DNA of 46,180 nt, taken from positions 148,408-194,587 of the forward strand of contig NZ_AOJE01000012.1 in NCBI RefSeq assembly GCF_000337915.1, given 5' to 3'. Position 1 is the stretch's first letter, and the number at the start of each line of letters is the position of its first letter. Source of the stretch: Halorubrum saccharovorum DSM 1137. GTDB lineage: Archaea > Halobacteriota > Halobacteria > Halobacteriales > Haloferacaceae. Positions 1 through 46,180 of the stretch are shown one piece after another. The notes beneath the pieces were generated by a model. It was not told the DNA's origin and did not search any database. It saw only the letters and a list, made by a program, of their open reading frames with translations. The position numbers were made by a program, and so were the translations under genes.

Positions 1-1
1 T

Positions 2-640
2 GCCCCGGCGCTCGGTCGCGGCGGGCGCTCCGGCGTCGGCGTCGCAACCTTCGAGGCAGGCGGGTTCGTGCTCGACGCCGGCCACCCCACCGCGCGGTTC
101 ACCACCGACCGCCCCGCCGACGGCGAGTGGACGGTGCCGCCGGTGGCCGCCCGCCACGCCGTCCCCGACGACTGGCGGTTCCTGCTCGTGCGCCCGGACG
201 CCGACCCGGGCCGGAACGGCGACGCCGAGGACGACGCGATGCGGACCGCGGTCGAGCGCGCGGAGCCCGGCCTCGCCGACCGGATCGGGGGGATCGTCAC
301 CCGGCGCGTGCTCCCCGCGATCGCGGCGGGGAACGCCGAGCGCTTCGGCGCCGCGGTCGCGGAGATCGGCCGGCTCAACGGCGCGTGGTACGCCGACGAG
401 CAGGGCGGCGTCTACCGCCCGCCGGTCGGCGACGTGGTGGCGTCGCTGTCGGACGCCGCGGCCGTGTTCGGGGCCGGGCAGTCGTCGTGGGGGCCGACCG
501 TATACGGGGTCACGGACGCCGCGAACGCGACCGCGGCCGCGGAGGCCGGGGAGTGCGCCCTCGACGAGGCGGGCGTGGAGGGGTCGGTCTCGATCGTCGA
601 GGCGGCGGACGGCGGGGCGCGAGTGACGGGGGGCGGGTGA
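2..640 (+). CDS. Beta-ribofuranosylaminobenzene 5'-phosphate synthase family protein (5'-truncated)
   Basis: Only the C-terminal ~212 residues are present; the frame is open from base 2, so the start lies before the window. The visible part has the glycine-rich GRGGRSGVGVATFE segment followed by GGFVLDAGH, and later GQSSWGPTVYG, both characteristic of the GHMP-kinase-fold beta-RFA-P synthase family. In methanogens that enzyme condenses PRPP with p-aminobenzoate in the first committed step of methanopterin synthesis. Haloarchaeal homologues presumably act in a related C1-carrier pathway, but this is inference. The last codons run into imperfect GGGTGACGGGG repeats that continue past the stop, so the C-terminus may be variable between strains. 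Confidence 0.8.
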   Translation, partial: APALGRGGRSGVGVATFEAGGFVLDAGHPTARFTTDRPADGEWTVPPVAARHAVPDDWRFLLVRPDADPGRNGDAEDDAMRTAVERAEPGLADRIGGIVTRRVLPAIAAGNAERFGAAVAEIGRLNGAWYADEQGGVYRPPVGDVVASLSDAAAVFGAGQSSWGPTVYGVTDAANATAAAEAGECALDEAGVEGSVSIVEAADGGARVTGGG

Positions 641-700
641 CGGGGGAGCGGGTGACGGGGGGCGGGTGATGGGGCGCGGGTGACGGGGGGCGACGGCGGC
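615..700. repeat. Imperfect GGGTGACGGGG tandem repeats
   Basis: Four to five imperfect copies of a roughly 15-17 bp G-rich unit with core GGGTGACGGGG overlap the stop codon of the first gene and extend into the spacer. This is probably slippage-generated sequence. The TGA in each unit would stop the upstream frame at whichever copy falls in frame. Confidence 0.6.
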
Positions 701-769
701 CGGGAGTGAGGCGAGCGCTGACCGCGTACGAGCAACAACACTAAGCGGAGCGCCCTCCCCATACGGGGT

Positions 770-1606
770 ATGCCGAGTCTTCCGTTCGGCGTCGCCCGGC
801 TCGACTCGATCCTCGAGGGCGGAGCGCCGCCGGGGAACGTCGTGTTGCTCGCGGGCGAGTCCGGCGCCGGCGCGCGCGAGTTCCTGTACACCAGCGCGGC
901 GATGAACGCCCTCGGACACGCCGACCCGGAGCTGTTCGACCTCTACTACGGTGACCTCCCCGCCGGGGCGACGCTTCCGGAGGCGGTCCACTACATCTCC
1001 TTCACCGCCGACACCGACGCGATCACGCGGGAGATGGGGTACACGATGGCCGACGAGATCGTCGACGCCGCGATCGGCGGGATCGAGTTCCGGGACCTCT
1101 CGCCCGAGTATTTCCAGCTCAGCCCGATCCCGCGCGACTGGTACGAAGACGAGACGACGTCGATCACGGAGCTGGGCGACCGCGGCGAGTACGAGGACGT
1201 GCTCACCGCGTTCGGCGACTACCTGTCCGCGCACGCCGACGACAGCCTCGTCTGTATCGACTCCGTCACCGACCTCGTTTCGATGGTCGACGAGGACACT
1301 GAGTGGAGCGACGTGACGATGGTGATGAAGGGGCTCAAGAAGGCGGCCTACGAGTGGGGCGGACTCATCCTCGTGTTGGTGAACACCGACTCGATCACCG
1401 ACCGGGAGTTCGGCGCGCTGATGGACGCCGCGGGCGGCACCCTGCAGTTCTCGTGGGAGAGCGGGGGGTCTCAGCGCGCACGGACCATGTTCGTCCGCGA
1501 GTTCCGCGGCGTGCTCTCGCAGTTGGAGTCGGAGAACATCGTCCGGTTCGAGACCGAGATCCACGAGGGGGGATTCGACATCAGCGACGTGCGCAAGATC
1601 CGGTGA
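770..1606 (+). CDS. HTR-like KaiC/RadA-superfamily protein with degenerate P-loop
   Basis: This 278-residue protein has the RecA/KaiC-type ATPase layout: a P-loop position near residues 27-35 (GESGAGARE), an acidic Walker-B-like strand SLVCIDSVTD near residues 161-170, and a C-terminal strand/turn ending in GGFDISDVRKIR. Haloarchaea encode many such 'HTR-like' proteins next to or fused with signal-transduction modules. The canonical GK(S/T) of Walker A is replaced by AR-E, so ATP hydrolysis is doubtful and a binding or regulatory role is likelier (inference). The ATG at 770 follows the CCATACGGGGT stretch. It stands alone: the next gene begins 116 bp downstream behind an AT-rich promoter-like segment. 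Confidence 0.75.
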   Translation: MPSLPFGVARLDSILEGGAPPGNVVLLAGESGAGAREFLYTSAAMNALGHADPELFDLYYGDLPAGATLPEAVHYISFTADTDAITREMGYTMADEIVDAAIGGIEFRDLSPEYFQLSPIPRDWYEDETTSITELGDRGEYEDVLTAFGDYLSAHADDSLVCIDSVTDLVSMVDEDTEWSDVTMVMKGLKKAAYEWGGLILVLVNTDSITDREFGALMDAAGGTLQFSWESGGSQRARTMFVREFRGVLSQLESENIVRFETEIHEGGFDISDVRKIR

Positions 1607-1675
1607 GGCCGCGCCAGCGACTGCGCTAAACCGAGGCCCGCCCGAGTATCGATCCGGAGAACGACGCGACAGATT

Positions 1676-1722
1676 ACTTAAGTCTCCTCCCGAAAGGGAG
1701 CGTAGATGACGGAGGATCCGCG
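1676..1722 (+). promoter_or_regulatory. Probable promoter of the coiled-coil gene
   Basis: A TATA-like ATTACTTAAG (1673-1682) lies about 40 bp before the ATG at 1723. This spacing fits a haloarchaeal promoter with a short leader. It is assigned by inspection only. Confidence 0.45.
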
Positions 1723-2691
1723 ATGAGCGACCTCGATCCGACCGACCAGACGGTCGACGCCGCGATCGAGGCCGCTGCCGACGAGGCCGGTGTCGGTCGC
1801 GAGGAGCTGCTGAAGCGCGCGCTCGTCGCGCTCGCGGACGCGGAGGGGATCGACGTCCCGGACGCGGAGGAGGTGGCGGCGATCGAGGCGCGGCTCGACG
1901 ACGTCGACGACGAAGTCGACGAGAAGATCGACGACCTCCGAGAGCGCTTCGTGGAGCTGTATCGCGAGCTGGAGTCGAAGGCGCCCGCCGACCACGAGCA
2001 CGCGGAGACGGCCGAGCGACTGGACGCGATTGCGGCCGACCTCGACGCGGTCGGCAAGCGCCTCGACGAGGTCACCGACCGCGTCGACGAGGTCGAGGCC
2101 GAGGCGGCCGCGACGGCGACCGTCGGCGAGGCGGTCGAGGGGACGCTCGACGACTTAGACGACCGGCTCGCCAGCGTCGAGTCTCGGATCGACGAGGTCG
2201 ACGAGCGAGCGGCTCGGACCGAGGGGCTCGACGACCTCGAAGCGCGGGTGGACGATCTGGAGGCGCTCGACGACCGCGTCGGCGACCTCGACGAGGTCGA
2301 GGAGAAGCTCTCGCGAGTCGCGAGCGCGATCGTCAGGGTCCGACGCCGGTTAGAGGCGGCGGAGCGCGACCGCGCTGACCGAGAACGCCTGGACGCCCTG
2401 GCGGCCGCCGCAAACCGCGAGGGGGTCCGGAAGGCCACGTGCGAGAACTGCGGCGAGACGGTCGACCTCGGGCTGTTGACGGCGCCGGAGTGCCCCCACT
2501 GCGGCCGCCGGTTCGGGGACCTGGAGCCGAACGCCGGGTTCCTCGGAACCTCGCGGCTGCTCGTCGAGGACCAGCCGGCGCTCGACGGCGAGGTGAACGA
2601 AGAGCGGCCCGGCGTCGCCGGCGACGGAGCGGGGACCGAAGACGAGTCCGGCGTGAGCACCCGAGACGCCGGCGGAGGTGGCGGTTCGTGA
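1723..2691 (+). CDS. Coiled-coil protein with C-terminal zinc ribbon
   Basis: This is a 322-residue acidic protein. Residues ~45-230 are dominated by heptad-like runs (RLDDVDDEVDEKIDDL, RLDEVTDRVDEVE, DLEARVDDLEAL), predicting a long coiled coil. Residues ~240-262 form a zinc-ribbon knuckle pair, CENCGETV and CPHCGRRF, followed by a disordered acidic tail. The N-terminal ~45 residues (VDAAIEAAADEAGVGREELLKRALVALA) look like a small helical dimerisation or DNA-binding-like module. No enzymatic motif is present. It overlaps the next gene by GTGA, so the two are surely cotranslated and may form a complex. Function unknown; a scaffold or chromatin/cytoskeletal role is only a guess. Confidence 0.7.
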   Translation: MSDLDPTDQTVDAAIEAAADEAGVGREELLKRALVALADAEGIDVPDAEEVAAIEARLDDVDDEVDEKIDDLRERFVELYRELESKAPADHEHAETAERLDAIAADLDAVGKRLDEVTDRVDEVEAEAAATATVGEAVEGTLDDLDDRLASVESRIDEVDERAARTEGLDDLEARVDDLEALDDRVGDLDEVEEKLSRVASAIVRVRRRLEAAERDRADRERLDALAAAANREGVRKATCENCGETVDLGLLTAPECPHCGRRFGDLEPNAGFLGTSRLLVEDQPALDGEVNEERPGVAGDGAGTEDESGVSTRDAGGGGGS

Positions 2692-3497
2692 GCGACGACG
2701 AGTCGACTCCCCCCGACGACGCGGGTACGACCGAGGACGCGGACGGGCTGTTCGACGACGAGTCGATCGGCGACGCCGACGAGATCGACGACCCCTTCGC
2801 CCGGTTGGACGAGAACGCGTCCGGGAGAGACGCATCCGAGGGGGACGCGTCCGGTGAAGCCGTTCCCGAGAGCGATACCGGCGCCGAGAGCGAGACCTTC
2901 GACGAGAGTGAGACCTCCGACGAGACGAGGGGGGAGACTGAGACTGGGTGGAAGGCCGAGATAGGGGAGGAGGCCGAGGCGGAGGTGGAGGCCAAGACGG
3001 AGGAGGAGCCGAGAAGTCACGGCCCCGTCGACGCGGGCCGTGACGACGACGCGTCCGGATTCGGTTCCGCCGCGGACACGAATCGGGCCCGATCGGACGA
3101 CCCCTTCGACGAACTCGGCCCGGCGACCGCCGAGACCGACGCGGACCTCGGCGACGCGTTCGAGCAGATGGACGTCGGGAGCGTCGCCGAGGAGGACATC
3201 TGGGAGTCGCTCGACGAGGGCACTGCGGGCGGCGTCGGCGAGCTCGGCGTCGGAGTCTCGGAGACGGACGCGACTGGAACCGACCTCGGCGGGGGCTTCG
3301 GCGCCGGCGTCGAGCGCGTGATCTCGAAGCGGACCTACTGCCAGCAGTGCCCGCACTTCTCGGCGCCGCCGACTGTCTCCTGCGACCACGAGGGAACGAC
3401 CATCCTGGAGGCCGTCGGGTTCGACGAGTTCAGGGTCCGAGACTGCCCGATGATCAACGAGGACGATCCGACGTTCGACGCCGAGCCCGAGAGGTAA
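2688..3497 (+). CDS. Acidic linker protein with C-terminal Cys-rich domain
   Basis: The frame is open further upstream, but the GTG at 2688 overlaps the preceding stop as GTGA and begins VSDDESTPPDDAG, so I take it as the start (269 residues). Residues 1-205 are extremely Asp/Glu/Ser-rich and presumably disordered. The conserved part is the last ~60 residues, YCQQCPHF, SCDHEG and RDCPMI, which form a four-Cys (plus His) metal-site pattern. The DDPFARLDE and DDPFDELGP segments are short repeated motifs that could be docking peptides. Coupling to the coiled-coil/zinc-ribbon gene implies a joint function, which I cannot name. Confidence 0.65.
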   Translation: MSDDESTPPDDAGTTEDADGLFDDESIGDADEIDDPFARLDENASGRDASEGDASGEAVPESDTGAESETFDESETSDETRGETETGWKAEIGEEAEAEVEAKTEEEPRSHGPVDAGRDDDASGFGSAADTNRARSDDPFDELGPATAETDADLGDAFEQMDVGSVAEEDIWESLDEGTAGGVGELGVGVSETDATGTDLGGGFGAGVERVISKRTYCQQCPHFSAPPTVSCDHEGTTILEAVGFDEFRVRDCPMINEDDPTFDAEPER

Positions 3498-3584
3498 CCG
3501 AAACACGGCACGTTTCGAACGGACGTGATCGCCGGCGGTTTCTGAACACGCTCAAGTCGATCGGACGCAGAGACCGTTCCGTCC

Positions 3585-4709
3585 GTGGAAACCGTTCAAC
3601 GATCGGGCGAGAGAGGCGTCGGATTCGGGTCGGGAGCGCTGACCGGAGCGATAGGGGATTCGATCACGGTTATTCCGCTTGTCGTCGCACTCGCGCTACT
3701 GACGGACGTGTCGCTCCCGCACGCGCTCGTCGGGTTCGGGGTCTTTCAGATCGTCTGGGGAGTCCGGTACGGGCTCCCGGTGTCGGTCGAGCCGATGAAG
3801 GCGCTCGCGGCGCTGGCGATCGCGGGCGCGCTGACGTACGCGGAGCTCGCGCTCGCCGGACTCGTCCTCGGCGTCCTCCTCCTCGCGATCGGGCTCTCGG
3901 GGACGCTCGCGCGGGTCGAGCGCTGGATCGGCGAGCCGGTGATCCGCGGGGTGCAGTTCGCGGTCGGGCTCGTCCTCCTCGAAACCGGGGTCGACCTCGC
4001 GCTCGGCGACCCGGTCCTCGCGGTCGCGGGAGTGGCGATCGCCGCGGCGGCCGCGCTCGCCGGACACGGGAAGGCGAGCGCCCTCGCGGTGGCGGTCGTC
4101 GGCGTGCTGATCGCGCTCGTCACCGCCGGAATCCCGGCGCCGCGGTGGCCCGGGGTGCCGCCGGACCTGTCTCTCCAAGTGCTCTCCGGGGCGGTCACCC
4201 GGCGCACGGCGGACGGGATCGCCGCGCAGCTCGCGATGACGATCGGCAACGCCGCGCTGGCGACCTCCCTCCTCTTCGCCGACCTGTTCGACGCCGAGGT
4301 GACGCCGGACGAGCTGTCGGCGAGCATGGGCGCGACGAACCTGATCGCGGTGCCGTTCGGCGCGATTCCGATGTGTCACGGCTGCGACGGCGTCGCGGGC
4401 AAGCACGCGTTCGGCGCCCGGACCGGCGGCGCGAACGTCGTGCTCGGCGTCGGCTACCTCGTCGCCGTCCCCTTCGCGACGCCGGCGCTCCTCGGCGCGT
4501 TCCCGGTAGCCATGCTCGGCGCGCTGCTCGCGATCGTCGCCGTCTCGCTCGCGCGCAACGCCGTCGACTCCGAGAACGTCGCCCTCTCGGTCGCGATCGG
4601 CCTCGTCGCGCTGGCGACGAACCTCGGCGTCGCGTTCCTGCTCGGGATCGCCGCGCACCTCGCGTGGGAGCACGTGGGAAAACGCGGTGAGGGAGTGGAT
4701 CGCTTATAA
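3585..4709 (+). CDS. MOT1-type molybdate/sulfate permease
   Basis: This 374-residue polytopic membrane protein has about ten hydrophobic segments. Two family hallmarks of the MOT1/SulP-related molybdate transporters are visible: SVEPMKALAALA near residue 66-77 and CHGCDGVAGKHAFGARTGG near 264-282. Members import molybdate, or sulfate in some prokaryotes, across the cytoplasmic membrane. Substrate cannot be told from sequence alone. The GTG at 3585 is the first start before the conserved GFGSGALTGAIGD segment. The stop codon is embedded in the CTTATAAA that opens the structured repeat downstream. Confidence 0.85.
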   Translation: METVQRSGERGVGFGSGALTGAIGDSITVIPLVVALALLTDVSLPHALVGFGVFQIVWGVRYGLPVSVEPMKALAALAIAGALTYAELALAGLVLGVLLLAIGLSGTLARVERWIGEPVIRGVQFAVGLVLLETGVDLALGDPVLAVAGVAIAAAAALAGHGKASALAVAVVGVLIALVTAGIPAPRWPGVPPDLSLQVLSGAVTRRTADGIAAQLAMTIGNAALATSLLFADLFDAEVTPDELSASMGATNLIAVPFGAIPMCHGCDGVAGKHAFGARTGGANVVLGVGYLVAVPFATPALLGAFPVAMLGALLAIVAVSLARNAVDSENVALSVAIGLVALATNLGVAFLLGIAAHLAWEHVGKRGEGVDRL

Positions 4710-4866
4710 ATGATCGATGCGGTGGCGTGTCCCGGCGAGCGGCCCGCAGGGCCGTGAGCCGACGGCGCGAGGGAGTCGCTGGCGGCGAAGCCGCCAGCGA
4801 CGAGGCTGGGGAGGAGTGAGGTGCGGAGCGGTGCTAGACGGGTGAGACGAGTGGGGCTTTGGAGGT
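4703..4866 (+). ncRNA. Candidate structured RNA / dispersed repeat, copy 1
   Basis: The element begins with CTTATAAA (4703-4710) and ends with GGGGCTTTGGAG (4853-4864). It contains a perfect 11-bp hairpin, TCGCTGGCGGC (4776-4786) with GCCGCCAGCGA (4790-4800), loop GAA. The ~55 bp around that hairpin (4767-4821) is nearly identical to 32084-32139, with the same stem but a different loop. It lies between convergent genes and has no convincing ORF. It may be a TATA-driven small RNA or a palindromic mobile repeat. Strand is assigned from the position of the TATA-like box. Confidence 0.5.
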
Positions 4867-4953
4867 CCTCACCGACGATCAGCCAGCAACAGCCCCTTAT
4901 AAACGCACGAACCAACCAAACCCGGATTCACCCGCGACCGATCCACCTACCTC

Positions 4954-6036
4954 TTACAACACCTCCTCAAGCGCGTCCATCGCCTCGTCCACCCGCTCGA
5001 CCCGCGCGTTGTGGCCCATGTGTCCGACGCGCAGCACGTCGTCGGCCAGATACGCGAGCCCGGTCGCGAGGAGCACGTCGTGGTCCTCGCGGAGGCGGGT
5101 CTGTAGCTCCTCGGCCCGTCCGGGCACCTCGAACGCTGTCACCGTCGGCGAGCTGCGCTCGGGGTCCGGATACGGCTCCAGCCCCAGCTCCGCGCCGCGC
5201 TCGCGACACCGCGCCGCCGCGGTCCGGTGTCGCTCCCGGACCGCGTCGAGCCCCTCGTCCAGCCACAGCCCGAGCGCCGCGTCGAGCGCGACGACCTCGG
5301 TCGTGAGGTGGGTGTACGGGAACCCCTCGTCGGTGTCGCGCCACGGGAGGAAGTTCGTGTACAGCGAGTGCGGGTCCCGCTCGTCCATCGCCGCCCACGC
5401 GCGGTCGCTGATCGCGGCGGTGGTGAGCCCCGGGGGCGCGCTGAAACACTTCTGAGAGGCCCCCAGGCACACGTCGACCCGGTCGGTCGGCACCGGGACG
5501 CCCCCGAGCGACGAGACGGCGTCGACGACGGTGAGGATCTCCCCGTCGGCCTCTTCGAGGAGGTCGAGCGCGGGCCCGAGGTCGTTGAGCGTTCCCGTGG
5601 GCGTCTCGCAGTGGACCATCGTCGCGACCTCGAACTCGTGGTCGTCGTCGAGGATCGACTCCAGCTCCGCGAGCGGGAGGGGATCGTCGTAGTCGGTCGA
5701 GACCAGCGTCGCCTCGCCGCCGTAGTCCGCGACGAAGTCGGCGAAGCCGTCGCCGTAGAGCCCGTTCGAGAGACACAGCACTTCGGTGCCGGGCTCGACC
5801 AGGGAGGCGATCGCGGCCTCCAGCCCCAAAATGCCCTCGCCGCCGGGGACGACGACATCGCGGTCCGGGGCACCGTTCGCTCCGGTCTGTCCGGCACCGT
5901 AGACCGTCGCGAGCCGGTCGGTCAGCCGGTCGTAGATCCGGTGAAACTCGGGGTCCACGTCGGGGTTGATCAGCTCGCGGCTCATCGCGTCGCGGACAGG
6001 GGCGGGGACCGCGGTGGGTCCCGGCGTCATGAGCAT
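4954..6036 (-). CDS. Class V PLP-dependent aminotransferase (alanine/serine-glyoxylate type)
   Basis: The 360-residue product begins MLMTPGPTAVPAPVRDAMS, the classic N-terminus of the alanine-glyoxylate/serine-glyoxylate aminotransferase family. The cofactor-binding Asp is in TVVDAVSSLGG (near residue 170), the Schiff-base lysine is in GASQKCFSAPPGL (near 195), and the C-terminal domain ends RVGHMGHNA, also family-typical. It probably transfers an amino group from alanine or serine to glyoxylate or pyruvate in the cytoplasm; the exact substrate is undetermined. The third codon (ATG at 6030) is an alternative start. The gene is monocistronic, divergent from the NEW3/ABC unit. Confidence 0.87.
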   Translation of the reverse strand: MLMTPGPTAVPAPVRDAMSRELINPDVDPEFHRIYDRLTDRLATVYGAGQTGANGAPDRDVVVPGGEGILGLEAAIASLVEPGTEVLCLSNGLYGDGFADFVADYGGEATLVSTDYDDPLPLAELESILDDDHEFEVATMVHCETPTGTLNDLGPALDLLEEADGEILTVVDAVSSLGGVPVPTDRVDVCLGASQKCFSAPPGLTTAAISDRAWAAMDERDPHSLYTNFLPWRDTDEGFPYTHLTTEVVALDAALGLWLDEGLDAVRERHRTAAARCRERGAELGLEPYPDPERSSPTVTAFEVPGRAEELQTRLREDHDVLLATGLAYLADDVLRVGHMGHNARVERVDEAMDALEEVL

Positions 6037-6112
6037 ACCCCGTCACTCGGGTCCATCGGCATAAGGGCGCTGCCCGATGCCCGCGGAGTCAGTCCACCTC
6101 GGTCACGAGTAA

Positions 6113-6122
6113 GTATATAATA
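6113..6122 (+). promoter_or_regulatory. TATA box upstream of the NEW3/ABC unit
   Basis: An isolated AT-rich GTATATAATA in GC-rich surroundings, about 105 bp before the ATG at 6225. It is the best promoter candidate for the three overlapping genes downstream and would give a leader of about 80 nt. Confidence 0.5.
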
Positions 6123-6224
6123 ACGGCAGACATAGTTTGAAATATGACACGAACTAATCGATTCCGCTCGCCGCCGGGACGTCTCGCCGGTGAGTGCGAA
6201 GCGATCGAGGGTCGGAGGGCGTAG

Positions 6225-7814
6225 ATGTCTCGACGTTCGCTCGCCATCCTCGCGTCGGTCGCGCTCCTCGCCGGCGCGCTCGCTGGGCTCGCGGTCGCGC
6301 AAGAGGAGCCGCCGTTCGTCCGGGGTGAGCCCGAGTTAGACGTGTACCTCCCCGACTCGACCGTGTCGCCTGGGACGACGGCCGATCTCACGGTGCAGAT
6401 CGCGAACGACGGCGATGTGGACGCGGGAACCGACCTCCGGAGAGACACCGTCACGACCGCGCGGAGCGTCGTGATCGAAGTTGAGAGCGATCACTCGCCG
6501 CTCGTGGTCGAGACGAACCGGTTCGCCGTCGGTTCGATCGGAGGTGGTGCGGTCCGCGAGGTCCCCGTCTCGGTGACGGTCCCCGCCGACGCAGAGCCGG
6601 GGACGTATTCGCTCGACGTGCGACTCCGATACTCGCACACGTATCTCTCGGCGCCGCGGAGCGGAGTCGTACAGGATCGATCGCGGACGCGGACCGAGTC
6701 GATCTCGGTGACCGTCGACGACAGACCCCGGTTCGCGGTACGGACGGTCGACACGAACGTTCAGGTCGGCGACTCCGGAACGCTCACGGCGAACGTGACT
6801 AACCTCGGCGGAGAGGTCGCCCGAGACCTGTCGGTCGAGCTCGTCGCGAACGGGCCCGACTTCGCGCTCGGAGAGACGGAACGGAACACCGCTCGGATCG
6901 ACCGACTCGGCCCCGGAGAGAACGCAACGGTCAGGTTTCCGGCGAGCGTCAGCCAAGACGCCGCCGCGGAGTCGTTCGACCTCACAGGTACCGTTCGGTA
7001 CACCGACGTGGACGGGATCCGCGGCGCCCAAGAGGGGATACCGGTCGGGATCAGGCCGCTCGCCGAGCAGTCGTTCTCGGTCGAGGTCGACGACTCCACG
7101 CTTCGCATCGGCGAGAACGGAAGCGTTCGCGGGACGATCCGCAACGACGGACCGACCGACGTTCGAGGAGTCGTTCTCGCGGTCGGCGACGGGGCGTTCG
7201 CCCCCCGCAGTCCGCGGTACGCCGTCGGCGACCTCGCCGTCGGCGAGAGCACCGCATTCCGGTTCCGCGGCGAGGTCCCGGCGAGCGCCGACTCGGTCCC
7301 CCAGCAGCTGACCCTCGCGACGAGCTACCGAAGCGTCGCCGACACGGAGCGGACGACGCGAGACGCGGTACGCGTTCCTGTCGCTGAACGCCGAGACGCG
7401 GTGACGGTAGAGCCGGTCGATCCGCAGTTCGCGGCCGGCGGGGACGACGTGCTGCGGCTTGACGTGACGAACCGCCGCGATGTCGAACTCCGGGACATCG
7501 AAGTTCGACTCGCCGCCGACGCGCCATTGGAAAGCGAGTTTCGGACGACCGTGATCCCGTCGCTGGCGCCCGGAGAGACGGGTCGGGTGGCGTTCGACCT
7601 CACGGTCGACGGCGATGCGCCAGCGAGTCGGTACCCGGCGAGCGTCGACATCGCCTACACAGACCCCACCGGAGTCCGCGTCACTGGCGACACCGCGACA
7701 GTCGCCGTCGCAGTCACCCAGTCGTCCGGCGGTACGATCCCCATCGAGGCGGGCGTGTTGATCGTCCTCCTGATCCTCGTCGCCGCCGGAGCGTGGTGGT
7801 TCTATGTCCGGTGA
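6225..7814 (+). CDS. Exported protein with four NEW3/CARDB-like Ig domains and C-terminal anchor
   Basis: The 529-residue product starts with MSRRSLAILASVALLAGALAGLAVAQ, a signal peptide with AxA-type cleavage, and ends with a transmembrane anchor (IEAGVLIVLLILVAAGAWWFYVR). Between them are four repeats of about 110 residues with the pattern V..GD.G.L...V.N.G....R.....L (from residues ~38, 170, 288 and 400), as in the COG1361/NEW3 S-layer-like Ig folds. It would sit outside the cell, tethered to the membrane. Its stop overlaps the ABC ATPase gene by 11 bp, so it is probably an extracytoplasmic partner of that transporter. It has no catalytic motif; ligand unknown. Confidence 0.8.
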   Translation: MSRRSLAILASVALLAGALAGLAVAQEEPPFVRGEPELDVYLPDSTVSPGTTADLTVQIANDGDVDAGTDLRRDTVTTARSVVIEVESDHSPLVVETNRFAVGSIGGGAVREVPVSVTVPADAEPGTYSLDVRLRYSHTYLSAPRSGVVQDRSRTRTESISVTVDDRPRFAVRTVDTNVQVGDSGTLTANVTNLGGEVARDLSVELVANGPDFALGETERNTARIDRLGPGENATVRFPASVSQDAAAESFDLTGTVRYTDVDGIRGAQEGIPVGIRPLAEQSFSVEVDDSTLRIGENGSVRGTIRNDGPTDVRGVVLAVGDGAFAPRSPRYAVGDLAVGESTAFRFRGEVPASADSVPQQLTLATSYRSVADTERTTRDAVRVPVAERRDAVTVEPVDPQFAAGGDDVLRLDVTNRRDVELRDIEVRLAADAPLESEFRTTVIPSLAPGETGRVAFDLTVDGDAPASRYPASVDIAYTDPTGVRVTGDTATVAVAVTQSSGGTIPIEAGVLIVLLILVAAGAWWFYVR

Positions 7815-8769
7815 CTCCGCTCGTCCGCTCGTCGTCGAGGAACTCACGAAGGACTACGGGAGTGTGGTGGCGAACGACGCCGTTTCGTTCACCGTGAACG
7901 AAGGGGAGGTGTTCGGCTTTCTCGGCCCGAACGGCGCGGGGAAGTCGACGACGATACGGATGCTGTTGGGGCTGTTAAAGCCCACGTCGGGGACTGCGAA
8001 GGTTCTCGGTGCCGACATCCAAGACGAGGCCGCGCTGACCGACGCCAAGCGTCGGATAGGGTATCTCCCGGCACACCTCGGGTTCGAAGAGGAACTCACC
8101 GGCGAGACGGTGCTCGACTACCACGGCGAGATGAAAGGAGATACTCGTCGAGACGAGATGTTAGAGCTGTTCACCCCTCCGATCGACCGACCGATACGGG
8201 AGTACTCGACCGGAAACAAACGGATGCTCGGGCTGGTGCAGGCGTTCATGCACGATCCCGACCTCGTGATCATGGACGAACCCACCGCCGGACTCGATCC
8301 GCTCAAGCAGGAGGCGTTCAACGAGTTCATCCGAGACGAGCGCGACCGCGGCACGACCGCGTTCTTTTCGTCGCACGTGTTGAGCGAGGTGCGGCGCGTC
8401 TGCGACCGCGTCGGCATCCTCCGCGCTGGAGCCCTCGTCGAGCTCGAGAACGTCGACGCCCTGCTCCACCGGAGCGGAAAGCACGTTCGCGTCCACGCGA
8501 GTGACGACGCGGTCACCGCCATAACGGCTCTCGATGGCGTCGTCGGACCCGAACGGTTCGCCGAGGGCGTCCAGTTCATCTACGCCGGTGACGTCAACGC
8601 GCTTCTCCGCGAACTCGCGGCTCACGATATTCGAGACGTCGAGCTCGGCGAACCGCCGATAGAGGACGTGTTTACTCACTACTACGGGAGCAGAGCGGGG
8701 GTAGACGAAGGGGACGGAGGCGAGCAGAAGGGAGACGAACCCGACGGAACGGGGGAGGACGATGTTTGA
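7804..8769 (+). CDS. ABC transporter ATP-binding protein
   Basis: This 321-residue cytoplasmic ATPase has Walker A GPNGAGKSTT (residues ~41-50), a variant signature EYSTGNKRML (~138-147, in place of LSGGQ), Walker B LVIMDEPTAGLDP (~155-167) and the switch histidine in SSHVLSEV (~193). The C-terminal ~90 residues are the accessory domain common to ABC-2 type exporters, ending in a charged tail. It overlaps both neighbours, 11 bp upstream and 8 bp downstream, making a translationally coupled three-gene unit with the Ig-domain protein and the permease. It is likely an exporter or a mechanotransmission system; substrate unknown. Confidence 0.92.
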   Translation: MSGDSARPLVVEELTKDYGSVVANDAVSFTVNEGEVFGFLGPNGAGKSTTIRMLLGLLKPTSGTAKVLGADIQDEAALTDAKRRIGYLPAHLGFEEELTGETVLDYHGEMKGDTRRDEMLELFTPPIDRPIREYSTGNKRMLGLVQAFMHDPDLVIMDEPTAGLDPLKQEAFNEFIRDERDRGTTAFFSSHVLSEVRRVCDRVGILRAGALVELENVDALLHRSGKHVRVHASDDAVTAITALDGVVGPERFAEGVQFIYAGDVNALLRELAAHDIRDVELGEPPIEDVFTHYYGSRAGVDEGDGGEQKGDEPDGTGEDDV

Positions 8770-9547
8770 AACGGTCCGGTACGAGGGGAAACGGCGGCTC
8801 CGCGGCGCCGCGATTCTCACGGCCGGCGTCGGGGCGTACGCCGGGTTCATCGTCTGGTACTTTACCGTTCTAGAGGGGGTCAACTACGAGGACGTCTTCA
8901 GGGATCTGCCGCCGGCGATGCTGGAGGCGTTCGGCATCGAGAGTCTGTCGACGATCGAGGGGTTCCTCGGTGCACAGGTGTTCAATTTCGTCTGGCTGCT
9001 CGGGCTGGGGCTGTACTTCGCGTACGTCGGCGGCGGTACCGTTGCGAGCGACATCGAGACGGGACGGATGGACATCTTCCTGTCGCTTCCGATCACGCGG
9101 TCCCGGCTGCTCGTCGAGAAGTTCGCCGCGCTGCTCGTTCCCATGATCGCCGTCAACGCCCTCGGCGGACCGATCATCTACCTGTTCGTCGTCGCCGTCG
9201 GGGAGACGATCCCCCTCGACAACCTGTTCCTCGCGCACCTGCTATCGATACCGTTCCTGCTCGTCTGCGCGGGGATCGGCCTCGCGTTCTCGGTCGCCGT
9301 CGATCGCGCGGCGATCGCGGAGCGAGGGGCCGTCGGCACCGTTTTTGTCCTGTACCTCCTCGAGTCCGTCGTCGGCGGTGCCGAGGCGTACGACTGGATT
9401 CAGTACCTGAGCCCGACGCAGTACTACGAGCCCACGCCGATCCTGATCGAGGGCTCCTTCGAGGCGATCGACTCGGCGATCCTCCTCGTCGCGTTCGTCG
9501 GTCTGCTCATCCTCTCGCAGGCGCTGTTCGAGCGCCGTGACGTGTGA
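8762..9547 (+). CDS. ABC-2 type permease
   Basis: This 261-residue membrane protein of six predicted hydrophobic segments is the partner of the preceding ATPase. The ATG at 8762 overlaps the ATPase stop by 8 bp. Typical ABC-2 features include the cytoplasmic DIETGRMDIFLSLPITRSRLLVEKF segment between TM2 and TM3 (residues ~96-120), where exporters of this class carry a coupling helix, and the final TM before a short ERRDV tail. It forms the membrane channel; nothing in the sequence indicates the cargo. Confidence 0.88.
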   Translation: MFETVRYEGKRRLRGAAILTAGVGAYAGFIVWYFTVLEGVNYEDVFRDLPPAMLEAFGIESLSTIEGFLGAQVFNFVWLLGLGLYFAYVGGGTVASDIETGRMDIFLSLPITRSRLLVEKFAALLVPMIAVNALGGPIIYLFVVAVGETIPLDNLFLAHLLSIPFLLVCAGIGLAFSVAVDRAAIAERGAVGTVFVLYLLESVVGGAEAYDWIQYLSPTQYYEPTPILIEGSFEAIDSAILLVAFVGLLILSQALFERRDV

Positions 9548-9617
9548 GTACTGCCGACCGTTCGCGACGGCCTTTCCGCCGATACGTTAATACGGTTCTG
9601 TCGCCTGAGTTACGACA

Positions 9618-10235
9618 ATGATGCTTCCGACCCACGTGCTCGGCGGGATGCTGCTCGCCGCGCCGCTGGTACGCGTGGCCCCGGAACTGGCGCCGATCGG
9701 CTTCGTCGCCGGGTTCCTCGGGGGGCTCTTCCCGGATCTCGACATGTACGTCGGTCACCGGAAGACCCTCCACTTCCCCGTGTACTACGGCCTGTTCGCG
9801 GCGATCGCCCTCCTCGCGGCGCTGGTCGCGCCGTCGGCGGCGACCGTCGCCGCCGCCCTGTTCCTCCTCGGCGCCGCGGTCCACAGCGTCGCCGACATGT
9901 ACGGCGGCGGGCTGGAGCTGCGGCCGTGGGAGGGGAACTCCGACCGCGCCGTGTACAACCACTACCACGGGGCGTGGATCGCCCCGCGGCGGCTCGTGCG
10001 ATACGACGGCGCGGTCGAGGACCTCGCGCTGTCGGTGGGGCTGTCGCTTCCCCTCCTGCTCCTGCTCGACGGCCCGCTCCGGCGGGTCGTGCTCGGCACG
10101 CTCCTCGTCGCGGCCGTGTACACGGTGACTCGGCGTCATCTCGCGGAGATGGCGGCGAAGATCGCTCCCTACGCCCCGGACGCGCTGTCGCCGTTCCTCC
10201 CGGAGCGGTACGTCGACGACGACACGAAACAGTAG
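9618..10235 (+). CDS. Membrane-bound metal-dependent hydrolase (YdjM/DUF457 family)
   Basis: The 205-residue product has the metal-dependent hydrolase pattern of this inner-membrane family: PTHVLGG near residue 4-10, FPDLDMYVGHRKTLHF near 38-53 and AVHSVADMYGG near 91-101, supplying His and Asp ligands between four to five hydrophobic helices. Biochemical substrates of the family are not established. A TATA-like CGTTAATACGG lies about 30 bp before the ATG at 9618, so the gene probably has its own promoter. The C-terminal tail is hydrophilic. Confidence 0.8.
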   Translation: MMLPTHVLGGMLLAAPLVRVAPELAPIGFVAGFLGGLFPDLDMYVGHRKTLHFPVYYGLFAAIALLAALVAPSAATVAAALFLLGAAVHSVADMYGGGLELRPWEGNSDRAVYNHYHGAWIAPRRLVRYDGAVEDLALSVGLSLPLLLLLDGPLRRVVLGTLLVAAVYTVTRRHLAEMAAKIAPYAPDALSPFLPERYVDDDTKQ

Positions 10236-10397
10236 GAAGCGGTCGCGACCCGTGCCCCGGCCCGCGCCGCGCGCTCGGCGACGAGCGCGCGCTCGTCCGC
10301 GTCAGCCATATCCCGCGTCCCGGCCGCCGAACGCGTATAAACGTCGATCCCGCGAGCGCTAGGGGCAGCAAACAATTAACTCGATTCCGAATCCGAG

Positions 10398-10408
10398 TAT
10401 GTTTAAGT
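10398..10408 (+). promoter_or_regulatory. TATA box of the small 85-residue protein gene
   Basis: TATGTTTAAGT sits about 25-30 bp upstream of the ATG at 10432. This is the expected distance for a leaderless haloarchaeal transcript. Confidence 0.5.
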
Positions 10409-10431
10409 AGGCCCGGAGTGGACAGACGCAC

Positions 10432-10689
10432 ATGGAACCAGAGGAAGCGGTCCGCCAGCTCGAATGCGCAATCGACGCCTCGCTCGACGAGACCGGACAG
10501 CGCACGGCCGCCACCTACCGCCCCACCTTCGAACGCGTCGCCGACCGCGCCGACGGCGGCGCCGTGTACGCGCTCGCCGGCGCGCTGGCCGACGAGGTCG
10601 TCGCGGGCGACCGACCGACACCGGCCGAGGCGAACGCGACCGCGGAACGCGTGCTCGACGACTGGGCGTACACGGACGGCGGCGCGTAA
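10432..10689 (+). CDS. Small conserved-type haloarchaeal protein, 85 residues
   Basis: An acidic, helical, soluble 85-residue protein (MEPEEAVRQLECAIDASLDETG...). It has no metal ligands, membrane segments or known motif. The promoter-like TATA box in front and the acidic composition argue that it is real. The sequence suggests a compact four-helix fold. Function unknown. It is the last gene before the composition changes to the lower-GC island. Confidence 0.65.
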   Translation: MEPEEAVRQLECAIDASLDETGQRTAATYRPTFERVADRADGGAVYALAGALADEVVAGDRPTPAEANATAERVLDDWAYTDGGA

Positions 10690-10783
10690 GGTCGGACCGG
10701 CACGTCGATGGGTCAGACTGTCGATCTGGCGCGGTCGGCGAGGACAGACTCCTTCTAGATATCGGATCGGGAACCACGGCCGA

Positions 10784-11152
10784 CTAATCTTCGTCGGGCC
10801 CCTCCGACCGCTCCGCTTTCAACTGCCTGACCTCTCGCTCCACGTCGAGGTCCTCAAGATTGTCGAGGCTCACCGTCACCGTCCCGGATGTCTCGTCGTC
10901 GCCGTCGCTCGCAGTCTGGTCGCTTCCGGCCCGGCTCGTTCGACGACTAGTCGAGTCTGATGAGCTGGTAAGTCGTACATCGATCTTCCGGACCAGTACA
11001 TACGCCGTGGCTGCCGTCCCCGCTGACACGGCAGCGTACACCACCAATAACGCCTCTACCCCGAACCGGGCCTCTAGAACCGGCCCGGCCAGCCACGCGA
11101 ACACGCAGACCCCCACCAACAAGCTGGTCGAGAGCGGGACGGCTCTGCTCAT
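10784..11152 (-). CDS. Two-TM membrane protein with charged cytoplasmic tail
   Basis: The frame opens at 11182, but I start it at the ATG at 11152 (MSRAVPLSTSLL) because a minus-strand TATA-like GTTTATTCTTA at ~11172-11182 would otherwise lie inside the gene. The 122 residues contain two hydrophobic helices (~9-25 and 31-49), then a disordered Ser/Thr-rich segment, then a charged helix DNLEDLDVEREVRQLKAE. Function is not recognisable. It is the first gene of the lower-GC island. Confidence 0.6.
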   Translation of the reverse strand: MSRAVPLSTSLLVGVCVFAWLAGPVLEARFGVEALLVVYAAVSAGTAATAYVLVRKIDVRLTSSSDSTSRRTSRAGSDQTASDGDDETSGTVTVSLDNLEDLDVEREVRQLKAERSEGPDED

Positions 11153-11310
11153 ACTCCAGCTTGGATGTCTAAGAATAAACACCTTCGCTCAACTCCGCCT
11201 CTGATCGGCCAGAATCCGCGGGCGGTCTGCAACAGTTCGCGTCGCAACCGATGTCGATCCGCATCAGATAGCCCCTCTTTCGAAAGCGTACCGTTAAGCG
11301 AGAAGTCGAA

Positions 11311-12159
11311 TCAGGCGGATCGAGCGATATCGCCGGGATGGTTCGTCTCGAATATCCGTGCGCCACACTCCTGACACGAGACGGCGACGATATCGATTGA
11401 CCGGCAGCAAGACGCGACAGTGTCTTCCTCGATCGCGACAGTTCCGGTACATTCGGGACACTCCTCAAGGAACAGCCGCAGAACGTACAGGAGTTGGCTT
11501 TGTTGCCGGAGACCGAGCGTTTGCCATCCGTCGAGCCGTACCTCTAATTCCGTCGCAGCCGCCACGTCCGCGAGGAACGCCCCCCGGGATTCCCATTGCC
11601 CGGCCTGTGTTTCGTCGGCGTAAGCCACGAATGCCTCGCCGAACTCTTCGAAGGTCAGTATGTCGGCTTCGACACCGAGAATGTCCGCCAGCTCTGCCCG
11701 CGAAGTCTCCTCCGACCGAACGGACTCCAACCGATCGCTCCAAGCTGTTTGGAACTCGTCGGTGAGACAGAGGTCGTCTACGTTCTCACACGGTTCCACC
11801 GCCTCCGCACGCATCAAGACCGTCTCAACGTCGAGATTCTCATCGGCAGATACCGCAGCCCTGGTGTGCGAATCCTTGTCGAACCGCCGCAGCAGCCAGT
11901 CGGGGAAGTACTTCTTAGTGAGTGTCGGCGTACCGGGAACGAGATATCCCCGAAGCGCGATACTCGCGGCCGATAGTCCAAGCACGATAACACCGACACC
12001 CGTCCCGGTTGCCACTCCGGCGTTCGCCCCGACCACGCCCCCAATGGCAGCGGCGGCAATGACGCCGATAGCGCTGTTCACGACCGTACACGGGACGCAT
12101 CGCATTTCGCCCGTGTACTCCGGCCGTCGGAACCGACTCACTACGTCCCCAATACCCAT
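11311..12159 (-). CDS. Membrane protein with C-terminal zinc-ribbon-like cysteines
   Basis: This 282-residue protein has a short cytoplasmic start containing CVPC (residues ~21-24), two hydrophobic helices at ~29-70 rich in Gly/Ala, a central acidic helical domain (~100-225) and a C-terminal ribbon with CPEC, CC and CQEC (~234-268). A TATA-like ATTTAAT on the minus strand at ~12184-12192 lies about 25 bp before the ATG, indicating a nearly leaderless transcript. It is probably a membrane-anchored protein with a metal-binding cytoplasmic tail. I do not recognise the family. Confidence 0.65.
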   Translation of the reverse strand: MGIGDVVSRFRRPEYTGEMRCVPCTVVNSAIGVIAAAAIGGVVGANAGVATGTGVGVIVLGLSAASIALRGYLVPGTPTLTKKYFPDWLLRRFDKDSHTRAAVSADENLDVETVLMRAEAVEPCENVDDLCLTDEFQTAWSDRLESVRSEETSRAELADILGVEADILTFEEFGEAFVAYADETQAGQWESRGAFLADVAAATELEVRLDGWQTLGLRQQSQLLYVLRLFLEECPECTGTVAIEEDTVASCCRSIDIVAVSCQECGARIFETNHPGDIARSA

Positions 12160-13257
12160 ATAGCATATAGATAGTGTCTTCAGATTAAATGTTTATGTCG
12201 GATTACACGATATCGGAGCGACAAGCCCGTGTTTCGATATTAATTTGGGTTATATATTTGGACCGTAGTGAGTCGACATAACTGGTATTGCATCACATTG
12301 CTCTGTTGAATCCGATGACGGCATGGGGATCACGATCTCTTAATGCGCGTTTATCTCGCTCTTTGTCGTCGATGATTTGGATCGAGCCACCCAGTGATCT
12401 CGATCCTCTCGCTCTCTGCCAGGACTCCATCTCTGAATTCTCTCAGTAGCGGTCCTGAACCGAGTATAGAGTGACCTGATCCCGACGCCTTCCGCGGATT
12501 CAACAGAGCACATCACACAGATCGATACTGTTCGGTGTCGTCGCCGTTTGCACGATGTCAGTCCGGCCGACGCGGGTGAACCGTTGCTTGAGTGTGTCAC
12601 GAGACCCCTGCAGGGTAGCCTAACGAATTCAATGGCTCATCGCGCTGATTCTCTCACGTGGCGAGCGAGGTCCGGTCGGAGTGTCCGTGTTCCCCCGACG
12701 CCTGCCGTCGTCACCTAAAACCGGAGGTTCGCGTAGTCACGAGAGACGCCACCTCTCGGCCGACGCTTCCGAACGACGGGGAAGGTGTCGAGAGGAAGAG
12801 AAAACCAGTCCTGACGATTCTCGATCGCGTTCATGGAGATGGTGGCGCATACACCACGGTCTGAGCAGTCTTGGTGAGCCATGTTGACGTACCCGGAACG
12901 GCCGTGGTACCGGTCTGATGGGGCGATCTCGTCTCGAAATGTTCCCAGACGTCGACACCTGAGCGCGTCTGCGAACTCTCATCAACCACGTGAGCAAGCA
13001 GAGATTGTTAGTCGGGTTACTATCCGTGGAAGATTCCAGAGCCGGACGAACCCTCGGTCCAATAACATTAACGCGACACTACTCGCCCCATGACCGGAGG
13101 GACTCGCGCCTGCTCATCCCGGAAGGCACCGCGTCGATTGGTGTTTTCGGTTTCACTGATCGTCTCAGATGATTATCAGCGGTAGAAATTGGCACAGAAC
13201 GGTTTTAGGCCTTGACTGGCAAACACGGGTGTAAGCCAACAGCAGGGCTGATACCGA
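12160..13257. other. Gene-poor 1.1-kb stretch with a MITE
   Basis: AT-rich promoter-like sequence at 12160-12290 serves the minus-strand gene. A complete MITE follows (12299-12510). The remaining 750 bp has only short ORFs without haloarchaeal codon character. It looks like decayed accessory DNA, and I can support no gene in it. Confidence 0.6.
12299..12510. mobile_element. 212-bp MITE with 16-bp terminal inverted repeats
   Basis: The left end TGCTCTGTTGAATCCG (12299-12314) is the exact reverse complement of the right end at 12495-12510. Immediately outside, CATCACAT (12291-12298) and CATCACAC (12511-12518) form a direct repeat matching at 7 of 8 positions, as expected for an 8-bp target duplication. 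The element is too short for a transposase. A 53-codon minus-strand frame runs from the right terminus to a TAA at 12351-12353; its product is not recognised. It was probably mobilised by a full-length IS elsewhere in the genome. Confidence 0.82.
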
Positions 13258-13261
13258 GTGA

Positions 13262-13283
13262 TTAGCATCCGTATGAATGCTAA
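13262..13283. promoter_or_regulatory. Inverted repeat across the start codon
   Basis: TTAGCAT (13262-13268) and ATGCTAA (13277-13283) are perfect inverted repeats separated by 8 bp that contain the proposed ATG (13273). A protein bound here would block the start of the downstream gene, so this is a candidate operator. Confidence 0.45.
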
Positions 13284-13941
13284 CTCAAAATCGGAACCAC
13301 AAACAATGTTACAGAAAGGCAAACAGCAGGGACCTCAGGAGGCGGCGACGCATTTGGGCCTGGGGTTCATGTATCACGATGAACGGGATCGAGAGCTAGC
13401 GATAAAGGCGTTTGCGGTCACTGATACGTTCCAATTCCAACACCTCACCGAAGACGCCGCACGCGAGGCGAGCGAAGCGTACGTAGATGCATTATGGGAG
13501 AAAGACCGTATCGAGGCGGCGTGTACCGTCGACGGGGATCTCGACACGTCCGCTCTAAACGACGCCGACTGGTCACCCGTGAGAGAGGCCTTCGAGCGAC
13601 GTGCCTCGATCGCCGGGATCGATCCGGAGTACGCCGAGCTATCCACGGTCGCATGGCGGCGTCACAAGGTCGGTGGTGACTACTGGACGCCGATGAAGCA
13701 GGCGCAGGTACACGAACTTCGAGCGGCACTTCAGGACTCGGACTACCCCCACAAGCCTCGGGGCGGCCAGTCCGGGCACGGGCCGGAAGCCGCACGGTAC
13801 GCGCTCGGCGTCGAGCTCCACGACACGCGGCGGTTCGACGAGATGACGGACGTGATGGTTCCGTACTTCGAGCGGATCGCTCGACGACACCAGCGGCACA
13901 ACGACGAGAAGTGGGATATTTCGAATACGGTCAGTCGGTAA
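13273..13941 (+). CDS. Unknown 222-residue soluble protein of the island
   Basis: I start at the ATG at 13273 (MNANSKSEPQTMLQK); a GTG at 13258 is an alternative. The product is soluble and mixed-charge, with a His/Arg-rich C-terminus (YFERIARRHQRHNDEKW). The segments HLGLGFMYHDERDRELAIKAFAVTD and QAQVHELRAALQDSDY look helical, a little like TPR-type or adaptor helices. There is no enzymatic motif and I recognise no family. It lies alone between the MITE region and the minus-strand regulator, with an inverted repeat over its start. Confidence 0.6.
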   Translation: MNANSKSEPQTMLQKGKQQGPQEAATHLGLGFMYHDERDRELAIKAFAVTDTFQFQHLTEDAAREASEAYVDALWEKDRIEAACTVDGDLDTSALNDADWSPVREAFERRASIAGIDPEYAELSTVAWRRHKVGGDYWTPMKQAQVHELRAALQDSDYPHKPRGGQSGHGPEAARYALGVELHDTRRFDEMTDVMVPYFERIARRHQRHNDEKWDISNTVSR

Positions 13942-14078
13942 GTGAATCGCATTCCCGGCGTATTTACCCACGACACGAGAGACATGTACGCGACTTCAGA
14001 CCGCAGACCGGGACTAACACGTCGGAGTGAGGCCCCCGTTCGTCCGCACGGCTGGGCGCTCGACGTCGGGTACCGATG

Positions 14079-14621
14079 TCAATCGTCCAAGACGACCTTC
14101 TGGAGATAGAACCACCGGAGCGACCACAGCTGGTAGGATATCGAGATAACGAACGCGAACAGGAACACCGTCGCAAACAGCAGCGATTCGACCCCGGCGA
14201 AGAACGCGACGTTCGTGTCAGCCGCCACGACGCTGATGAGTCCAAGCACACCGAGACTTCGGTAATAACTATCCCAAGTGATACCCAGCGGCGTGACGAC
14301 GTTCATGTACACGTCGATCTCGCGGGCCGTCTCGCAGAGGGAGACAATCTTCTCGTCTCTGTCGAAGTCAACGAATCCGAGCTCTTCGAGCTTCGGCAGA
14401 TGAGTCTGGCTCAGCGTGTTGTAGACGCTCTGGCGGCAGTCCCGGGGCGGCGGTGACTCACCCACTTCGCGTTCGGCGATATGGTCGGATAGCTCGCGGA
14501 CCTCGACCGGTCTGAGTCGCTGTTTGAGATACTCAAGCGCCAGCCGCCGCCGGTCGTTTCGGAGGACATCGTGGATCTTCTTCGTATCGGTGCGGTCTCG
14601 ACGTAGTCGCTGTGTGAACAT
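14079..14621 (-). CDS. Membrane-anchored winged-helix regulator (DUF7344-like), left copy
   Basis: Read from the ATG at 14621 the product is 180 residues. Upstream in-frame codons to 14690 are rejected because a minus-strand TATA-like AGCTATATG lies there. Residues ~12-100 form a winged-helix domain (IHDVLRNDRRRLALEYLKQ, then RQSVYNTLSQTHLPKLEELGFVDFD), as in the haloarchaeal DUF7344 family. Two hydrophobic helices follow (~122-170). It is clearly paralogous to the protein at 27067-27660: both share the pattern LxNxRRR...S-V-L-TH-LPK. It is divergent from the first TasA-like gene, so it probably regulates that locus (inference). Confidence 0.75.
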   Translation of the reverse strand: MFTQRLRRDRTDTKKIHDVLRNDRRRLALEYLKQRLRPVEVRELSDHIAEREVGESPPPRDCRQSVYNTLSQTHLPKLEELGFVDFDRDEKIVSLCETAREIDVYMNVVTPLGITWDSYYRSLGVLGLISVVAADTNVAFFAGVESLLFATVFLFAFVISISYQLWSLRWFYLQKVVLDD

Positions 14622-15033
14622 GTGTGACAGCCCAATTGGGTACGGTCTGTATTCAGCCAGTATGACATAATGACCGTATCCCTCGTTCATATAGCTTTCT
14701 AAACATCATTTTTCTGACTTGAATAGCGACGTGAGATACTCGACGGTAGCTAGTCGATCGATTACCGCTTCTTCGCTTCAGGCACCACAATCCGCCCGAG
14801 TAATCAGTTGTTGTGGTATTTCAATCTCTGCCTGACGTGTCACAGGGATCGCTTGACGGATTACAGGGTAATGTTGAGCTAAAAAATACCATAATTCTTA
14901 AACTTCAACTGCGGGTTAAATCCACTGAACACTACGTTCAAGAGAACTGAGGTGTTAATAACTTTAAATTGGGGTGCCAATGGGTTGGGTACGTTCGGAC
15001 CACCCGTGACGGGTGGAACCGGACATCAAACCC
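14622..15033. promoter_or_regulatory. Divergent control region before the TasA-like locus
   Basis: This 412-bp AT-rich intergenic region holds a minus-strand TATA-like box near 14687-14695 for the regulator and a plus-strand one, ACTTTAAATT (14961-14970), for the first surface gene. TGGTATTT (14814-14821) and AAATACCA (14884-14891) are widely spaced inverted repeats that could be binding sites. A 7-bp hairpin, CCACCCG/TGA/CGGGTGG (15000-15016), lies in the leader just before the ATG. Confidence 0.55.
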
Positions 15034-16059
15034 ATGTCAAACGACAGCAAATACAGTCTCTCCCGGCGGAAGGCGCTACTCGGACTCGGCACAGTCGGTG
15101 TCGCCGGCGCCGGCGCTGGGGTCGGAACGAGCGCACTGTTCAGTGACGAGGAAGAGTTCGATGAAAACCAGATCACCGCCGGGACGCTCGACATGGCGGT
15201 GAAGGCCGAAGTCGTCGCAGCGAACGAGTACTGGAGTAACCAGGGTATCCTCGGCAACCCACTCACGGCTGACGGGGACGTGGTACAGAATTTCCAACTC
15301 AATGACGTTAAACCGGGCGACTGGGCCATCATTTGCTTCACCGTGGATTCGGTTGGTAACAACCCATTCTACCTGACGATCCACGGGGACGCGGAGGAGT
15401 ACAGAGAAACAGAAGGTACCAGCACGGAACCCGAAGAGGATGCTGACGGCAACACGACGGACGCCGGCTTCGAACCGGTCACCGCCACGAACGCCGAGCT
15501 GGGTGACAAGCTCCTCGTGAGCTACTGGGAGCAGTGGGACGGCACGGCACCGTCGGAAGGTACCCAGAGTGGCGACAAGAGCAACCTAGCGCGGATGGAC
15601 AGCATCAGCAACACGGAGTCGAATACGTACCCGGCCCCGACTACTGACGATGGTGTCCCGGAATATCAGGAACCGGGTGAGGACGGGGTCGTCACTTCAG
15701 GGACGCTCGGCTACACGGACGCCCGCGAGTTCTACTTCGGACTGGACCAGGATCCCAATAATCCGGGCACCGGTAACGACCCACTCGGAAACGGCATCGC
15801 GAGCGGCGACGGTATCCTCGTCGGTGGGGTGAGCGATCCCGTCCAGGTCGGGTCAACCGACACGAACGAAATTGGTCGGCCCCGCATGGGTGACCCGGAC
15901 GGCGACGGTGAGGCTGAACTCACCTTCTACCTGCTGCTCGAACTTCCCTCGGAGGTCGGCAACGAGATCCAGGGCGACGCCGTGAAGGGCAACCTCAGGT
16001 TCAGCGCCGAGCAGGTCCGGAACAACGACGACCCGCGCAGCGGCAGGAACTCGTCGTAA
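15034..16059 (+). CDS. TasA/CalY-like SipW-dependent exported protein (S1)
   Basis: The ATG at 15034 is preferred over an in-frame GTG at 15013 that lies in a hairpin. The 341-residue product begins with a twin-arginine signal (SLSRRKALLGLG), a Gly/Ala-rich hydrophobic core and then TSALFSDEEEFDENQITAGTLD. That is the SipW-type arrangement; Bacillus TasA has TWAAFND followed by SGTLDL. The host domain follows: LNDVKPGDWAIICFTVDSVGNNPFYLTI near residue 90 and LPSEVGNEIQGDAVKGNLRFSAEQVRNND near the C-terminus, matching S2 and S4. It is the simplest member, so perhaps the main filament subunit (inference). TATA-like sequence at 14961 and a 7-bp hairpin precede it. Confidence 0.82.
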   Translation: MSNDSKYSLSRRKALLGLGTVGVAGAGAGVGTSALFSDEEEFDENQITAGTLDMAVKAEVVAANEYWSNQGILGNPLTADGDVVQNFQLNDVKPGDWAIICFTVDSVGNNPFYLTIHGDAEEYRETEGTSTEPEEDADGNTTDAGFEPVTATNAELGDKLLVSYWEQWDGTAPSEGTQSGDKSNLARMDSISNTESNTYPAPTTDDGVPEYQEPGEDGVVTSGTLGYTDAREFYFGLDQDPNNPGTGNDPLGNGIASGDGILVGGVSDPVQVGSTDTNEIGRPRMGDPDGDGEAELTFYLLLELPSEVGNEIQGDAVKGNLRFSAEQVRNNDDPRSGRNSS

Positions 16060-16092
16060 TCGTAACTGAACAGTATAGTTCGCTCATCGTCT

Positions 16093-16187
16093 GACCCACG
16101 CCGGCGCACGAAACCCCTCGAATAGTTATCGAGGGAGCTGAACGCGGGCTTCGCCCGCAAACGGCGGTTCGACTCCGCCGGTGGGTC
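16093..16187 (+). promoter_or_regulatory. tRNA-like leader element A
   Basis: GACCCAC (16093-16099) pairs with GTGGGTC (16181-16187). Immediately before the latter is a T-arm, CGGCGG-TTCGACT-CCGCCG (16162-16180), whose 7-nt loop fits the tRNA TTCRANY rule. Between them are a 7-bp hairpin with a 7-nt loop (CCCTCGA, 16115-16121, with TCGAGGG, 16129-16135) and a 6-bp hairpin GCGGGC/GCCCGC (16144-16158) resembling a long variable arm. No D-arm is evident, so it is not a tRNA. It ends 21 nt before the S2 start codon. Confidence 0.75.
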
Positions 16188-16202
16188 TTCCCCAGGAGGG
16201 GA
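16188..16202 (+). promoter_or_regulatory. Shine-Dalgarno inside a small hairpin before S2
   Basis: TCCCC (16189-16193) can pair with GGGGA (16198-16202), loop AGGA. The only strong Shine-Dalgarno seen in this locus, AGGAGG (16194-16199), lies in this loop and stem, 9 nt before the ATG at 16209. Pairing would limit ribosome access. Confidence 0.5.
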
Positions 16203-16208
16203 CGAACA

Positions 16209-18245
16209 ATGTCAAGCGACAACAAATTGGAACTCTCGCGGCGTAAGATCCTCGCCGGTATGGGCGCGGTCGGCGCGGCCGGCGCCGGCGCAGGGATCGG
16301 AACGAGCGCGCTGTTCAACGACACGGAGAGCTTCGAGGATAACCAACTGACCGCTGGGAGCCTCGACCTCAAGATGGACTGGGAGGAACACTACTCCTTC
16401 CCACAGATCTACGACGACTTCGGCGATCCAACAACGGAGACCGATCCGGACACGGAGGATGAAGTCCCACTGGACATCACCCGGTCGGATCCGAACGATA
16501 GCCGATACGTCGGTCTCCCGGATCCGGAGAACCCTGTAGTGTGGGCGAACGCTCAAGACGACCCGCTTGGTGATGGGCAGTCCAGCCTCGAACTGTACTT
16601 CCAGAACACGACCATCGAGGCGTTCCCAGACCGTTTGGGCGGTGAGAATCCGGAGGCGACGTTTACGTCGATAGACAGTGGGGGCGAACCCATCGTCGAG
16701 AACCCGTGTGATGCTTTGGCGGACGTTCCGCAAGACCTGAGTACCTTCGCCACGGACGGCATGCCGGCTCGGACACAGAACGGGGACACGAACGACGACG
16801 GGGACGGGCTCCCCCTGCTCAATCTTCAGGACATCAAGCCCGGTGACTTCGGGGAGTTCACTTTCAGTGCGCACCTCTGTGATAACCCCGGCTATCTCTG
16901 GATGACGATGCCCGGTGGGCTCACTGAGAGTGAAAATGGCCTCACAGAGCCGGAAGACGAGGTAGATGACACGCCAGACGAGGGCGAACTCGCCGAGAAC
17001 GTTCAGACGGCCCTGTGGTACGACGATGACTGTGACAACCAAATCGATACGGCCCCGGACGACATCGTCGCACTAGCGATTATTGACACGTCGGGTTCGG
17101 TGACACCCAATCTTCAGCAAACGATAGACGCCGGGAACGCGCTGGCTGAAGATCTGTTCGAAGCGAGCCAAAACAACCCGGAATTGGAGGTCCAAGCGGG
17201 TGTCATCACGTTCGAAGGTAAAGGTGATAACAACGACGTATTCCTCGCAAATCCGATCGAGCCGATCGACAACTACGTCGATAATAACGGGGACGGGATA
17301 TTCGGGAGCGGCGATATTCTGCCGCCAGGACAGACCGACGGCAACTCGCCGATTCCGCAGGCTCTCGACGTGGGACGCGAGTATCTCAATGACAAGGCTG
17401 CGAAGCTCGTCAGCGACGGCACCCTCGACGCTCCCGTCAGCAAGCAGTTACTCCTCATCTCAGACGGTAATCCCGTCTACGACACTAGCGGGAATCTGGA
17501 CGCGGTGGCAGGTGAACTGATCGATGAAAACGGCCAGTTCACTTTCGACGGCAACACCTACGAGTCGGACTACTTCGACGGAAAAGCAAACGGTAGCGGT
17601 CTGGCGTTGCCGAACCCTGGCAACCCACCCGGCGCCGAAGACCGGGCCGAAACGGCGCTCGTCGCACGGGACATCGACGGGGAACCGTTCCTGCCCGGTA
17701 CCCAGTACTCGCAACCGGCCGGTCCGAAGGTCGACAATCCCGATAACCAGCCCCAGGGACTCAATGGCAGTGACCCGGCAGACATCTCGGGTGACAACGA
17801 TATCATCGTCCGTGCCGCAGCCGTGTACGATTCCGGTGCCGGATCCGGTACCAAACAGCTTGCCCGCGACACGATAACGGCGTACGCGACGAGCGACGCG
17901 ACGATGTACGACATTCCCACTGCGGGCACGGGTCAAAAGAGCGGGGGCACCGTTGTCGGTGAGGATATCGCGGATGCGCTGACCGCAGGTGGGTCCGGAG
18001 AAGAGGTCATCTTCCGCGGGACGCTCGAGCAACTGGAAAGCGAGCTAGACCCTGGTCTGGCTCTCGACTTCGACCGGACGACGTCCGAGCAAGACTGCCA
18101 TCCCGCCGGTGTGACCCACTGCTTCGGTCTCGCGTGGTGGGTACCCGAAGACGTCGGCAATGAGATCCAGAGTGACTCGGTGAGCTTCGACCTCGGGTTC
18201 TACACCGAGCAGTGCCGGAACAACGACAATCCGACCGGACCCTGA
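16209..18245 (+). CDS. TasA-like exported protein with inserted von Willebrand A domain (S2)
   Basis: This 678-residue protein has a twin-arginine signal (LSRRKILAGMG) and SALFNDTESFEDNQLTAGSLDL. The TasA-like host domain is split. The first part contains LQDIKPGDFGEFTF and CDNPGYLWM (to residue ~275). The second part resumes with RGTLEQLESELDPG and ends WWVPEDVGNEIQSDSV plus FYTEQCRNND. Inserted at ~285-600 is a vWA domain: MIDAS DTSGS in ALAIIDTSGSV, the threonine region QTDGNSPIPQAL, and LLLISDGNP. It probably displays a metal-dependent adhesion module on the surface filament. An AGGAGG precedes the start and tRNA-like element A lies upstream. Confidence 0.85.
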   Translation: MSSDNKLELSRRKILAGMGAVGAAGAGAGIGTSALFNDTESFEDNQLTAGSLDLKMDWEEHYSFPQIYDDFGDPTTETDPDTEDEVPLDITRSDPNDSRYVGLPDPENPVVWANAQDDPLGDGQSSLELYFQNTTIEAFPDRLGGENPEATFTSIDSGGEPIVENPCDALADVPQDLSTFATDGMPARTQNGDTNDDGDGLPLLNLQDIKPGDFGEFTFSAHLCDNPGYLWMTMPGGLTESENGLTEPEDEVDDTPDEGELAENVQTALWYDDDCDNQIDTAPDDIVALAIIDTSGSVTPNLQQTIDAGNALAEDLFEASQNNPELEVQAGVITFEGKGDNNDVFLANPIEPIDNYVDNNGDGIFGSGDILPPGQTDGNSPIPQALDVGREYLNDKAAKLVSDGTLDAPVSKQLLLISDGNPVYDTSGNLDAVAGELIDENGQFTFDGNTYESDYFDGKANGSGLALPNPGNPPGAEDRAETALVARDIDGEPFLPGTQYSQPAGPKVDNPDNQPQGLNGSDPADISGDNDIIVRAAAVYDSGAGSGTKQLARDTITAYATSDATMYDIPTAGTGQKSGGTVVGEDIADALTAGGSGEEVIFRGTLEQLESELDPGLALDFDRTTSEQDCHPAGVTHCFGLAWWVPEDVGNEIQSDSVSFDLGFYTEQCRNNDNPTGP

Positions 18246-18283
18246 CTGCTCGGCGAGACGGTTCGTCCCCTCCCGCGCAGTTC

Positions 18284-18418
18284 GCCCACTCGGAGCACGG
18301 CGCCACCGGCATCGGCGGCCCGTGACGCGGCCTCGCAGCGGAACGGCGTCTCCGGCTCTGCCGGAGGCTCGTTGCGCAGCTTTGCTGCGGAACGGCGGTT
18401 CGACTCCGCCGGTGGGTC
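18284..18418 (+). promoter_or_regulatory. tRNA-like leader element B
   Basis: The T-arm and acceptor 3' strand (18393-18418) are identical to element A: loop TTCGACT at 18399-18405 and GTGGGTC at 18412-18418. The 5' partner CCCAC is at 18285-18289, in sequence similar to element A (CGG and GCACG follow). Between them are hairpins CTCCGG/CCGGAG (18350-18366) and CGCAGC/GCTGCG (18375-18389, loop TTT), at the same places as the two hairpins of element A but different in sequence. It ends 26 nt before the S3 start. A 6-bp hairpin CATCCC/GGGATG (18420-18434) follows. Confidence 0.72.
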
Positions 18419-18444
18419 TCATCCCTCTGGGATGACACACACCT

Positions 18445-20085
18445 ATGTCAGACGATAAATTCGAGCTGTCGAGGCGGAAGATCCTAGGTGCGACAGCGGC
18501 CGTCGGTGTCGCCGGCGCGGGGGCGGGCGTCGGGACCAGCGCGCTGTTCAGCGATGAAGAATCGTTCGAAGACAATCAAATTCAGGCTGGTGAACTGAAT
18601 CTGCTCATCGATTACGACACTAGCTACGATTTCAACGACCCGGAAGGCGACGGTAGCGGCACGATCGATGGTAACCCTGCTGACTACTCGTACGTGTTGA
18701 CCAATGTCAAGCCGGGCGACAGCGGAACATTGGTGTTTTGTCCCAAAATCATCGACAATCCGGGGCACCTGTTCGTCGCAAGCGCAGATGGAGTTACGAA
18801 CTACGAGAACGCCCAGACCGAGCCTGAAGGGGATGTTGACGCGTCTGGCGGCGGGAGCTTGACTGGGGGCAATGACGGCGAACCCAATGGTGACCTCGGT
18901 CAAGAAATCCTTGCCGATGTCAAGTACGTGGAAAACGTCACAGACGCTACCACTTACGACGAGATTGGAACAGTCACAACCGATCAGACCCTCAACGGAC
19001 TAGCTGCGGATCTTGAAGCGGGATTCCGTGTGGACGGTGTGCCCAACGATTCAGATACGGTTTACCCCTCATCGCCTGACGACAGCACTCAAAACGGTCC
19101 GTGTATCGCCATAGAATGGGAACTGCCCGTTACTGTCGGCAACAAAATTCAGTCGGACGCGGTCGAGTTCAGCTTCAGCTTCGCTGCTGTCCAGAGCCGG
19201 AACAACTCCAACCCGGCTAACCCGGTTACAACCGTCTCTGTCGGGCCTTCGGGTGGTGGATACGACTATAACGACCTTTCGACGGCACTGAGCAATGAGA
19301 GTGACGAGGTTATTGGCCTCGCTGGCGGTGAGACGTTCACACTGTCCGGCGGTGCTGATGTCGACTCCTCGCTCGTGCCACTCGGGTTCCAGTCAATGCC
19401 GACAGTCGAAGTTGACGGGGGGCAGTTAAAGCTCACCTCTACTGACCTCACAATCGCCGGATTAGATATTGACCTGCTCAACGGCGGAGTTGTGTATAAC
19501 CCGAATCCGGCTGACGGGTTGGCATTTATTAATAACGACGTATCAATCTCTGAAACCAGCAATCACGGTATTCGAATCGAAGGTCAGGGAGCGTTGAACG
19601 CAGTCGTCGCAAACAACCAATTCGAACAGAAGGGAACGCCATTTGACACGAATGGCGAGTTCCCCCAGGGCGTGCACCTGAGTGACGGCCAGAACGTGGT
19701 GATTTCGGATAATGTGTTTACTACTAACGGGAGCGTTGTCGAGGGTCAGGCAGTCTTCGTCTCGCAGGGTCCGGGTGATGTGGGACCCACATCGAACATT
19801 GTAGTCTCAGACAACTCGATGAATGGATGGGAGAACGGAGTTACAATCATTGAGTCTCAGGCTGATGAGATATTTGACATCTCGATTGCTGGAAACGACG
19901 TGGACAATTCATCGAATAGCATCTCTCCGAGCAGTCCGAGTATCAACCCCGCTGATGTCTGGATCTTAGATCAAACCGATAGCGACGGCTTCGACAATAT
20001 CAACGGCGAGGATACTGAGTCTGATCAGGAAAGTGCGCTTGAGAGTGATAACAATCTCACTGAAGGAGCAGATGTGGTTGTCTAG
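18445..20085 (+). CDS. TasA-like exported protein with C-terminal parallel beta-helix (S3)
   Basis: This 546-residue protein starts MSDDKFELSRRKILG (twin-arginine) with SALFSDEESFEDNQIQAGELNL. The TasA-like domain covers ~40-250: LTNVKPGDSGTLVF, DNPGHLFV, then WELPVTVGNKIQSDAVEFSF and QSRNNSNP. From residue ~255 a right-handed beta-helix region follows (YDYNDLSTALSNESDEVIGLAGG..., then NNDVSISETSNHGIRIEG, NNQFEQKG, DNVFTTNGS, DNSMNGWENG), typical of NosD/pectate-lyase-like carbohydrate-binding or -cleaving proteins. No catalytic acids can be assigned. Third-position A/T is higher than in the flanking core genes. Probably a glycan-interacting surface module. Confidence 0.8.
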   Translation: MSDDKFELSRRKILGATAAVGVAGAGAGVGTSALFSDEESFEDNQIQAGELNLLIDYDTSYDFNDPEGDGSGTIDGNPADYSYVLTNVKPGDSGTLVFCPKIIDNPGHLFVASADGVTNYENAQTEPEGDVDASGGGSLTGGNDGEPNGDLGQEILADVKYVENVTDATTYDEIGTVTTDQTLNGLAADLEAGFRVDGVPNDSDTVYPSSPDDSTQNGPCIAIEWELPVTVGNKIQSDAVEFSFSFAAVQSRNNSNPANPVTTVSVGPSGGGYDYNDLSTALSNESDEVIGLAGGETFTLSGGADVDSSLVPLGFQSMPTVEVDGGQLKLTSTDLTIAGLDIDLLNGGVVYNPNPADGLAFINNDVSISETSNHGIRIEGQGALNAVVANNQFEQKGTPFDTNGEFPQGVHLSDGQNVVISDNVFTTNGSVVEGQAVFVSQGPGDVGPTSNIVVSDNSMNGWENGVTIIESQADEIFDISIAGNDVDNSSNSISPSSPSINPADVWILDQTDSDGFDNINGEDTESDQESALESDNNLTEGADVVV

Positions 20086-20093
20086 ATAACAGC

Positions 20094-20136
20094 AGGACAC
20101 CGAACGATACACTCAAACACGGTGTATCGGTGTTCT
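20094..20136 (+). terminator. Hairpin after S3
   Basis: ACACCG (20097-20102) and ATACAC (20107-20112) pair with GTGTAT (20122-20127) and CGGTGT (20128-20133) to give 12 bp with a 4-nt bulge. No strong U-run follows, so this may be a 3'-end or processing structure rather than a simple terminator. Confidence 0.4.
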
Positions 20137-20141
20137 GTCTA

Positions 20142-20180
20142 CCCACGCTGGCATTTCGCCGGTTCGATTCCGGCGGTGGG
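20142..20180 (+). promoter_or_regulatory. tRNA-like leader element C (compact, compensatory change)
   Basis: CCCAC (20142-20146) pairs with GTGGG (20176-20180). The T-arm is CGCCGG-TTCGATT-CCGGCG (20157-20175). Compared with A, B and D one stem pair is flipped G-C to C-G and one free loop position changes C to T, so both pairing and the TTCRANY loop rule are kept. Only 10 nt (GCTGGCATTT) separate the acceptor 5' strand from the T-arm, giving a minihelix. A hairpin TCCCC/GGGGA (20184-20200) and then the S4 start at 20216 follow. Confidence 0.75.
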
Positions 20181-20215
20181 CATTCCCCACGGACGGGGGA
20201 GCGAGGGGAGAGACC

Positions 20216-22600
20216 ATGTCAAACGATAACTCGGGACTATCGCGGCGGAAGATCCTGGGGAGCGTGGGAGCAGTCGGTGTGGCTGGAGCCGCAGCTGGAG
20301 TTGGGACGAGCGCGCTCTTCAGCGATGAGGAATCGTTTACAAACAACTCGATCACTGCGGGGACGCTCGATCTGAAAGTCAGCTGGGACGAGCACTACTT
20401 CAACGGGATTCGAAATCTTGACGATGTCTCGGAGGCGAACGTCGAGTTCGACAGTCCAGGTTCCACAGAGACTGGCTTCCCGAGCTCGAGCGGATCGCCG
20501 TATTTGTCAGTTACTGACGGTGCCGTAGATACGTTTATGAACGACACGCGCACCGAACAGTTCCCGGATGGCGGCCTCGGATCGAATGAGGATCCCTGTG
20601 AAGAACTGGCCGACGTGCCGGGGGCAGAGATCCCGCCACCGGTTATAGATCTGGACGACGTGAAGCCGGGCGACTTCGGCGAGATCACGTTCGATTTCTC
20701 GCTATGTGACAACCCCGGCTACCTCTGGATGACCGGTGAGTTAGTGAGTGAAAGCGAGAACGGAGTCACCGAACCTGAAGGAGACAGTCCTGAGGAGGAC
20801 GGTTCCTTCGACAATTCGTCGTTGTGGCCGCTGGCTGCGCTGACAGGGGTGTCGGCGCTTAACCGCGATGGAGAAGACGGTGGAACCAGTTCAGAAGCGA
20901 CCGGAGAGACTGACTCACAGACGACCGGAGCCAGCCGAAACAGCCTCTGGTCGACCCTCGGTAAGGGAGCGGCGATGACGGGCGCTGGCGTAGCCGGGCT
21001 CTCGGCGCTGACGGGGTCGGCGTCAGCGCAGTCGGGATTCAGTGTGACTTCGCTTGCCGATGACTCTTCTCTCTCTGCCACCGACCTCGCAGATTCGCTT
21101 ATCGCGGGCGGAAGCGGTATCAGTATCAACAATGCGTCGTTCACCGGCGCGGGTGCTGCCGGCGGCACATTCAGCGGCGGAAGTAGCGTGTACAATCTCG
21201 ACGGCGGCGTTATTCTAAGCACCGGTGACGTGGGAGACATTGTCGGACCGAATGATAGCGACGGTACAAGCACCAGTCACGACACTCCTGGTGATAGTGA
21301 CCTCCTCGCGATTGCGGACGACACAGTCAACGAGACGAACGATGCTGCCGTTCTTGAGTTCGACTTCGACGTTCCACAGGGCGAAGAAGAGGTGTTCTTC
21401 AATTTCGTGTTTGCCTCGGACGAATACAACGAGTTCGTCGACGAGTTCAATGACGTCTTTGGGTTCTTCCTCAATCCGGAGGATAACTCTCCCGAAGACG
21501 CCAACGTCGCGCTGATAAACGGCGATCCCGTGTCGATTAACACCGTCAATACGATGGATAACTCGGACGTGTTCAACAACAATGATCCGAGTGACACGGA
21601 CACCCCGTTCAATACCGAAGCTGATGGGTTCACTGATGTTCTTCAGGTAGAAGCCGATGTCAACCCTGGCGAAGAGAACACGTTCAAACTGGCAATTGCT
21701 GACGCAAACGACACCGCACTCGATGCCTGGGTGCTCATCGAGGGCGAGAGCCTGAGTACCGACCCCGACCCCGACCCACAGCCGGGGGACGGCGAAGTCG
21801 AACTCTCTGACAAAATACAGGCACGCGCGTGGTATGACGGTGGTGGCGGTAACGGTCCGGGCGGTGATGTCGGAGATAACGTCAACCAAGACGACGAGCA
21901 GGTATTCCTCGACGGAACGCTCAGGCAGGTACTTGGCGCCCTCTCAAGCGGTAAGGGGGTCCCGCTCGACGGCGACGAGTCGACAGATACGGACTTCGAC
22001 GAAACGAGCGATCCACCTGACGACACAGCCCGAGATTGCTACACTGCGGCTGACGATGTCCACTACATCGGGTTCGAGTGGTGGGTGCCGCGAGAGGTTG
22101 GTAACGAGATCCAAAGCGACTCGGTGACGTTCGATCTCGGGTTCTACACCGAACAGTGCCGGAACAACGACGGGTCCGGTACCGCGACCAATGGCGGCTC
22201 CGCCAGCCAGAACGCCAGCATCACCGTCAATGGCGATTCTTCCGGCGATGGCGGAAACGAGCAGCACGTCGTGAACATAATCGTCGGCAGTGAGGACGAC
22301 GGGGATTCGCTGAACGAGGTGGTTGTGGATTACCAGAGCGGCTCCGCCGACATCAGTAACGTCGGTCAGGGAGACCTCACCCTCTCCCAGAATGGCACGG
22401 ATATTACTGGCGATATCAGCGGCGTGTCGGGAGGTAACAACGGTACGACGTTGACAGTCACTATAGGAGGCAACAACACGCTCAGCGCAGGCGATTCACT
22501 CACGCTGGAAACGAACAACGAAGTGCAGGATTCGGGTGCTGACGGCGGCACCGCAGAAATCAGCGTCAACGGGGGGACGACGAGCAACGCGGCGTTCTGA
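20216..22600 (+). CDS. TasA-like exported protein with inserted choice-of-anchor-L domain (S4)
   Basis: This 794-residue protein has a twin-arginine signal (LSRRKILGSVG) and SALFSDEESFTNNSITAGTLDL. The first half of the host domain includes DVKPGDFGEITFDF and CDNPGYLWM (to residue ~190). At ~205-515 there is an insertion with a second signal-peptide-like segment (STLGKGAAMTGAGVAGLSAL, then ASAQSG near residue 269) and a choice-of-anchor-L domain (FNFVFASDEYNEFVDEF, NDVFGFFLNPED). The host domain resumes with IQARAWYD, LDGTLRQVLGALSSG, WWVPREVGNEIQSDSV and FYTEQCRNND. The last ~130 residues are Gly/Asn/Ser-rich beta sequence. Confidence 0.83.
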   Translation: MSNDNSGLSRRKILGSVGAVGVAGAAAGVGTSALFSDEESFTNNSITAGTLDLKVSWDEHYFNGIRNLDDVSEANVEFDSPGSTETGFPSSSGSPYLSVTDGAVDTFMNDTRTEQFPDGGLGSNEDPCEELADVPGAEIPPPVIDLDDVKPGDFGEITFDFSLCDNPGYLWMTGELVSESENGVTEPEGDSPEEDGSFDNSSLWPLAALTGVSALNRDGEDGGTSSEATGETDSQTTGASRNSLWSTLGKGAAMTGAGVAGLSALTGSASAQSGFSVTSLADDSSLSATDLADSLIAGGSGISINNASFTGAGAAGGTFSGGSSVYNLDGGVILSTGDVGDIVGPNDSDGTSTSHDTPGDSDLLAIADDTVNETNDAAVLEFDFDVPQGEEEVFFNFVFASDEYNEFVDEFNDVFGFFLNPEDNSPEDANVALINGDPVSINTVNTMDNSDVFNNNDPSDTDTPFNTEADGFTDVLQVEADVNPGEENTFKLAIADANDTALDAWVLIEGESLSTDPDPDPQPGDGEVELSDKIQARAWYDGGGGNGPGGDVGDNVNQDDEQVFLDGTLRQVLGALSSGKGVPLDGDESTDTDFDETSDPPDDTARDCYTAADDVHYIGFEWWVPREVGNEIQSDSVTFDLGFYTEQCRNNDGSGTATNGGSASQNASITVNGDSSGDGGNEQHVVNIIVGSEDDGDSLNEVVVDYQSGSADISNVGQGDLTLSQNGTDITGDISGVSGGNNGTTLTVTIGGNNTLSAGDSLTLETNNEVQDSGADGGTAEISVNGGTTSNAAF

Positions 22601-22623
22601 TCTGAGGGCGCTATCGGAGGTCT

Positions 22624-22665
22624 GACCACGCTGGCCTTTCGGCGGTTCGACTCCGCCGGTGGGTC
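22624..22665 (+). promoter_or_regulatory. tRNA-like leader element D
   Basis: The T-arm and GTGGGTC (22640-22665) are identical to A and B; the 5' strand GACCAC (22624-22629) gives four direct pairs with GTGG and more across a bulge. GGGTC at its end can instead pair with GACCC at 22676-22680, an alternative hairpin. It is followed 20 nt later by ATG at 22686, which opens only a basic, non-haloarchaeal-looking frame whose first codons (MTN...RR) recall the twin-arginine signals. The gene it served may have decayed. Confidence 0.68.
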
Positions 22666-22997
22666 TCGAGAAACTGACCCGACACATGACAAACTCGCAC
22701 CGACCGCATCGACGCACGATGGAGGGCGCCGCCACTCGCGGAGCACTCCACACGAGTCACATCTGCTCGAAGATCGACGACGAAATCCGCCGAGCGCCGA
22801 GGCTAAACCTGACAGCCAAACAATTATTATACTGGCCGAGAGATAGTCACGCGAAGCGCGTCCGAGGCGATCCTGTGGACGTGTTTGACAACGCCGAGTG
22901 GGCCTCGACTCCCGCGCATTCCGGCGGCCGTGCGTCTCAGAGTGGCGGTAGGGTGACCGGTCGAAGCGACGCAACTACATCCAAACACGGACCGTAG
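22666..22997 (+). pseudogene. Possible decayed TasA-like gene start plus promoter of S5
   Basis: The frame from ATG 22686 (103 codons) is rich in Arg and His and unlike a haloarchaeal protein. Its position 20 nt after element D and its MTNSHRPHRRTMEG start resemble an eroded version of the N-terminal codons of S2-S4. Within it lies a TATA-like ATTATTATAC (22823-22832) that is the best promoter for S5 at 22998. I regard it as noncoding today. Confidence 0.35.
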
Positions 22998-23729
22998 ATG
23001 ACAGACCTCAGCATAAATCGGCGGCGGCTGATCGGCATGCTCTCAGGCACCGGGATGGCCGCATTTATCGGATTCGGGTATGCGACCGGGGACTCGATCA
23101 GGTACACGTACGCGTCTTCTCACAGTTGCGACGATTACACGCTTGACGCCGAGTGGCGAGAAACGTACACCAGAAACGGGGAAACAACTCTGCTTGAGGA
23201 CACGACGCCGGACGGAAGCGGAAGCGAGCCTGACGAGCCCGGACTTATCCGGTTAAACAACGTACTCCCGGGTGACAGGGGGACGGTCAGTTTCAGCCTC
23301 ACGGCTGACTTGGCGAATCCCGACGCGAGCGACACGGTCTCGCCGACGCTTGGAATCAGTCTTACCGACCGTGCCGAAAACGGTCTCAGCGATCCTGAAG
23401 AAGCCGCGGGAGACACCACTGAAACGGTCGGCGAACTCCAAGAATACCTACAGGTCACCGTCTGGAAGAACACGGGTGTCTTGGGACTCGATGCGCTCGG
23501 TGCCGACGACCTCACTCAGCAGATCACCGAGCCGACGATATCGGAGGGGACGCTTGCCGACGTAGCTGGCGATACGAGTAACGAAGTACTCGGAACTATC
23601 GACGCCACTACGGACGACGATTCCGTTTCGGTGACGCTCCGATGGAAGTTTGCCAACGACGCACGCGTCAACGAGACACAAACCGATTCAGTCACGTTCG
23701 CACTCGATATCGGCTGTGGAGGTGACTAG
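22998..23729 (+). CDS. Divergent TasA-like exported protein (S5)
   Basis: This 243-residue protein starts MTDLSINRRRLIGML (twin-arginine plus hydrophobic stretch) but lacks the FSD motif that marks the other members. The remainder keeps the host-domain landmarks: LNNVLPGDRGTVSFSL near residue 82, DRAENGLSDPEE near 129, and a C-terminal NETQTDSVTFALDIGC corresponding to the IQSDSV.FDLGFYTEQC end of the paralogues. There is no inserted module. Processing by the SipW-like peptidase is less certain here. It may be an assembly or capping subunit (inference). Confidence 0.7.
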   Translation: MTDLSINRRRLIGMLSGTGMAAFIGFGYATGDSIRYTYASSHSCDDYTLDAEWRETYTRNGETTLLEDTTPDGSGSEPDEPGLIRLNNVLPGDRGTVSFSLTADLANPDASDTVSPTLGISLTDRAENGLSDPEEAAGDTTETVGELQEYLQVTVWKNTGVLGLDALGADDLTQQITEPTISEGTLADVAGDTSNEVLGTIDATTDDDSVSVTLRWKFANDARVNETQTDSVTFALDIGCGGD

Positions 23730-23786
23730 CCCATGAGGGCTCCGTCCGCCAACCGCTGCACCAACTCCGCGTTGGCCGACACCGGT

Positions 23787-23809
23787 TTATCATCCAATAA
23801 ATATATATC
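23787..23809 (+). promoter_or_regulatory. Promoter of the S6-SipW-S7 operon
   Basis: A strong TATA box, ATAAATATATATC (23797-23809), lies about 65 bp before the ATG at 23873. TTATCA (23787-23792) just upstream is the half-site of the dyad found before the right-hand regulator gene. A G-run (23861-23867) ends 5 nt before the start. Confidence 0.55.
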
Positions 23810-23872
23810 AGTAGCAGACAAATTTCTGGCACGTAATCAGATACGATGTCATGGCTCTAAGGGGGGGAACAC

Positions 23873-24979
23873 ATGCAAGAGCCGGACCTGACCCGTCGAC
23901 AGGTGCTCGCGGGCATCACCGTGACCGGCGGGGCCGGGGCGCTCACCGGGAAGGGCACGATGGCGGTCTTCTCGGACGAGGAAACGTTCACGGGCAACTC
24001 CATCACCGGGGCGGCGAGCACCGCGGGCGCCGGTGTGGTCGAACTGGAAGTCAGCGCCAGTTCGTCCGGCGACGGAGACAGACTCGTCTACACGATCGAT
24101 GTCCCTGATTTGGTCAACAATAATCCGTCGTACGTCTGGGCTCGGCCGGCGACGTGTCCCGAGCCGATCGATGCGGCTGCAGACGTGTACGTCGAGCTCC
24201 GGGCGGAGTGCGGCGACGACGACAGCGCACTCATAGCTGAGGGGACGCTCAAGAGTGTCGTCAACAAACTGCGCGAAGACAACGGAGAGCCGCTGCGCTG
24301 TCAGGAGGGTGACGATGCGCGGTGTTTCCGGCCCGGTGAGAGCGTCGACTTCGTGTTGGATGTAACAGGGTCGAACACTAACGAGGAGTTCGCTTTCGAA
24401 TTCGAGTTCTACGCGGAGCAGTGCCGGTACAACACGGGAACGGACACGCCGTTCGGCCCCTTGAGTCCTTGTGAGCCGACGAACGAGACGGGTGGAAAAG
24501 CGATCAGTTTCATCGCATTCTGTTCCGAGTCCGGCACTCTCACCCCGCAGGTTACCGATATAAATAGCACGGACGATGATGGACCGACATCGGTCGACTG
24601 GGAGACCGACGGCGACGTGGATTACGTAGTCGCAAAATCCGGACAGAATTTCACAGTGTACGATTACCGCGACGACTCTGCGACGAGGGGTACAGTGACC
24701 ACGGGTGGCGATGAAAACGCCGACTTCTACGGTGCGGTGTCGGGAAGTGTCGAAGACGGCTTTGAGCCCGCTGAGGGTGATAGTAGCGGTGACGCGAACA
24801 ACGGTGGAGCGAACGGCTTGTCCGGTCAGAGTAACGAGAAGAGCGGGAAGGGTGGTAATAGCGCATCCTCGGCTCCGGGCGAACTGTCAGCAGATCTCGT
24901 TAGTCAGGACGACTTCCCCGATAGCGGAACGTCGATCAAACTGGAAGAAACCGATAACACGTTCGAGGAAAAGCAATGA
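23873..24979 (+). CDS. TasA-like SipW-dependent exported protein (S6)
   Basis: This 368-residue protein has a twin-arginine signal (DLTRRQVLAGITV) and a SipW-type junction, MAVFSDEETFTGNSITGA. Its host domain is truncated or permuted: VDIPDLVNNNPSYVWA, IAEGTLKSVVNKLREDNGEPL, and an ending FEFEFYAEQCRYNTG matching the family's C-terminal block. It then continues as a Gly/Ser/Asn-rich, probably disordered tail with a small beta unit (SVDWETDGDVDYVVAKSGQNFTVYDY). It overlaps the peptidase gene by ATGA, the tightest substrate-peptidase pairing in the locus. Confidence 0.78.
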   Translation: MQEPDLTRRQVLAGITVTGGAGALTGKGTMAVFSDEETFTGNSITGAASTAGAGVVELEVSASSSGDGDRLVYTIDVPDLVNNNPSYVWARPATCPEPIDAAADVYVELRAECGDDDSALIAEGTLKSVVNKLREDNGEPLRCQEGDDARCFRPGESVDFVLDVTGSNTNEEFAFEFEFYAEQCRYNTGTDTPFGPLSPCEPTNETGGKAISFIAFCSESGTLTPQVTDINSTDDDGPTSVDWETDGDVDYVVAKSGQNFTVYDYRDDSATRGTVTTGGDENADFYGAVSGSVEDGFEPAEGDSSGDANNGGANGLSGQSNEKSGKGGNSASSAPGELSADLVSQDDFPDSGTSIKLEETDNTFEEKQ

Positions 24980-26145
24980 CTGAGACTGATACTTCGACCG
25001 CGACCTCGGACCAAGACGGCAGGGACATCCCCTGGCGGCGGACCGCGAACGTCGTCGGCGTCGCCGTACTCATCGCCATCGTGGTTCCGTTCGTCGTTTT
25101 TGCAGTTCCACAAGTCGTCGGTGCCGACCAGAGCTACGTCGTCCTCTCGGGGAGCATGGAACCGGCGATGAGTCCCGGCGATGTCATCATCGTCAACAGC
25201 GTTCCGGCCTCGGCGATCGAGCGAAACGATGTCATAACGTTCGGGGGGCAGGGAGGGGATACTCCAACGACCCACCGCGTGATCGATGTGGTCGAGCAGG
25301 ATGGCACTACGGCGTTCCGAACGCAAGGTGACGCGAACGAAGATCCAGACGGGTCGCTCGTCACCCCAGACCAACTCCAAGGGAAGGTGCTTTCGCCCGG
25401 CGGCTACCTACTGGTTATTCCGCTCATCGGATACCTCATCAACTTCGCCGGCACGCAATCCGGGTTCGCTCTGTTTGTTGCCTTGCCCGTCTTGTTACTC
25501 GTACTTAACGAGATCTGGAACGTCATCGCCTCGGCTCGTTCAACTCCGAACACCGGTGGCAACTCCAGCGCTGAGACGACGGCCGACGCAGCGGCCGCGA
25601 CCACCGCCGACACCTCCGAAGGAGAGCCGACTGAGCCAAGTAGGGCAGAGACGACCGAAGCAACGGGACAGCACAACAGTACCGCTGCGGCGTCCGACGA
25701 GGCCGATGCGGGGATCAGCTTCACCGCTGCGGAGCTGCAGCTTGGACTGGGAGTGAACGCGGCGTTTCTGGCGTACAGCATCTGGGTGGCGTACAGTCTC
25801 TGGACGGCCTACGACACGGTTGAAACGTGGGCGCTCGGCGTTGCCGGCGGCGTGGGCGCGTCGCTTCTTCTGCTCGGTGGACTGTACGTATTCGGCGGCG
25901 CCGACGACGCGACAGATGAGGCGGAGACCGATTCCGGTTCAATCTCCCAGCAGGACCAGCCCGTACAATCAGCGAACGAGACTGCCGCAACCCACGACAA
26001 CGGAGACATCATAGCTAGAGCCGAGGCGTCCGATGACCCCGTCCCTCAGCGAACCAACGGTGACGGACAAAGGGCGTCTTCTAAAGGCGACGACGGCGAT
26101 TCGGTTGCGGAGACCAGCAGTTCGGGGGGTGAAACCGATGCATAA
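24976..26145 (+). CDS. sipW: SipW-like type I signal peptidase (S26B) with second membrane domain
   Basis: This 389-residue protein contains one TM helix (residues ~25-48), then the S26B catalytic site: Ser60 in VVLSGSMEPAMSPGDVIIV and His100 in DTPTTHRVIDVV, followed by FRTQGDANEDPDGSLV. ER/archaeal-type enzymes of this class use a Ser-His arrangement. A second TM follows at ~144-178. It then extends beyond the family's usual ~190 residues with a Thr/Ala-rich linker, three more hydrophobic helices (~255-310) and an acidic tail. It probably cleaves the A-FSD signals of S1-S7. Its ATG overlaps S6 and its stop overlaps S7. Confidence 0.88.
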   Translation: MTETDTSTATSDQDGRDIPWRRTANVVGVAVLIAIVVPFVVFAVPQVVGADQSYVVLSGSMEPAMSPGDVIIVNSVPASAIERNDVITFGGQGGDTPTTHRVIDVVEQDGTTAFRTQGDANEDPDGSLVTPDQLQGKVLSPGGYLLVIPLIGYLINFAGTQSGFALFVALPVLLLVLNEIWNVIASARSTPNTGGNSSAETTADAAAATTADTSEGEPTEPSRAETTEATGQHNSTAAASDEADAGISFTAAELQLGLGVNAAFLAYSIWVAYSLWTAYDTVETWALGVAGGVGASLLLLGGLYVFGGADDATDEAETDSGSISQQDQPVQSANETAATHDNGDIIARAEASDDPVPQRTNGDGQRASSKGDDGDSVAETSSSGGETDA

Positions 26146-26533
26146 CCGTACACTCCTCTCACTCGTTCTAGCGGTGTTTCTGGTGACAGCTGCGGCCTCA
26201 GGCGGTGCGACGGTCGGTATTCTCTCCGACAGCGAGACGGTTTCAAGTACGCTCTCTGTTGAGAACTCTTCGGAGCCGGTCGAGATTACCAACACCTCTA
26301 CCAACACCTCTACCAACACCTCTACCAACACCTCTACCAACACCTCTACCAACACCTCTACCAACACCTCTACCAACACCTCTACCAACACCTCTACCAA
26401 CACCTCGACTCAGATCACAGACGCAAACGAGACAACTGACAAGACCGGAACTGAGAATTTGGCGACACCGACTTCAGCCGAGGTGTCGACGAACAAGGCC
26501 ACACAGCATACGTCGTATGATGGACTAGACTAG
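26138..26533 (+). CDS. Small SipW-type exported protein with NTST repeat (S7)
   Basis: I start at the ATG at 26138, which overlaps the peptidase stop by 8 bp; earlier in-frame codons lie inside the peptidase gene. The 131-residue product has an N-terminal hydrophobic signal ([18 protein letters not shown]) and [16 protein letters not shown], a clear SipW-type junction without twin arginines. The rest is ten perfect NTST units (residues ~52-91) and a Thr-rich tail. Each NTS is an N-glycosylation sequon, so the mature protein would be a densely glycosylated, extended stalk. The N-terminal SAV-type strand might copolymerise with the TasA-like subunits (inference). Confidence 0.72.
26291..26410 (+). 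repeat. Ten 12-bp tandem repeats encoding NTST
   Basis: Nine consecutive exact copies of AACACCTCTACC and one variant (AACACCTCGACT) run with no interruption. The unit is a multiple of three, so copy-number change would alter protein length without a frameshift. Perfect identity, including wobble positions, points to recent expansion. Confidence 0.92.
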
Positions 26534-27066
26534 TCTTCGGTACCCGATTTAGAAGATAAATTCGAGGCAGAAAATGGGTATAATGAGGAGGCGACTAATT
26601 CAGATGGCTCAATGAACTCCGTCAGAGGACCCAAACTGTGGGCTAGCAAACCCGACATCACGGTGCATCCCTAACGCGAATTGAAGAACGACTTGGCCAC
26701 GTAGACCGACAGTAAACGAGGAAGTCGGATAGCAGTCGACATCGTCAGGAGATCCAGACAGTACGACGAGAGCGAGTGACGCTTGCCTGCAGTCATCGAT
26801 GAAATGCCGATGACGATGCCAGAATGATTGAGTCACGTACAGGGTGGACACAGTACGATCAAATACAGTGTGATTGATTCTTTTCAAGAGGGACTTCCCA
26901 GATAGTATCTCAGAATGTTATTCTAGCGCAACGAGGAACTGTTAGTTATGTCTGATAAAATAAATTATCAGACTAACAATAATGCCCTTTTATATTGAGG
27001 CTGTCCGAATTACGATCCAGGTTCTGTCAACCATAATGAATAAACTCCGAGAGGACAAATGTAAGA
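26534..27066. other. 533-bp AT-rich gap with promoter of the right-hand regulator
   Basis: No supportable gene is present; a 92-codon minus frame (26609-26887) has no haloarchaeal character. The right end holds a dyad (26951-26972) and a TATA box TTTATATT (26988-26996) for the gene at 27067. Confidence 0.55.
26951..26972. promoter_or_regulatory. Dyad operator candidate before the right-hand regulator
   Basis: TCTGATAA (26951-26958) and TTATCAGA (26965-26972) are perfect inverted repeats 6 bp apart, extended outward by GTTAG (26941-26945, across a 5-nt bulge) and CTAAC (26973-26977). The dyad lies 16 bp before the TATA box, the position expected for an activator or autoregulator. Confidence 0.55.
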
Positions 27067-27660
27067 ATGAATATACCACTTGTCAGTGATACAGAAAATG
27101 AACCGAACGCAGACACGAGTAAATTATCCAGAAACGATATATTTGACCTGTTATCCAACCGACGACGGCGGTTCGTTGTCCATGCGCTCAAACGCATGGA
27201 AGAACCGGTTGAGCTCGCTGAGCTTTCCACGTATGTTGCCGCGTGGGAAATGGAAACGGAACCAGAAGAGATCGATCACGAAGATCGACGGAGCGTGTAC
27301 GTAACTCTCAGGCGGACACATCTTCCAAAAATGGATGAAAAAAATGTGATTCAATTCAATAAGTCAGAGAAAACCGTTCAATCTACAGAAATTTTGGATA
27401 ATATAGATGTACACATCGAAGTTCTCCATGGAAAAGAGATTCCTTGGAGTCTGTATTATATCGGACTCGCAGTTGTTAGTGTCTTATTACTGGTTGCCGT
27501 CGTTACAGAGGCACCAATATTCGATGCGTTCAAACCGATTCACGTAGGTGGGTTCACTGCAATTACATATGGATTATCCGCTGTCGCTCACCGTATTGTG
27601 GAACGGCACAGTCGACTGGGTGCAACACCAAAACCGCCCGAACTCTATCAGGTGAAGTAG
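27067..27660 (+). CDS. Membrane-anchored winged-helix regulator (DUF7344-like), right copy
   Basis: This 197-residue protein has a winged-helix domain (~20-115): IFDLLSNRRRRFVVHALKRMEEPVELAELSTYV, DRRSVYVTLRRTHLPKMDEKNVIQF. Two hydrophobic helices follow (~128-180). The order and key positions match the protein at 14079-14621, so the two are paralogues placed at either end of the surface-protein locus. A strong dyad and TATA box precede it. Codon use is notably AT-rich for a haloarchaeon, supporting an accessory origin. It probably senses an envelope or membrane state and controls the locus (inference). Confidence 0.78.
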   Translation: MNIPLVSDTENEPNADTSKLSRNDIFDLLSNRRRRFVVHALKRMEEPVELAELSTYVAAWEMETEPEEIDHEDRRSVYVTLRRTHLPKMDEKNVIQFNKSEKTVQSTEILDNIDVHIEVLHGKEIPWSLYYIGLAVVSVLLLVAVVTEAPIFDAFKPIHVGGFTAITYGLSAVAHRIVERHSRLGATPKPPELYQVK

Positions 27661-27701
27661 CCGACAAACACGCTATTGAAGTAGTTTCCAGTTCGTCCGT
27701 T

Positions 27702-28952
27702 CTATAACTCTACCCGCTCTCCCAGTTCCGGCGCGCTCGCCGCCAACCCGTCCGCCCGGAGGTCCGCCGCGAACGCCTCGCAGCGGTCGCCGTGGTTCAC
27801 GAGCACCCGAGATCCCCGGTACGAGTCCAGGAACGCCTCTAGCCCCCCGCGGTCGGCGTGCGCGGAGAAGTCGTACGACTCCACCCGGGCGCTCACGGGA
27901 CGCACGGTCCCGTTTATCGCCAGCCGCCCGTGGTCCTGTAGCTCCCGCCCGGGCGTCCCCTCTACCTGATACCCCGTCAGTGTTACCGCGTTGGTCGGAC
28001 TCCCCCGGATCTCCGGGAGGTACGAGTGAACCGGGCCGCCGGCGAGCATCCCCGAGGTGGTGATTATGAGTTCGTTGTCACTGGCGATCCGCTCGCGCTG
28101 GCCGTCGCGACCGGTGACGAAGCGCGCGGCGCCTTTCGCCCGGCGGAGCGCCTCCGAGTCGCGGAGGAACTCGGGATGCCGGCGGACCAGCCGCGTCACC
28201 GCTTTCCCCATCCCGTCGACGTAGGGTGTCAGGTCGTTGGCGTCGGCGACGAGCATCAGCTCCTGGGTCCGCCCGATCGCGAACGCGGGCGCGACGACGG
28301 CCCCGCCCTCCCAGATCGTCGCCCGGACGCGCTCGGCCCAGCGGTCCTCGACGGCGCGGCGGTCGTCGTGGGTCACGTCCGCGTACGTCGACTCGCAGAT
28401 CACGGCGTCGGCGTCGGGGCGGGCGGTCGTACCGGCGACCAGCCGCTGGTCGTCGGTGTGGAAGTCGCCGGTGTAGAGGAGCCGGGTGTCCCCGTCGTCG
28501 ATCAGGACGTGCGCGGAGCCGGGGATGTGGCCGGCGTCGAACAGCGTCACCTCGTACCCGCCGCCGGCGACGCCGCCCGCGACCGCGAACGGCTCCTCGT
28601 AGGCGTGCCGCTCCTCGACTTCGCCGAGCCGCGCGACGTGCTCCTCCGAGAAGGGACAGAGGGGGCTGTTACCGCGGAGCTTCAGCGTGTCGCGCGCCAG
28701 CGTTCGAGTGAGATCCGCGGTCGGCGGCGTCCAGTGGATCGCGGGCCGTCGGTCCCCTTTCAGGAGGGCCGGAACTGCGCCGACGTGGTCGAGGTGGCCG
28801 TGCGAGACCACCACCGCGTCGGGCTCGGGGTCGCGGAGGGGATACTGCGGGGGATCCGCGGTCAGCAGGCCGTAATCCAAGAGCAGTGAATCGTCGACGA
28901 GGACCGCGCTCCGACCCACCTCGCGGGCGCCGCCGAGGAACTCGACCTCCAT
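27702..28952 (-). CDS. Beta-CASP metallo-beta-lactamase ribonuclease
   Basis: This 416-residue nuclease of the MBL/beta-CASP superfamily has all the metal and catalytic motifs: HGHLDHVG (residues ~51-58), the histidine in DAGHIPGSAH (~139), the aspartate in YTGDFHT (~157), beta-CASP motif A CESTY (~187), motif B in APAFAIGRTQE (~220), and motif C histidines in DFSAHADRGG and VNHGD near the C-terminus. No KH domains precede it, so it is the shorter type related to RNase J and CPSF-like exonucleases. It is the last gene of the priS-GINS-DUF998 unit (25 bp gap) and probably functions in RNA processing or decay. Confidence 0.88.
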   Translation of the reverse strand: MEVEFLGGAREVGRSAVLVDDSLLLDYGLLTADPPQYPLRDPEPDAVVVSHGHLDHVGAVPALLKGDRRPAIHWTPPTADLTRTLARDTLKLRGNSPLCPFSEEHVARLGEVEERHAYEEPFAVAGGVAGGGYEVTLFDAGHIPGSAHVLIDDGDTRLLYTGDFHTDDQRLVAGTTARPDADAVICESTYADVTHDDRRAVEDRWAERVRATIWEGGAVVAPAFAIGRTQELMLVADANDLTPYVDGMGKAVTRLVRRHPEFLRDSEALRRAKGAARFVTGRDGQRERIASDNELIITTSGMLAGGPVHSYLPEIRGSPTNAVTLTGYQVEGTPGRELQDHGRLAINGTVRPVSARVESYDFSAHADRGGLEAFLDSYRGSRVLVNHGDRCEAFAADLRADGLAASAPELGERVEL

Positions 28953-28977
28953 CGCCCGTGGCTACGCGTCCGCGGCG

Positions 28978-29616
28978 TTAGTGCTCGTCGGTCCCGGCGT
29001 CTCCGGATCGCGTCTCCACCGAGTCGAAAACCGCCCCGAGGACCGGCAGGGGACCGAGCGCCCACACCCACCCCGCGAGCATGAGCGCCCCCGGAAGCTC
29101 CGGGAGCGCGAGCCCGGACACCGGCCACCACCCCGCGACGAACGTCGCCCAGACGGCGACGTGAATCGGGACGAACGCGAGGACGACGCGCCCGGTCGCC
29201 GTCCCGCGCCGCGCGAGGCCGTCGACGGCGAACGCGACCGTGACGAGGACGTAAAAGCCGGCCGCGGCCGGGGCGTGGAGCGGCTCCGTGAGGTCGAAGA
29301 CCCCCACGCCGGCCATCGCGACCATCGCGAGCGCGAGGACCCCCGCGCGGACCGCGGCGATCGCCCCGTGCCGCGTCACCGACCGCCAGAGGCCAACGGC
29401 GTAGCCGACCCCCGCGGCGCCGCCGAGGATGAGCCCCCGGTTGAACACGGCTGCGCTCCGGCCGCGAACTCCCAGATCGGAGAGCGCGTCGGCCGTCCAC
29501 GAGAAGGTCGGGTCGAGGAGGATCGCGACCGCGATGCCGCCGAGCGCCAGGAGGGTGGCCGCGGCGCCGAACGCCCGCGCGGCTGCGGGACCGTCGACGG
29601 CATCGGCGGCGGACAT
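28978..29616 (-). CDS. DUF998 family membrane protein
   Basis: This 212-residue, six-TM protein carries the DUF998 signature ALSDLGVRG in the first loop (residues ~44-52), followed by helices beginning FNRGLILGGAAGVGYA. The cytoplasmic C-terminus is short and charged. No biochemical role is established for the family. It lies 12 bp after the GINS gene and 25 bp before the beta-CASP gene, so cotranscription is likely. Its function need not be related to replication. Confidence 0.8.
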   Translation of the reverse strand: MSAADAVDGPAAARAFGAAATLLALGGIAVAILLDPTFSWTADALSDLGVRGRSAAVFNRGLILGGAAGVGYAVGLWRSVTRHGAIAAVRAGVLALAMVAMAGVGVFDLTEPLHAPAAAGFYVLVTVAFAVDGLARRGTATGRVVLAFVPIHVAVWATFVAGWWPVSGLALPELPGALMLAGWVWALGPLPVLGAVFDSVETRSGDAGTDEH

Positions 29617-29628
29617 CGGAAATCGACC

Positions 29629-30768
29629 TCAGTCGAGTCGCTCCGCGGCGTCCCGCTGGACCAGCGGGTCCGCGTTCTCCGCGGGGAGGGTGACGACGTC
29701 CTCACTCGCGAGGTCGTACTCCCGCTCGTCGACGCCGAATATCGACCCCACGTCGCGGGTGATCCTGACCGTGGCGCGATCGGTGGCGTCGTCGTCGGCT
29801 GACGTGTCGTCGGCTGACGTGTCGGCGGCTGACGTGTCGGCGGCGGCGTCAGCGGCGGATCGACCGTTCCCGGAACCGGCGTCGCTCACGGTCGGTCCAT
29901 CGGTCGCGTCCGCGTCCGGCGCTCCGGGGGGGGCCGGTTCCGGTGGGACCTCGGTCGGACCGCCGGGAGCGGTCGTGTCGGTCCCTCCGGTCGAACCGGA
30001 GGGCGCTGGCGCGCCGCCGTCGGTCGTGGCGTCGAGGGCGTCCGCAACCTCCTCGTCCGAACCGCCCATGGCGCCCGCGAGCGCGTCGGTGCTCCCCTCG
30101 GGCTCCCCGCTCCCCGCACTCCCGCCGCCGTCGCCCGGTGGCGTTTCGGTCGGCGTTTCGGTCGGCGTTTCGGTCGGCGTTTCGGGATCCGGCGCGGTCG
30201 GCGTCGGGTCCGCGGCGGCGGTCTCGTCTGCGGTCGGGGGCGAGTCCGTCGCGTTCGTCGGGTCCGCCCCCTCGATCGCGTCCTTCGCGCCTTCGGGCGT
30301 CGCCTCTCCTCCGGGCGTCGGTCCCCCTCCCGCTGGCCCCGCGCCTTCCGTCTGCGCCGAGCCGGGCGACGACGGGGGCGTCTCGCCGGCGAGCACGTCG
30401 AGCACGCGCGACTTGTTGTCGCTGATCCGGTCGACCAGGTCGTCGAACAGCTGTCGTTCCTCCGTGGTCATGCCGTCGGCGTCGACGGGCATGTCCGCCG
30501 CCGCGAACGACGCGAGCTTGACGACCTTGCCGACGCGGCGCTCGTACAGCGCCTCCGCGACCTCCTCGGCGGTCTCGATCTCGTCAGACATCCGGCGCAC
30601 GTCGTCGTCGGAGAACGGCTTGTCGACCTGCTCGGCGCGGCGGTCGCGGGCCGCGCGGAGATCGGCGACGTAGGCGGCCACGTCGTCGTAAAAGGAGTCC
30701 CGCAGGTGTTGGAGGCTGTCCTTGCGGCGTTCCTTCGCTTGGGCCGATCTGAGCTCGTCGAGTTTCAT
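29629..30768 (-). CDS. Archaeal GINS complex subunit (Gins51-like)
   Basis: The N-terminal ~135 residues ([38 protein letters not shown]...) form the all-helical A domain of archaeal Gins51/Sld5-type subunits. The last ~45 residues ([41 protein letters not shown]) are the small beta B domain, in the A-B order typical of Gins51. Between them is a ~190-residue disordered Pro/Thr/Asp-rich linker with TETP and SADDT repeats, much longer than in non-halophilic archaea. GINS tethers MCM helicase and primase at the fork. The start overlaps the primase gene stop by ATGA. Confidence 0.88.
30139..30184 (-). repeat. 12-bp repeats in the GINS linker
   Basis: The unit GCGTTTCGGTCG occurs almost four times in succession, encoding TETP repeats in the disordered linker. 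A second repeat (GGCTGACGTGTCG-type units, ~29799-29850) lies nearby. Both look like slippage-expanded spacer sequence. Confidence 0.7.
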
Positions 30769-31928
30769 CGTTCGGGGGCTTTCCGCGCCTCGCCGCGGGC
30801 CATGAGGAAGACCCCCGCGAACTCGGGCACGGTGTTTCTACCGGGTTCAACTCTAACGCGCTCGCCGTTTAATTCTACCGTCCGATCGACGTCGGTCTCG
30901 ATCCGGATGTCGCGTCCGACGAACCGGTCAGGGACCGCGTCCCGGAGCGGGTCGAACCCGTCGAGTCCGCCGCGCTCGATCGGCGTGACGACGAGCCCGG
31001 AGCCGCCGTGGAGCGTGCCCGGGAGCCGGATGAGCCGCCGGGTGTCGGTGGTGACCGGCTCGTCTATCGGCGCGGTGTCGGTCGCGGCCACGCGCGCGGC
31101 GAGCGCGGAGACGAGCCGGCGGACGCCCGGACCCCCGGCCTCGACGTTGCCTTCCCGGACCGCGGTGGGGTTGCGTTCGAAGGCGCCGAGGATCGTCTCC
31201 GCGCGTCCCTCCCCGATCCCCTCGAGCTCCATCAGGCGCTCGCGGGCGGCGTCCTCGTCCATGTCGCGGAGGTCGTCGGCGTACTCGATCAGCGCCTCGT
31301 GGACGCGCGCGCCCCAGCCACCCTCGGTGCGGAGGACGCGCTTGGTCGTCCCGCGCTCGGAGACGGTCCGGATCAGCCCCTCGGTGTCGAGGTCGATCGC
31401 GCGGACGTAGTCGACGATCTCGCGGCGCGCGTCGCTGTTCAGCTCTCGAACGCTCTCGTCGCGGACGTGAACGTGATAGCCGCGGCCGCCGGAGAAGACG
31501 ACGGTGAGGTCGTCGAACGCGAAGTCGTCGTCGAGGAAGTCGAGGAGCCGCAGGAGGGCCCGCTTGCACTCGGCGAGCATCGCGGGGTACGAGGTGGTCT
31601 CCGGGTCCACGCCGGGGAGGTGGTCGGCGTCGAGGTCGAAGACGAGGTCGGCGGAGCGCCACCCCTTCTGCGACATCGTCGACGCGCCGGGGTCGTCGTA
31701 GCGGGCGGCCGAGAAGTACGCGTGCCGGGGCGCGTTGTCCGCGAAGAACGTGTCCACGTCGCCGAGGTCGTACAGCGACTGGTGCCGGAGCATCGTCGTG
31801 CCCGACCCCGGGGTCCACGGGATGTGGCCCCACTCGCGGAGGTTCGCGTCCGGCGGGAGCGCCGGCGAGGCCCGGCGGTAGTAGTCGCCGAACCGGCCCT
31901 TGAGGTACTCGCGCGTCCGGTCGTCCAT
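30765..31928 (-). CDS. priS: DNA primase catalytic subunit PriS
   Basis: The open frame extends to 32285, but the conserved start is [19 protein letters not shown] (ATG at 31928), giving the normal ~387 residues. The catalytic acidic pair is in [13 protein letters not shown] (near residue 96). [10 protein letters not shown] (near 150), containing the second active-site element, and [14 protein letters not shown] (near 310) are also family-diagnostic. PriS makes RNA/DNA primers with PriL. The gene begins downstream of the structured repeat at 32007-32358, whose TATA-like GTTTATAAGT on the minus strand could be its promoter. It overlaps the GINS gene by ATGA. Confidence 0.93.
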
Positions 31929-32006
31929 CGTCTCATCGGGTACCGGCGGTCGACGTATCAACGTATCGTTCCGGGCGAGCGCGGAGCGCGAGAGGGGCGC
32001 CGACCA

Positions 32007-32358
32007 CTTATAAACGGAACCGCAGCAGTGTTGAAGGCGCGCGCCTCCGAGCGGCCGCCATCGGCGGCCGCGAAGGAGCGCGTGCGAGGGAGTCGCTGGC
32101 GGCGCCAGCCGCCAGCGACGAGGCTGGGGAGGTGTGAGGCTGCGGTCCCGCGAGCGGAGCGAGCGGGAGCACGGAAGTCGCAGCGCTGAGCGCAGCGAGG
32201 CGACCGTCTTCCGGCGGTGCGGGTGCGGTCGGGCGGGACTCAAAGGGGCAGTCGCTGAGGCGGGCGCAGGGGACGCAAGGACCACAGGGAGTGAGCGAAG
32301 CGAACGACCGAGGACCGCAGCGAGCGTGCGCCCGCCTCAGCGACTGGGGCTTTGGAGA
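32007..32358 (+). ncRNA. Candidate structured RNA / dispersed repeat, copy 2
   Basis: Starts with CTTATAAA (32007-32014) and ends at GGGGCTTTGGAG (32346-32357), like copy 1. Hairpins are GCGGCCGCC/GGCGGCCGC (32051-32071), the shared TCGCTGGCGGC/GCCGCCAGCGA (32093-32118, loop GCCA), and a long perfect 18-bp stem whose arms are 32251-32268 and 32327-32344, enclosing ~58 nt. This copy is ~190 bp longer than copy 1 in its middle. It lies between divergent genes with no convincing ORF. Confidence 0.55.
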
Positions 32359-32437
32359 TGTTTGCCGCCGATCCGCACGCTTCGTGTGCATATCCCTCGG
32401 CCACAACACTATCCCGACACGAACCGTATCCGGGCCC

Positions 32438-32584
32438 ATGCGCTCCGAAGACGAGGTTCGCGAGCAGTACGAGTTCCTCCGCGAGCAGTTGGACGACGAG
32501 GAGATGCGCCACCGCGGCGTCGAGGAGCTGTTCACTCACTACAAGCGCGCGCTCGGCTGGGTGTTAGAAGAGGAACATATGTAG
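32438..32584 (+). CDS. 48-residue acidic helical protein
   Basis: I choose the ATG at 32438 (MRSEDEVREQYEFLREQL); the longer frame to 32291 reads into the structured repeat. The product has 48 residues, is strongly helical and acidic, and ends GWVLEEEHM. There is no metal site. Its regular heptad-like spacing suggests a dimerising or partner-binding helix pair. Proteins of this kind are usual small conserved genes in haloarchaea, but I cannot name the family. It sits between the repeat and two hairpins. Confidence 0.6.
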   Translation: MRSEDEVREQYEFLREQLDDEEMRHRGVEELFTHYKRALGWVLEEEHM

Positions 32585-32629
32585 CGCGCGCTCGTTAGGT
32601 TTATCAGTCGGTACCTTCTACGGTCGGGT

Positions 32630-32704
32630 GACGCTTCGTCTGGAGGGCCGAAGCGTCAGCGGGGACCAATGGCAGGCCCGACGCGGCTTTTTTCCGCGTC
32701 GGGC
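32630..32704 (+). ncRNA. Two-hairpin element, candidate small RNA
   Basis: GACGCTTCG (32630-32638) pairs with CGAAGCGTC (32649-32657), 9 bp. GCCCGACGCGG (32676-32686) pairs with CCGCGTCGGGC (32694-32704), 11 bp, loop CTTTTTT. A TTTATCAG-type AT stretch ~30 bp upstream (near 32599) could be its promoter. It may instead be the 3' end of the small gene before it. Confidence 0.4.
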
Positions 32705-33141
32705 GTGCCTCTTTCCGACGATACGTTACACGAAGAGCGACGGCCCCGTCGCGCGCGGTGGCCACCGATCGACGCCGCCGATCCGATCGAGGGTGACGGG
32801 ATACCGGCGACGCTCCGTGAGCGGCGACGACAACGCTCCGGGAGCGGCGACGGCGACGACACCGCTCCCGGCGACGGGCTCGCCCCCGTACTCGCTCACC
32901 CCCACAGGCCGCTTCGGAACGCCGAAGCCCGCCTCGGCCCGCGCTCCGGAGCGTCCTTCGTACCGTGCTCTCGGCTCCGCCCGTCGATCTCCCGGCACGC
33001 GGGATACATCAGAGACCAGAAACGAACGTACGGCGGCGTAACGGCGATCGAATCGCAGCGACGATTGATCCGCTGACAGGACGGATCCCGTGTAATCCGC
33101 ACATTACGCGGGGTGACGAAGAGATCGACGCATCATATAAC

Positions 33142-33183
33142 GGTATATTTATTTATTCACGATAGGTATGTATACACCGTTGC
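33142..33183 (+). promoter_or_regulatory. Promoter and palindrome before padR-like gene
   Basis: TATA-like GGTATATTTATTTA (33142-33155) is followed by the perfect palindrome TGTATACA (33169-33176) at the expected transcription start, 8 bp before the ATG. PadR proteins often bind ATGT/ACAT-type palindromes at their own promoters, so autoregulation is plausible. Confidence 0.55.
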
Positions 33184-33459
33184 ATGTACGACCTCACAGG
33201 TTTCCAGCGTGACCTGCTCTACGTGATCGCCGGTTTGGACGAGCCTCACGGACTCGCTATCAAGGAGGAGCTCGAGGACTACTACGAGAAGGAGATCCAT
33301 CACGGTCGGCTCTATCCCAACCTCGACACGCTCGTCGAGAAGGGGCTCGTCGAGAAGGGCCAACGCGACCGGCGCACGAACTACTACACGCTGACCCGGC
33401 GCGGGCGACGCGAGATCGACGCGCGGACCGAGTGGGAGGCGCAATACGTCGACCACTGA
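33184..33459 (+). CDS. PadR-family transcriptional regulator
   Basis: This 91-residue protein is a minimal winged helix of the PadR family: LTGFQRDLLYVIAGLDEPHGLAIKEELEDYYEKEIHHGRLYPNLDTLVEKGLVEKGQRDRRTNYYTLT. The wing RRTNYYTLTRRGRRE and the Y-P-N-L-D-T-L recognition helix are diagnostic. It has no C-terminal dimerisation extension, as is usual for haloarchaeal PadR proteins. The TGTATACA palindrome at its own start suggests autorepression. The next gene is 224 bp away, so its regulon cannot be read from context. Confidence 0.88.
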   Translation: MYDLTGFQRDLLYVIAGLDEPHGLAIKEELEDYYEKEIHHGRLYPNLDTLVEKGLVEKGQRDRRTNYYTLTRRGRREIDARTEWEAQYVDH

Positions 33460-33682
33460 TCGGCCGCCCCAACACGAGACGGTCGATCCGGCGGTCCGTA
33501 GCGATCGGTCCTTCACATCGCCGCTTTCCCCCGTCTCGCGCGCGTTCTCTCCGTCTCTTCCCGGTTTCTCCGCTTCACCCGTCTTCTGCCCATGTCCGGC
33601 CGGCCCGCATCGAAAGTTGGACGAATCTCCAACTCCGTTCGGATCGCCTTTGCTTTATTCTCCCCGAGTGCCACACGTCGGC

Positions 33683-35023
33683 ATGGATCGCGACACCGCC
33701 GCGCCTGACGTGACGGACCTCCCAGGCGACCGCGCGCGGGAGTGGGTGGCGTACCACCACGAGTCGGCCGCGCCGAGCACGTACGTCTACGAGTTCGTCT
33801 GGGACCGCACCGCGCCCGCCGAGGGGCCGTTCTGTACCGACGTCGACGGCAACGTCCTCATGGACTTCACGAGCCACGTCGCCGCCGCGCCGCTCGGCTA
33901 CAACAACCCGAAGATTATGGAGCCGCTCGCCGAGTTCGATCTGGTCGACCCGCTGAAGATCGCGGGCCAGGACTTCTACGTCGCGGGGGGCGAGTCGCCC
34001 GGCGACGGGCTCCCCGGCTCGTCCGGGCTGATGGAGCGGCTCACGGAAGTCACCGCCCACTACGACATGGACACCGTCTTCCTCTCGAACTCGGGGGCGG
34101 AGGCGGTCGAGAACGCGATCAAGATCGCCTACGACGACTCCGGCGGGGCGAAACACGCGATCACCTTCGACGGCGCGTTCCACGGGCGGACCCTCGGGGC
34201 GCTCTCGCTCAACCGCTCGAAGTCCGTCTACCGCCGCGATTTCCCGGAGATAAGCGGCGTCCACGACGTGCCTTTCTGCGACGATCGGACCTGCTCCGCC
34301 GAGACGTGCTCGTGCGGCTTCTTCGCCGACGGCGTCTCGCAGCTCCGACGGAAGCTCGATCCGGATCGAGGCCACATCGACCCCGACGACGTGGCGTACC
34401 TGATCATGGAGCCGATCCAGGGCGAGGGCGGCTACCGGTTCCCCTCGGAGGCGTTCGCCGACGAGATCGCCGCGCTGGTCGACGAGCACGACATCACCCT
34501 GATCGCCGACGAGATCCAGTCGGGCGTCGGCCGCACCGGCGAGCTGTGGGGCTCCGACCACTACGCGCTCGAACCCGACGTGATCGCCAGCGCGAAGGGG
34601 CTCCGCGTCGGCGCGACGATCTCCCGGTCGGACGTGTTCCCAGAGGAGAAGAGCCGGCTCTCCTCGACGTGGGGCGCTGGCGACATCGTCGCCTCCGCGC
34701 AGGGCGCGCTCACGCTCGACGCGATCCGCGAGCACGACCTGATGGACAACGCCACGGTCCGAGGGCGACAGTTCAAGGAGACGATGCGCGACGCCGACCT
34801 CTCGGGGGTCGACGACGTGCGCGGGGAGGGGCTCATGCTCGCGGTGGAGTTCGACTCGAAGGAGCGCCGCGACGACGTCATGCAGAAGGCGTTCTCTCGG
34901 GGGCTTCTCACCCTCTCGTGCGGCTACGACGTGCTCCGCGTCCTCCCGCCGCTCGACGTCACCGAGCGCGAGATCGAACTCGGCTGTGACCTCCTCGCGG
35001 CGGCGATCGCGGACGCGGCGTAG
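33683..35023 (+). CDS. Class III PLP-dependent aminotransferase (4-aminobutyrate type)
   Basis: I start at MDRDTAAPDVTDLPGDRAREW (ATG 33683; 446 residues). A TATA-like GCTTTATTC at ~33652-33660 fits a leaderless start there, while the frame from 33617 would include it. Family landmarks include SNSGAEAVENAIKIA (~135-149), HGRTLGALSLN (~170), IADEIQSGVGRTG (~273-285) with the PLP-ring aspartate, and the Schiff-base lysine in VIASAKGLRVGATI (~305). Subgroup members transaminate 4-aminobutyrate, ornithine or acetylornithine; the exact amino donor is not clear. A Cys-rich insert (DRTCSAETCSCGFF) sits near residue 205. Confidence 0.88.
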   Translation: MDRDTAAPDVTDLPGDRAREWVAYHHESAAPSTYVYEFVWDRTAPAEGPFCTDVDGNVLMDFTSHVAAAPLGYNNPKIMEPLAEFDLVDPLKIAGQDFYVAGGESPGDGLPGSSGLMERLTEVTAHYDMDTVFLSNSGAEAVENAIKIAYDDSGGAKHAITFDGAFHGRTLGALSLNRSKSVYRRDFPEISGVHDVPFCDDRTCSAETCSCGFFADGVSQLRRKLDPDRGHIDPDDVAYLIMEPIQGEGGYRFPSEAFADEIAALVDEHDITLIADEIQSGVGRTGELWGSDHYALEPDVIASAKGLRVGATISRSDVFPEEKSRLSSTWGAGDIVASAQGALTLDAIREHDLMDNATVRGRQFKETMRDADLSGVDDVRGEGLMLAVEFDSKERRDDVMQKAFSRGLLTLSCGYDVLRVLPPLDVTEREIELGCDLLAAAIADAA

Positions 35024-35043
35024 GCGGGCGTCCGTCCTCTGAC

Positions 35044-35691
35044 CTACCGGTCGGCGTGCCACTCCGCGAACTTCTCTAACGCGCGACCGCGGTGCGACAC
35101 CGCGTTCTTCCGGTCGGTGTCCATCTCGGCGAACGTCTCCCCGTCGTGTTCGAAGATCGGGTCGTAGCCGAACCCGCCCTCCCCGCGCGGCGCGACGATC
35201 CGTCCGGGGACGTACCCCTCGAACAGTTTGACCGGGAGCGTCTCGGCCTCGTCGGGCGCGCCGCCGTCCCCGTCCTCCCCGTCCGGTCCCGCGGCCGCGG
35301 CCGCACCCCGGTCGCCGCGATCGACCGGGTCTGGGCTCGCGGCGAACCCCTCGCCGTCGCAGTAGCCGATCACGCACCGGAACGCGGCGCGGCGGTCGTC
35401 GAGGTCGGCGGCGATGTCGTGGACGCGCTCGATCCCCAGCGTCTCCTCGACGTACGAGGAGTAGGGACCGGGGAAGCCGTCGAGCCCCTCGACGAACAGC
35501 CCCGCGTCGTCGACCAGCACCGGCTCGCCGGCGTGGCGGTACGCCTCACGCGCGCCCTGCGCGGCGATCGGTCCCAGCTCCGCGGCCTGGATCTCCGGGT
35601 AGTCGAAGTCGAGCCGCTCCACCGAGCCGTCCCGGAGGTATCGCTCCGCCTCGCGCACCTTCCCGGGGTTCGTCGTCACGTATCTGAGCAC
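35044..35691 (-). CDS. RdgB/HAM1-type non-canonical purine NTP pyrophosphatase
   Basis: Starts at GTG 35691 (VLRYVTTNPGK), giving 215 residues; the frame to 35760 adds only a non-conserved stretch. TTNPGKVREAE (residues ~5-15) binds nucleotide, VLVDDAGLFVEGLDGFPGPYS (~62-82) carries the catalytic acids, and GGFGYDPIFEHDG plus NAVSHRGRALEKF complete the ITPase fold. It would hydrolyse XTP/dITP to keep deaminated purines out of DNA and RNA. Unlike typical ~190-residue members it has an Asp/Ala/Gly-rich insertion (~120-155) between the core strands, probably a halophilic disordered loop. Confidence 0.9.
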   Translation of the reverse strand: MLRYVTTNPGKVREAERYLRDGSVERLDFDYPEIQAAELGPIAAQGAREAYRHAGEPVLVDDAGLFVEGLDGFPGPYSSYVEETLGIERVHDIAADLDDRRAAFRCVIGYCDGEGFAASPDPVDRGDRGAAAAAGPDGEDGDGGAPDEAETLPVKLFEGYVPGRIVAPRGEGGFGYDPIFEHDGETFAEMDTDRKNAVSHRGRALEKFAEWHADR

Positions 35692-35823
35692 GGATCCGGA
35701 TGCGAGCGGCCGAAACGAATAGCCGTCGGTCGCGGGCGAGGGCCGACCCGGCGACCGCATCGCCGGCCCGCTCGGCGGAGCGCCGGCAGTACGTTTTTGT
35801 CGGTTCGTCGAACTCTATGCGAT

Positions 35824-36204
35824 ATGCCCCTCCCGACGTTCGAGAAGAAGCGGCTGATCGGGCTCATCGCGATCCTCTCGTTCGGACTCACGTCGCTTTC
35901 GGCGGTGCTCTCGCTCGGCGTCCTCGGACCGGCGGCGTTCATCCTGGGGTTCTTCGTGCTGATCCCGCTGGTCGCGCTGCTCGGCGAGGACTTCCCGCTC
36001 GTCGAGTCCGAGGAGGAGGTGGAGTCCGCCTCGTCCACGGACGCGGACCCGCTCGTGACGCTGCGCGAGCGGTACGCGAGCGGCGAGATCGACGAATCGG
36101 AGTTCGAGCGTAAGCTCGACCGGCTGCTGGAGACCGAGGAGCTGGCGGACCGCGCCGGCGACGGGCCGGAGCGAGAGCGGGAACGCGACCTGGAGCTGGA
36201 GTGA
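35824..36204 (+). CDS. SHOCT-domain membrane protein
   Basis: This 126-residue protein contains two hydrophobic helices (residues ~10-27 and 30-52) followed by an acidic linker and a SHOCT domain, DPLVTLRERYASGEIDESEFERKLDRLLE (~75-103). SHOCT is a short oligomerisation module found at the C-termini of many prokaryotic membrane proteins. The final tail is charged. Function unknown. ATG 35824 is the only start that leaves the two helices intact. Confidence 0.85.
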   Translation: MPLPTFEKKRLIGLIAILSFGLTSLSAVLSLGVLGPAAFILGFFVLIPLVALLGEDFPLVESEEEVESASSTDADPLVTLRERYASGEIDESEFERKLDRLLETEELADRAGDGPERERERDLELE

Positions 36205-36288
36205 GCGCACCGGAGCGCGACGCGGCCGTTTCGAAACCGACTCGCGAGGGACACCCTCTTAAGAGACGACCGTCAGGAACGGACGGAC

Positions 36289-37614
36289 ATGCTGATCGCC
36301 GGAACCGTCATCGCCGACTCCGAGACCGCGATCCCCGACGGCGCCGTCGTCGTCGAGGGCGAGACGATCGCCGCGGTCGGCGACGCCGAGACCCTCCGCG
36401 AGGCGTACCCCGACCACGAGCGCCGCGACCTCGACATCGTCGCGCCCGGACTGGTCGGCGGCCACGTGCACTCGGTGCAGTCGCTCGGCCGCGGGATCGC
36501 GGACGACGCCGCCCTCCTCGACTGGCTGTTCGACGCCGTGCTCCCGATGGAGGCGGCGATGGACGCCGACGCGACCCGCGCCGCCGCCGAACTGGGGTAC
36601 CTCGAATGCCTCGAGAGCGGGACGACGACCGTCGTCGACCACCTCTCCGTCAACCACGCCGAGGAGGCGTTCGAGGCCGCGATCGAGACGGGGATCCGCG
36701 CGCGCCTCGGGAAGGTGCTGATGGACCGCGACTCGCCGGAGGGCCTGCTGGAGGACACCGACGCCGCGCTCGCGGAGAGCGAGGCGCTGATCGAGGAGTA
36801 CCACGGCGCCGCCGGCGGCCGGGTGCGCTACGCGGTCACGCCGCGGTTCGCCGTCACCTGCTCTGAGGCCTGCCTCCGCGGCTGCCGCGACCTCGCGGAC
36901 CGCCACGACGGCGTGACGATCCACACCCACGCCAGCGAGAACGAGGACGAGATCGCCGCGGTGGAGGCCGACACGGGCCGGCGGAACGTCATGTGGCTCG
37001 ACGAGGTCGGCCTGACGGGGCCGGACGTGACGCTCGCGCACTGCGTCCACACCGACGAGGCGGAGCGGGAGGTGCTCGCCGAGACCGACACGGTCGTCAC
37101 CCACTGCCCCTCCTCGAACATGAAACTCGCGTCCGGGATCGCCCCCGTGCAGGACTACCTCGACCGCGGGATCACGGTCGCGCTCGGCAACGACGGGCCG
37201 CCCTGCAACAACACGCTCGACCCCTTCACCGAGATGCGGCAGGCGAGCCTGCTCGGGAAGGTGGCCGCCCGCGACGCGACCCGGCTCCCGGCCCCGACGG
37301 CGCTGGAGATGGCGACGACGAACGGCGCGCGCGCCGCCGGCTTCGACCGCCTCGGCACCCTTCGGGAGGGCCAGCGCGCCGACGTGATCGGGATCACCAC
37401 CGACCGCACACGCGCCACCCCGGTCCACGACCCGCTCTCGCACCTGGTGTACGCCGCCCACGGCGACGACGTGACCTTCACGATGGTCGACGGCCGAATC
37501 CGGTATGACGACGGCGATCACGTCGGGATCGACGCCGACGCGGTCCGCGAGCGCGCCACGCGCCACGCGAAGCGAATCGTCGAGGAGGCCGGCATCGAGA
37601 CGGCCGAGCTGTGA
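36289..37614 (+). CDS. Amidohydrolase, 5'-deoxyadenosine/S-adenosylhomocysteine deaminase-like
   Basis: This 441-residue TIM-barrel amidohydrolase shows GGHVHSVQSLGRG (residues ~62-74, metal His pair), IHTHASEN (~208), LAHCVHTDEAE (~245), THCPSSNMKLASGIAPV (~268) and GNDGPPCNNTLDPFTEMR (~300) with the metal-binding aspartate. This set matches the MtaD/DadD deaminase group, which removes the 6-amino group from 5'-deoxyadenosine, MTA or SAH to recycle radical-SAM and methylation by-products. A guanine-deaminase-like substrate is not excluded. The TATA-like CTCTTAAGAG at ~36256 precedes the start. Confidence 0.88.
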   Translation: MLIAGTVIADSETAIPDGAVVVEGETIAAVGDAETLREAYPDHERRDLDIVAPGLVGGHVHSVQSLGRGIADDAALLDWLFDAVLPMEAAMDADATRAAAELGYLECLESGTTTVVDHLSVNHAEEAFEAAIETGIRARLGKVLMDRDSPEGLLEDTDAALAESEALIEEYHGAAGGRVRYAVTPRFAVTCSEACLRGCRDLADRHDGVTIHTHASENEDEIAAVEADTGRRNVMWLDEVGLTGPDVTLAHCVHTDEAEREVLAETDTVVTHCPSSNMKLASGIAPVQDYLDRGITVALGNDGPPCNNTLDPFTEMRQASLLGKVAARDATRLPAPTALEMATTNGARAAGFDRLGTLREGQRADVIGITTDRTRATPVHDPLSHLVYAAHGDDVTFTMVDGRIRYDDGDHVGIDADAVRERATRHAKRIVEEAGIETAEL

Positions 37615-37709
37615 CTCCGGTCGGAGGCCCGTCCGGCTGCTCATAAAGAACCGCGGCGCTCCCGCGAAAAACGGACTTGATCCGTCCAAATTCGGACTGA
37701 GTATCGTCC

Positions 37710-37718
37710 ATTTATACC
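37710..37718 (+). promoter_or_regulatory. TATA box of the DUF4382 lipoprotein gene
   Basis: ATTTATACC is 28-36 bp before the ATG at 37746, the expected spacing for a leaderless transcript. Confidence 0.55.
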
Positions 37719-37745
37719 CGCACAGGGGCCGTTCGCTGAATCACC

Positions 37746-38906
37746 ATGACGGACCCATCGCGGACGACGGGCGACGATCGCACTCAGGAAACCACCGCCG
37801 ACGGCTTCCGGCGACGGGAGTTCGTGGCGCTCGGCGCGGGCGCGAGCGCGACGTTGCTCGCGGGCTGTGCCGGCGACGGAGTCCCCACCCCCTCCGACGG
37901 CTCCGACGGGAGCGACGGCTCGGACGACTCAGACGGTTCCGACGGCTCCGAGACGCTCACCGGAACCTTCCGGCTCCTGATCAGCGACGCGCCGGCCGAC
38001 ATCGACGACTTCGATCAGCTGAACGTCACCCTCGACGAGGCCCGTCTCTTCGAGGCGAGCGAGGAAGGCGACGAGGAGGAGTCCGATGACGAGGAGGACG
38101 ACGCGGAGGAGGACGACGGCGAAAACGACGGTTCCGATCAGGACGGCAACGAGACCGAAACGGACGACACCGAGAACGGAACCGCGGAGGAGGAAGACGA
38201 CGCGGACGAGGACCCGGACGACGGTGGCGACGACGAGAGCGACGACGAGAGCGACGAGGACGACGAAGGCGAAGACGACGAGGACGAGGACCCGGACGAC
38301 GGTGGCGACGACGAGAGCGACGACGAGAGCGACGAGGACGACGAAGGCGAAGACGACGAGGACGATCGCGGCTTCACCGTCGTCGCCCTCGACGGCGCGA
38401 CGGTCGACCTCACGCAGGTGATCGAGGACGACGCGATCGCCGTGTTCGACGGCGAGATCCCGGCGGGGAGCTACCAGAAGATCGAGCTCTCGGTCACGGC
38501 GGTCGAGGGGATCGTCGACGGCGAGGAAGTCGACGTGAAGCTCCCGAGCGAGAAGCTCCAGATCACGAACGGCTTCGAGGTCACCCCCGACGAGTCCGTC
38601 AGTTTCGTCTTCGACATCAACGTCGTCAAGCGCGGCCCGAACAACGGCTACATCCTCAAGCCCGTGATCTCGGGGAGCGGGGTCGCGGGGCGAGACGTGG
38701 AGGTGAACGAGATCGACGAGGACGAAGACGGTGATGACGAGGAGGGAGGCGATGACGGGGACGAAGACGGTGATGATGAGGACGAGGGCGATGACGAGGA
38801 GGGAGGCGATGATGAATCGGACGACGGCGAAAGCGAAGACGACGGCGACGACGACGGGTCGAGTGACGCCGAGAACGGAACGGCCGCGAACGAGACCGAG
38901 AGCTGA
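37746..38906 (+). CDS. Tat-exported DUF4382 lipoprotein with acidic insertion
   Basis: This 386-residue protein has the Tat motif FRRREFVALG (residues ~19-28) and lipobox LLAGC (~37-41), so it is a lipid-anchored surface protein. The DUF4382 domain starts GTFRLLISDAPADIDDFDQLNVTLDEARLF (~77-106) and resumes RGFTVVALDGATVDLTQV (~210), with the family's strand ending NNGYILKPVISGSGV. It is interrupted by ~95 residues of Asp/Glu and tailed by another ~70. A DGSDGSDGSD linker follows the cysteine. The acidic insertion includes an exact 78-bp duplication. DUF4382 proteins are surface-located; ligand unknown. Confidence 0.85.
   Translation: MTDPSRTTGDDRTQETTADGFRRREFVALGAGASATLLAGCAGDGVPTPSDGSDGSDGSDDSDGSDGSETLTGTFRLLISDAPADIDDFDQLNVTLDEARLFEASEEGDEEESDDEEDDAEEDDGENDGSDQDGNETETDDTENGTAEEEDDADEDPDDGGDDESDDESDEDDEGEDDEDEDPDDGGDDESDDESDEDDEGEDDEDDRGFTVVALDGATVDLTQVIEDDAIAVFDGEIPAGSYQKIELSVTAVEGIVDGEEVDVKLPSEKLQITNGFEVTPDESVSFVFDINVVKRGPNNGYILKPVISGSGVAGRDVEVNEIDEDEDGDDEEGGDDGDEDGDDEDEGDDEEGGDDESDDGESEDDGDDDGSSDAENGTAANETES
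38205..38360 (+). repeat. 78-bp perfect tandem duplication
   Basis: Bases 38205-38282 and 38283-38360 are identical, encoding the same 26 acidic residues (DEDPDDGGDDES...). It preserves frame and has no silent differences, so the duplication is recent. Confidence 0.92.
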
Positions 38907-38996
38907 TCGAGGTCACCGGAACCGAAGCCGAACCGAACGCGACGCGCCCCACCGATCATGCGGTCGCTTTTTGACGAGGCGGACCCGACGAGGCGT

Positions 38997-39320
38997 ATGA
39001 CCATCGACCCGGCCGAAATCGCCGATCTCATCGAGGACGGAATCCCGGACGCCGTGGCCCGCGTGACGACCCCGCGCGTCCACGACGACGAGGACGAGGA
39101 CGCCCACTTCGCGGCGTGGGTCGTCTCGCCCGCCTTCGAGGGGGAGTCGCTCGTCGACCAGCACCAGCGCGTGTACGACGCCGTCGGCGACCACATGACC
39201 CGCTCCGTCCACGCCTTGGAGATCAAGACGTACACGCCCGAAGACTACGCGGAACACGGCGACGGAACCCTCGACGACGAACTCCGAGAAGCGGGGCTGT
39301 TCCCGGTCGAGGGAGAGTGA
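38997..39320 (+). CDS. bolA: BolA-family protein
   Basis: This 107-residue protein from the ATG at 38997 has the full BolA fold: MTIDPAEIADLIEDGIPDAVARV, a central loop HFAAWVVSPAFEGESLVDQHQRVYDAVGDHM, and HALEIKTYTPEDYAEH. BolA proteins work with glutaredoxin-type monothiol partners in Fe-S cluster handling and redox signalling. The length is normal for the family. The EamA-like gene follows after 10 bp, so both are likely cotranscribed. Confidence 0.85.
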   Translation: MTIDPAEIADLIEDGIPDAVARVTTPRVHDDEDEDAHFAAWVVSPAFEGESLVDQHQRVYDAVGDHMTRSVHALEIKTYTPEDYAEHGDGTLDDELREAGLFPVEGE

Positions 39321-39330
39321 GGCCGGGCCG

Positions 39331-39744
39331 GTGAACCACGTCATCGGGCTCGCGCTGATCGGCGCGGTCGCGTGGGGGGTCTGGGCGGTGCTGGCGGACG
39401 TGGCGACGCGGTCGATGGCGCCGGAGGCGGCGATGATCGTCTCCTACGCGGTCGGGATCGGCGTCGCCGTGCTGTACGTGTTCTACCGTGGGACGGCGGT
39501 CCTCGGGAGCGACCCGAGCGCGGTCGGGATCGCGGCGCTCGCGGGCGTCGCCTCAGGGGTCGGCGCGATCGCGTACTATGCCGCGCTGCAGGCCGGCGCG
39601 GCGGGGATCGCGACGACGATCACGGCGCTGTACTTCGTCGTCGCCGCGGCGCTCGGCGTCGTCGCCCTGGGCGACTCGCTCGCCGTGAGCGATATCGCCG
39701 GCATCGGCGCCGCGGTCGTCGCGGTGGTGCTGATCGCGTACTGA
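39331..39744 (+). CDS. Half-length EamA-family membrane protein
   Basis: This 137-residue protein with a GTG start has five hydrophobic segments forming one EamA (drug/metabolite transporter) repeat instead of the usual two. The motif LQAGAAGIATTITALYFVVAAALGVVALGDSL (residues ~88-119) is diagnostic. Single-repeat members act as dimers, like SMR pumps. The cargo is unknown. It follows bolA by 10 bp. Confidence 0.85.
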   Translation: MNHVIGLALIGAVAWGVWAVLADVATRSMAPEAAMIVSYAVGIGVAVLYVFYRGTAVLGSDPSAVGIAALAGVASGVGAIAYYAALQAGAAGIATTITALYFVVAAALGVVALGDSLAVSDIAGIGAAVVAVVLIAY

Positions 39745-39830
39745 CGGACTGATCGCGTACTGGCCGGCGGTCGATGACGCCCGCCGAGGATGGCGCCGAT
39801 TTTTAGCTTCCGCCCGCCGAACGCCGTCGC

Positions 39831-40031
39831 ATGCGGCTTCCGCCCTCCCTGTTGCGCCGGTTGCAGGACGCGTCGTGGCCGATCGTCGCGGTCGTCGCCG
39901 CCGGGTTCCTCGGCGTGCAGTTCCTCCGCGGAGAGGCGCTCGCTCCGGGGTTCGGCTGGGTGCTCCTGCTGTTCTTCGGGATGACGCTCGGCTTCCTCGC
40001 GCTCGCGGGGTGGGCGACGAACCGAGGGTGA
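39831..40031 (+). CDS. 66-residue two-TM membrane protein
   Basis: MRLPPSLLRRLQDASWPIVAVVAAGFLGVQF is followed by a second hydrophobic stretch GFGWVLLLFFGMTLGFLALAGW. A TATA-like GATTTTTAGC at ~39797 precedes the ATG by ~27 bp. The topology suggests an inner-membrane hairpin with a basic cytoplasmic N-terminus. Function unknown. Confidence 0.65.
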   Translation: MRLPPSLLRRLQDASWPIVAVVAAGFLGVQFLRGEALAPGFGWVLLLFFGMTLGFLALAGWATNRG

Positions 40032-40076
40032 GCGTCCGGCGAGGTCCGCGGCGCTCGCGGTCGTCCGGGTCTCACT

Positions 40077-40143
40077 CCCGTCCGCGTCTCACTTCCAGTC
40101 GACTCTCGCACCCGTCCGCGTCTCACTTCCAGTCGACTCTCGC
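40077..40143 (+). repeat. Two 33-bp direct repeats upstream of fumC
   Basis: Bases 40077-40109 and 40111-40143 are identical (CCCGTCCGCGTCTCACTTCC at the start), offset by 34 bp. A decayed third copy lies at ~40062-40080. They end before the CTTTTACCC promoter-like segment (~40160) of fumC. Confidence 0.85.
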
Positions 40144-40194
40144 TCCCGGCGCGCTTCCAGTAGCTTTTACCCGGCCTCGCGGGAACGCGCACGC

Positions 40195-41604
40195 ATGGGT
40201 GAGGACTACCGCACGGAGGAGGACAGCCTCGGAGAGATGCAGGTGCCGGCGGACGCCTACTGGGGCGCGCAGACCCAGCGCGCCGTCGAGAACTTCCCCA
40301 TCTCGGGGATCGGAATGAGTCGCCGGTTCATCCGCGCGCTCGGCGTCGTCAAGAAGGCCGCCGCGCAGGCGAACCGCGACCTGGACCTCATCGACGACGA
40401 CACCGCCGACGCGATCGTCGCCGCCGCCGACGAGGTGATCGCCGGCGAGCACGACGACCAGTTCCCCGTCGACGTGTTCCAGACCGGCTCCGGCACCTCC
40501 TCGAACATGAACGCCAACGAGGTGATCGCCAACCGCGCCGCCGAGATCGCGGGCGCGGAGATCGGCGACCGGGTGGTCCACCCGAACGACCACGTCAACT
40601 ACGGCCAGTCGAGCAACGACGTGATCCCGACCGCGATGCACGTCGCCTCCCTGGAGGCCGTCGAGAAGGATCTGGTGCCCGCCCTCGAAACGCTCCACGC
40701 CGAGCTCGAGGCCAAGGAGACCGAGTTCGACGGCGTCGTCAAGACCGGCCGCACTCACCTGCAGGACGCCACTCCGATCCGGCTCGGCCAGGAGTTCAGC
40801 GGCTACCGGACGCAGGTCGCGAAGGGCATCGAGCGCGCCGAGAGCGTCCAGTCGAACCTCCGAGAGCTCGCGCTGGGCGGCACCGCGGTCGGCACCGGGC
40901 TCAACACCCACCCCGACTTCCCGGAGCTCGCCGCCGAGTACATCTCCGACGAGACGAACACGACCTTCCGCGAGGCCGACAACCACTTCGAGGCGCAGGC
41001 CGCCCACGACGCGATGAGCGAGGCGCACGGCGCGCTCCGCACCATCGCCGGGAGCCTCAACAAGATGGCCAACGACCTCCGCCTGCTCGCGTCCGGGCCG
41101 CGTAACGGCCTCGGAGAGGTCGAACAGCCCGAGAACCAGCCCGGCTCGTCGATCATGCCGGGCAAAATCAACCCGGTCGTCGCCGAGTCGGTCAACCAGG
41201 TCCACAAGCAGGTCGTGGGCAACGACGCCGCGATCTCCGCCGGCGCCGCCCGCGGCGAGATCGACTTAAACCTCTACAAGCCCGTGCTCGCGCACAACTT
41301 CCTCGAGTCCGCCGAGCTGCTCTCGAACGCCGCCGAGACCTTCGGCGAGCGCTTCGTGGCGAAGCTCGAAGCCAACGAGGAGCACTGCGAGACGCGCGTC
41401 GAGCAGTCGATGGCGCTCGCGACCGCGCTCAACCCCGCGATCGGCTACGACAAGGCGAGTAAGGTGGCGAAGACCGCTCTCAAGGAGGGCAAAAGTGTCC
41501 GCGAGGCCGCCGTCGAGGCCGGCTACCTCACCGAGGAGGAGGCCGACGAGGTGCTCGATCCGGAAGCGATGACCCACCGCGTCATCCTCGGCGACGACGA
41601 CTGA
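40195..41604 (+). CDS. fumC: Class II fumarate hydratase
   Basis: This 469-residue enzyme of the fumarase/aspartase superfamily has a TDGS-equivalent TGSGTSSNMNANEV (residues ~99-112), HPNDHVNYGQSSNDVIPTAMH (~130-150), TGRTHLQDATP (~184) and the signature GSSIMPGKINPV (~318-329). Length and motifs fit class II fumarase, which interconverts fumarate and malate. Aspartase is less likely because of the conserved fumarase HPNDHVN loop. The sucCD genes downstream give the region a citric-acid-cycle theme. Confidence 0.9.
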   Translation: MGEDYRTEEDSLGEMQVPADAYWGAQTQRAVENFPISGIGMSRRFIRALGVVKKAAAQANRDLDLIDDDTADAIVAAADEVIAGEHDDQFPVDVFQTGSGTSSNMNANEVIANRAAEIAGAEIGDRVVHPNDHVNYGQSSNDVIPTAMHVASLEAVEKDLVPALETLHAELEAKETEFDGVVKTGRTHLQDATPIRLGQEFSGYRTQVAKGIERAESVQSNLRELALGGTAVGTGLNTHPDFPELAAEYISDETNTTFREADNHFEAQAAHDAMSEAHGALRTIAGSLNKMANDLRLLASGPRNGLGEVEQPENQPGSSIMPGKINPVVAESVNQVHKQVVGNDAAISAGAARGEIDLNLYKPVLAHNFLESAELLSNAAETFGERFVAKLEANEEHCETRVEQSMALATALNPAIGYDKASKVAKTALKEGKSVREAAVEAGYLTEEEADEVLDPEAMTHRVILGDDD

Positions 41605-41700
41605 GCGGCGACGGCTGAGCGACGACGACCGAGCGACGACGACTGAGCGGCGACGGCTGAGCGACGACGACCGAGCGACGACGACCGAGCGGCGACGACC
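41603..41700 (+). repeat. Seven 14-bp tandem repeats at the fumC 3' end
   Basis: Units GAGCGGCGACGGCT and GAGCGACGACGACC alternate for seven full copies; the first begins inside the fumC stop codon. The unit is not a multiple of three, so expansion cannot extend the protein beyond the first stop. It looks like a slippage-prone spacer. Confidence 0.85.
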
Positions 41701-41787
41701 GAGCGGTGGCCGGGGGAGAGGCGGCGAGGGAGAGACGGGGGGCGGGATCGGCAGAACGCTTTTTGTGTGTGCGAGTGAGAGACGCAC

Positions 41788-42294
41788 GTGGCCGAGAATG
41801 ACCTGCAAGCCGATCAGGAACCGCTGAAGAGAGAGTACGAGAAGAACCCCGAGGCGGCCCAGATCACGCTGTCAGCGACCGGGGAAGAGCAGGGCGACGC
41901 GCGGTCGTGTAGCGTGGACATCGGCCGGGCGATCTACGAGGCGGAGCTGCACGAGGGCGCCGGCGGACCCGGCGGAGGAGCCTGCTCGGGCGACCTCCTG
42001 CTTGGCGCGCTGGCCGCTTGCTCCCAGCTGACCGCACAGGCCGTCGCCGAGAGCTTCGGCGTCGACGCCGACATCAGCGTCGACGCCAGCGGCGACCTGG
42101 ATCTCCGCGGGACGATGGGCGTCGACGACGAGGCCCCGGTCGGGTTCGAGGACCTCCGTCTCGACGTCACCGTCGACGGCGACGTCGACGAGGACACCCG
42201 CGCGGCGCTCCGGAAGTACACCGAGAAGTACTGCGTCGTCTACCAGACGCTGGCGGATCCGCCGGCGGTCGAGACGAACTGGACGTTCGACTGA
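41788..42294 (+). CDS. OsmC-family peroxidase-like protein
   Basis: This 168-residue protein from GTG 41788 has the OsmC/Ohr layout: an N-terminal beta layer, the first reactive cysteine in GGACSGDLLLGALAAC (residues ~64-79) and the second in TEKYCVVYQTL (~146-156). OsmC proteins reduce organic or inorganic peroxides with lipoylated or thiol partners. The spacing of the two cysteines fits the OsmC rather than Ohr subgroup, but the electron donor cannot be told. Confidence 0.85.
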   Translation: MAENDLQADQEPLKREYEKNPEAAQITLSATGEEQGDARSCSVDIGRAIYEAELHEGAGGPGGGACSGDLLLGALAACSQLTAQAVAESFGVDADISVDASGDLDLRGTMGVDDEAPVGFEDLRLDVTVDGDVDEDTRAALRKYTEKYCVVYQTLADPPAVETNWTFD

Positions 42295-42397
42295 GGGGAG
42301 CGACCCCGCGCCCCGCGGCGTCCGCCGAGCGACGCCAGCCAGCCGTTCGAGCCGAATCGGCACAATTTAAGCCGGAGTCTCCCGGCCTTCGAAACGG

Positions 42398-43543
42398 ATG
42401 AAACTACACGAACATCAAGCGAAGACTATCTTCGCCGACGCCGGGATCCCCGTACCGGATTCCCGGCTCGCGACGACCGTCGACGAGGCGCTCGACGCGG
42501 TCGACGAGATCGGCTACCCGGCCGCGATCAAGGCGCAGGTCCACGTGGGGGGCCGCGGCAAGGCCGGCGGGATCAAGATCGCGACCGACCGCGAGGAGGC
42601 CGAGCAGTACGCCGAGGAGATCCTCGGCATGGACCTGAAGGGGTACACCGTCGACTCGGTCCTCGTCGAGGCCGGCGTCGACTTCGTCGACGAGCTGTAC
42701 GTCGGCGTCACGATGGACCGCGGCGCGGGCGAACCGGTCCTGATGGTCTCGACCGAGGGCGGCGTGAACATCGAGGAGGTCGCCGAGGAGAACCCCGACG
42801 CGATCGCGCGCGAGCACGTCGACCCCGCGTTCGGCCTCCACCCGTACCAGGCCCGGAAGGTCGTCTACGAGGCCGGCGTCGACGCCGACGTGGCGCTCGA
42901 CGTGGCCTCGATCCTCACGACGCTGTACGACCTCTACGAGGAGAACGACGCCTCGGAGATCGAGGTCAACCCCGTCATGATCACGGGCGACCGCGACGTG
43001 ATCGCCGCGGACGCCGTGATGAACATCGACGAGGACGCGCTGTTCCGCCATCCCGACCTCGAGGACCTCGCGGAGGAGTCCTACGAGGACGACCTCGAAC
43101 GGAAGGCCGGCGAGTACGGCTTCGACTACGTCCGCCTCTCCGGGAACGTCGGTATCATCGGCAACGGCGCCGGGCTCGTGATGACGACGCTCGACTTAGT
43201 CGACTACTACGGCGGCGCGCCCGCCAACTTCCTGGACATCGGCGGCGGCGCGAAGGCCGAACGCGTCACGCAGGCGCTCGATATGGTGTTCTCCGACGAG
43301 AACGTCGACGCGGTCGTGTTCAACATCTTCGGCGGGATCACCCGCGGCGACGAGGTCGCCAAGGGGATCAACGAGGCCTTAGAGCAGTTCGACGAGATCC
43401 CGAAGAAGGTCGTCGTCCGGCTCGCCGGCACGAACGCCGAGGAGGGGATGGAGATCCTGAACACGGACCTCGTTGAAGTCGAGAAGACGCTGGAGGACGC
43501 GGTCCAGCGCGCGGTGAAGAACGCCGAGGAGGTGACCCAATGA
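42398..43543 (+). CDS. sucC: Succinyl-CoA synthetase beta subunit (ADP-forming type)
   Basis: This 381-residue ATP-grasp enzyme starts [20 protein letters not shown], typical of Suc[13 protein letters not shown] (residues ~48-59) binds nucleotide, EVNPVMITG (~188) supplies metal-binding residues, and [18 protein letters not shown] with [13 protein letters not shown] forms the C-terminal CoA-ligase-like domain. With SucD it converts succinyl-CoA, ADP and phosphate to succinate, CoA and ATP. It overlaps sucD by ATGA, ensuring coupled translation. TATA-like CAATTTAAG (42363-42371) lies ~27 bp before the start. Confidence 0.93.
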
Positions 43544-44409
43544 GCATTTTCGTCGACGACGACACCAGAGTGGTTGTGCAGGGTATCACCGGCGGGGAAG
43601 GGAAGTTCCACGCCGGCCAGATGATCGAGTACGGCACCAACGTCGTCGCCGGCGCGGTGCCCGGCAAGGGCGGTCAGGAGGTCGACGGCGTCCCGGTCTA
43701 CGACACCGTCGACGAGGCCGTCGAGGAGGAGAACGCGGACGCCTCCGTCATCTTCGTGCCGCCGGCGTTCGCCGGCGACGCGATCTTCGAGTCGCTGGAC
43801 ACCGACCTCGATCTCGCGGTCGCGATCACCGAGGGGATCCCGACCCAGGACATGGCGAAGGTGAACAAGCGCCTGAGCGAGACCGACACTCGCCTCATCG
43901 GCCCGAACTGTCCGGGCATCATCACGCCCGGCGAGGCGAAGCTCGGCATCCTCCCCGGCAACATCTTCTCCGACGGGAACGTCGGGCTCGTCTCCCGCTC
44001 CGGTACCCTCACCTACCAGGTCGTCGACAACCTCACCGAGCGCGGGCTCGGCCAGTCGACCGCGATCGGCATCGGCGGCGACCCGATCATCGGCACCTCC
44101 TTCATCGACGCCCTGGAGGCGTTCGAGGCCGACCCCGACACCGACGCGGTCGTGATGTGCGGCGAGATCGGCGGCGAGGACGAGGAGCAGGCCGCCCGCT
44201 TCATCGGCGAACACATGGACACGCCGGTCGCCGGCTTCATCGCCGGGCGCACCGCGCCGCCGGGAAAGCGCATGGGCCACGCCGGCGCCATCGTCTCCGG
44301 CTCCGGGACGGGCACGGCGCAGTCGAAGATCGACGCGCTCAACGACGCGGGCGTCCCCGTCGGCGACACCCCCGAGGAGGTCGCCGACCACGTCGAGGAC
44401 TTCCTGTAG
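43540..44409 (+). CDS. sucD: Succinyl-CoA synthetase alpha subunit
   Basis: This 289-residue partner of SucC starts [28 protein letters not shown] (CoA-binding Rossmann-like domain). [18 protein letters not shown] (~120) is family-diagnostic, and the phosphorylated histidine is His247 in [19 protein letters not shown]. The Gly-rich [14 protein letters not shown] segment precedes it. It forms the alpha-beta enzyme of the citric acid cycle in the cytoplasm. Length and motif order are normal. Confidence 0.94.
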
Positions 44410-44526
44410 CTCCTCTCAGCGGGACGGTGTAACGAGTCAGGCGCTCCGCGGCGTCTGTTTCCGCGTGGTTCTCAGTTTCGGTTATCGGAGGGAAAAGTAA
44501 AATTACCCGTAGGGGCAGGTGCACCC

Positions 44527-46180
44527 ATGGAAACCGATCCCACGGGGGGCCGTGACGGACGGGAGGCCGACGCCTTCCGGGGATCGGAGCCGGCCGGGGG
44601 CGGACCGCGGCGGGTGCTCCTCGTCGACGACGAGCCGGGAGCGGCCGACCTCGCGGCCACGCACGTCGAGCGGCTCGTCGACGGGGTGGAGACGGTCACG
44701 CGGACGTCGCCGACGGAGGCGATCGGGGTCGTCGCGGACGACCGCGTCGACTGCGTCGTCAGCGACTACAACATGCCCGGCATCGACGGGCTCGAACTCC
44801 TCGAGGAGGTCCGGTCGATCGATCCCGGCCTCCCCTTCGTGTTGTTCACCGGCCGCGGGAGCGAGGAGATCGCGAGCGAGGCGATCTCGGCCGGCGTCAC
44901 CGACTACCTCCAGAAGGGCGTCGGCCGCGACCGGTACGAGATGCTCGCGAACAGCGTCGAGAACGCCCTCGACCGCCGGCGGGCCGAGCGCGACCTCTGG
45001 GAGGTGAACGCGAAGGTGGCCGCGATCCACGAGTTCGCGACCGAGGTGTCCGGGGCCGAGAGCGCGGGCGAGGTGTTCGAGCGCGTCGTCGACGCCGCCG
45101 AGGAGATTCTGTCGTTCGACCGCTGCGTCACCGCGCGCCGCCGGGGCGACCGGCTCGTTCCCGAGGCGCGGTCGGAGAACGTCAGCGAGGACGAGGTGCG
45201 GACGTTCGACCTCGGCGAGGGCGTCGTCGGGACCACCGTCGCCGACGAGCGGACCATCGTCGTCGACAACCTCAGCGTCGACCCGGCGGACCCGAACGAG
45301 CTAGAGGACCCGAAGAGCCCGGGGCGGTCGAACCCGGAGACGGCAGACCGCAGCGCGGGCTCCGACGCCGAAATCGGGGGCGACGGGAGCGGCTCGGCCG
45401 ACGCGGAGGAGCTGGCCGATCCGGTGGCCGACGACATCCGCTCGGCGATCAGCGTCCCGATCGGCCCGTACGGATCGTTTCAGGCGGTCTCCGACGGGTA
45501 CGCGGCGTTCGACGACGGCGACGTGGAGTTCGCCGAACTGCTGGCCGCCCACGCCGCCGACGCGCTCGAACAGATCGAGACGGAGAACGCGCTTAGAGCC
45601 GAGCGCGACAGGCTCTCCGCGCTGTTCGAGGACCTGCCGCTTCCCGTCGCCAGGACCGGCTCCGAGAACGGGGGCGAGCGGCGGCTCGACGCCACCAACG
45701 AGGCGTTCGAGGAGACGTTCGGGTTCTCCGAGGCCGAACACGACTACGGAACGATCCGTGAGGCGATCGTCCCCGACGGGGACGCACACATCGACCCGGG
45801 CGCGGTGATCGCGGACGACGAGCCGCTCCGCCGGGAGGTGCAGCGCCGGACCGCCGACGGGCTCCGCGATTTCATCCTCAACGTGATCCCCGTCGAGCGG
45901 CCGGACGAGACGATCATCTACAACGTCTACGCCGACATCGGCGAGCAGAAGCGCGTCGAGCGCACTCTCCGACGGCTCCACGAGACGACCCGCGAGATGT
46001 TCCGCGGCGGGGACCGCGAGGAGATCGCGACGCTCGCGGCGCGAGCGGCGGTCGACATCCTCGAGTTCCCGAGCAGCGGCGTTCGGCTGCACGACCCCGA
46101 CGCGGAGGCGCTGCTACCGACCGCGATCAGCCGCGAAGCGACCGAGGCGCTCGGCGAGCGACCCGCCTTCGGCCCGGGCG
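44527..46180 (+). CDS. Receiver-GAF-PAS signalling protein (3'-truncated)
   Basis: The frame from ATG 44527 runs off the end of the window, giving 551 residues so far. Residues ~32-150 are a response-regulator receiver (VLLVDDEPG, phospho-acceptor Asp in VSDYNMPG, Lys in YLQKGV). Next come a GAF domain (~165-345, interrupted by an acidic insert ~260-305), a PAS domain (~350-470: RDRLSALFEDLPLPVARTGSE, ending DFILNVIPVERP) and the start of a second GAF. In haloarchaea such arrays end in a histidine kinase or a Bat-type HTH; which one cannot be seen. A TATA-like AAGTAAAATT lies ~30 bp before the ATG. Confidence 0.87.
   Translation, partial: METDPTGGRDGREADAFRGSEPAGGGPRRVLLVDDEPGAADLAATHVERLVDGVETVTRTSPTEAIGVVADDRVDCVVSDYNMPGIDGLELLEEVRSIDPGLPFVLFTGRGSEEIASEAISAGVTDYLQKGVGRDRYEMLANSVENALDRRRAERDLWEVNAKVAAIHEFATEVSGAESAGEVFERVVDAAEEILSFDRCVTARRRGDRLVPEARSENVSEDEVRTFDLGEGVVGTTVADERTIVVDNLSVDPADPNELEDPKSPGRSNPETADRSAGSDAEIGGDGSGSADAEELADPVADDIRSAISVPIGPYGSFQAVSDGYAAFDDGDVEFAELLAAHAADALEQIETENALRAERDRLSALFEDLPLPVARTGSENGGERRLDATNEAFEETFGFSEAEHDYGTIREAIVPDGDAHIDPGAVIADDEPLRREVQRRTADGLRDFILNVIPVERPDETIIYNVYADIGEQKRVERTLRRLHETTREMFRGGDREEIATLAARAAVDILEFPSSGVRLHDPDAEALLPTAISREATEALGERPAFGPG

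Follow-up and report, generated by a model that had tools for sequence, protein, structure and literature searches.

The window analysed here, the whole stretch of 46,180 nt from Halorubrum saccharovorum DSM 1137, contains a row of surface-protein genes on the plus strand that extends to a SipW-like archaeal signal peptidase I (24976-26145; TIGR02228, NF046067). The products of genes 1-4 match TIGR04088, the family of SipW-type signal peptides. Gene 1 (15034-16059) has an AT-rich leader and no RNA element upstream, gene 2 (16209-18245) directly follows element A, gene 3 (18445-20085), the product of which shows a weak beta-helix match, directly follows element B, and gene 4 (20216-22600), which additionally encodes a choice-of-anchor L domain, is located behind element C and in front of element D. 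Gene 5 (22998-23729), 333 nt 3' of D, and gene 6 (23873-24979), which overlaps the signal peptidase gene, encode RR-type signal peptides as judged by eye. The row combines SipW-type signal peptides with a signal peptidase I of the archaeal/SipW type, just as SipW/TasA matrix-protein operons include a dedicated signal peptidase beside such signal peptides (TIGR04088, TIGR02228); the locus differs from these in having RNA elements between its genes. A divergent DUF7344 gene (14079-14690, minus strand) adjoins the row, and the same neighbour is present beside related operons. Between D and gene 5 (22686-22997) lies a small open frame of doubtful coding capacity, a gap of similar length being present in the array of a congener (L276), and the gene after the signal peptidase contains tandem repeats encoding Asn-Thr-Ser-Thr (26205-26420).

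Four acceptor/T-arm elements among the surface-protein genes

Four elements, all on the plus strand, are interspersed among genes 1-5. The sequence-only reading had placed four copies of one RNA design at 16093-16187 (A), 18284-18418 (B), 20142-20180 (C) and 22624-22665 (D), each with a 6-bp stem closing a TTCGA(C/T)T loop and a GTGGG for which CCCAC or CCAC further upstream is the partner. We find all four at these positions with these parts in each of them, the shorter CCAC belonging to D. The shared core consists of CCCAC, a linker, the T-arm CGNCGG-TTCGAYT-CCGNCG and GTGGG. The loop conforms to TTCRANY with G before and C after it, as claimed for a T-arm, the T-stem having 6 bp instead of 5, and the acceptor helix stacks on the T-stem to give about 12 bp in total, D being weak in this respect with four acceptor pairs.

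Element A has a 7-bp acceptor helix formed by GACCCAC (16093-16099) and GTGGGTC (16181-16187), a linker (16100-16161) with GG at 16103-16104 and two hairpins, and the T-arm CGGCGG TTCGACT CCGCCG (16162-16180). It is followed at the predicted cut between 16187 and 16188 by a hairpin, TTCCCC-AGGA-GGGGA (16188-16202), 6 nt from the ATG at 16209. In element B the acceptor strands GCCCAC (18284-18289) and GTGGGT (18412-18417) enclose a linker (18290-18392; GG at 18292-18293) with inserted hairpins and the T-arm (18393-18411), and a hairpin CATCCC-TCT-GGGATG (18420-18434) lies 5' of the ATG at 18445. Elements C and D represent the minimal form. C comprises CCCAC (20142-20146), the linker GCTGGCATTT (GG at 20150-20151), the T-arm (20157-20175) and GTGGG (20176-20180), with the hairpin TTCCCC-ACGGAC-GGGGGA (20183-20200) 5' of the ATG at 20216; its T-stem, CGCCGG/CCGGCG instead of CGGCGG/CCGCCG, has pair 3 flipped by a compensatory change, and its loop differs solely at the free position, both in line with the sequence-only reading. 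D comprises CCAC (22626-22629), the linker GCTGGCCTTT (GG at 22633-22634), the T-arm (22640-22658) and GTGGGTC (22659-22665), and is the weakest copy, having neither a downstream hairpin nor a surface-gene start directly behind it. The covariance model R1, trained on mRNA-linked copies alone and on no pre-5S sequence, detects C with an E-value of 5.6e-9 and D with 3.1e-8. The distances from the ends of A, B and C to the ATG are 21, 27 and 35 nt, in agreement with the 21-35 nt claimed for three of the copies.

Searching both strands of the 46 kb for a stem plus TTCRANY loop returned A-D only, four sites in all; 50 Markov-chain randomisations averaged 0.82, with the T-arm alone and neither GTGGG nor its partner being required. 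For A, B and D the minimum obtained by unconstrained folding is another fold, in which the T-arm does not form. Under constrained folding the acceptor plus T-arm fold lies 1.2, 1.0, 0 and 0.1 kcal/mol above the energy minimum for A, B, C and D, respectively, and this together with the covariation described below settles the ambiguity for A, B and D. The elements are not tRNAs, as had been stated: ARAGORN reports 0 tRNA genes in the window, Rfam 15 yields no match reaching the gathering threshold and no tRNA match there, and a complete cloverleaf with anticodon arm and D-arm is absent.

Covariation and distribution across haloarchaea

Altogether we gathered 231 non-redundant element copies from haloarchaea. 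In 49 copies with a short linker, selected partly by pairing, 92.2% of the cells pair, both partners change in nine of the 13 pairs, and covariation scores 0.214 versus 0.098 after shuffling (reached by 0/500). Because pairing had contributed to the selection of these copies, we ran a selection-free test on T-stem pair 3, which the search pattern leaves free: it is Watson-Crick in 121 of 135 non-redundant copies (shuffled mean 78.8, maximum 95 in 10,000 shuffles). Where the 3' acceptor strand is unlike GTGGG, its own complement is present upstream in 14/18 cases. A congener (G142) has an orthologous four-element array in which B, C and D each carry T-stem pair 3 flipped relative to the window, amounting to three double changes. 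The structure of both stems is under selection.

In the G142 orthologue of A the linker measures 8 nt and the extra hairpins are absent, showing that the two hairpins of A in the window are dispensable inserts; the claim that the extra hairpins of A and B occupy a conserved position is therefore only partly right. Of 221 copies, 207 have a GG among the first 6 nucleotides of the linker, compared to 101 after shuffling, and by analogy this GG probably stands in for G18-G19 of the tRNA D-loop. The sequence-only reading, which mentioned neither the linker GG nor the hairpin following the element, was correct on the absence of a D-stem, but its phrase 'no D-arm' passes over this conserved D-loop-like GG.

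Matches adjoin SipW-type genes in many genera, in favour of the sequence-only reading, and for 191/231 copies a gene encoding an RR-type signal peptide begins no more than 150 nt further downstream. We took prevalence figures from pattern searches, since the phylum-wide model search, scoring 16 candidates per genome, is lossy. With one mismatch allowed, the T-arm plus GTGGG pattern occurs in 94 of 170 genomes from the family to which the window belongs, and the exact pattern in 91/392 genomes and 35/95 genera of the order, the reversed-pattern control giving 0 in both searches. In a collection of 84,980 species the exact pattern matches 108 stretches, nearly all of them haloarchaeal. Carrier genera include Halorubrum, Halobellus, Haloarchaeobius, Halobacterium, Natronomonas, Natronorubrum and Halosimplex, with copy numbers differing among genomes; Haloferax-like genomes appear to carry the pre-5S copy alone. 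We discarded four pattern matches being real tRNAs or located inside tRNA arrays (L202, L230, L232, L257) and two that look like chance (L239, L246). A degenerate T-arm, GCGGTTCGAGACCGC, which violates the Y60 rule, lies 5' of a SipW-type gene in Halorubrum ezzemoulense (L263:8880-9050).

Among 412 SipW-type genes the element precedes 169 of 218 later cistrons, defined as lying closely behind another SipW-type gene, versus 43 of 194 first or isolated genes, a class overcounted where the locus is cut; 49/218 later genes lack it. Annotated operons of Natrialbaceae agree with this later-cistron placement. Those of Natronorubrum bangense, N. aibiense, Natrarchaeobaculum sulfurireducens and Halomontanus rarus are laid out like the window, with elements between consecutive SipW-dependent genes and a signal peptidase I behind. 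In a set of Halobellus/Haloplanus-type operons the element is located in the leader of the first gene, where it is preceded by a conserved AATTAGCTATGGGGGT-like stretch, and a DUF7344 gene adjoins divergently. Leader elements of first genes were seen at L064, L074, L086, L102-L104, L106, L107 and L109, many of them behind a conserved stretch resembling CTCGCAATTAGCTATGGGGGT, and the neighbouring DUF7344 gene belongs to the same family as that at 14079-14690 of the window. The suggestion of the sequence-only reading that the elements split a polycistronic mRNA accords with the placement before later cistrons but is incomplete: about one fifth of the first genes have the element within their leader, so that operon splitting is not the sole role, and a maturation of the 5' end of each message fits better.

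The distance from element to start codon has a median of 25 nt, and an AT-rich 8-mer is present between element and ATG in 4.7% of cases. Upstream of internal elements AT-rich 8-mers occur in 9.5% compared to 24.5% for first genes. This scarcity at internal elements and before the ATG makes own promoters for the internal genes unlikely. We set aside a promoter downstream of the element, which would have spoken against the original proposal, as none fits: there is too little room, and AT-rich 8-mers occur there in less than 5%.

Relation to the pre-5S t-element and proposed function

Model R1 also finds haloarchaeal pre-5S rRNA elements with E-values of 1e-5 to 6e-5 (L139, L142-L145) and further ones in other genomes of several families, i.e. 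one model recovers the mRNA elements and the pre-5S elements together. The genome of the window itself has one element 5' of its 5S gene, and in three genomes, including this one, the 5S start according to Rfam lies 3 nt past the acceptor strand. According to PMC4326828, PMC3296008 and PMC7521656, a tRNase Z cut at the pre-5S t-element of Haloferax volcanii makes the 5' end of 5S rRNA, and t-elements are substrates of RNase P and tRNase Z; the underlying studies, as reported in PMC4326828 and PMC3296008, are those of Holzle et al. 2008 and 2012. Assays with purified H. volcanii tRNase Z have been published (PMC3296008). The first 17 nt of a primer given in PMC4326828 are identical to the pre-5S element of genus g9, suggesting that g9 probably is Haloferax. 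The H. volcanii t-element resembles the elements reported here in the succession of acceptor strand, GG linker, T-arm and acceptor strand, with the mature RNA starting 2-3 nt further on, a start that for the mRNA copies is a predicted one. The elements reported here differ in preceding protein genes, in being repeated in one operon, in often having inserted hairpins and in being followed by a short hairpin and start codon.

A 12-bp ruler of six T-stem pairs, five acceptor pairs and one more pair, with the discriminator base behind it, places the predicted cut 2 nt past the GNNGG strand. The genome encodes a tRNase Z gene and an RNase P RNA gene. For the 231 mRNA-linked copies the 24 nt past the predicted cut fold with a mean of -6.7 kcal/mol versus -3.3 kcal/mol for shuffled sequences, and in 188 of them pairing starts 0-2 nt from the predicted cut. 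The usual form past the cut is TTCCCC-loop-GGGGA and then the start codon, hairpin and start codon of the mRNA copies lying at a fixed short distance behind the element. The location of the hairpin at the predicted cut suggests that the mature message would begin with the hairpin.

We consider it likely that the elements are tRNA mimics that signal RNA processing in the manner of the pre-5S t-element and stand before the cistrons of haloarchaeal SipW/TasA-like surface-protein operons. By analogy the fold probably marks the points at which a long mRNA is cut into single-gene messages, and a role as a 5'-end maker for each message covers both internal and first-gene elements. From the observed structure, covariation, distribution, position and pre-5S relation we infer the cleavage, the enzymes involved, the end protection and the stoichiometry of the following model. 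In the transcript, CCCAC and GTGGG would pair and the resulting helix would stack on the T-stem of 6 bp, and the GG of the linker would probably dock onto the T-loop like G18-G19 of tRNA. tRNase Z would read the 12-bp stack and cut 2 nt past GTGGG, and RNase P might cut on the 5' side. The downstream cistron would thereby become a message with a short 5' hairpin (TTCCCC-loop-GGGGA) directly next to the start codon, the hairpin presumably protecting the message end, and the upstream cistron would keep a tRNA-like 3' end or be trimmed back from it. Co-transcribed fibre subunits could in this way obtain separate stabilities and hence separate amounts. Several observations speak against the model: the T-stem of 6 bp, the four acceptor pairs of D together with its missing hairpin and its 333 nt to the next surface gene, the slight energetic preference of A, B and D for other folds, the 43 first or isolated genes with and the 49 later genes without the element, and the apparent restriction of Haloferax-like genomes, in which the enzymology was performed, to the pre-5S copy. 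We lean slightly towards the full version of this model, a tRNA-free 'tRNA punctuation' of protein operons in which a minimal mimic shared with pre-5S rRNA directs one tRNase Z cut giving a tRNA-like 3' end and a hairpin-capped 5' end, with subunit ratios being set post-transcriptionally.

The fold and hairpin might instead act as a cis-regulatory RNA without cleavage, governing the translation of each cistron, e.g. by masking the ribosome site or as the target of a tRNA-binding protein. We regard this as unlikely, although it would account for element and hairpin lying 20-30 nt 5' of the start codon, for their presence in the leader of some first genes and for element-like folds before several surface-gene families, including those of DUF1102 proteins. 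The 5S rRNA has the same fold as a processing site where there is no start codon to govern, the conserved features (12-bp stack and T-loop) are those read by tRNase Z and RNase P, and a Shine-Dalgarno-like sequence is about equally frequent in genes with (54%) and without (56%) the element. Excision as a small stable RNA acting elsewhere, with operon cutting as a by-product, appears improbable to us: cuts by RNase P and tRNase Z would indeed free an RNA of 40-135 nt and the inserted hairpins vary among copies, but the inserts vary even among orthologues with the processing core alone being conserved, and the fixed distance at which hairpin and start codon follow speaks for the downstream message. 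Still more improbable are DNA recombination sites, according to which the 29-nt T-arm repeats are seams of exchangeable surface-gene cassettes in the manner of tRNA T-arms serving as integrase sites. Arrays of paralogous genes parted by near-identical 29-nt repeats in copy numbers differing among genomes would be expected from such seams, but the compensatory double changes preserve pairing and not sequence, 4/4 copies of the window are oriented with transcription and three lie just 5' of start codons, the identical fold precedes 5S rRNA, and the annotated operons examined contain no integrase. Functionless tRNA pseudogenes or chance T-arm repeats, suggested by the resemblance of A and B to type II tRNAs with missing arms, have a negligible probability given that 231 copies share core, covariation, position and orientation and that the exact pattern is found in 91/392 genomes of the order versus 0 with the reversed pattern.

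The proposed processing of the surface-protein messages at tRNA-mimicking signals has parallels in other systems. In mitochondrial polycistronic transcripts real tRNAs between coding genes mark the cuts; the elements described here imitate a tRNA minimally, lacking both D-stem and anticodon arm, and the short form has no additional arm at all. RNase P reportedly cuts polycistronic operon mRNAs of E. coli between cistrons, a finding ascribed to Li and Altman 2003, a study cited in PMC11143913, and the proposed cut by a tRNA-processing enzyme between cistrons is alike; the E. coli sites are not known to be conserved acceptor/T-arm modules that recur within a single operon family throughout a class. 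The kind of signal, as in the pre-5S t-element, and operon cutting by tRNA enzymes elsewhere are thus already known. In the open-licence literature we found no paper covering both SipW and haloarchaea and no description of such elements beside haloarchaeal SipW genes, with Holzle et al. 2012 possibly listing mRNA-linked Haloferax copies. Within the literature searched, a conserved and repeated tRNA mimic punctuating protein operons across haloarchaea appears to be new. If our model is true, tRNA-processing enzymes would be routine archaeal mRNA processors acting on a cis-signal conserved across several haloarchaeal families, which would provide a concrete account of separate expression from co-transcribed surface-fibre genes, and the signal might offer a ready cistron separator for haloarchaeal genetics. 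The nucleotide-exact prediction, the assayed H. volcanii tRNase Z and the cultured genera with long arrays make the model directly testable.

Elements of this design also occur in other contexts. In the genome of the window a copy with CTCGC/GCGAG, the linker AGTGGTGTG and a hairpin next to it (L117; G000:C37:1614-1655) has no SipW-type gene nearby. At L044 (G007:C2) a good element with CCCGC/GCGGG is located 3' of a short gene and is followed by a strong hairpin and no start codon. The same minimal design is present in Pediococcus acidilactici (L155), in Lapidilactobacillus (L195, L229, L240) and at L256 and L258; one example reads CCCAC-TCTGGTGACACG-CAGCGG-TTCGATT-CCGCCG-GTGGG, and ARAGORN reports no tRNA and Rfam no match for the design. 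These copies separate genes in a lysogeny-like module, with a tyrosine integrase encoded further downstream.
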